Positions 1 through 32,067 of a stretch of DNA of 32,067 nucleotides are shown here, in pieces. The stretch comes from an uncultured Bacteroidia bacterium. Its GTDB lineage: Bacteria > Bacteroidota > Bacteroidia > Bacteroidales > UBA932. The notes below the pieces were generated by a model. That model saw nothing but the letters and a program-made list of their open reading frames with translations. It searched no databases and had not been told where the DNA came from. The position numbers and the translations under genes are program-made. Each line of letters opens with the position of its first letter. Position 1 is the stretch's first letter. Location of the stretch: contig CACZXH010000036.1 in NCBI GenBank assembly GCA_902785065.1, positions 1-32,067 on the forward strand. Direction: 5' to 3'.

Positions 1-1493
1 GCCTCCGGGTCGGGCATGATGCCCAGCTCGACCATTTTCGGGTCGGCGGTGTAGTAGAGTCCGAACAGGTCGGCGCGGGCTTCCTCCAGGGCGGAGGCGT
101 ATTCGCCCATCGCGGTGGTCGAGACGCCCGGCAGCAACTGGCCGGAGCCGTGGCCCAGGCATTCGTGCAGGTCGGTGTGGATCTCGTCGGCGACGGTGCC
201 CCACTGCTTGCTGCGGGCGATTTCCGCCTCGTCCCAGGCGAACTCGGAGAGGACGCTCTTCGGGAACTCCTGCGCGGAATAATCATAGGTATGGGTGATA
301 TTGGCGATGGTGACGCTCTTGGAGCCGTGGTCCTTGCGGATCCAGTCGGCGTTCGGGAGGTTGATGCCGATGGGCGTGGACGGATAGCTGTCGCCGGCCA
401 GGCACACGGCGTTGATCACCTTCGCGGAAACGCCCTTGACGGTGGCTTTCTTGAAGCGCGGGTCCACGGGGGAGTGGTCCTCGAACCACTGGGCGTTGGC
501 GCTCAGGGTTTCGGTGCGGCGTGAGGCGTCGAAGTCCTTGATGTTGACATAGCCTTCCCAGGCGCCCTTGCGGCCCAGCGGGTCATTGTAGTCCTCGACG
601 AACCCGTTGATAAAGTCCACGGTGCCCAGGGTGTCCTTCACCCACTCGATGTTGAATTCGTCCCACTTGCGGAGGTCGCCGGAGCGGTAGTAGTCCACGA
701 GGAGACCCAGGGCGCGGACCTGGATGTCGTTCTCGGCCACTTCACGGGCCTTCAGAAGCTCGTCGCAGATCTTCTCGAGGGCGGGGGAGTAGATGCCGCC
801 CACCTTCCAGGGCAGTTCACGGACGACGCCGTCCCCGCCCTTGACGACCTTCGTGTTGAGGCCGTAGGAAATGGGGCAGTCATCCTTCGGGTCCATGATT
901 CCGGCGTAGTACTTCTCCACCTCGTCCCGGGTGACACCGTCGTAGAAGTTCACGGCGGAGAGCTTCACGATGTCGCCGGAAGTCTCCGTGGAGCGGCGCT
1001 GGGGATATCGTTCCGGGTTGTAAATGACGTCCAGGAGGTCGTCATCGTCGATACCGACCGCCTTCAGGAGCTCCGCGAAATACGGCTGCGGGCAGGCCGG
1101 GAAGAACTTGTCCTCGGCGTAGTGGTGGTGCATGCCGTTGGAGAAGAACAGGCGCTTGGCATAGACCGTAAAGGCTTCGAAATCCGTACTATTGCGGTCC
1201 CCTTTGTAGTTTTCCAGGATGTTTTCCACCGCATGGCGGACGCGGAGGTTGTCCCGGCAGTTCTGGTCCCAGAGGATGTCGCGGCCGTATTTGGCAGCTT
1301 CGGCCAGGTGGTAGGCGTACTCCTTCTGCTTGAGGGAGAGGCTGTCCCAGCCGGGGACCTGGTAACGCATGACTTTCAGGTCGGCGAACGAATCGACGGT
1401 ATAGCGGAACGGCTGCTCCGCCTTCTTTTCCGAGCAGGCGCCCACGAGGGCGGCGGCTCCCAGTGTCATCATCATCTTGCAGATACGTTTCAT
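1..1493 (-). CDS. Dipeptidyl peptidase III (M49) lipoprotein, C-terminus cut by window edge
   Basis: A zinc exopeptidase that removes dipeptides from the N-terminus of oligopeptides. Reading the minus strand from ATG at 1493 gives about 497 codons with no stop before the window edge. The N-terminus is a lipoprotein signal with lipobox LVGAC (Cys20), so the enzyme should be anchored outside the cytoplasm. The M49 zinc site is present: HECLGH at residues 443-448, the form known from Bacteroides DPP III (most homologues have HELLGH), and EEARAD at 470-475, supplying the third zinc ligand Glu471. Family members are about 650-700 residues, so roughly 170-200 residues lie outside. It is divergent from a clostripain-type protease and probably takes part with it in periplasmic or surface peptide breakdown. 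Identification is firm; the Ala in EEARAD, where EECRAD is usual, is a mild oddity. Confidence 0.93.
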   Translation of the reverse strand, partial: MKRICKMMMTLGAAALVGACSEKKAEQPFRYTVDSFADLKVMRYQVPGWDSLSLKQKEYAYHLAEAAKYGRDILWDQNCRDNLRVRHAVENILENYKGDRNSTDFEAFTVYAKRLFFSNGMHHHYAEDKFFPACPQPYFAELLKAVGIDDDDLLDVIYNPERYPQRRSTETSGDIVKLSAVNFYDGVTRDEVEKYYAGIMDPKDDCPISYGLNTKVVKGGDGVVRELPWKVGGIYSPALEKICDELLKAREVAENDIQVRALGLLVDYYRSGDLRKWDEFNIEWVKDTLGTVDFINGFVEDYNDPLGRKGAWEGYVNIKDFDASRRTETLSANAQWFEDHSPVDPRFKKATVKGVSAKVINAVCLAGDSYPSTPIGINLPNADWIRKDHGSKSVTIANITHTYDYSAQEFPKSVLSEFAWDEAEIARSKQWGTVADEIHTDLHECLGHGSGQLLPGVSTTAMGEYASALEEARADLFGLYYTADPKMVELGIMPDPE

Positions 1494-1509
1494 AGGTGTC
1501 AATTTGGTG

Positions 1510-1517
1510 CAAAATTA
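1510..1517 (-). promoter_or_regulatory. Bacteroidota -7 promoter element for the DPP III gene
   Basis: On the minus strand this reads TAATTTTG, a match to TAnnTTTG, 16 bases before the ATG at 1493. No good -33 TTTG lies upstream. It is interleaved with the oppositely directed promoter at 1531-1538, so the two divergent peptidase genes share about 60 bases of control DNA. Confidence 0.55.
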
Positions 1518-1530
1518 TGAAATAAATCAT

Positions 1531-1538
1531 TAACTTTG
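1531..1538 (+). promoter_or_regulatory. Bacteroidota -7 promoter element for the clostripain-family gene
   Basis: TAACTTTG matches TAnnTTTG and a TTTG lies at 1503-1506, though the 24-base spacing is longer than the usual 19-21. Transcription would start near 1544, which favours translation from ATG 1557 over the upstream in-frame TTG at 1536 or ATG at 1545. Confidence 0.6.
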
Positions 1539-1556
1539 CCCGACATGCCGGTTTTT

Positions 1557-2834
1557 ATGACGAAAGTCCGCGTCATACTCGTGTCGCTCCTGACCCTGTT
1601 GTTCTGCTCCTGCGAGCGGGACGGCCTGGACCTGTCTCTGTCCGTCGGCCCCTCCGGGAAGGAAACCCGGCAGGTACTGCTCTTCTATGAGGCCGGCTTC
1701 AATTCCCTGAGCTACGACATCCACCACAACATCAACGTTCTGAAGGAAGGGTATCTCCCCGGGAAAGGACGGAACGAGGATGTCGTCCTGGTTTTCAGCC
1801 ATCTGACCCTGTATGACCGGCGGTCCTATGTCGAAGAGACGGCCCCGGCCATGGTCCGGCTGTACAGCGAGTATGGGGAGCCCCGGGCGGATACGCTCAG
1901 GGTCTGGCCGGTCGGCACGTCCGTTGCCAACAAGGAGACGATGACGGACGTCTTCCACTGGGTCCGGGAGACGTTCCCGGCCGCCGGATACGGTGCCGTC
2001 CTGTCTTCCCACGCCACCGGCTGGCTGCCGGAAAACTATTATGATAATCCGAAGAAGTATGAGGGAAGGGACCGCAGCAGTTCCTACTCCTGGAGCCCGC
2101 GGCTGCAATCGTTCGGACAGGAGTATTACTCCTCGGGAACCAAGACGCAGGAGATAGAGCTCAAGGACCTGGCGGCCGCCATTCCGTACAAGTTGGACTA
2201 CATCCTGTTCGACGCCTGCCTGATGGGCACGGTGGAAGTGGCCTGGGAACTGCGGAACGTGTGTTCCTACCTGGCCATCTCGCCTTGCGAGATCCCGGCG
2301 GCGGGCTTCGATTTCCAGCGTATCACGGAGCATCTGCTCAAGCCGGAAGTCCCGGATGTGAAGGCCGTATGCCAGGACTATTTCGCTGCCTACGAGGACA
2401 ATTCCACCTATGGAGCGACCATCACCCTTGTGGACTGCAGCCGGCTGGACCGCCTGGCCGCAACCTGCCGTGACCTCTTCGACCGCTACCGGTCCGGCAT
2501 CCGGAATCTCAACGGCAAGAATGTCCAGGTATACGACCGCCGGATAGGGACCAAGACTTTTTACGCTTTCTTCGACCTCAAGGACATGCTCCGGGAGGCC
2601 GGCGCCTCGGACACGGACCTTGCCGCCCTCCAGTCCGCCCTGGATGAGGCCCTCATCTATGAGGCCCATACCGATAAGTTCATTTCCGTGCAGCTGGAGC
2701 GTTGCTGCGGCTTGGCCATGTACCTTCCCGCCTACCCGGACTACCGGCGGAATATCTACCACGGCACGGAATTCCTGGACAACTTCTACAAAGAGAATGT
2801 CGCCTGGAACCAGGCGACGTCGCTTGTGGAGTAA
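1557..2834 (+). CDS. Clostripain-family (C11) cysteine peptidase lipoprotein
   Basis: A predicted extracytoplasmic cysteine protease; characterised C11 enzymes cleave after Arg or Lys. The N-terminus from ATG 1557 is a short lipoprotein signal with lipobox LFCSC. The C11 catalytic pair is visible: His152 in SSHATGW and Cys221 in DACLMG, with the family's usual spacing. The length of 425 residues is typical of Bacteroidota secreted clostripains. In-frame starts at 1536 (TTG) and 1545 (ATG) fall at or before the predicted transcription start, so 1557 is preferred. The gene is convergent with the HhH-protein gene, whose stop codon begins one base after this one, and no hairpin terminator lies between them. 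Family assignment is strong; the substrate is unknown. Confidence 0.88.
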   Translation: MTKVRVILVSLLTLLFCSCERDGLDLSLSVGPSGKETRQVLLFYEAGFNSLSYDIHHNINVLKEGYLPGKGRNEDVVLVFSHLTLYDRRSYVEETAPAMVRLYSEYGEPRADTLRVWPVGTSVANKETMTDVFHWVRETFPAAGYGAVLSSHATGWLPENYYDNPKKYEGRDRSSSYSWSPRLQSFGQEYYSSGTKTQEIELKDLAAAIPYKLDYILFDACLMGTVEVAWELRNVCSYLAISPCEIPAAGFDFQRITEHLLKPEVPDVKAVCQDYFAAYEDNSTYGATITLVDCSRLDRLAATCRDLFDRYRSGIRNLNGKNVQVYDRRIGTKTFYAFFDLKDMLREAGASDTDLAALQSALDEALIYEAHTDKFISVQLERCCGLAMYLPAYPDYRRNIYHGTEFLDNFYKENVAWNQATSLVE

Positions 2835-2835
2835 G

Positions 2836-3750
2836 TTATTTCCCTTCAGTTTCTTCCGGTACCGCCAGCACGCAGCGGGCGAGTTTGGCGTAGTGCTCCT
2901 CCGAGAGGATGCCGGCTTTGTGCATCCCCTCGAGTGTCCACGCAACTTGGGGCTGGTGCGTCCGGTAAAGGACGATGGAATGGGCTTCGTCCTTGGAAAT
3001 GTACGGATGACGGGCCAAATCACGCTCGGAAAGCGTCCAGATGGGGTAAGGCGCCGGCGGCGAGCAGGAGATGAGGTCTTTCAGGGCGTCGTATTTCTCC
3101 CGGTCGAAATGGTAGATTTCCAGCAACTGCTCCGGATGCGAGTAGCCCCCCAGTGAGGTCCGGTAGGACACCATTTTCGACGCGAAATAGGGGCCGATGC
3201 CGGGCAGCGTCTCGAACGCAGCGCTGTCGGCCTTGTTCAGGTCGATGCGGGGAATGTCGATATAGGGCTCCAGGCGGTCGAAGACGGAATCGGCCACCAC
3301 ATAGGATTTGGCGAAGTCCGCAGGCCGACGGAAACGGCCACCTTTGGCGCGGTAATTCAGGATGGACTGGGCCTGCTTCTCGGAAAAGCCCAGGCGCATC
3401 AGGTCCTCCAGCGAGACGGTGTTCGGATTGAAACGGAAGGATTCGACCCGGCGCGGGGCGGCTTTCTCCCGGATGCGGACGGCGTCCGGGCTGCGGTCCG
3501 CGGGTTTCCGGTAGTAAACCGTATCCTTTTCTTCGTCCACAGGCTCCGGTCCCGCCTGGAGCTCCGTTTTCGGCCGGATCCGTTCTACCACGTAAACGGT
3601 GTCCGGGTGGTCGCGGTCTGCGACCAGACGCGTCACGGCCGCCTTGTGGATGAACAGGGCGGTTTCGAATCCGATAATCAGGAATACGAGGGCGATGGCG
3701 CCCGTGGTGAAGCTACTCTTCAGGGTCTTCTGTCTCTTCCCCTCTTCCAT
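2836..3750 (-). CDS. Membrane-anchored helix-hairpin-helix (ComEA-like) protein
   Basis: A 304-residue protein with one N-terminal membrane helix (about residues 16-34), a charged linker (45-105) and tandem helix-hairpin-helix motifs. The first is around residues 114-165, the second around 168-228 (core LPGIGPYFASKM), and a weaker third lies around 240-295. HhH motifs bind DNA backbone; ComEA proteins use them to hold DNA during uptake, but Bacteroidota have many uncharacterised proteins of this layout and a role in transformation is only inferred. The start overlaps the end of rsmI by 38 bases, and no later ATG preserves the membrane helix, so this start is accepted. It is the last gene of the operon that begins at 5013. 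Confidence 0.82.
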   Translation of the reverse strand: MEEGKRQKTLKSSFTTGAIALVFLIIGFETALFIHKAAVTRLVADRDHPDTVYVVERIRPKTELQAGPEPVDEEKDTVYYRKPADRSPDAVRIREKAAPRRVESFRFNPNTVSLEDLMRLGFSEKQAQSILNYRAKGGRFRRPADFAKSYVVADSVFDRLEPYIDIPRIDLNKADSAAFETLPGIGPYFASKMVSYRTSLGGYSHPEQLLEIYHFDREKYDALKDLISCSPPAPYPIWTLSERDLARHPYISKDEAHSIVLYRTHQPQVAWTLEGMHKAGILSEEHYAKLARCVLAVPEETEGK

Positions 3751-4450
3751 AACGCTTCTTTTTGACAGGTTTCACCGGCTCCGCGCCGGCCACGACGATG
3801 ACGATCTCGCCCTTGGGCTCATGGTCCCGGAACCAGGCGGCGACTTCCTGGAGGGTGCCTCTCCGGTGCTCCTCGTGGAGCTTGGAGATTTCCCGGGCGA
3901 CGGAGCAGCGGCGCTCCGGCCCGAAGTGTTCTGCGAATTGTTCCAGCGTCTTCACGAGCCGGTAGGGGGACTCGTAGAAGACCATGGTGCGGGTTTCCGC
4001 CTCCAGGGCGGTAAGCAGGGTCTGCCGGCCTTTTTTCTGCGGGAGGAAGCCCTCGAAACAGAAGCGGTCGCACGGCAGGCCGGAGGAAACGATGGCCGGG
4101 ATGCAGGCCGTGGCGCCGGGGAGGGTCTGGACTTCGATCCCTTCTTCCGCGCAGGTGCGGGCCAGCAGGAAGCCGGGGTCGGAGATGCCGGGCGTGCCGG
4201 CGTCGCTCACCAGGGCGACGTTCAGCCCGCCCAGGATGCGCTCCTTCACGAGCTGGACCGTCTGGTGCTCGTTGAATTTGTGGTGCGACTGGAGCGGACG
4301 GTGGATGTCATAATGGTGGAGGAGCACCGAGCTGGTGCGGGTGTCCTCCGCCAGGATAAGGTCCGCCTCCTTCAGGACCTGTACGGCCCGGAAGGTCATA
4401 TCGTCCAGGTTCCCGACCGGGGTCGGGACAATGAAGAGCTTTCCAGCCAT
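3713..4450 (-). CDS. rsmI: 16S rRNA (cytidine1402-2'-O)-methyltransferase RsmI
   Basis: RsmI methylates the ribose of C1402 in the decoding centre of 16S rRNA using S-adenosylmethionine. The 245-residue protein begins MAGKLFIVPTPVGNLDDMT, the RsmI version of the tetrapyrrole-methylase fold, and has the expected LAEDTRTS, SDAGTPGISDPG and LPGATACIPA segments. The length is slightly short of the E. coli protein (about 286) and the C-terminus ends in a charged Lys/Arg/Glu tail. Its ATG overlaps the stop of the upstream gene by one base (TGATG), implying translational coupling, and its tail overlaps the HhH gene by 38 bases. Identification is firm. Confidence 0.95.
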   Translation of the reverse strand: MAGKLFIVPTPVGNLDDMTFRAVQVLKEADLILAEDTRTSSVLLHHYDIHRPLQSHHKFNEHQTVQLVKERILGGLNVALVSDAGTPGISDPGFLLARTCAEEGIEVQTLPGATACIPAIVSSGLPCDRFCFEGFLPQKKGRQTLLTALEAETRTMVFYESPYRLVKTLEQFAEHFGPERRCSVAREISKLHEEHRRGTLQEVAAWFRDHEPKGEIVIVVAGAEPVKPVKKKRYGRGEETEDPEE

Positions 4451-5013
4451 CAGCCCAGTTTCTTGCGGATGGCCATCATGAAGTTGTACACGATGTCGGA
4501 CTTGAGGTTCCAGTCCGGGAACCGCTCCAGCAGGTAGTCCACGGCCTCGTCCAGGGAGGTCAGGGCATCCAGCTCGCCGATGGTCTTGTCATACAGGGCG
4601 TAGTCCTCCTTGAACAGGGTGCCGATGAACAGGGCGCGGTCGTACATGGAGATCCCGCTCCGGATGTGCTTCACCGAAATCCCCGGCTTGTCCAGCCGCC
4701 ACGGCAGCCGCTCCGTCTCCGGACGCGGTGCGGGCGCCGGTTTGGCCACCGGTTCCGGTTCGGGTTCCGGCTCGTCATTCCGGACTTGTTCCGGAATCTC
4801 CTCGATGACCGGCTCGGGTTCGACAACCGGTTCCGGCTCCGGGAGGTCGGAGATGCCGATTTCCATGTCGGTGAAATCCGACTCTTCCACGGGCTCCTCC
4901 GCAGGGAGCTGCCGGAAGGCTTCCAGCTTGGTTTCGAACTGGAGAACCTTCTCCTTGAGCGCGGCGAGTTCGGCTTCGAGTTCCCGCAAGATTTCTGTTC
5001 TATTATTCTCCAT
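4450..5013 (-). CDS. Hypothetical protein: coiled coil, Pro/Glu linker, conserved C-terminal domain
   Basis: Not recognised functionally. The 187-residue product has three parts: an N-terminal coiled coil (about 1-36, heptads of Leu and charged residues), a long acidic Pro/Glu linker (about 38-97), and a compact C-terminal region (about 100-187) ending in a basic helix. There is no signal peptide or membrane helix, so it is probably cytoplasmic. The linker contains the residues EEIPEQVRNDE, encoded by a short palindromic repeat at 4774-4798 that is read in frame. It is the first gene of an operon with rsmI and the HhH gene, coupled to rsmI by a TGATG overlap and transcribed from the promoter at 5044-5051. 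No function is proposed. Confidence 0.75.
   Translation of the reverse strand: MENNRTEILRELEAELAALKEKVLQFETKLEAFRQLPAEEPVEESDFTDMEIGISDLPEPEPVVEPEPVIEEIPEQVRNDEPEPEPEPVAKPAPAPRPETERLPWRLDKPGISVKHIRSGISMYDRALFIGTLFKEDYALYDKTIGELDALTSLDEAVDYLLERFPDWNLKSDIVYNFMMAIRKKLG
4774..4798. repeat. GTCATTCC-type short palindromic repeat inside a gene
   Basis: The element starts GTCATTCCGGAC and ends TTCCGGAATC. Its arms ATTCCGGA and TCCGGAAT form an 8 bp stem around a short loop. It lies inside the linker of the 187-residue hypothetical protein and is read through without disturbing the frame. Short repeats of this GTCATTCC...GGAATC type recur in many bacterial genomes; membership is judged from memory of the motif. 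Confidence 0.5.
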
Positions 5014-5020
5014 AAATGAC

Positions 5021-5028
5021 TATCTTTG
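5021..5028 (+). promoter_or_regulatory. -7 promoter element for tdk
   Basis: TATCTTTG matches TAnnTTTG, 28 bases before the tdk ATG at 5057. No convincing -33 TTG lies at the expected distance. Confidence 0.5.
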
Positions 5029-5043
5029 CATCAGTCAACCTAA

Positions 5044-5051
5044 CAAAGTTA
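5044..5051 (-). promoter_or_regulatory. Promoter for the hypothetical-rsmI-HhH operon
   Basis: The minus strand reads TAACTTTG here, with TTTG on the same strand at 5073-5076, 21 bases upstream: a full TTTG-N21-TAnnTTTG Bacteroidota promoter. It lies 30 bases before the ATG at 5013 and faces the tdk promoter, and its -33 box lies inside the start of the tdk coding region. Confidence 0.65.
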
Positions 5052-5056
5052 AGGAA

Positions 5057-5635
5057 ATGTTTTTGGAAAACACAAAAAAATCGGGCAGCATCGAAGTCAT
5101 CTGCGGCTCGATGTTCTCCGGTAAGACGGAGGAGCTGATCCGGAGGCTCAAACGCGCCCAGTTCGCCAAGCAGAAAATCGCGACTTTCAAGCCCACCATC
5201 GACAAGCGTTACTCGGACCTGGACGTGGTCTCGCACGATTCCCACAGCATTTCCTGCACCCCCATCAAGACTCCTTCCCGGATGCTCCAGATCGACCCCG
5301 ACGTCGAGGTCGTAGGCATTGACGAGGCCCAGTTCTTCGATGACAGCATCATCGGCGTCGTCCAGGAACTCGCCGGCCGGGGTGTCCGCGTGATCATCGC
5401 CGGTCTGGACACGGACTTCCTCGGGAAGCCCTTCGGCCCCATGCCCGGCCTGATGGCCATTGCCGAGGACGTCCAGAAGGTCCATGCCATCTGCGTCCGT
5501 TGCGGCTCCCTCGCGAACCACTCGCACCGGCTCTCCGCCAGCAAGAAACTGGTGGTCCTGGGTGAAAAGGATACCTACGAACCCCTCTGCCGCGACTGCT
5601 ACAACAAGGCGGTCCAGGAAGATAAGGAAGGATAA
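5057..5635 (+). CDS. tdk: Thymidine kinase (type II)
   Basis: Salvages thymidine by phosphorylating it to dTMP with ATP in the cytoplasm. The 192-residue product has the type II features in order: P-loop GSMFSGKT at residues 17-24, the DEAQFF segment carrying the catalytic glutamate in the middle, and a C-terminal zinc lasso with Cys pairs CVRC and CRDC. The reading frame stays open far upstream (to about 4610) only because it runs antisense to the preceding gene; the ATG at 5057 matches known N-termini and lies just after the promoter. The transcript ends at a strong hairpin at 5655-5690. Identification is firm. Confidence 0.96.
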   Translation: MFLENTKKSGSIEVICGSMFSGKTEELIRRLKRAQFAKQKIATFKPTIDKRYSDLDVVSHDSHSISCTPIKTPSRMLQIDPDVEVVGIDEAQFFDDSIIGVVQELAGRGVRVIIAGLDTDFLGKPFGPMPGLMAIAEDVQKVHAICVRCGSLANHSHRLSASKKLVVLGEKDTYEPLCRDCYNKAVQEDKEG

Positions 5636-5654
5636 GAACCTCGGAATGAGTAAC

Positions 5655-5690
5655 AAAAAAGGACAGCCTTGGGTGAAGCTGTCCTTTTTT
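5655..5690. terminator. Bidirectional intrinsic terminator between tdk and the small lipoprotein gene
   Basis: AAAAAAGGACAGC pairs fully with GCTGTCCTTTTTT around a 10-base loop (13 bp including the A/T tract). The A run on one side and the T run on the other let it serve both convergent transcription units. Confidence 0.9.
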
Positions 5691-5710
5691 CGTGTTCCGT
5701 GGCCTTGCCG

Positions 5711-6064
5711 TCAAAGAATACCGTAGTCTGTGAACGCGTAGTGCCCGGTCCGGCTGTCGTAAACGACGGCATAATCTTCATCCCGCAGGTATTTCCCGCT
5801 GATCTCGTCGTAGATGGCGAGGTGCAGCACGGCGGAGGTGAAGTTGTCCTGGACGTGCTTGGTCAGGTCGATGAAGATGTCTTCCAGGTCGTAGTCCGTC
5901 AGGTTCTTGTGGTGGAAGCCCTCGTAGTGGGTCGGACCGACGGTGACGGCGTCGGGATAAAAGAGCGTAGCATCGGCATCGACGGACAGGTTCACGTCGA
6001 AGTGGCAGGCGCTCGTGACGAAGAGCGCGCAGACCAGCGAAAGGAGGGCAAGGATACGTTTCAT
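5711..6064 (-). CDS. Small lipoprotein of unknown function
   Basis: A 117-residue protein with a lipoprotein signal whose lipobox is VTSAC (Cys20) followed by a small acidic, aromatic-rich domain of about 95 residues. No enzyme motif is visible and no family is recognised. It starts 8 bases after the recA stop codon in the same direction, so it is probably co-transcribed with recA, although nothing in the sequence suggests a DNA-repair role. Transcription ends at the shared terminator at 5655-5690. Confidence 0.72.
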   Translation of the reverse strand: MKRILALLSLVCALFVTSACHFDVNLSVDADATLFYPDAVTVGPTHYEGFHHKNLTDYDLEDIFIDLTKHVQDNFTSAVLHLAIYDEISGKYLRDEDYAVVYDSRTGHYAFTDYGIL

Positions 6065-6072
6065 AGGCAGGA

Positions 6073-7107
6073 TCAGTCTTCGACGTTGTCCAGGGCGGCC
6101 CGGATCTTGGCCTCGATCTCGTCGGCGAGTTCGGGGTTGTCCTGGAGGAGTTTCTTGACTGCTTCGCGGCCCTGTGCGAGTTTCTGGTCGTTGTAGCTGA
6201 ACCAGGAACCAGACTTCGCGATGATGCCGAGTTCCACACCCAGGTCCACGAGCTCGCTCGAATGGGAGATGCCTTCGCCGAAGACGATGTCGAATTCCGC
6301 CTTCTTGAACGGCGGGGCCATCTTGTTCTTCACGACCTTCACCTTCACGTGGTTGCCGAGGGCTTCCTCGCCGTCCTTGATCTGGGTCGTGCGCCGGATG
6401 TCCAGGCGGACGGAGGCGTAGAACTTCAGGGCGTTGCCGCCCGTGGTGGTCTCGGGGTTGCCGAACATGATGCCGATCTTTTCGCGGAGCTGGTTGATGA
6501 AGATGCAGCAGGTGTTCGTCTTGGAGATGTTCGCGGTGAGCTTGCGGAGGGCCTGGGACATCAGACGGGCCTGGAGGCCGACCTTGTTCTCGCCCATCTC
6601 GCCTTCGATTTCCGCTTTCGGGGTCAGGGCGGCGACCGAGTCGATGACGACGATGTCGATGGCGCCGCTCCGGATGAGGTTGTCTGCGATCTCGAGCGCC
6701 TGCTCGCCGTTGTCGGGCTGCGAGATCAGGAGGGTTTCGAGGTCCACGCCCAGGGCCTTCGCATAGGTCCTGTCAAAGGCGTGTTCCGCGTCGATGATGG
6801 CGGCGATGCCCCCGGCTTTCTGCGCCTGGGCGATCGCGTGGACGGCGAGGGTGGTCTTGCCGCTGGATTCGGGGCCGTAGATCTCGATGATCCTTCCTTT
6901 CGGGTAGCCGCCGATTCCGAGGGCGTGGTCCAGGGCGATGGACCCGCTCGGGATGACCTGCGCCGCATCCCATTCTGGCTGATCTCCCAACTTCATGATG
7001 GTACCTTTCCCGTAATCCTTCTCGATCTTGTCGATCGTCGCCTGCAATGCCTTCAGTTTGGCGGCATTGACTTCCGCACCGGTCTTTTCTTCTACTGCTT
7101 TAGCCAT
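6073..7107 (-). CDS. recA: Recombinase RecA
   Basis: ATP-dependent strand-exchange protein for homologous recombination and DNA repair. The 344-residue product carries Walker [10 protein letters not shown] at residues 78-86, the VIDSVAAL Walker B strand, the [10 protein letters not shown] segment and the loop around [10 protein letters not shown], all typical of RecA. The C-terminal region is slightly shorter than in E. coli, as usual for Bacteroidota. The ATG at 7107 gives the expected lysine-rich N-terminus. It is divergent from the rlmN operon, which contains recX, and is followed 8 bases later by a small lipoprotein gene. Identification is certain. Confidence 0.98.
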
Positions 7108-7153
7108 AATGTTGTTTGTTTTTCGTTTCCCGGACGCATGGGCCCGATTGGTA

Positions 7154-7161
7154 CAAAGTTA
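7154..7161 (-). promoter_or_regulatory. -7 promoter element for recA
   Basis: The minus strand reads TAACTTTG, 46 bases before the recA ATG. A second minus-strand match, TATCTTTG, lies at 7206-7213. Neither has a clear -33 TTTG, so recA may use one or both. No LexA-type box was recognised. Confidence 0.5.
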
Positions 7162-7252
7162 GGAAATAAAATGGTAAATATAAAGTCCTTGTCCGTTTCT
7201 GCGTGCAAAGATAAATGTGATTTGTGCCAGATTGGGGCACATGGAAGGAGTC

Positions 7253-7284
7253 TTTGCTAATTCATTGCAAAAATGTTAAATTTG
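7253..7284 (+). promoter_or_regulatory. Promoter of the rlmN-patatin-recX-M64 operon
   Basis: TTTG at 7253-7256, a 20-base spacer and TAAATTTG at 7277-7284 make a textbook Bacteroidota promoter, 8 bases before the rlmN ATG. The predicted leader is therefore extremely short or absent, which argues against the longer in-frame start near 7224. Confidence 0.75.
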
Positions 7285-7292
7285 TAAATAAT

Positions 7293-8321
7293 ATGGAAAA
7301 GACCAGGCTCCTCGGAAAAACGCCCGCCGAACTCAAGGAAATCGCCCTCGCGGCGGGGCTGCCGGGATTCACGGGCAAACAGATCGCCCAGTGGATCTAC
7401 GGCAAGCGCGTGCGTACCATCGCGGAAATGACGAACATTTCCAAGGCGGGCCGCGAGCGGCTGGAGGAGCGGTACGAGGTGGGCGTCGCCCTTCCGCTGG
7501 ACAAGGCGGAATCCATTGACGGCACCTGCAAATACCTTTTCCCCGTGAACGGCGATCCCGGCAACGCCGTGGAGGCCGTCATGATTCCCGACGGGGACCG
7601 CAAGACTCTTTGCGTGTCCTCCCAGGCCGGCTGCAAAATGGGGTGCAAGTTCTGCATGACGGGCCGGCAGGGCTTCCACGGAAGCCTTTCCGCGGCCGAC
7701 ATCCTTTCCCAGTTCTTCGGCATCGACGAGGCGGCGGAGCTCACGAACACGGTCTTCATGGGCATGGGCGAGCCCCTGGATAACTGGGAGGAAGTGAAAC
7801 GCGCCATCGAGGTCCTCACCGCGGACTGGGGGTTCGCCTGGAGCCCCAAACGCATCACCCTCTCCACCATCGGTGTCCTTCCGAACCTGAAGCGCTTCCT
7901 GGACGAGTGCAAGTGCCACCTGGCGGTGAGCCTGCACAATCCCTTCCCGGAGGAGCGCTTCGCCCTGATGCCGGTGCAGAAGGCCTATCCCATCGAGGAT
8001 GTCATCGACCTGATCCGTCAGTATGATTTCACCGGCCAGCGCCGCGTGAGTTTCGAGTACACGATGTTCGCCGGGCACAACGACACGCCCCGGCACGCCG
8101 ACGCCCTCCTGCGCCTCCTGCATGGCCTGGAATGCCGCGTGAACCTCATCCGGTTCCACCGGATCCCGGATTTCCCGTACGGCACCAGCCCGCAGGCCGC
8201 CATGGAGGCCTTCCGGGACCGCCTCACGCGCGGTGGGATCACGGCCACCATCCGTGCTTCCCGGGGCGAGGACATCTTCGCCGCCTGCGGCCTGCTGGCC
8301 GGGCAGCACAACCATGCTTAG
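7293..8321 (+). CDS. rlmN: Dual-specificity 23S rRNA/tRNA adenine-C2 methyltransferase RlmN
   Basis: A radical-SAM enzyme that methylates C2 of A2503 in 23S rRNA and A37 of some tRNAs. The 342-residue product has the [4Fe-4S]-binding cysteines C114, C118 and C121 in the string GCKMGCKFC, the GMGEPL motif, and a C-terminal CGLL segment (Cys332) that corresponds to the cysteine forming the protein-RNA intermediate. Both key cysteines of the RlmN mechanism (Cys118 and Cys355 in E. coli numbering) thus have counterparts. The start at 7293 was chosen because the promoter -7 box lies just upstream. It is the first gene of an operon running to 12517, with the patatin gene starting 4 bases after its stop. 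Identification is firm. Confidence 0.96.
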   Translation: MEKTRLLGKTPAELKEIALAAGLPGFTGKQIAQWIYGKRVRTIAEMTNISKAGRERLEERYEVGVALPLDKAESIDGTCKYLFPVNGDPGNAVEAVMIPDGDRKTLCVSSQAGCKMGCKFCMTGRQGFHGSLSAADILSQFFGIDEAAELTNTVFMGMGEPLDNWEEVKRAIEVLTADWGFAWSPKRITLSTIGVLPNLKRFLDECKCHLAVSLHNPFPEERFALMPVQKAYPIEDVIDLIRQYDFTGQRRVSFEYTMFAGHNDTPRHADALLRLLHGLECRVNLIRFHRIPDFPYGTSPQAAMEAFRDRLTRGGITATIRASRGEDIFAACGLLAGQHNHA

Positions 8322-8325
8322 ACTT

Positions 8326-9207
8326 ATGAAGAGATATCTGCTTCTCCTGCTCCTGTTCGCCTCCGCGGTCCTGTCGGCGCAGACCACCACGTCTGCCGGT
8401 TTCGGCCTGGATCCGTCCGACGACCAGGCCGTCGCCGAAATGAAGGCCCGGATGGACCAGATCCGCAAGCACCGGCCCACGCTGGCCCTCGTCCTGAGCG
8501 GCGGCGGCGCCAAGGGCGCGGCGACCGTGGGCGCCCTCAAGTATCTGGAACAATACAAGTTCCCGGTGGACATGGTGGTGGGTACGAGTATCGGCGGCCT
8601 GATCGGCGGCGTTTACGCAATGGGCTACAGCCCGGAATTCCTGGACTCCCTGATGCGGAACATCAACTGGGACCGCACGATGAGCGACCGGATCGACTGG
8701 CAGTATATCCCGTACAGCCGCCGGCGGTACAAGGAACAGTTCGCCCTGTCCTTCCCGTTCTTCTACAGTGTCAAGGACTTCCAGAACCAGTTCCAGGAAG
8801 ACATCCGCTACGCCAATCCCACGGACGGCAAGCTGCATCTCGCGGCCGACGACGGTGACGCCGACGGCATGGTCCTGAAAAGCCTGATGAGCAGCCTCCC
8901 TTCCGGCTATATCTTCGGCCAGAACGTCCAGTACCTGATCTCCAGCCTCACGCCGGGCTATGCCGATTCTACGGATTTCCTCCGCCTGCCGGTCCCGTTT
9001 GCCTGCGTGGCGACGGACGTCGTTTCCGGGCGGGCGAAAGTCTGGCACAACGGCAGCCTGAACACGGCGATGCGCTCCACCATGTCCATCCCGGGCTACT
9101 TCTCCCCGGTCCGCACCCGCGGCATGGTGCTGGTGGACGGCGGCATGCGCAACAATTTCCCGGTGGACCTCGCCCGGCAGATGGGCGCCGACATCGTCGG
9201 GCTATGA
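8326..9207 (+). CDS. Patatin-like phospholipase, N-terminal part of a patatin-POTRA-barrel protein (frame broken)
   Basis: This frame encodes a Sec signal peptide (to about residue 18, ending LSAQ) and a complete patatin catalytic domain: oxyanion loop GGGAKG, nucleophile Ser88 in GTSIGG, and Asp271 in VDGG, forming the Ser-Asp dyad of patatin lipases. It stops at TGA 9205-9207, immediately after MGADIVG. The continuation (GYEEIHN onward) is in the next frame from 9200 and leads into a POTRA and barrel region. Intact homologues are single outer-membrane proteins of the PlpD/FplA (type Vd) kind that carry the lipase to the surface. Whether 9207 is a real stop, a recent mutation or an assembly error cannot be told here. 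It starts 4 bases after rlmN. Confidence 0.85.
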   Translation: MKRYLLLLLLFASAVLSAQTTTSAGFGLDPSDDQAVAEMKARMDQIRKHRPTLALVLSGGGAKGAATVGALKYLEQYKFPVDMVVGTSIGGLIGGVYAMGYSPEFLDSLMRNINWDRTMSDRIDWQYIPYSRRRYKEQFALSFPFFYSVKDFQNQFQEDIRYANPTDGKLHLAADDGDADGMVLKSLMSSLPSGYIFGQNVQYLISSLTPGYADSTDFLRLPVPFACVATDVVSGRAKVWHNGSLNTAMRSTMSIPGYFSPVRTRGMVLVDGGMRNNFPVDLARQMGADIVGL

Positions 9208-9250
9208 GGAGATCCACAACATCGCCGACATCCTCTGGCGGGGCATCGAC

Positions 9251-10690
9251 ATGTTCGCCGAGGATTCCTTCGAACGGAACATCCGCAACGTGGACGTGCG
9301 CATCAAGCCGGACCTCACCGGTTACGGGATGATGAGCTTCGACGCCGTGGCCATCGACACGATGCTCAACCGCGGCTACAAGGCCGCCGAGGAAATGAAG
9401 GAGGAACTGGATGCCGTCCGCCGCTGGGTGGGCACCGACACCCTCCGGCTCGCCGGTCCGAAGGCCATCGACATCGACCGCACCCCGGTCCTGATTGACA
9501 GCATCGAGATCCTGGGCGTCTCCGGCAAGGAAGCGGACTACCTGCGGGCAAAGCTCAAGGTCCATGCTGGTGACCGCGTGTCCCGCTCCGATGTGGAGAA
9601 CGCCCTGAACACCATCTTCGGAAAGGGTTCCTACGAGTATGTCAGTTACGACATGCTGGGCCGGGAAGAACCGTTCCACCTCCGGATCAACTGCAAGCGC
9701 GGCCCGAAGCACCTGCTGGGCGTGGGCTTCCGGCTGGATACGGAGGAACTCGTGTCCCTGCTGCTGAACGTGGGCCTGAACACGACGGCCATGCGCGGCT
9801 CGTCCCTGGACATGACCGCCCGCATCGGCGCGAACCCCTACCTGGACGTGCATTATGCGTACGAGACGCCCCGTTGGCCGACTTTCAACATCCGGGCGGA
9901 CTTCCGCTGGACGGACCACAACAACTTCCTGATGGGGGAGAACCGCTTCAACGTCGCGTACCTGTCCACCACGCAGGAGGTCTACGCCTCCAACATGGAG
10001 TGGTCGAACTTCGACGTCAAGGGAGGCCTGCAGAACACGTACTTCAACATTGCGCACCTGCTGGCGAGCGACGTGATCGGCGACTATGACCGTTCCCTGT
10101 GGAAAATGGACTATCCCGGCGTGTTCATTGACGGGACCGCCTACACGCTGGATGACGGTTATTTCCCGCGCCAGGGCTTCTCCGCGCACCTGCGCTACGA
10201 CCTGGTGTCCCGCGTGTTCGACGGCCCCGGTTATCCGGGCTTCTTCGGCATTGTCTCGGGCTCGGGCCAGATGCCCGTCCCCATCGGCCGGCGCTTCACC
10301 CTGTCGATGCTGGGCGGTTTCCGCTTCATCTTCGGTGACGATATCCCGATCCCGTTCGCCAATGTCCTCGGCGGCGAGATGTTCGGACGGTATGTGGACC
10401 ACCAGCTGCCGTTCATCGGCATCAACAACGCTGCGTTCCGGCGCAACAACCTGGTTGTCCTCCGTTCCGACCTCCGCTATGAGATATACCGCAACAACTA
10501 CATTACCGCGGCTTTCAACTACTCCCGCGACTTCTACAGTTTCCGCCAGTTCGAAACCGGCGAGAACCTCTACGGCTTCGGCCTGGGCTATGCCTACGAC
10601 ACCATCGTGGGCCCGCTCAAGGCCCTCGTCCATTGGTCTTCCATGACCCGCAAGGTGGGCGCTTACCTGTCCCTTGGCTTCGATTTCTAG
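9251..10690 (+). CDS. POTRA plus BamA-type outer-membrane barrel, C-terminal part of the split patatin protein
   Basis: The 479-residue open frame starts at ATG 9251, but matching protein sequence begins at 9200 (GYEEIHN), in frame +1 relative to the patatin part. Residues from about 75 to 155 form a POTRA-like domain; the rest alternates polar and aromatic strands and ends in SLGFDF with the terminal Phe of an outer-membrane barrel, consistent with a 16-stranded BamA/TamA-type domain. Without the signal peptide encoded upstream, this piece could not reach the outer membrane if translated alone, so the pair is best treated as one interrupted gene. The following recX starts 4 bases later. Confidence 0.82.
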   Translation: MFAEDSFERNIRNVDVRIKPDLTGYGMMSFDAVAIDTMLNRGYKAAEEMKEELDAVRRWVGTDTLRLAGPKAIDIDRTPVLIDSIEILGVSGKEADYLRAKLKVHAGDRVSRSDVENALNTIFGKGSYEYVSYDMLGREEPFHLRINCKRGPKHLLGVGFRLDTEELVSLLLNVGLNTTAMRGSSLDMTARIGANPYLDVHYAYETPRWPTFNIRADFRWTDHNNFLMGENRFNVAYLSTTQEVYASNMEWSNFDVKGGLQNTYFNIAHLLASDVIGDYDRSLWKMDYPGVFIDGTAYTLDDGYFPRQGFSAHLRYDLVSRVFDGPGYPGFFGIVSGSGQMPVPIGRRFTLSMLGGFRFIFGDDIPIPFANVLGGEMFGRYVDHQLPFIGINNAAFRRNNLVVLRSDLRYEIYRNNYITAAFNYSRDFYSFRQFETGENLYGFGLGYAYDTIVGPLKALVHWSSMTRKVGAYLSLGFDF

Positions 10691-10694
10691 ACCC

Positions 10695-11156
10695 ATGGAA
10701 GAGAAAAAGGTCCTCGAACGGCTGCAGCGCCAGTGCGCGCGGATGGAGTACTGCGTGTCCGACATCCGCCGGAAGGCCCTGAAGGCGATGGAAGGCGATG
10801 CCGACGCCGCGGAAAGGATCGTCGCCTCGCTGGTCAAGGACCGCTTCGTCGACGACCGGCGTTACGCCGCCGCCTTCGCCCGCGAGAAATCAGCCCTGCA
10901 GGGGTGGGGACCGGTGAAAATCCGCTTCCAACTCCGTGGGAAAGGCGTTTCCGATGAAATCATTGCCGAGGCCCTGCAGGAGATCGACCTGGCAAAGGCC
11001 GCCTCGAAACTGGATAAACTGGCCGCGGAGAGATACCGCCTCCTCAAGGACGACCCCCAGTGCCGCCTGAAGCTCCTGAAGGCGCTGCTTTCCCGGGGAT
11101 ACGGCTATGACGAGGTGGAAGCGGCCGTCAAACGTGTCATGCAAACCCAAGACTGA
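10695..11156 (+). CDS. recX: Regulatory protein RecX
   Basis: RecX binds RecA filaments and limits their growth and activity. The 153-residue protein has the repeated three-helix RecX architecture: an N-terminal block with SDIRRKAL, the conserved VKDRFVDDRRYAAAFAREK block with the F[IV]DD[RE]RYA signature, a GPVKIRFQLRGKGVSDEII block and a C-terminal repeat with LLSRGYGYDEV. It begins 4 bases after the barrel gene and its TGA overlaps the ATG of the M64 gene (TGATG), so it is deeply embedded in the rlmN operon. recA itself is only about 3.6 kb away but on the opposite strand with its own promoter. Confidence 0.9.
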   Translation: MEEKKVLERLQRQCARMEYCVSDIRRKALKAMEGDADAAERIVASLVKDRFVDDRRYAAAFAREKSALQGWGPVKIRFQLRGKGVSDEIIAEALQEIDLAKAASKLDKLAAERYRLLKDDPQCRLKLLKALLSRGYGYDEVEAAVKRVMQTQD

Positions 11157-12517
11157 TGAAACAGGCTCTTCTGACCCTATTCTCCCTTTTCCTGGCTGTC
11201 ATTCCGGGCGCCTCCTCTGTCATTCTGAGCGCAGCGAATGAATCCCGGGACTTCGACCGGGACTTCGAGGACGCGACCCTGCGGCTGGACTATGTGTTCT
11301 GCGGGGACAACGCCCACCAGGCCATCTATTTCCAGCAGGCCCTCCGGACCTCCGCGTGGGCCGGCCGGCGGCACAACCTGTCCGCTCCGTTACTGGAAGG
11401 CAACGGCCAGATCCGCGTCCTGGATCCGGAGACGGGGGAGTGCCTGTATGCCAATTCCTTCTCCACCCTGTTCCAGGAATGGCAGGTGGAAGAAGAAGCG
11501 ACACGCGTGAAGCGGGCTTTTGAGAACTGCTTCCAGGTCCCGTTCCCCAAGCACCCGGTGGACATCGAGGTTTTCCTGATGGATACGCACCGGAACCGGT
11601 CCTCCTGCCTGAGACACCGGATCGACCCGGCCGACATCCTGATCCGGACAGTGACGGACAATGATTATTCTTCCACCGTCATCTGGCAGGGCGGCCCGGT
11701 GGAGGAAACCATCGACATCGTCGTGGTCTCGGAAGGCTATGACGCCTCCCAGAAAGCCAAGTTCTACGGTGATGCGGAGCGCGTCGCGCAGGCTCTGTTC
11801 CACCACGAGCCCTTTGCCTCGCGCCGGAACCGGTTCGCCGTCCGCGCCGTTTTCGTGCCCTCGCCGGATTCCGGTGTGAGCGTGCCCCGCCGCGGACAGT
11901 GGCTCCGTACCCCGCTGGACAGTCATTTCGATACCTTCTATTCCGACCGTTACCTCACCACCTCCGCCCAGCAGAAAGTGTACGACGCCATCGGCACCGT
12001 GCCTTTCGAGCATATCGTGGTGCTGGTCAATACGGCCATCTACGGCGGTGGCGGCATCTACAACTCCCTGACTATCATGAACAGCGACCATCCCACCTTC
12101 AACGCGGTGATGGTCCATGAGTTCGGTCACGCCTTCGGGGGCCTGGCCGACGAGTACGCCTACGGTGAACAGGTGGAGACCCCGTATCCGGCGGATACGG
12201 AGCCCTGGGAGCCGAACATCACCACGCTCCATGACTTTGCGTCCAAGTGGCAGGACCTGCTGCCCCAGGGCGTGCCGGTCCCGACGCCGCTTGACGACCT
12301 AGACAAGCAGGATGTCCGCCGGATCTGGAACACTTTCACCCAGGAGCAGAAAGACCTGCTGAACCTGAAGGTCGGCGTGTATGAGGGCGCCGGCTATCAG
12401 ACGAAGGGAGTCTTCCGTCCGGTTCAGGAATGCCGTATGCGTATCAACGAGTGCGAGGAATTCTGCCCCGTTTGCGCCCGGGCCATTGTCCGGATGATCG
12501 ATTATTACACGCGGTAG
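11156..12517 (+). CDS. Secreted M64-family metallopeptidase
   Basis: A zinc peptidase of family M64, named after an IgA1-cleaving enzyme of Clostridium ramosum; substrates of Bacteroidota members are largely unknown. The 453-residue protein has an N-terminal hydrophobic signal, an M64 N-terminal beta domain (about 35-165) and the catalytic domain with HEFGHAFGGLADEY at 321-334, where His321, His325 and Asp332 are the predicted zinc ligands and Glu322 the base. A Cys cluster (CRMRINECEEFCPVC) closes the domain. Just after the hydrophobic segment, residues VILSAANES are encoded by a dispersed short repeat (11219-11244). It is the last operon gene and ends at the hairpin at 12536-12559. Family assignment is strong; IgA as substrate should not be assumed. 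Confidence 0.9.
   Translation: MKQALLTLFSLFLAVIPGASSVILSAANESRDFDRDFEDATLRLDYVFCGDNAHQAIYFQQALRTSAWAGRRHNLSAPLLEGNGQIRVLDPETGECLYANSFSTLFQEWQVEEEATRVKRAFENCFQVPFPKHPVDIEVFLMDTHRNRSSCLRHRIDPADILIRTVTDNDYSSTVIWQGGPVEETIDIVVVSEGYDASQKAKFYGDAERVAQALFHHEPFASRRNRFAVRAVFVPSPDSGVSVPRRGQWLRTPLDSHFDTFYSDRYLTTSAQQKVYDAIGTVPFEHIVVLVNTAIYGGGGIYNSLTIMNSDHPTFNAVMVHEFGHAFGGLADEYAYGEQVETPYPADTEPWEPNITTLHDFASKWQDLLPQGVPVPTPLDDLDKQDVRRIWNTFTQEQKDLLNLKVGVYEGAGYQTKGVFRPVQECRMRINECEEFCPVCARAIVRMIDYYTR
11219..11244. repeat. GTCATTCTGAGC-type short repeat inside the M64 gene
   Basis: The element begins GTCATTCTGAGCG and ends GCGAATGAATC. It resembles the GTCATYCTGAGCGAAGCGAA-type repeats seen in many bacterial genomes, whose forward translation commonly reads VILSEA. 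Here it encodes VILSAANES in frame near the signal-peptide end. A second GTCATTCCGGGCG start lies 21 bases upstream at 11198. Confidence 0.5.
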
Positions 12518-12535
12518 AGAGAGCTTGCAATAAAA

Positions 12536-12561
12536 AACCTCCCCGATACCGAGGAGGTTTT
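12536..12561. terminator. Intrinsic terminator after the M64 gene
   Basis: AACCTCC at 12536-12542 pairs with GGAGGTT at 12553-12559 around a 10-base loop, preceded by an A run and followed by TTTCTT. The A/T symmetry suggests it also serves the convergent phosphatase-phosphodiesterase gene that ends at 12605. Confidence 0.8.
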
Positions 12562-12567
12562 CTTATT

Positions 12568-12605
12568 GTCATCCCGAGGAGGTCGGAGGCCGACGAAGGG
12601 ATCTC
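12568..12605. repeat. GTCATCCCGAGG-type short repeat between convergent genes
   Basis: The element starts GTCATCCCGAGGAGG and ends GACGAAGGGATCTC, with the internal inverted pair TCGGAGGCCGA. It is a third, variant member of the GTCATYC...GGATCT type. It fills the gap between the terminator and the stop codon of the gene at 12605, touching the stop. Confidence 0.5.
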
Positions 12606-14614
12606 TACCGCTCCCAAAGAATCTCCCGCGCCAGCGCGGGTTTGTCCGTGGTAATCTGGTCCACGCCCAGGTCGCGCATGGCGCGGATGTCCTCCGGATT
12701 GTCCACCGTCCACACATTGACACTCATTCCGAGGTCGTGTGCTTCCTTCACCCATTCCGGATGTTTCTTGAATACGCTGTAGTGGTAGTCGATACCGTTG
12801 ATGCCTTCCGCGTGGAGCTGGGCCGGGGACAGGTCGCCGTTCAGGTACTGGACCGTGTAGCCGGGGGCCTTCTTGGCGAGTTCCTGGCAGATATGGTGGC
12901 TGAAGGAGATGAACACGACCTTGGTGGGTTCCGACGAACGGCGGGCAAAGGACGCGAACTCCGGCGGGACGTTGCGCGGAGCGGCCGGCTTCAGCGCCTG
13001 GAGGCACTTCTCCACGAGTTCGTCTTCGCGTTCCACGGTGGTCTGCGGCTTGAGCTCCAGAACGGGCAGGCACTCGCGGCTCCGCGCAGCCTGGGCCATG
13101 TATTCGGCCAGGGTCGGAATGTGTTCGCCGTTGGCGAGCCGGTTCGCGCGGACATCCTCGAAGTTGCTCTTCTGGATATCCAGGTCGCCGATTTTCTGGT
13201 CGTGATGGATGACGGGCACACCGTCGGCTGTCAGATGGATGTCGAATTCGCTGCCCCAGAGACCGAATTCCTGGGCCTTGCGGAAGGAGGCGATGGAGTT
13301 CTCCGCATTGCCCTCCCAATAGCCGCGGTGAGCGACGATCTGCGTCTTCGGGATGCGGTTCGCGCACCAGGCCTTGACGTCGTTCCAGTTGTAATAGATC
13401 CCGTCGACAGCCTTCAGGGCCGGTAGTTTCGTCTCCCGCTCATTCATCAGGAACTTGACCAGGATGTCGTCGGACTTCTTGCTCCGGTAGAAGATCATCT
13501 GCAGGTTCGTCGCGAACGGGCAGTAATAGGAAGGGAGCCAGTTCGCCGCGGCTTCCTCCACGGTGTAGCGCTCGCTCACGCCTTCCAGGCCCAGGTAGCA
13601 CACCAGGCCCAGGAACGGCCAGTCGTGGCCGAAGCACAGGTCGGCGGCCTTCTGCACCTTGCCGGCAATGACGGCGTCGGCCTGGCTGATGAGGGTGTCG
13701 ACCAGCTCCTGCGAGCGCGGGATGCGGATTTCGCCGTTCAGTTTGGAATCGCACTGATTGAGGTAGGCGGAGAGGAAGTTCAGCTCATGGAAGTGGACTA
13801 CGTTCTCGAAGGGGAGATACCGGAACATGTTGTCCGGAATGTCGAAGGGATCCGAGACGCGGGCGCAGTCATAGATGGCGTTCTGGAAATCCCAGGCGTT
13901 CGGGATGAGCTTCTTGGCCGCCTCCGGATCCGTGAAAAGGGTCCGGTACACGGTTTCATTGTCCCACTGGAGGGTCTTCTTGTAATCGGCCAGGGCCTTG
14001 TTCGTCCGGGCGGTCAGGACGCTGTTCTCGCCCCGGGCGATATAGGCGTAGTACTTCTCGCCGGTGTCCAGGTCCATGTCCAGATCCGGCTGCAGCGCCT
14101 GCAGACGGGCGGTGAAACCGTTCATGGACACGATGCAGCGCGGGGTGGTGCTGGAGACGGCGCGCAGGTGCTTGCTGCCCTTCTTGAACACCTCGGGGAA
14201 ACGGTGGTACATCCGCTCGGCGAGCCGGGCGTGTTCCTTCACACCGCGGGGTGTCAGGCGGCCGTCCATCCCGTTGTGCAGTTCATAGATGAGGGCGGCC
14301 TCCTTCAGCAGGGAGTCGCCGGCGGGGGTCAGGAGGTTCTGCTCCTTGGCCTGGGTGAGGAGGTCGCGGACCAGCTTGTACTGCGGACCGCCCCAGTCCG
14401 AACGGGAGCCGTGACGCCCGTAGTGGCTGATGTAGAACGCCTTGTACCCCTTCGGGGCGGGCGTGTCCTTGACGGGCTCGAATTCGTAGGAATGCGTGTT
14501 GAACGCAGCGCGGCGGATGTCGCCTTTCAGGTACTTCACCACCGGGGTGTCTGGCTGGGCGGCGGCCGACAGGGCGAACAGCGCCAGCAAGGTCAGGGTC
14601 AAGATTCGTTTCAT
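12605..14614 (-). CDS. Secreted histidine acid phosphatase-glycerophosphodiester phosphodiesterase fusion
   Basis: A 669-residue protein with a Sec signal ending LSAAAQ and two catalytic domains. Residues about 30-415 form a histidine-phosphatase domain: SHYGRHGSR with nucleophile His68, and GHDW at 329-332 with the HD proton-donor motif. Residues about 425-669 form a GDPD TIM barrel: AHRG with His429, AENS, the metal-binding EFDIH segment, HHD, and a C-terminal NVWTVDN motif. The acid phosphatase half would remove phosphate from small esters such as inositol or sugar phosphates; the GDPD half would release glycerol 3-phosphate from deacylated phospholipids. Start ATG 14614 was preferred over TTG 14617. 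It is divergent from pgi. Domain calls are strong; the joint substrate is inference. Confidence 0.9.
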   Translation of the reverse strand: MKRILTLTLLALFALSAAAQPDTPVVKYLKGDIRRAAFNTHSYEFEPVKDTPAPKGYKAFYISHYGRHGSRSDWGGPQYKLVRDLLTQAKEQNLLTPAGDSLLKEAALIYELHNGMDGRLTPRGVKEHARLAERMYHRFPEVFKKGSKHLRAVSSTTPRCIVSMNGFTARLQALQPDLDMDLDTGEKYYAYIARGENSVLTARTNKALADYKKTLQWDNETVYRTLFTDPEAAKKLIPNAWDFQNAIYDCARVSDPFDIPDNMFRYLPFENVVHFHELNFLSAYLNQCDSKLNGEIRIPRSQELVDTLISQADAVIAGKVQKAADLCFGHDWPFLGLVCYLGLEGVSERYTVEEAAANWLPSYYCPFATNLQMIFYRSKKSDDILVKFLMNERETKLPALKAVDGIYYNWNDVKAWCANRIPKTQIVAHRGYWEGNAENSIASFRKAQEFGLWGSEFDIHLTADGVPVIHHDQKIGDLDIQKSNFEDVRANRLANGEHIPTLAEYMAQAARSRECLPVLELKPQTTVEREDELVEKCLQALKPAAPRNVPPEFASFARRSSEPTKVVFISFSHHICQELAKKAPGYTVQYLNGDLSPAQLHAEGINGIDYHYSVFKKHPEWVKEAHDLGMSVNVWTVDNPEDIRAMRDLGVDQITTDKPALAREILWER

Positions 14615-14631
14615 CAATTCAGTGTTTTTGT

Positions 14632-14662
14632 CAAATTTACAAATAATTGGCGGGTTTGCAAA
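14632..14662 (-). promoter_or_regulatory. Promoter of the phosphatase-phosphodiesterase gene
   Basis: On the minus strand, TTTG (14659-14662), a 19-base spacer and TAAATTTG (14632-14639) form a complete Bacteroidota promoter 18 bases before ATG 14614. It forms one half of a dyad with the pgi promoter. Confidence 0.72.
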
Positions 14663-14678
14663 TTATTTCGTAAATTTG
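14647..14678 (+). promoter_or_regulatory. Promoter of pgi
   Basis: TTG at 14647-14649, a 21-base spacer and TAAATTTG at 14671-14678 lie 25 bases before the pgi ATG. The -7 box is the mirror image of the -7 box of the divergent gene. Confidence 0.65.
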
Positions 14679-14703
14679 CGAATTACATAACAGAGAACTA
14701 ATC

Positions 14704-16041
14704 ATGGTAAGAGTAGACGTTAAAGGTTGCTGCGGCTTCGTGGATGGAGCCAAGTTTGATGCGTATGTGGGCAAGGCCCTCGATGCTTTCGATGTCCTCG
14801 TCGCCGGGAACGGCGCCGGCAATGACTTCCTGGGTTGGAAGCACCTGCCGTCCGAAACACCCGAAAGCCTGATTGCGGATTGCGAGGCGATCCGCGACGG
14901 CTGGAAGGCCAAGGGGGTGGACCTGGTAATCGCCATCGGCATCGGCGGTTCCTACCTCGGCGCCAAGTGCGCGATCGAGGCCCTCAGCCACAACTTCGCG
15001 AAGCAGCTTGCGAAGAAGGACGCCGCCGAGGTGGTCTTCGCCGGCAACAACCTGTCCGAGGAATACCTCGCCGAACTCATGGACCTGGCCGCGGAGCGCA
15101 ACGTCGCCTGCATCGTTATCTCCAAGTCCGGCACCACCACCGAGCCCGCCGTCGCCTTCCGCATCGTGAAGCAGTACCTGGAGGACACCTATGGCAAGAA
15201 GGAGGCGGCCGAGCGTATCGTCGCCATTACCGATGCCAAGAAGGGCGCCCTCAAGACCCTTTCCACCCAGGAAGGCTACAAGACCTTCGTCGTCCCGGAC
15301 AACGTGGGCGGCCGCTTCTCCGTCCTCACCCCCGTGGGCATCCTGCCCATCGTGGTGGCCGGATTTGACGTGCGCGCCATCCTCGCCGGTGCACTCGAGG
15401 CCGAGAAGGCACTTGCCGTGAAGTCCGCGGAGAATCCCGCCGTCGTGTACGCCGCGATGCGGAACCTCCTCTATAAGGAATACGGCAAGAAGGTGGAAAT
15501 CCTCGTCAACTACAATCCCAAGTTCACCTATCTCGCCGAATGGTGGAAGCAGCTCTACGGCGAGTCCGAGGGCAAGGACGGCGTGGGCATCTTCCCCGCC
15601 TCCGTCAACAACACCGCCGACCTCCACTCCATGGGACAGTTCATCCAGGAAGGCGACCGTGTGATGTTCGAGACCGTCGTCCACGTAGAAAAGGCCACCC
15701 GCAGCGTCGTGATCGGCTCCGACCCCCAGAACCTGGACCAGCTGAACTACCTTGCCGGCAAGCCGGTGGAGCACTGCAACCACATGGCCGAGCTCGGCAC
15801 CGTCATCGCCCACCAGGACGGTGGTGTGCCCCAGCTCCAGGTGTGCGTGGAGCAGGTCGATGCGTTCAACCTCGGCTCCCTGTTCTATTTCTTCGAATTC
15901 GCGTGCGGCGTGAGCGCGTACACGCTCGGGGTGAATCCGTTCAACCAGCCCGGCGTGGAAGCCTACAAGAAGAACATGTTCGCCCTCCTCGAAAAGCCCG
16001 GCTATGAGGAGGCCACGAAAGCCATCAAGGCGCGCCTGTAG
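14704..16041 (+). CDS. pgi: Glucose-6-phosphate isomerase
   Basis: Interconverts glucose 6-phosphate and fructose 6-phosphate in glycolysis and gluconeogenesis; cytoplasmic. The 445-residue product is the short bacterial form. It has the sugar-phosphate-binding IGIGGSYLGAK and SKSGTTTEP segments, the PGI signature VGGRFSVLTPVG, and the C-terminal EFACGVSAYTLGVNPFNQPGVE block. It is transcribed away from the phosphatase-phosphodiesterase gene. No terminator hairpin is visible between it and the barrel gene at 16149, although a -7 element and a regulator-like repeat lie in that gap. Identification is certain. Confidence 0.97.
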   Translation: MVRVDVKGCCGFVDGAKFDAYVGKALDAFDVLVAGNGAGNDFLGWKHLPSETPESLIADCEAIRDGWKAKGVDLVIAIGIGGSYLGAKCAIEALSHNFAKQLAKKDAAEVVFAGNNLSEEYLAELMDLAAERNVACIVISKSGTTTEPAVAFRIVKQYLEDTYGKKEAAERIVAITDAKKGALKTLSTQEGYKTFVVPDNVGGRFSVLTPVGILPIVVAGFDVRAILAGALEAEKALAVKSAENPAVVYAAMRNLLYKEYGKKVEILVNYNPKFTYLAEWWKQLYGESEGKDGVGIFPASVNNTADLHSMGQFIQEGDRVMFETVVHVEKATRSVVIGSDPQNLDQLNYLAGKPVEHCNHMAELGTVIAHQDGGVPQLQVCVEQVDAFNLGSLFYFFEFACGVSAYTLGVNPFNQPGVEAYKKNMFALLEKPGYEEATKAIKARL

Positions 16042-16045
16042 GGGT

Positions 16046-16072
16046 TTCGTCGAAGGAAACGGGGCGTTCGTC
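16046..16072 (+). promoter_or_regulatory. Candidate LytTR-regulator binding site: 21 bp-spaced direct repeat
   Basis: TTCGTC occurs at 16046-16051 and again at 16067-16072, exactly 21 bases apart, within GTTTCGTCGAAGG and GCGTTCGTCTAAA. LytTR DNA-binding domains typically contact two imperfect direct repeats about two helical turns apart. The site lies 33 bases upstream of the -7 box of the barrel gene that precedes a LytTR regulator gene, so autoregulation is plausible but inferred. Confidence 0.45.
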
Positions 16073-16104
16073 TAAAAGCGGCGACGACCTCTTGCATATT
16101 GCGG

Positions 16105-16112
16105 TACTTTTG
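16105..16112 (+). promoter_or_regulatory. -7 promoter element of the barrel-kinase-regulator operon
   Basis: TACTTTTG matches TAnnTTTG, 37 bases before the ATG at 16149. There is no -33 TTTG at the normal distance, as expected of a promoter that needs an activator bound at the direct repeat just upstream. Confidence 0.55.
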
Positions 16113-16148
16113 CTCTCGGAAATCGAAAACAAGAGTATCGCAATAATT

Positions 16149-18617
16149 ATGAAAAGAATCTACATCCTCCTCGTCGCCCTGTTCGCCGGCCTCGCCGCGA
16201 ATGCCCAGGAAATCCGCACCGTCAAAGGCATCGTCCTCGACTCCCTGACCCGTCAGCCGGAGCCGGCGGCCATCCTCCAGTTCTTCAAGGTCGGTGACGA
16301 CTCCAAGGCCGTCGCCTTCACCACCACCGCCGAGGACGGCACGTTTGTCCATACCTTCGATATCAAGGGCAACTATTACCTCCTCTTCGACAACATGGGC
16401 CGGAAGCAGGCCCGCCGCTACTTCAAGATCAACGGCGAAGAAGTCATCGACCTGGGCGAGATCCTCGTCGAGGACGCTGCCGAGGTCCTCAAGGCCGGCA
16501 CCGTCACCGCGATGCGTCCGCTCGTGAAGATGGAAGTGGACAAGATCACCTACAACGTGGAGGACGATGTAGACTCCAAGACCTCCACCGTGCTGGACAT
16601 GCTCCGCAAGGTGCCGATGGTCTCCGTCGACGGCCAGGACAACATTTCCGTCAACGGTTCCTCCTCGTTTGTGGTGTACGTGGACGGCAAGCCCAACCAG
16701 ATGATGTCCCAGAACGCCTCGCAGATCTTCAAGATGATGCCGGCGAGCTCCGTCAAGAACGTCGAGGTTGTCACCAACCCGGGCGTCCGCTATGACGCCG
16801 AGGGCGTGGGCGGCGTACTGAACATCACCACCAACAAGGCCGTCACGGGCGGCCAGAGCGCGGCCGACGGCATGTACGGCACCCTCCGCGCCCAGGCTTC
16901 CACCCGCGGCTACGGCGGCGGCCTGTTCGGCAGCATGCAGCAGGGCAAGTTCGCCCTGACCGCCAACTTCAACGGCATGCAGCAGGGGAGCAAGGGCACC
17001 GTGATGGACATGACCCGCAAGCAGGACAACGGCTTCTCCACTTCCACCCACACCGAGTCCACGATGTCCATGCCCATGCTGATGGGCAATATCAGCGCCT
17101 CCTATGAGATCGACCCCCAGAACCTGGTGTCTGCCACCGTGGGATTGATGCACTTCGGCACCAACAACACCGCCGGTACCACGAACACGATGCTGTTCGC
17201 CCCCGGCACCGACGCCTTCACCTACACCGGTACCACAGAATCCCTGATGACCCGCAACAGCATTTCCGTCGGCGCTGACTACCAGCACTCCTGGGCTGAT
17301 TTCCCCGGCCGCACCTTCACCCTGTCCTACCAGTACAACGGCGCCCCGTCCGTGAACAACACCCTGAACACCTTCAACGCGGAGAGCATCCCCGGCTTCG
17401 ACCTCACCGACCGCAAGTCCGACGGCCGCACCGGCTCCAACGACCACACCGTCCAGGCCGACTTCACTACCCCGATGGGTATGTATTACAGCCTCTCCAC
17501 CGGCGCCAAGTACATCGACCGTCACAACTCCTCCAGCCAGCAGGACTACCTCTGGGACGGCTCCAAGTTCGTCGTGAACCCCCTGAGCAGCCTCGACTAT
17601 GACTTCTACAACCGCATCGGCGCGGCCTATGCCGAACTCACCGGCAACTTCGGCACCGTCGGCGTGAAGGGTGGCGTCCGCTACGAGCACACCTGGCAGA
17701 CCTACAACTCCACGGCCCAGACGAATGCCTTTAGCACCGACTATGGCAGCCTGGTCCCGACCGCCAGCATCCAGTGGAGCCCGACCATGACCCAAAACAT
17801 CGGCATCAGCTACAACATGCGCATTTCCCGCCCGGGCATCTCCTACCTGAACCCGTACGTGGACACCACCGATCCGACCGCCCTCACCTACGGCAACACC
17901 GACCTGGAAGTCGAACGCGGCCATAACATCTCCCTCGTGTACAGCGCCTATACCCCGAAGGTGATGGTGAACGCCACCCTCCGCTACAGCTACACCGGCA
18001 ACGGTATCTCTCCCTACAGCTTCTTTGACGAGAACAACCTCCTGAACACGACCTACGGCAACATCGTCACGAGCCAGAGCACCGGCCTGAACGCCTATGT
18101 GATGCTGAATCCGACCAACAAGACCCGCATCATGATCAACGGCGGCGTGACCTACAGCGACATCGCCAGCGCCCAGCTCCAGCAGAGCAACAGCGGTTGG
18201 GCCTACAACCTGATGGTGGGCGGCCAGCAGACCCTGCCCTGGGACATCCGCCTCTCTGCGAACGCCATCATGATGGGCAGCCAGGTGACCCTCCAGGGCC
18301 GTACGACCGGCATGTCCATGGCGATGGTCGGCCTGACCAAGTCCTTCCTGAACGACCGCCTGAGCTTCTCCGTGAACGGCATGCTCCCGCTGGCCAAGGG
18401 CTTCGAAATGTCCATGTCCTCCCACACCGTCGGCAACGGCTTCGTCTCCGACATGAGCACCACCATTCCGATGCGTCAGGTCACGTTCCAGGTCAGCTGG
18501 ACCTTCGGCAAGCAGGGCAACTACTCCGCCAAGCGCGCCTCCCGCACCATCCAGAACGAGGACCAGCTGAACAGCACCACCACCGCCGAAAGCATGGGCT
18601 CGATTATGATGCAATAA
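16149..18617 (+). CDS. Outer-membrane beta-barrel protein (OMP_b-brl_3 / TonB-receptor-like)
   Basis: An 822-residue protein with a Sec signal (cleaved after about LAANA, residue 18), a carboxypeptidase-regulatory-like beta domain (about 20-105), a plug-like region with VPMVSVDGQDNISVNGS and the VEVVTNPGVRYDAEGVGGV block (about 115-230), then a large barrel of Asn/Thr/Gly-rich strands. Barrel strands end about 30 residues before the C-terminus, leaving a polar tail. Such proteins resemble TonB-dependent receptors but usually lack a recognisable TonB box, and their ligands are mostly unknown. It precedes a LytS-type kinase and a LytTR regulator, a recurrent Bacteroidota arrangement. Translation starts at ATG 16149; the frame is open from 16092. 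Confidence 0.88.
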   Translation: MKRIYILLVALFAGLAANAQEIRTVKGIVLDSLTRQPEPAAILQFFKVGDDSKAVAFTTTAEDGTFVHTFDIKGNYYLLFDNMGRKQARRYFKINGEEVIDLGEILVEDAAEVLKAGTVTAMRPLVKMEVDKITYNVEDDVDSKTSTVLDMLRKVPMVSVDGQDNISVNGSSSFVVYVDGKPNQMMSQNASQIFKMMPASSVKNVEVVTNPGVRYDAEGVGGVLNITTNKAVTGGQSAADGMYGTLRAQASTRGYGGGLFGSMQQGKFALTANFNGMQQGSKGTVMDMTRKQDNGFSTSTHTESTMSMPMLMGNISASYEIDPQNLVSATVGLMHFGTNNTAGTTNTMLFAPGTDAFTYTGTTESLMTRNSISVGADYQHSWADFPGRTFTLSYQYNGAPSVNNTLNTFNAESIPGFDLTDRKSDGRTGSNDHTVQADFTTPMGMYYSLSTGAKYIDRHNSSSQQDYLWDGSKFVVNPLSSLDYDFYNRIGAAYAELTGNFGTVGVKGGVRYEHTWQTYNSTAQTNAFSTDYGSLVPTASIQWSPTMTQNIGISYNMRISRPGISYLNPYVDTTDPTALTYGNTDLEVERGHNISLVYSAYTPKVMVNATLRYSYTGNGISPYSFFDENNLLNTTYGNIVTSQSTGLNAYVMLNPTNKTRIMINGGVTYSDIASAQLQQSNSGWAYNLMVGGQQTLPWDIRLSANAIMMGSQVTLQGRTTGMSMAMVGLTKSFLNDRLSFSVNGMLPLAKGFEMSMSSHTVGNGFVSDMSTTIPMRQVTFQVSWTFGKQGNYSAKRASRTIQNEDQLNSTTTAESMGSIMMQ

Positions 18618-18686
18618 TTTAAGATCGTCGTCTGGGCTGGTGTTTTTCTCGTTCCGGCCCTCGTCACCTGGACGACGACCGGCCAT

Positions 18687-19640
18687 ATGCAGCAAGCCTT
18701 CTTCGTGTTCCGCCACACCGCGCGGATGGTGCTCCCGCTGTTCGTCCTGTACGGCTTGAACTACTATTTCCTGGTCCCTCAGTTCCTGTATGGCGGGAAA
18801 GGGAAGGTGAAGTGGTTCTACATCCTCAATATCCTGCTGCTGGTGGGCTACAACCTGTATCGCTTCTGGCCCCGCGGGCCGATGACTCCGCCGGAGGAGG
18901 TGGTGCAGCAGATCGGGTTGCGGAATATCTGGGCCTTCTTCCTGGGCGGGATCATCGCCGCCGTCTTCTTCCAGGTTCTGATGATCCTGCTCGCGGTGGG
19001 TCTCCGTCACCTGATGCGGATGAACGACCGGGAGATGCAGTTCGAGGAGGAGCGCCGCAAGACAGCTGAGGCCGAACTCACCTGGCTCAAGCATCAGCTG
19101 AACCCGCATTTCCTGTTCAACACCCTGAACAACATTTCCTCCCTGACGCAGATCGACCCGGACAAGGCGCAGGAAAGCATCGGTCAGCTGAGCGACCTGC
19201 TGCGGTATGCACTGTACGACAGCGAGGCGGAGAAGGTCCAGCTCGCGTCGGAAATCGAGTTCATGGACAATTATATCGACCTGATGGCCCTCCGCTGTAA
19301 CGATCTGACGACCGTCGAGAAGCATCTCGAGGCTCCGTCCAAACCGGTGGAGGTGGCGCCGCTCCTATTCATCTCCCTGGTGGAGAACGCGTTCAAGCAC
19401 GGTGTCAACGCCCGGCATCCTTCCTTCGTGAAGGTGTCGATGCATATGGACGGGGACGACCTGGTGTTCGCCTGCGACAACTCCCTGTTCGAGAAGCAGG
19501 GGACGGACCATATCGGCTCCGGCATCGGCCTGGAGAACATGAAGCGGCGGCTCGAGCTGCTGTATCCCGGCCGGTACACCTATGAGCAGTCGGCCACCGA
19601 CGACACATATCACGTGCAAGTTACCTTGAAATCCTTATGA
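18687..19640 (+). CDS. LytS-type sensor histidine kinase (N-terminus uncertain)
   Basis: A membrane histidine kinase of the HisKA_7TM/LytS (His_kinase, PF06580-like) type. From ATG 18687 there are three membrane helices (about 12-32, 42-60, 76-103), then a linker coiled coil, the phospho-acceptor His in LKHQLNPHFLFNTLNNIS, and an ATPase domain with the N box SLVENAFKHG and G box GSGIGLENMKRRL. The same frame is open back to the stop of the barrel gene at 18617, and those 23 codons encode another hydrophobic helix (VVWAGVFLVPALVTW), but no ATG, GTG or TTG lies there. Homologues usually have four helices, so the true start may be upstream. It overlaps the regulator gene by ATGA at 19637. Confidence 0.85.
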   Translation: MQQAFFVFRHTARMVLPLFVLYGLNYYFLVPQFLYGGKGKVKWFYILNILLLVGYNLYRFWPRGPMTPPEEVVQQIGLRNIWAFFLGGIIAAVFFQVLMILLAVGLRHLMRMNDREMQFEEERRKTAEAELTWLKHQLNPHFLFNTLNNISSLTQIDPDKAQESIGQLSDLLRYALYDSEAEKVQLASEIEFMDNYIDLMALRCNDLTTVEKHLEAPSKPVEVAPLLFISLVENAFKHGVNARHPSFVKVSMHMDGDDLVFACDNSLFEKQGTDHIGSGIGLENMKRRLELLYPGRYTYEQSATDDTYHVQVTLKSL

Positions 19641-20389
19641 CCTCGCTGCGCTGCTTCGTCGTGGACGACGAGCCCCTCGCCGTCAAGATGCTGGAGAATT
19701 TCATCGCCCGGACACCGTTCCTGGAGCTCGTGGCGTCGTTCACCGACCCGGTCCTGGCCCTGTCCGAGATGCGGACGCAGGCGCCGGACCTGGTGTTCCT
19801 GGACATCCAGATGCCTGACCTGAGCGGGATGGAACTGTCCCGGATGGTCCCCGCCGGCACCCGCATCATCTTCACCACGGCCTTCAAGCAGTACGCGTTC
19901 GAGAGTTACGAGGTTTCCGCCCTGGATTTCCTCCTGAAGCCCATCCGTTACCAGAAGTTCCTGGAAGCGGCGGAGAAGGCGCGGGAATGGTTCACGCTGA
20001 AGGAAGCGGCGACGGCTGCCGCAGCCCCGGCGGCTCCGGCTCCGGCTTCCGAGGCGAAAACGTCCACCTTCTTCAAGGTCGACGGTGCCCTCCGGAAGGT
20101 GGAGTTCGACGACATCCTGTTCGTCGAGGGAATGAAGGATTACGTGATGGTGTTCCTCGCTTCGCAGAAGCAGCCGCTCGTTACGCACGTGACGATGAAG
20201 GGGATGGAGGAGATGCTTCCCGCCGGACAGTTCATGCGGATCCACCGCTCGTTCATCGTCGCCCTGGACAAGGTCGCCTCGGTGAGCGGCACCGGCGACG
20301 TGAAGGTAGGGGACCGTTTGCTGCACGTCTCCGACGCTTACCGCGAGGCCTTTGACGCGTACCTTCGGGAGCATTCGATTGCAAGATAA
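19637..20389 (+). CDS. LytTR-family DNA-binding response regulator
   Basis: A 250-residue response regulator: a receiver domain (about 1-120, with the acidic pair VDDE near the N-terminus, phospho-acceptor Asp in VFLDIQMPD, switch Thr in FTTAF and Lys in LLKPI), an Ala/Pro-rich linker (about 128-140) and a C-terminal LytTR domain (about 145-250; core blocks ILFVEGMKDYVMV and MRIHRSFIVALDKV). It is translationally coupled to the kinase by an ATGA overlap, so the two form a cognate pair. A likely target is the 21 bp-spaced TTCGTC repeat ahead of the barrel gene. GH43 starts 10 bases after its stop, so read-through into the glycosidase genes is possible. Confidence 0.93.
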   Translation: MTSLRCFVVDDEPLAVKMLENFIARTPFLELVASFTDPVLALSEMRTQAPDLVFLDIQMPDLSGMELSRMVPAGTRIIFTTAFKQYAFESYEVSALDFLLKPIRYQKFLEAAEKAREWFTLKEAATAAAAPAAPAPASEAKTSTFFKVDGALRKVEFDDILFVEGMKDYVMVFLASQKQPLVTHVTMKGMEEMLPAGQFMRIHRSFIVALDKVASVSGTGDVKVGDRLLHVSDAYREAFDAYLREHSIAR

Positions 20390-20399
20390 TACACTGTAT

Positions 20400-22451
20400 A
20401 TGAAGCCTGTTCGCGTTTTGTCGGCCTTTTGCCTGGCCCTCGTTTCCTGTGGCGGTCCCGTCTCCGAGACCGCCGATTTCATAGGTAATCCATACCTGCC
20501 GTTGTGGGAGCACGTGCCCGACGGGGAACCGCGGGTGTTCGAGGATCCGGACAACCCCGGTCATTACCGCATTTATGTGACGGGATCGCACGATACGCGC
20601 GTCGAGAGTTACTGCGGTCAGGACGACCGGCAATGGTCGGCGCCGGTGGAGGACCTGACCGCCTGGCGGGATGAAGGCCCCGTGTTCACGTACACCGAGA
20701 ACGGAAATATGAGTACGGTCTTTGCGCCGGACCTCGTGGAGGTGACGCGTAGGGACGACGGCTCGCACAAGTATTACCTGTATCCGCACGCCTTGATGCA
20801 TACGCCGATGGTGTGCGTCAGCGACCGTCCGGACGGCCCGTTCACGGTGCTGAACGTGCAGGACGGCCGGCTCGCGCCCGGCAGCATCATGGGCTTCGAC
20901 CCGGGCGTGCTGGTCGAGCAGATTGACGATCCCGCCGATCCCGACTATGCCATCGGCTTCCGGGCCTACGGCGCCTGGGGCATCCAGCGGGCCAGCGCGA
21001 CGGAACTGGACCAGAATACGATGTATACGCCCCGCTACGGGAGTCCGGATTATCCATTCTGGGTTCCGTCCATGATCACGTCCTATCTCGCGAATCTGCC
21101 GAAGGGCCAGGCCGTGGCTGAAGAGATGAAGCAGCACGTCCAGTGGGCCGGCATCCTGGAGGGCGAGTTTATCGACTTTCCGGCCGTAGCGGAAGGGGAG
21201 GACCTGGACGATTTCCAGTTCTATGAGGCCTCCTCGTTCCGGAAGATCGGGAACAAGTATGTTTACCTGTACAGCGGCTTTTCCGGGCAGGAATACGGCC
21301 TGACGCAGAGCAATGCGACGCTGCGGTATGCCTATGCCGACACGCCGCGCGGGCCTTGGAAAAGCGGCGGCGTCCTCGTGGACGCCCGCGGCCCCGTCCT
21401 GTCCCGCGACGGCTCCGCGCTGGAGACCCATTTCGGCGACAACAACACCCACGGCTCGCTGGCGGAGATCAACGGCCAGTGGTATGTGTTCTACCACCGC
21501 GCTCCGCGCGGCTTCGGTTTCGCCCGCCAGTCGATGGTCGCCCCGGTGGCCGTCCAGGCCGATGAGAAGCCGGTTTCCGAAGGCGGCGTGGTGCGGATTA
21601 CCGCCTACGACCCGTACAAGGGCGCCTTCACGGTGAAGGCCGCTGACGGTTCTGAGTACCGCGGCGCGGAGGTGACTTCTGAAGGCTTCTTCATCTACGG
21701 TCTGCCTCCGTACCGCTACTATTCCGCAGGCTATGCCTGCTATCTCTCCAACCCGAACTCGATCCAGGACAACTGGGATGTCTGGGACAACCGCATGGAC
21801 ATCACCGAGGTCCGGGCCGGAGATATCCTGGGGTATAAGTACATCGGCTTCGGCGGCCTGCCCGAGGGCGCGCCCGGCCTGCCGGCCTTCGAGGGCGTGC
21901 GTCCCGGAAATGGAACGGTGTTCAATCTGTTCGTCGCCGCCCGCACGGCGCAGGCCTTCAAGGTGGGCGTCTGGATCGACGGCCCCTGGGAAGGCGGCGC
22001 CTGGAACGGCACGAAGGTCGGGGAGGTGGAGATTCCCGCCGGCGCTTCGACCGATGTCACGAAATATACGGTTTCGGTGGGTGATGCCGTCGATGGCCTG
22101 ACGGGCAAGCACGCCCTGTTCCTCGTAGCGGAGGGTCCGGCCGGCGAGCCTCTTTGCGACATCATGGGCTTCGGTTTCACCAAGAAAGGGCAGAAGATGG
22201 CGTTCCCCGTCCCGCCGGCCGTGAAGATTTCCGTCGGCGGCCAGGCACTGGAAATGCCCGCGCACCCCGTCTGGACGACGGATCAGAACGGATTGACGGA
22301 CAATACGTTCTACGAGGTGTCGGTGCCCTCGGGCGTGGCTGGCCAGATCGCCGTCAAGGCACCGAAGTCCGTGGCGGTCGCCATCGACCAGGACGCCCGC
22401 GTCGTGCGGTGCACGTATCGGGGCAAGACGAAGACTTTTACCCTGAAATAG
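20400..22451 (+). CDS. GH43-type glycoside hydrolase lipoprotein with C-terminal accessory domain
   Basis: A 683-residue lipoprotein (lipobox ALVSC, Cys17). Residues about 40-375 form a five-bladed GH43-like propeller: first-blade motif GEPRVFEDP at 42-50 where the catalytic Asp is expected, FDPGV near residue 166 for the modulating Asp, YEASSFRK with the probable acid Glu276, and NNTHGS with the conserved His351. Residues about 400-545 look like a carbohydrate-binding beta-sandwich of the CBM6 kind, followed by a further beta domain. GH43 enzymes mainly cleave arabinosyl, xylosyl or galactosyl links; the substrate here is undetermined. It starts 10 bases after the response regulator. Its TAG stop is formed at the junction with the repeat that begins at 22450. 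Confidence 0.82.
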   Translation: MKPVRVLSAFCLALVSCGGPVSETADFIGNPYLPLWEHVPDGEPRVFEDPDNPGHYRIYVTGSHDTRVESYCGQDDRQWSAPVEDLTAWRDEGPVFTYTENGNMSTVFAPDLVEVTRRDDGSHKYYLYPHALMHTPMVCVSDRPDGPFTVLNVQDGRLAPGSIMGFDPGVLVEQIDDPADPDYAIGFRAYGAWGIQRASATELDQNTMYTPRYGSPDYPFWVPSMITSYLANLPKGQAVAEEMKQHVQWAGILEGEFIDFPAVAEGEDLDDFQFYEASSFRKIGNKYVYLYSGFSGQEYGLTQSNATLRYAYADTPRGPWKSGGVLVDARGPVLSRDGSALETHFGDNNTHGSLAEINGQWYVFYHRAPRGFGFARQSMVAPVAVQADEKPVSEGGVVRITAYDPYKGAFTVKAADGSEYRGAEVTSEGFFIYGLPPYRYYSAGYACYLSNPNSIQDNWDVWDNRMDITEVRAGDILGYKYIGFGGLPEGAPGLPAFEGVRPGNGTVFNLFVAARTAQAFKVGVWIDGPWEGGAWNGTKVGEVEIPAGASTDVTKYTVSVGDAVDGLTGKHALFLVAEGPAGEPLCDIMGFGFTKKGQKMAFPVPPAVKISVGGQALEMPAHPVWTTDQNGLTDNTFYEVSVPSGVAGQIAVKAPKSVAVAIDQDARVVRCTYRGKTKTFTLK

Positions 22452-22542
22452 TGCTCGTACAGGTCCGCTGTCTGGACCTATACAAGCGTTTTAGGGGTGT
22501 TTTTGACCGTACTGGTCCATGGAATGGACCTATACAAGCATT
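22450..22542 (+). repeat. REP-like two-hairpin repeat, copy A (3'-shortened)
   Basis: Begins AGTGCTCGTAC and contains hairpin 1 (GCTCGTACAGGTCC with GGACCTATACAAGC), the spacer GTTTTAGGGGTGTTTTTG and hairpin 2 ending GGACCTATACAAGC. It lacks the CTGGAGGGG tail of the other copies. The AG of the repeat supplies the last two bases of the GH43 stop codon, and the element fills nearly all of the 95-base gap to the GH30 start. Confidence 0.85.
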
Positions 22543-22546
22543 GATT

Positions 22547-23938
22547 ATGAGAAATTGGGTTTTATTCCTCGCCCTGCTCGCGGCATTCTCTTGCCAGCGT
22601 GCCGGGAAGGTCGAATGGGTATCGACCACGTTTGAGAATCCTTGGCAGGTCATGGAAGCGGTTGAGGTCGATGCGCCGGCGGAGGCGTCCGTCGTCGTGG
22701 ACCTCCAGGCCGTGAATCAGGCGGTCGAGGGGTTCGGCACCTGCTTCAACGAGCTGGGATGGACCTCGCTGTCGGAGCTTTCCGAGACGGACCGCGCGGC
22801 GATCCTGCAGGACCTGTTCACGCCCGCGGGGATGAACTTGACGATGGCCCGGATGCCGGTCGGCGCCAATGACTTCAGCGTCGACTTCTACTCCTATGAC
22901 GAGGTCCCCGGCGACCTGGCGCTGGAGCACTTTTCCATCGACCGGGACCGCCAGAGGCTGATTCCGTTCATCCGGGCGGCGAAGGCCGTGAATCCCGCGC
23001 TGCGAATCTGGGCCTCGCCCTGGTGCCTGCCGGAATGGATGAAAGTGAACCGCCATTATGCCTCCCGGACGGCCCCTTTCAACGGACTTCCGAAAGATCG
23101 GGAGACCCCGGAGGGAACGGATGCCTTCATTCTGGAACCGGCTTATCTGCAGGCCTATGCACAGTATTTCGGCAAGTTCATCGATGCGTACAAGGCCGAG
23201 GGTATCGACATTTTCATGGTGATGCCGCAGAACGAGCCCAACTCGGACCAGGTCTTCCCCTCCTGCACCTGGACCCCGGACGGCTTGATTTCGTTCCTGA
23301 AGTACCTGGAGCCGGAAATGGCTGCTCGCGATGTCGATGTGTACCTGGGCACCATGGAACGGGCCGATCCCGACCTCTGGGACCGCATCCTGACAGATCC
23401 GGAGGTGGGACCGTCCATCAAGGGCATGGGCTTCCAGTGGGCCGGAAAGGACGCGTTGCCGGAACTGCATCGGCGGCATCCTTCGCTGCCGTGCTACCAG
23501 ACCGAGCAGGAGTGCGGCGACGGCCGCAACGATTGGCGCGGCGCCATGCACAGCTGGGACCTGATGAAGCACTACTTCGGCAACGGCGTCCAGAGCTATT
23601 TCTATTGGAATACTTCTCTGCTGGACGGCGGCATCAGCACTTGGATGTGGCGCCAGAACTCTCTGGTGGTCGTGGACAAGGAGAAAGGAACTTATCGCTA
23701 CTCGCCTGAGTATTATGTCCTTAAGCACGCCAGTCACTACGTCCAGCCCGGCGCCCGCGTCCTCACGCTGGGCGGCACCTACTCCGACGCCCTGGGCTTC
23801 CTGAATCCCGACGACCGCATTGTCCTCCTTCTCGCGAATCAAAGTGACGCCCCTCAGACCGTGTCTGTGGAAGGCCTCCCGGGCCGTCCCCGCGCCGTCA
23901 CTTTACCGGCTGGGTCGATCAATACGCTGGTGCTTTAA
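22547..23938 (+). CDS. GH30-family glycoside hydrolase lipoprotein
   Basis: A 463-residue lipoprotein (lipobox AAFSC, Cys16) with the (beta/alpha)8 GH30 fold and a C-terminal beta-sandwich (about 395-463). Diagnostic segments are GFGTCFNELGW near the start of the barrel, LRIWASPWCLPEWMK, the acid/base Glu230 in MPQNEPNSD, and the nucleophile Glu320 in YQTEQEC. GH30 includes glucosylceramidases, beta-1,6-glucanases, beta-1,6-galactanases and xylanases; I cannot assign the subfamily. With GH43 just upstream, the two surface or periplasmic enzymes probably act on one glycan, but there is no SusC/SusD pair in the window. Start ATG 22547 lies directly after repeat copy A. Confidence 0.9.
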   Translation: MRNWVLFLALLAAFSCQRAGKVEWVSTTFENPWQVMEAVEVDAPAEASVVVDLQAVNQAVEGFGTCFNELGWTSLSELSETDRAAILQDLFTPAGMNLTMARMPVGANDFSVDFYSYDEVPGDLALEHFSIDRDRQRLIPFIRAAKAVNPALRIWASPWCLPEWMKVNRHYASRTAPFNGLPKDRETPEGTDAFILEPAYLQAYAQYFGKFIDAYKAEGIDIFMVMPQNEPNSDQVFPSCTWTPDGLISFLKYLEPEMAARDVDVYLGTMERADPDLWDRILTDPEVGPSIKGMGFQWAGKDALPELHRRHPSLPCYQTEQECGDGRNDWRGAMHSWDLMKHYFGNGVQSYFYWNTSLLDGGISTWMWRQNSLVVVDKEKGTYRYSPEYYVLKHASHYVQPGARVLTLGGTYSDALGFLNPDDRIVLLLANQSDAPQTVSVEGLPGRPRAVTLPAGSINTLVL

Positions 23939-23964
23939 TCTCGTCGGCCTCCCCGTCGCCGCTA

Positions 23965-24068
23965 AGTGCTCGTACCGGTCCCGCCGATGGACCGGTACGA
24001 GCATTTTAGGGGTGTTTTTGCTTGTATGGGTCCCGCGAATGGACCGGTACGGGCACGCTGGGGGGGCG
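23965..24068 (+). repeat. REP-like two-hairpin repeat, copy B
   Basis: Hairpin 1 is a perfect 15 bp stem, TGCTCGTACCGGTCC (23967-23981) with GGACCGGTACGAGCA (23989-24003), followed by TTTTAGGGGTGTTTTTG. Hairpin 2 pairs GCTTGTATGGGTCC with GGACCGGTACGGGC using several G-U pairs. It ends GCACGCTGGGGGG. It lies 27 bases after the GH30 stop and just before the RAYT promoter. Confidence 0.9.
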
Positions 24069-24100
24069 TTGATCTTTCTTTAACAATCTGTGGCAAGGTG

Positions 24101-24131
24101 TTGCTGGATTTCAGGCAATTCCGTACTTTTG
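24101..24131 (+). promoter_or_regulatory. Promoter of the RAYT transposase gene
   Basis: TTG at 24101-24103, a 20-base spacer and TACTTTTG at 24124-24131 match the Bacteroidota promoter, 21 bases before ATG 24153. The transposase gene therefore appears to be independently transcribed, not read through from GH30. Confidence 0.65.
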
Positions 24132-24152
24132 TGGAGATAGATTTTGAGGCGT

Positions 24153-25022
24153 ATGAGAAAATATTATCTGGTCACGACGGAACATCTGAAAGAGGGGCTT
24201 TGGTTTCGGGACGAGAACGATTTCCGGGCCGGGATGAATTTCGTAGCCATCCAGGCGTATCAATCCAAAGTGACGGTTCTTGCATTCATTCTGATGTCCA
24301 ATCATCTTCATTTTGTCGTCCAGGGAAGATGGGTGGATGTCAAGGCTTTCATCGACGGTATCAAAAGCCGTTATTCCAAGTATTTGAACCACAAATACGG
24401 CACTGCCGAATTCCTTCGTCGGAACAAGGTCACCATCGAAGAAGTGTCCACGCTGAACGAGGGATTGGAGAAGGCGATTGCCTACACGCAGATGAACAGC
24501 GTGGCGGCGAACATCTGCTCCCATCCATCGCAGTATCCGTGGGGGACGGGTCCGGTGTTCTTCAATGCGACGAAGCGGTCCGGGAAGCCCCTGGGGAGCC
24601 TGTCGAGGCGGGCCCGGATCCGGCTGCTACATTGCTGCAAAGCGGATTTTCCTGCCGATTGGCTGGTATCCGAGGATGGGTATATCCTTCCTGAATCGTA
24701 TGTGGCTGTGGGGTTTGTGGAGCGTTGCTATCAGCGGGCCAGCCGGATGAACTATTTCCTGGTGAACTCCTCCAAGGCCAAACGGAAGATCCAGAATGCT
24801 GATGACCACCATCCGGCCTTCAGGGACCAGGTCATCCTGGCCGCCCTGCCGGACCTCTACCGGAGCCTGTTCGGAAAGCAGAGCTTCGAGGAACTGACAC
24901 TTGAGGAGAAGACAGAATCCCTCCGCCAGATCCAACGCCGTTTCTGCTCCAATGTCCATCAAATCGCCCGCGTGACCGGCCTCACCTATGAAGCGGCCGC
25001 CCGGATGATGGACAGCGTCTGA
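24153..25022 (+). CDS. REP-associated tyrosine transposase (RAYT, Y1_Tnp family)
   Basis: A 289-residue Y1/HUH single-strand DNA transposase relative. The signature HUH motif is HLH in ILMSNHLHFVVQG (about residues 47-59), and the region YTQMNSVAANICSHPSQYPWG corresponds to the conserved segment of RAYTs that carries the catalytic Tyr helix and the YPW motif. A C-terminal extension of about 90 residues ends in a helix-turn-helix-like stretch (VHQIARVTGLTYEAAARMM). RAYTs are usually single-copy, non-mobile as full elements, and cut or join the REP hairpins that flank them. Here repeat copies B and C lie on both sides in the same orientation. The first part of the gene is visibly less GC-rich than its neighbours. 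ATG 24153 was chosen over TTG 24144 because of the promoter position. Confidence 0.87.
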   Translation: MRKYYLVTTEHLKEGLWFRDENDFRAGMNFVAIQAYQSKVTVLAFILMSNHLHFVVQGRWVDVKAFIDGIKSRYSKYLNHKYGTAEFLRRNKVTIEEVSTLNEGLEKAIAYTQMNSVAANICSHPSQYPWGTGPVFFNATKRSGKPLGSLSRRARIRLLHCCKADFPADWLVSEDGYILPESYVAVGFVERCYQRASRMNYFLVNSSKAKRKIQNADDHHPAFRDQVILAALPDLYRSLFGKQSFEELTLEEKTESLRQIQRRFCSNVHQIARVTGLTYEAAARMMDSV

Positions 25023-25045
25023 AATCCCGCATTCGCGAAGGTCTC

Positions 25046-25146
25046 AGTGCTCGTACCGGTCCCGCCGATGGACCTGTACGAGCATTTTTGGGGTGTTTTT
25101 GCTTGTATAGGTCCCGTTAATGGACCTGTACGAGCACCTGGAGGGG
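25046..25146 (+). repeat. REP-like two-hairpin repeat, copy C
   Basis: Starts AGTGCTCGTACCGG. Hairpin 1 is TGCTCGTACCGGTCC with GGACCTGTACGAGCA (one mismatch), then TTTTTGGGGTGTTTTTG, then hairpin 2 GCTTGTATAGGTCC with GGACCTGTACGAGC, ending CACCTGGAGGGG. It lies between two convergent stop codons, 23 bases after the RAYT stop and 7 bases from the stop of the gene ending at 25154. Confidence 0.9.
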
Positions 25147-25153
25147 TATCTGG

Positions 25154-26035
25154 CTACGGAAGAGCGTCGATGGCCTCGTCCAGCGACCCATAGACGGGGA
25201 CGCCGTAGCGGGAGCAGGTGAGGCGGACGTTGTCGTAGCGGTAGAAGCCGGGGGTGCAGACGACGAGGAGTTTGCCGCTGCGGGCGTGGAGGCCGAGTTC
25301 CAGGAGGGTGATGGGGGACTGGCTGCCCGGGAGGAAGACCATCAGGATGTGGTCGGCCTTTTCCAGGTGCTCGAGTTCCCAATGGACCTGATAGTCCATC
25401 TCGCCTTCGCGCTCGGGGTGCCATTCTTCCTGGCGGGGGTTGTAGAGCAGGTACCGTCGGTCCCGCCCGGCGAGCTTCGCGGCGACCGTCTGCTGCCAGT
25501 CCTCGCTGTGGCCATTGTCGATGGTGCCGGCCAGGAAAACGGTGGTCCAGCCGCGGAGGTCCGTGGGTTCGTACTCGTGCGGATGGATCACATTGTCAAT
25601 GCGGACTTCCTCGCCCGTGGACAGCACATAGAAGGCAAGCTGCTCATTCTCAAGGGCGAAGGTAACGGCCTCGCCGGCGGCGCTCTCCGGAAGGATCCGG
25701 ACACTGTCGAAATAATACAGGCTGTCCTCGCTGTTCCACCAGCCGCCCACGTAGCCGTCGTGCGCCAGCGCATGGGAAACCACATCCCCGAGGTCCTCCT
25801 TCGAATGCCGGTCCTGCGTGGCCGCATACGCAACGGAAATCCCTTCCGTGGGCACCTTCCGATCGCGAATGTCCACAGTAAACCCATCCGGATGGGCCTG
25901 GCTGTAGTTCCATACCCAGTCGGCGGTCGCCTCCTGCGCGGGAGCCGCGGCCTCCTGCCGCGCCATCCGCGCCATCGGCCCGCACGCCACCAGCACCGTC
26001 AGGCACAAGGTGAAACGGATGGATCTAAGTCGCAT
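25154..26035 (-). CDS. Lipoprotein with nucleoside 2-deoxyribosyltransferase-like domain
   Basis: A 293-residue lipoprotein (lipobox VLVAC, Cys18). The C-terminal part (about 163-293) resembles nucleoside 2-deoxyribosyltransferase-like proteins: an opening strand VFLAGTIDNG, a DYQVHWELEHLEKADHILMVF segment whose acidic residues are in the usual place, and SPITLLELGLHARSGKLLVV with the Glu expected as nucleophile. The middle part (about 45-150, with AHDGYVGGWWNSEDSLYYFDS and STGEEVRI) resembles small domains found in phage and large polyvalent proteins; that comparison is from memory. NDT enzymes are normally cytoplasmic, so the lipid anchor is odd. It is the last gene of a five-gene cassette and directly abuts the upstream stop codon with no gap. 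Confidence 0.72.
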   Translation of the reverse strand: MRLRSIRFTLCLTVLVACGPMARMARQEAAAPAQEATADWVWNYSQAHPDGFTVDIRDRKVPTEGISVAYAATQDRHSKEDLGDVVSHALAHDGYVGGWWNSEDSLYYFDSVRILPESAAGEAVTFALENEQLAFYVLSTGEEVRIDNVIHPHEYEPTDLRGWTTVFLAGTIDNGHSEDWQQTVAAKLAGRDRRYLLYNPRQEEWHPEREGEMDYQVHWELEHLEKADHILMVFLPGSQSPITLLELGLHARSGKLLVVCTPGFYRYDNVRLTCSRYGVPVYGSLDEAIDALP

Positions 26036-26266
26036 CTACTCTTGGGATTGGTTGTTCTTTTTCTCCGGAACCTGCATCCCGAAGTAGAAAAAGACGCCCA
26101 GGACGAGGCAGATTAGGACCATGAGACCGGCATTGATCAGCGTGTCGCCCCAGTCGAAGTCCCCTTTGATAAGATGGAGGATGGGGAACACGACGATGGC
26201 GGCAATTGCATAGAAGACCAACCCCTTGGCTCCCTTCTTGAAGTCATCTGTCATTTTCAGCTTCAT
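26036..26266 (-). CDS. Small two-helix membrane protein, 76 residues
   Basis: Not recognised. It has a short basic N-terminus and two hydrophobic helices (about 14-33 and 41-64), ending in a charged cytoplasmic-type tail (PEKKNNQSQE). Its stop is immediately followed by the ATG of the deoxyribosyltransferase-like lipoprotein. An internal Met at residue 5 is an alternative start. It belongs to the five-gene minus-strand cassette. Confidence 0.62.
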   Translation of the reverse strand: MKLKMTDDFKKGAKGLVFYAIAAIVVFPILHLIKGDFDWGDTLINAGLMVLICLVLGVFFYFGMQVPEKKNNQSQE

Positions 26267-26290
26267 GATGGTTGCGATTATACGGTAAAC

Positions 26291-26482
26291 TCATTCTTTG
26301 ATTCTCGGTTTCTTCTTTTTCTCTTTCAGATATTCGACAATCCCGGAGAACAAACCGAATACGATTGCACCTGCAAAATAAAACAGGAATGGTCTCAAGC
26401 CCCTGAAGATGGCATCCAGGACCACAAAGATCACCGCAAAAGATAATGCGGCGACAATAGCAGTAATGATGTATCTTTTCAT
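26291..26482 (-). CDS. Small two-helix membrane protein, 63 residues
   Basis: Not recognised. Two hydrophobic helices (about 4-26 and 31-50) are followed by a very basic tail (LKEKKKKPRIKE). The frame is open to 26563, but a start there would overlap the upstream gene by 56 bases; ATG 26482 begins with MKRYIITAIVAAL and leaves a 25-base gap. The DNA here is clearly AT-richer than the rest of the window. Confidence 0.55.
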   Translation of the reverse strand: MKRYIITAIVAALSFAVIFVVLDAIFRGLRPFLFYFAGAIVFGLFSGIVEYLKEKKKKPRIKE

Positions 26483-26507
26483 ATGGATGCAGAATAGCTG
26501 TTGATGC

Positions 26508-26720
26508 TTATTGTTTATTCTCCCGATTCTTCCTACGGATTTCAGAAACCTGTACTGCTGCACTCATCACGTTGGCGATTGCACCCAACCAAAGTCCGAT
26601 CCTTCCCAGCATATTGATTCTGTCGCCATTCGCCGGGGTCATAATCAGACCGATGCAGAAGATCGCGGTCAGGACACAGAACAGGACCAGCAGGATCCAA
26701 TTGAACTTTGTGCTACTCAT
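26508..26720 (-). CDS. Small two-helix membrane protein, 70 residues
   Basis: Not recognised. Helices span about residues 7-28 and 37-55, with a basic tail (IRRKNRENKQ). The first starts after MSSTKFN, so the N-terminus is probably cytoplasmic. It lies 15 bases after the MORN/TonB_C gene and is probably co-transcribed with it and the three following genes. Confidence 0.58.
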   Translation of the reverse strand: MSSTKFNWILLVLFCVLTAIFCIGLIMTPANGDRINMLGRIGLWLGAIANVMSAAVQVSEIRRKNRENKQ

Positions 26721-26735
26721 TCTTCGCCCTCCTTA

Positions 26736-27527
26736 TTAATCAACCTGGCCGAAATGCGCCGTTTGGTTCTTGATGGTGTAGGGGACCGGTTTTCCGTCTT
26801 TCATGGCCGGTTTCCATTTGGGCGAATGCTTGATGACCCGGGCCAATTCATTGGCGAAAGCGTTATCCGTGGAAGAGGTAATGGTGACGTCGCTGATCTT
26901 GCCGTCTTCACCCACCGTGAACGCATAATGGACCACGGCGGACCGGCCGGACATCGATGGCGAAACCCTGAAATGGGGAACGATGTATGCCTCGAAGAAA
27001 GACACGCCATCCTTGAAAACGGGCGCCGTATCGACGTCGTTCGCTTTGATGTTCTTCAGGAAAGCGCGGTCGCCTTCGCTCAACTGGACATCGGGGAATA
27101 CGGGTTTTGTGACGCCGGCCGCTTGTGCATTCTTGTAGGTCTTGCCCTGTGAGGTGGCGCCTCTGTTCTGGACAATGCCGATGAAAACCCGCCCATCGGG
27201 ATAGAAGAGCGTGTCCCGCCCATTGGGGTATCCATGGCTGAACTCACCACAGAAGACAGCCCCCGTACGCATAAAGTATCGACCGTAACCCTGCTCCACA
27301 CCTTGCACGAAATTTCCGACATACTTGCTGCCGTCGGGCTCAAAATGCATTCCCCGGCCGGAAATGACCGCCCGATTGAACCGCCCGATATAGATTCCTT
27401 GCTCATCATGATAGAGTTTACCTTCACCCATAGGCATCTCGCCCACATACATACCATGTTCCAGGCGAAGCGTATCAACTTGAGGGGAAAGAGATAAACC
27501 AAGCAATATGGCAACAATGATTGACAT
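26736..27527 (-). CDS. MORN-repeat protein with C-terminal TonB domain
   Basis: A 263-residue protein with a hydrophobic N-terminal signal (about 1-14), four to five MORN-type repeats (about 24-120; units such as YVGEMPMGEGKLY and YVGNFVQGVEQGYGRY), a linker and a TonB C-terminal-like domain (about 180-263; VVHYAFTVGEDGKISDVTI, ending with the PKWKPAMKDGKPV segment). MORN repeats bind lipids or proteins; stand-alone TonB_C domains in Bacteroidota secreted proteins are common and need not work with ExbB/D. It is the first gene of the minus-strand cassette that runs to 25154, with a -7 box at 27554. The joint function is unknown. Confidence 0.8.
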   Translation of the reverse strand: MSIIVAILLGLSLSPQVDTLRLEHGMYVGEMPMGEGKLYHDEQGIYIGRFNRAVISGRGMHFEPDGSKYVGNFVQGVEQGYGRYFMRTGAVFCGEFSHGYPNGRDTLFYPDGRVFIGIVQNRGATSQGKTYKNAQAAGVTKPVFPDVQLSEGDRAFLKNIKANDVDTAPVFKDGVSFFEAYIVPHFRVSPSMSGRSAVVHYAFTVGEDGKISDVTITSSTDNAFANELARVIKHSPKWKPAMKDGKPVPYTIKNQTAHFGQVD

Positions 27528-27553
27528 CTTAATCTATGAATGAAGGTGCATCA

Positions 27554-27561
27554 CAAAGATA
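27554..27561 (-). promoter_or_regulatory. -7 promoter element for the five-gene cassette
   Basis: The minus strand reads TATCTTTG, 26 bases before the ATG at 27527. No -33 TTTG at normal spacing. It lies in AT-rich DNA between the cassette and repeat copy D. Confidence 0.5.
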
Positions 27562-27611
27562 TACAAAAAGTTGGAATTGTGTGGATATCAGAGGACTTTC
27601 GATAAATGTCA

Positions 27612-27712
27612 AGTGCCCGTACAGGTCCAGGTGCGGGACCGGTACGGGCACTTTGGGGGTGTTTTTGCTTGTATGGGTCCCGTCGATGGACCTGTACGGG
27701 CACCTGGAGGGG
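27612..27712 (+). repeat. REP-like two-hairpin repeat, copy D
   Basis: Starts AGTGCCCGTACAGG. Hairpin 1 pairs GTGCCCGTACAGGTCC with GGACCGGTACGGGCAC (one mismatch; the loop differs from copies B and C), then TTTGGGGGTGTTTTTG. Hairpin 2 pairs GCTTGTATGGGTCC with GGACCTGTACGGGC, ending CACCTGGAGGGG. It abuts the hutI stop codon at 27714. A-to-G changes in both arms (CTCG/CGAG to CCCG/CGGG) preserve pairing in hairpin 1. Confidence 0.9.
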
Positions 27713-27713
27713 T

Positions 27714-28934
27714 TTATTCCAGCGGCTGGCCGTTCAGGAAGACTGTCCGGAGGAAGGGGGTCTGGTAGAGGTAGGGGAGTTTGGTGAGGGTCCAGCCGGG
27801 GCGGGTGAGGAGGAGGTCGGCGCGTTTGCCGGGGGTGATGGAGCCGGTGATGTCGCTCAGGCCCATGGCGTAGGCGCTGTTCAAGGTGCAGGCGTTCAGG
27901 GCCTGGACGGGGGTGAGGCGCATGCGGATGCAGCCGAGGGCCATCACGAAGCGCATGTCGCCGGAGGGGGAGGAGCCGGGGTTGTAGTCCGATGCGAGGG
28001 CGACTCCGAGGCCTGCGCCGATGAACTCTTTCGCGCGGCCGAAGGGGATGCCGAGGAAGAAGGACGAGCCGGGCAGCATCGTCGGCATCGTCTCGGAGCC
28101 CCGCAGGACATCGATTTCCACGTCCGTCGTTCGCTCCAGATGGTCCACGGACAGGGCGCCGTGCCTCACGCCTACCTGCACGCCGCCGCTGACGGCGAGC
28201 TCGTTGGCGTGGATTTTCGGGCGCAGGCCGCAAGCCGCGCCGGCCGCGAGCAGGCGGTCCGTGTCCTCGACGGTGAAGAACCCTTCGTCGCAGAAAACGT
28301 CCACGAAATCAGCGTATTCCGCCGCCTGGGGCATCATATCGACCATCGCCTGCACGTACTCTTCGTGCGTGTAGCCGCGGCCGACGGCATGGGCCCCGAG
28401 GAAGGTGACGCGAACGAGCGCTGGGACGGACTCCTTGATGCGGCGGATGACGCGCAGCATCTTGAGCTCGTCCGCGGGGTTGAGCCCATAGCCGCTCTTG
28501 ATCTCCATCGCGCCGGTGCCCTTGCCCATCATCTCGCGGACGCGGGCTATCGACTGCTCGTAGAGTTCGTCTTCGGACGTCTCGTGCAGCAGGTCGGAGG
28601 AGTTGAGGATGCCGCCGCCGCGGGCCGCGATCTCCTCGTAACTAAGCCCGTTGATCTTGTCCAGGAACTCGCCGTCGCGGCTCCCCGCGTACACGATGTG
28701 CGTATGGCTGTCGCAGAAGGCCGGCATGACCATGCCGCCCTGGGCGTCGATAGATTCCCGGTCGGAGCCGGGAATGACGTCTTCCATCTTGCCGAAGGCC
28801 TTGATCTTGCCGTCCTCGATGGCCAGCCAGGCGTTGCGGAGCACGCCGGTCTCCGCCATCTCGGCGCCCTGCTTCCGCAGGACGCCCGCCCGCAAGATTC
28901 CGACGAGTTCGCCGATGTTTTTGATGAGGGTCAT
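27714..28934 (-). CDS. hutI: Imidazolonepropionase HutI
   Basis: Hydrolyses 4-imidazolone-5-propanoate to N-formimino-L-glutamate, the third step of histidine breakdown. The 406-residue amidohydrolase has the metal-binding HTH at residues 77-79 in CDSHTHIVYAG, FLGAHAV in the middle, the KIHANELA metal-ligand strand, and LASDYNPGS with the metal-binding Asp. It overlaps hutH by ATGA (28931-28934) and is the last hut gene in the window; its stop abuts repeat copy D. No formiminoglutamate-processing gene follows here. Identification is firm. Confidence 0.96.
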   Translation of the reverse strand: MTLIKNIGELVGILRAGVLRKQGAEMAETGVLRNAWLAIEDGKIKAFGKMEDVIPGSDRESIDAQGGMVMPAFCDSHTHIVYAGSRDGEFLDKINGLSYEEIAARGGGILNSSDLLHETSEDELYEQSIARVREMMGKGTGAMEIKSGYGLNPADELKMLRVIRRIKESVPALVRVTFLGAHAVGRGYTHEEYVQAMVDMMPQAAEYADFVDVFCDEGFFTVEDTDRLLAAGAACGLRPKIHANELAVSGGVQVGVRHGALSVDHLERTTDVEIDVLRGSETMPTMLPGSSFFLGIPFGRAKEFIGAGLGVALASDYNPGSSPSGDMRFVMALGCIRMRLTPVQALNACTLNSAYAMGLSDITGSITPGKRADLLLTRPGWTLTKLPYLYQTPFLRTVFLNGQPLE

Positions 28935-30418
28935 AGATACTGCTCCTGGTGGAGGAACTGGACGGATTTTTCGATCAGGGGGTGCATGTAGGTGTCGTTG
29001 TCGATGAAGGGGACGACCTGGCGGTAGTCTTCGAAGATGCGCTCCAGGATGGGGGAGGTCTTCGCCGGGCGGCGGAACTCGAGGGCCTGGGCGGCGTTGA
29101 AGAGCTCGATGCCCAGGACCGTCTCGGTGTTGTCCACGACGCGGACCAGCTTGGTCGCGGAGTTCGAGCCCATGCTCACGTGGTCCTCCTGGCCCTGCGA
29201 CGAGGGAATCGAGTCGCAGGAGGCGGGCCAGCAGAGGCCCTTGTTCTGGCTCACGATGCTCGCGGCGGTGTACTGCGGGATCATGAAACCGCTGTTCAGG
29301 CCGGGATTGGCAACCAGGTATTTCGGCAAGCCGCGAAGACCGTGGATAAGCTGATAAGTGCGTCTTTCAGAGATACTTGCCAACTCGGACATCGCAATGG
29401 CGAGGGCGTCCATCGGGATGGCGATGGGCTCGCCGTGGAAGTTGCCCGCGGAGATGATCATGTCCTCGTCCGGGAAGATGTTCGGGTTGTCCGTCGCGGA
29501 GTTGATCTCGTTCTCGATCACCGACTTCACGTAGTTGATATTGTCCTTCACGGCGCCATGGACCTGCGGGATGCAGCGGAAGCTGTACGGGTCCTGGACG
29601 TGCTCCTTGGGCCGGCGGATGAGTTCGCTGCCTTCGAGGGTGGACATGAACTTCTTGCCGGTCTCGATCTGGCCCGTGTGCGGGCGGATGAGGTGCGTCA
29701 GCGGCAGGAACGGTTCGATGCGTCCGTCATAGGCGTCCAGGGACATCGCGGCGATACGGTCCGCCCAGGCGGAGAGCCGCATGCTCTTGAGGAGGGAATA
29801 GACCGCGTGGGCGCTCATGAACTGGGTGCCGTTCAGCAGCGCCAGGCCTTCCTTGGACTGGAGCGTGATGGGCTCCCAGCCCTTTTCGGCCCATACTTCC
29901 GCGGCGGGACGGACCTTCCCCTCGTACAGGACTTCGCCCAGGCCGATGAGCGGGAGGCTCAGGTGGGCGAGGGGGGCGAGGTCACCGGAGGCCCCGAGGG
30001 AACCCTGCTGGTACACGACCGGAAGGATGTCCTCGTTGAACATGTCGATGAGCCGCTGGACCGTGATGAGCTGCGCGCCCGAATGGCCGTAGGACAGGCT
30101 CTGGGCCTTCAGGAAGAGCATCAGCTTCACGATTTCCGGGCGAACGGTCTCGCCGGCGCCGCAGGCGTGCGACATTACGAGGTTGTGCTGGAGCTGGGAA
30201 AGCTCGTCGGCCGGAATGGTGACATTATAGAGGGAGCCGAAGCCCGTGGTGATGCCGTACATCGGCTTCTCCGGGTCCTTCATTTTCTCGTCCAGGTAGC
30301 GGCGGCACTTGAGGATGGCCATCTTCGCCTCTTCCGAGAGGACGAGGGTGGCGTGGTTGTCGATGATTTCTTTCAGGCGCTCGAGGGTGATGCGGCCGGT
30401 GGAAATGGTATGGATCAT
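28931..30418 (-). CDS. hutH: Histidine ammonia-lyase HutH
   Basis: Converts L-histidine to trans-urocanate and ammonia in the first step of histidine catabolism. The 495-residue product carries the Ala143-Ser144-Gly145 triad in GSLGASGDLAPLAHL that cyclises into the MIO electrophile, the YGITTGFG active-site loop with its Tyr, and QDPYSFRCIPQVHG. The length is normal. It is translationally coupled on both sides by ATGA overlaps, to hutU at 30415-30418 and hutI at 28931-28934, so the three enzymes should be made together. Identification is certain. Confidence 0.97.
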   Translation of the reverse strand: MIHTISTGRITLERLKEIIDNHATLVLSEEAKMAILKCRRYLDEKMKDPEKPMYGITTGFGSLYNVTIPADELSQLQHNLVMSHACGAGETVRPEIVKLMLFLKAQSLSYGHSGAQLITVQRLIDMFNEDILPVVYQQGSLGASGDLAPLAHLSLPLIGLGEVLYEGKVRPAAEVWAEKGWEPITLQSKEGLALLNGTQFMSAHAVYSLLKSMRLSAWADRIAAMSLDAYDGRIEPFLPLTHLIRPHTGQIETGKKFMSTLEGSELIRRPKEHVQDPYSFRCIPQVHGAVKDNINYVKSVIENEINSATDNPNIFPDEDMIISAGNFHGEPIAIPMDALAIAMSELASISERRTYQLIHGLRGLPKYLVANPGLNSGFMIPQYTAASIVSQNKGLCWPASCDSIPSSQGQEDHVSMGSNSATKLVRVVDNTETVLGIELFNAAQALEFRRPAKTSPILERIFEDYRQVVPFIDNDTYMHPLIEKSVQFLHQEQYL

Positions 30419-32067
30419 AGTTCGTTCAAGGTTTTACGGAGAAGGGTTTCGTCGGCGAAGTTCGGGAGGGTGACCTTGAGCCCTTGGGTGCGGGCCATTT
30501 CGCGCTCGATGGCGAAACGGGCGCCCTCGTTCCGAGCCCAGCTGCGGCGGGCGATGCCGTTGTTCACGTCCCAGAACAGCATTTCGCGGATATGACGGGC
30601 GGAATCTTCGGACCCGTCGATGACCATGCCGAAGCCGCCGTTGATGACTTCGCCCCAGCCCACGCCGCCGCCGTTGTGGATGGACACCCACGTGGCGCCT
30701 CGGAAGCCGTCGCCGATGACGTTCTGGACGGCCATGTCGGCGGTGAACTGCGAGCCATCGTAAATGTTGGAAGTCTCGCGGAACGGGGAGTCCGTGCCGG
30801 AGACGTCGTGGTGGTCGCGGCCCAGGACGATGGGCGCGGTGATCTCGCCCTTGCGGATGGCCTCGTTGAAGGCGAGGGCGATCTTGGTGCGGCCTTCGCA
30901 GTCGGCGTAGAGGATGCGGGCCTGGGAGCCCACCACGAGGTGGTTCCGGCCGGCTTCTTCGATCCAGTGGATGTTATCGCGCATCTGACCGGCGATTTCC
31001 TCGGGGGCCGTGGCGGCGATTTCGCCGAGGACCTTCACCGCGAGGGCATCGGACTTTGCGAGGTCCTCCGGCTTCTCGCTCATGCACACCCAGCGGAACG
31101 GGCCGAAGCCATAGTCGAAATAGAGCGGGCCCATGATGTCCTGCACATAGGACGGATACCGGAAGGTACCGTCGGCCTTGAGGACGTCGGCCCCGGCGCG
31201 GGAGCTTTCCAGGAGGAAGGCGTTGCCGTAGTCGAAGAAGTACATGCCCTGGTCGGCGAGGCGGTTCACGGCGGCGACGTGGCGTCGGAGCGACGCCTGG
31301 ACCGCCTCCTTGAACCGCGCCGGCTCCTCGGCCATCATCTTCTTGGACTCCTCGAGGCTGTAGCCCACGGGGTAGTAGCCGCCCGCCCACGGGTTATGGA
31401 GGGAAGTCTGGTCGGAGCCCAGGTCCACGTGGACGCCCTCGTCCGCGAGGCGCTCCCACAGGTCCACGATGTTGCCCACATAGGCGAGGGAGACGACCTC
31501 CTTCCCGGCCACCGCCTGGCGGATGCGCGGGATGAGCTCGTCCAGGTCCGTGTGGAGTTCATCGACCCAGCCCTGCGCGAAGCGCTTTTCCGCAGCCTTG
31601 GGGTTGATTTCGGCCGTGACGCTCACCACGCCGGCGATGTTGCCCGCCTTCGGCTGAGCGCCCGACATCCCGCCGAGTCCTGCCGTCACGAACAACAGCC
31701 CGCCGCGGTCGTCGCCGTTCAGGCCTTTGGCCTTCAGCTGCTTCCTTGCGGCGTTCATCACCGTGATGGTGGTGCCGTGGACGATGCCCTGGGGGCCGAT
31801 GTACATGTAGGAACCGGCCGTCATCTGGCCGTATTGGCTCACGCCGAGGGCGTTGAACTTCTCCCAATGGTCGGGCTTCGAGTAGTTCGGGATGACCATG
31901 CCGTTGGTGACAATCACCCGCGGCGCATCCTTGTGGCTGGGGAACAGGCCCAGCGGATGGCCGGAGTACATCACGAGCGTCTGCTCGTCCGTCATCGTGG
32001 CGAGGTACTGCATCACGAGGCGGTACTGCGCCCAGTTCTGGAAGATGGCGCCGTTGCCGCCGTAGAT
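30415..32067 (-). CDS. hutU: Urocanate hydratase HutU, N-terminus cut by window edge
   Basis: Adds water to urocanate to give imidazolonepropionate, using tightly bound NAD+. The frame stays open to the window edge and encodes the conserved YGGNGAIFQNWAQYRL near the upstream end, so the gene begins outside; the Met at 32016 is internal. Other urocanase segments include TAGLGGMSGAQPKA, the DQTSLHNPWAGGYYPVG block containing the family cysteine-region context, RDHHDVSG and HNGGGVGWGEVINGG. About 551 residues are visible of roughly 660-680 in the long form of Bacteroidota. Start and regulation are not visible. It overlaps hutH by ATGA. Confidence 0.95.
   Translation of the reverse strand: MYGGNGAIFQNWAQYRLVMQYLATMTDEQTLVMYSGHPLGLFPSHKDAPRVIVTNGMVIPNYSKPDHWEKFNALGVSQYGQMTAGSYMYIGPQGIVHGTTITVMNAARKQLKAKGLNGDDRGGLLFVTAGLGGMSGAQPKAGNIAGVVSVTAEINPKAAEKRFAQGWVDELHTDLDELIPRIRQAVAGKEVVSLAYVGNIVDLWERLADEGVHVDLGSDQTSLHNPWAGGYYPVGYSLEESKKMMAEEPARFKEAVQASLRRHVAAVNRLADQGMYFFDYGNAFLLESSRAGADVLKADGTFRYPSYVQDIMGPLYFDYGFGPFRWVCMSEKPEDLAKSDALAVKVLGEIAATAPEEIAGQMRDNIHWIEEAGRNHLVVGSQARILYADCEGRTKIALAFNEAIRKGEITAPIVLGRDHHDVSGTDSPFRETSNIYDGSQFTADMAVQNVIGDGFRGATWVSIHNGGGVGWGEVINGGFGMVIDGSEDSARHIREMLFWDVNNGIARRSWARNEGARFAIEREMARTQGLKVTLPNFADETLLRKTLNEL

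Follow-up and report, generated by a model that had tools for sequence, protein, structure and literature searches.

The RAYT-like gene and its product

The window, i.e., the whole stretch of 32,067 nucleotides that was analyzed, contains a RAYT-like gene on the plus strand (24153-25022) encoding a protein of 289 aa when read from the ATG at 24153; a TTG at 24144 is another possible start. The protein carries the HUH motif N50-H51-L52-H53 (codons 51-53, 24303-24311), a tyrosine assigned by alignment, Tyr111 (24483-24485), and a YPW motif (24534-24542), all on the plus strand. The HUH/Tyr features claimed in a preliminary description of this DNA were borne out, since the four HUH-motif residues and Y111, and thus H51, H53, and Y111, are unchanged in 33 of 33 aligned relatives. 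The protein matches Pfam Y1_Tnp with 25.7 bits (cut-off 23) and NCBIfam NF047646 (REP_Tyr_transpos), the family matched by 32 of the 33 relatives (E <= 0.01), with 41.2 bits, which does not reach the equivalog cut-off of 80 bits. A weak hhalign alignment with the E. coli RayT (E 0.018, probability 2.6%) places H51xH53 opposite H59-M-H61 and Y111 opposite Y115. The WQ motif (W94-Q95 in RAYTs) is absent from residues 54-110 of the window protein, its position in that weak alignment being taken by L88-R89, and at the guide-binding residues E100 stands opposite E97, H101 opposite V98, and R104 opposite L101.

The protein has a C-terminal part of about 150 extra aa. Its AF2 model is poor (mean pLDDT 45.6), and the Foldseek search with this low-confidence model returned IS608 TnpA first, with ISDra2 TnpA also matched, 4er8 at rank 35, and acylphosphatases among the top ten (E values of 1.5e-4 for 2vhg and 3.9e-3 for 4er8). 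Because the model is poor and acylphosphatases rank so high, the role of the C-terminal part and the existence of a dimer are guesses. No relatives were found in viral contigs or plasmids.

Four twin-hairpin elements in the window

A direct-repeat search of the window recovered four 104-nt copies (starts 22447, 23962, 25043, and 27609) as a single family, the first direct-repeat family in its repeat listing, in agreement with the four plus-strand copies noted before at 22450, 23965, 25046, and 27612. The trimmed element of about 91 nt consists of two hairpins with stems of up to 15 bp and 7-nt loops, confirming the proposed two-hairpin plan; the hairpin centers lie 52 nt apart in each copy, rather than the approximately 54 bases first given for the units. 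The CTGGAGGGG tail, previously counted as part of the element, is present only in copies C and D of the window, and a GGGG run follows the element in 9 of the 36 rows, a set of 35 different elements of which one is counted on each strand; this tail is outside the element proper.

All four elements were located on the plus strand by the repeat search and a covariance model. Element A (22451..22541, 80.6 bits) overlaps the gene 20352-22451 by one base, the final base of its TAG stop codon, and stops 5 nt short of the ATG (22547) that opens a GH30 gene. Element B (23966..24056, 100.4 bits) begins 27 nt past the GH30 stop (23938) and lies upstream of the RAYT-like gene, whereas element C (25047..25137, 102.6 bits) begins 24 nt past the stop of the latter, amid convergent genes. 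A minus-strand amidohydrolase gene has its stop (27714) 10 nt away from element D (27613..27703, 97.5 bits), the flanks of which match two copies that stand separately in another genome, G003. The distance to a stop codon is thus 0-27 nt for all four elements. Copies B and C flank the RAYT-like gene, as had been described, in direct and not inverted orientation. The folding of copies A to D as single-stranded DNA gave z = -2.05, -5.10, -5.50, and -8.21 against shuffles, copy A being the weakest fold of the four. An Rfam search of 22000-28000 gave no match.

Two hairpins or one long fold-back

A canonical REPIN or BIME would consist of two inverted REPs forming one long single-stranded fold-back hairpin with a GTAG-type guide. 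The 91-nt element is in fact palindromic as a whole, the minimum-energy fold of B, C, and D is one long hairpin, and doublets of similar size, the 89-bp R0 repeats, are described in Pseudomonas (PMC2817692). In contrast, the covariation score of the two-hairpin fold was equaled by 0 of 500 shuffles, and that of the long fold-back by 350; for the cells paired, the numbers were 2 and 142 of 500. The long fold does surpass most shuffles on two of five measures, i.e., pairs with both sides changed (7/500) and further pair types (5/500). The covariation of the stems fits two independent hairpins better than one REPIN-like fold-back, and the single long hairpin is disfavored by the covariation score. 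The compensating arm changes postulated earlier are supported, and the substitution of CCCG/CGGG for CTCG/CGAG in copy D is real. With respect to the guide, GT[AG]G is found in the interior of 13 of 35 doublets, in most cases as a GTGG at the loop, but in the 10 nt preceding the element on its 5' side in only 1 of 36 rows. Together with the lack of WQ in the protein, these observations render the canonical REPIN/BIME quite improbable.

Regarding the strand that folds, G.T mispairs exceed A.C mispairs by 74 to 25 cells when four hand-chosen pairs are left out, and by 91 to 34 over all pairs; counted otherwise, the figures are 11 and 9 columns, and 14 and 10 in the own genome.

The element accompanies the RAYT orthologue

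The own genome contains 7 twin elements, the four of the window and three on contigs C11, C23, and C40, and hence the repeat is not confined to the locus. RAYT orthologues (at least 85% identity, two partial) were found in 8 genomes, and the element is present in 8 of 8. At least two hairpins with at most one mismatch occur in 3 of 3 orthologue-bearing and in 1 of 58 orthologue-free genomes among 61 genomes of the genus, which are not independent samples. Abundance of the repeat in genomes lacking this RAYT, named earlier as a refuting observation, was thus not encountered. The one orthologue-free genome with such hairpins, G017, has a best RAYT of 51% identity.

The own genome encodes a second RAYT (contig C15), which is the best paralogue of the window RAYT (61% identity) and has its own family of 7 hairpins in this genome; elsewhere, this family gave one weak match, in 1 of 100 other genomes. 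A private repeat family was thus encountered for two RAYTs of the own genome. Dispersed copies like those of the C15 family are a trace that mobile repeats leave.

These data demonstrate a cognate association of the RAYT with the element. A chance neighborhood or a local duplication, in which the repeat family would be unrelated to the adjoining RAYT, could account for the 92% identity between B and C and for the copies without a close RAYT in G017, but it is scarcely credible in view of the three dispersed copies, the presence of the element in every orthologue genome, the second private family, and the recurrence of the geometry at other RAYT loci.

A recurring geometry at sister RAYT loci

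The sister RAYTs of the genus share 61% identity or less with the window RAYT and their stem sequences largely differ from those of the window; at 20 representative RAYT loci, the stems are also largely unlike one another. A tip motif, [CG]GTCC-N-GGAC[CG], was rejected as a general rule (present in 7 of the 20 representatives). The flanks of 57 RAYT loci yielded 70 adjacent pairs of similar hairpins, of which 44 are spaced at 51-53 nt; these 44 come from 24 loci, 6 of them in the orthologue group. The tight standard deviation of the center distance derives from pairs preselected at 45-60 nt; when the best pair per locus was taken without preselecting the distance, 15 of 30 loci fell at 51-53 nt and the other half at other distances, and among best pairs sharing a perfect 8-mer the proportion was 15 of 23 loci. 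The recurring pairs show a spacer pattern A/T - G/C - A/T. Linker and stem lengths, which depend on where the stem end is placed, vary while the pair distance often stays.

Of 51 non-orthologous RAYT loci, 31 had a match to the covariance model and the other 20 had no twin element by it, compared with matches at 3 of 45 non-RAYT loci; by genome, the model matched in 26 of 61 genomes of the genus and in 0 of 40 others. It gave no match at 15 RAYT-like loci in 15 genomes outside the genus (L235-L249), nor at one further RAYT-like locus within it (L234). The common spacing hints at a shared, unstudied mode of DNA recognition.

Age of the copies and selection on the gene

Presence and absence of copies were observed at site A and at the G003 copies on contigs C64 and C70, where neither a base-precise empty site nor a target rule was found; since the joints are imprecise and half-element remnants remain, insertion and loss are indistinguishable at these sites. 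A comparison of 8 pairs gave 88-98% identity for copies at orthologous sites and 66-92% for copies within the genome. Since orthologous copies mostly resemble each other more closely than paralogous ones do, recent movement is not apparent. These comparisons demonstrate the vertical inheritance of the elements, whose copies look old on sequence grounds.

The RAYT-like gene is under purifying selection (dN/dS 0.13-0.20), and the gene order is the same in 7 other orthologue genomes, as far as the contigs extend. Both facts, as well as the mostly higher similarity of orthologous copies, the proximity to stop codons, and a T run after hairpin 1, would suit a domesticated regulator, i.e., a RAYT that moves nothing now and is kept for a host role such as control of neighboring genes or DNA processing, the palindromes serving either as binding sites or as RNA hairpins at 3' ends (terminators or message stabilizers). 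However, a terminator scan named no hairpin as terminator (total 8 versus a shuffled mean of 7.6), its single weak match starting at the last bases of element B; the T run at D does not lie on the strand that would suit the gene preceding it; and the second private family has dispersed copies. We consider this explanation rather unlikely.

Proposed mechanism and significance

We favor, with a probability of roughly two in three, a REPtron-like system in which a RAYT-type HUH/Tyr (Y1) enzyme, extended at its C-terminus, is paired with a cognate twin element of about 91 nt whose two palindromes enclose an A/T-G/C-A/T spacer. The enzyme, probably as two subunits, would recognize both hairpins simultaneously by their private stem sequence, and its tyrosine would cut and rejoin the single-stranded DNA of the element, so that twin units would be slowly copied or moved from site to site just past stop codons. 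Before cleavage, the enzyme may touch both palindromes from one side of the DNA, either duplex or extruded, perhaps by means of its C-terminal part; contact on one face is favored because the center distance (about five turns of B-DNA), and not the linker length, stays constant. The RAYT paralogues would have diverged in stem sequence, each toward its own, with the geometry fixed. We infer the binding, the cleavage, the mobility, the dimer, and the C-terminal role.

A more tentative extension, of which we are doubtful, is that this long HUH/Tyr lineage acts as a DNA ruler for two palindromes of free sequence, five helical turns apart across a fixed spacer. Genes of this kind would have proliferated in the genus, with several frequently sharing a genome, and each would have a separate address (as tested for two genes of a single genome), so that nature would here provide a collection of mutually orthogonal single-strand nickases together with their cognate sites.

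The REP/RAYT biochemistry in the cited work concerns proteobacterial enzymes and GTAG-tagged hairpins. About 20 enzyme-repeat pairs that mostly differ in their stems but have one recurring geometry are available in the genus, so how RAYTs recognize and change their repeats becomes testable. Equally testable is whether repeat-linked enzymes can possess a large C-terminal part, contrary to the split reported in PMC6006769. These pairs could also be a source of orthogonal sequence-specific single-strand nickases.

Comparison with known systems

The system shares an HUH/Tyr gene, flanking palindromes, dispersed copies, and private families with the RAYT/TnpA-REP REPtrons (subclasses 2.2, 2.4, 2.5, 2.7, and 2.8 in PMC6006769). 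It differs in lacking the GT[AG]G foot and WQ and in having the extra C-terminal part, direct doublets, 7 copies, and a pitch of about 52 nt, whereas the REPs flanking REPtrons are described as inverted and usually in more than 100 copies (PMC2817692). Of the candidate Bacteroidota REPtron proposed in the preliminary description, the RAYT-like gene with a cognate dispersed repeat stands; the foot, WQ, the inverted flanks, and a score above the NF047646 cut-off, as in a canonical REPtron, are missing. The window system is REPtron-like in its working, not a canonical REPtron.

The RAYTs of Bacteroidetes in subclass 2.6 (Bertels group 5, PMC6006769) also have atypical flanking structures without GT[AG]G and copies elsewhere in the genome. 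According to the table in PMC6006769, they have about 179 aa with NH[LIV]H, WQ, and YIH[QN]NP, whereas the window protein has 289 aa, NHLH, no WQ, and YTQMNS; these protein features set it apart, and the repeats may overlap. The REPINs of Pseudomonas fluorescens are likewise RAYT-linked palindrome doublets acting as the unit, reported as inverted REPs with a predicted single hairpin and modeled as units of 71 and 110 bp in one genome (PMC3116915); in contrast, the window hairpins covary separately and their pitch recurs across families. TIRYTs/TIRtrons include RAYT-like genes with non-GTAG repeats, some of them dimeric, but with terminal inverted repeats (PMC3733652), unlike the direct twin hairpins B and C. 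The TnpA proteins of the IS200/IS605 family (IS608, ISDra2) resemble the window protein in the N-terminal fold and in HUH/Tyr. These transposases recognize hairpins. They differ from the window system in that the genome of the latter showed no identical extra copies of the gene, the best paralogue being that of 61% identity.

Structure and position of the two-hairpin elements

The genome that carries the window (2.74 Mb in 50 contigs, of which the window is the entire contig C36) contains a repeated element of about 91 nt, bounded by GTGCYC and GRGCAC. The four copies in the window, elements A, B, C and D, start at 22451, 23966, 25047 and 27613 on the plus strand and share a common plan, i.e., hairpin 1, a linker made of an A/T tract, a G/C core and a second A/T tract, and hairpin 2. 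Outside the element the copies are unlike, as judged by eye, and an A is immediately 5' of it in 26 of 36 rows, which represent 35 distinct elements because one was read on both strands. Element A starts at the final base of the upstream gene's TAG stop codon, and B, C and D are located 27, 24 and 10 nt from a stop codon, respectively. B and C are direct repeats that bracket a gene encoding a 289-aa RAYT-like protein (24153-25022, plus strand; the window RAYT). On one side of element A is a gene for a 699-aa protein with no Pfam match, and on the other a gene for a GH30 glycoside hydrolase (window 20352-23938).

A degenerate pattern allowing up to three mismatches revealed three more of these doublets in the same genome (contigs C11, C23 and C40). 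A covariance model trained on 35 distinct doublets gave 14 matches there, which are the same seven places found on both strands.

The 35 doublets allowed us to compare the two-hairpin structure with a REPIN-type structure, in which inverted REPs fold as one long hairpin. The two-hairpin model paired 93.0% of the cells (2 of 500 shuffles as high). Both sides were changed in 10 of its pairs, and its covariation score was 0.160 (0 of 500 shuffles as high for either measure). The long fold-back paired 91.2% of the cells (142 of 500 shuffles as high), also with 10 pairs changed on both sides (7 of 500), and its covariation score was 0.126 (350 of 500). Taken together against the shuffles, pairing and covariation disfavour the single long hairpin, which keeps some support because the arms of the element are alike.

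The window RAYT protein

The window RAYT matches Pfam Y1_Tnp with 25.7 bits (cut-off 23) and scores 41 bits with the NCBIfam RAYT equivalog, below its cut-off of 80. Residues N50, H51, H53 and Y111 are invariant across 33 aligned relatives. The protein is under selection, with dN/dS values of 0.13-0.20 against five orthologues (relatives at 85% identity or more). The approximately 150 residues C-terminal to the core gave no Pfam match at E 0.001.

An AlphaFold2 model built from six sequences was poor (mean pLDDT 45.6); with it, Foldseek retrieved IS608 TnpA as best match (2vhg, E 1.5e-4), and its list also contained ISDra2 TnpA and, at rank 35 (E 3.9e-3), 4er8, the RAYT-REP complex of E. coli. 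The top ten also included acylphosphatases, which have a similar ferredoxin-like fold.

A weak hhalign alignment with E. coli RayT (E 0.018, probability 2.6%) places H51xH53 on H59-M-H61 and Y111 on Y115. In the E. coli protein, the residues contacting GTAG include W94, Q95, E100, H101 and R104 (PMC6006769). W94, Q95, H101 and R104 fall opposite L88, R89, V98 and L101, and E100 opposite E97, assignments that are not firm because the alignment is so weak. The one guide-residue difference that stands is that the protein sequence has no WQ between the HUH motif and the tyrosine.

Association of the element with its cognate RAYT

Orthologues at 85-99% identity were found in seven loci of Bacteroidales/Bacteroidia assemblies, two of them partial, and gene order is kept as far as the contigs extend. 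One of these assemblies is titled as coming from goat reticulum, and RUG in assembly names refers to rumen. The element is present in 8/8 genomes with the window RAYT or an orthologue. Forward hairpins numbered 14 in G000, 21 in G003 and 6 in G011 with up to three mismatches, and 14, 3, 4, 4 and 9 in G101-G105, respectively, with up to two; element counts are lower bounds, since contig ends coincide with several copies, both here and in related genomes. Two or more hairpins with no more than one mismatch were seen in 3/3 same-genus genomes with an orthologue versus 1/58 without (61 in total; Fisher p 1e-4, only a guide, the species being related). The single exception is G017. Orphan copies of the window family lie on its contigs C45 and C122 (L145 and L146), and its best RAYT is only 51% identical.

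The window-family model also matched 31 of 51 non-orthologous RAYT loci. It matched three of 45 non-RAYT loci, each of the three retrieved via the element pattern (L194, counted among the 45, reaches into the end of a RAYT gene), and none of 16 other RAYT-like loci, giving 31/51 versus 3/61 when the last two sets are pooled. By genome, under strict filters, it matched 26/61 in the genus and 0/40 outside. Matches occurred in 21 of the 27 genus genomes that have a RAYT scoring 241 bits or more, a threshold chosen after the gap down to 166 had been seen, versus 5 of the remaining 34, and in none of the nine genus genomes without any RAYT match. Excluding genomes that contributed model rows, the figures were 16/22 and 4/33.

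Shared spacing and differing stems across the genus

RAYT relatives were found in 52/61 same-genus genomes and in 0/40 others. The maximum was 13 matches of all kinds (G044, every one distant), and G011 had 12, fragments among them. Among 295 genomes of the order, 17 matched a profile of the 33 relatives (E 1e-10); 15 of the 17 lie outside the genus, with a match limited to the HUH part. One relative, L044 (G016:C5), has an in-frame TAG close to its end and is perhaps decaying, and two paralogues lie less than 7 kb apart at G054:C14:159734-166508.

The second RAYT of the window's genome, on contig C15, is 61% identical to the window RAYT and is flanked by its own doublets at 51-nt spacing. Its stem pattern gave seven hairpins in this genome (four next to the gene, two as a doublet on C10 and one on C2) and a single weak match, in G019, in 100 other genomes; no protein more than 61% identical to the C15 RAYT was found in 61 genomes, 36 other same-genus ones included. 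The C15 RAYT thus has a private repeat family distinct from that of the window.

A hairpin scan of 57 RAYT loci, six of which form the orthologue group, covered at most 800 nt on each side and placed 44 of 70 adjacent similar-hairpin pairs at 51-53 nt, in 24 loci. In a recount that used only the best pair of each locus, whatever its distance, and counted the orthologue group once, 15 of the 30 loci with a pair fell at 51-53 nt, as did 15/23 whose pair shared a perfect 8-mer. The 56 control loci, not random but obtained via pattern or flank searches, gave 19 pairs; the eight at 50.5-52 nt were all in loci retrieved through the element or its flanks. Tandem palindrome arrays longer than doublets, with a pitch mostly of 51-53 nt, lie beside RAYT paralogues in L055 (48-58 nt), L061 and L219, and a RAYT-like locus of the order outside the genus has an array of palindromes at a 47-nt pitch (L242, 981-1155).

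In 20 representative loci, chosen for a pair at 45-60 nt, which narrows the deviation, the centre distance was 51.75 nt (sd 0.77), with a linker of 16.3 (sd 5.0) and a hairpin span of 35.8 (sd 4.8). The spacer is G/C-rich at its midpoint (0.70-0.90 at -3 to +1) and A/T-rich on both sides (G/C 0.05-0.25 at -7 to -4 and 0.00-0.15 at +4 to +6). Stems had a mean best match of 9.2/14 versus 8.6 in shuffled hairpins, and 17/190 pairs matched at 11 or more versus 7/400 shuffled; they are largely different, with some residual kinship. L050 and L055, whose proteins are the most alike (73%), share 13/14.

Gain, loss and recombination

Copies at orthologous sites are 88-98% identical between species (eight pairs), and copies within the window's genome 66-92%. 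At the site of element A, the window and G003 have the element, whereas L096 and L100 lack it; in L102, near 3237-3367, another inverted repeat (ATTCCTTCGC...GGAATGA type) replaces most of it, leaving a half-element remnant, the right end. The sequence to the left of D matches one G003 copy, and the sequence to its right a different one, which fits recombination between copies. On C64 and C70, G003 carries copies that some other genomes lack at the corresponding places, with imprecise joints. Thus, elements are gained or lost and recombine, a pattern that does not demonstrate transposition.

Proposed mechanism and comparison with known systems

That the distance between centres stays constant as the linker varies is more in line with phasing on duplex or extruded DNA than with a tether of single-stranded DNA. 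The same pattern would arise by common descent from a single 52-nt ancestor if selection acted against indels. In the proposed mechanism, the RAYT would recognise both hairpins, its tyrosine would mediate cleavage, and the elements would move slowly.

Among the matches listed from the open-access RAYT/REP literature, no description of fixed-pitch twin hairpins in Bacteroidota was found, nor in the available parts of PMC6006769, PMC3733652, PMC3116915, PMC2817692, PMC8266576 and PMC8049555. PMC6006769 assigns 'atypical' repeats, given in its supplement, to the Bacteroidetes subclass 2.6, and part of the pattern described here may already be recorded among them.
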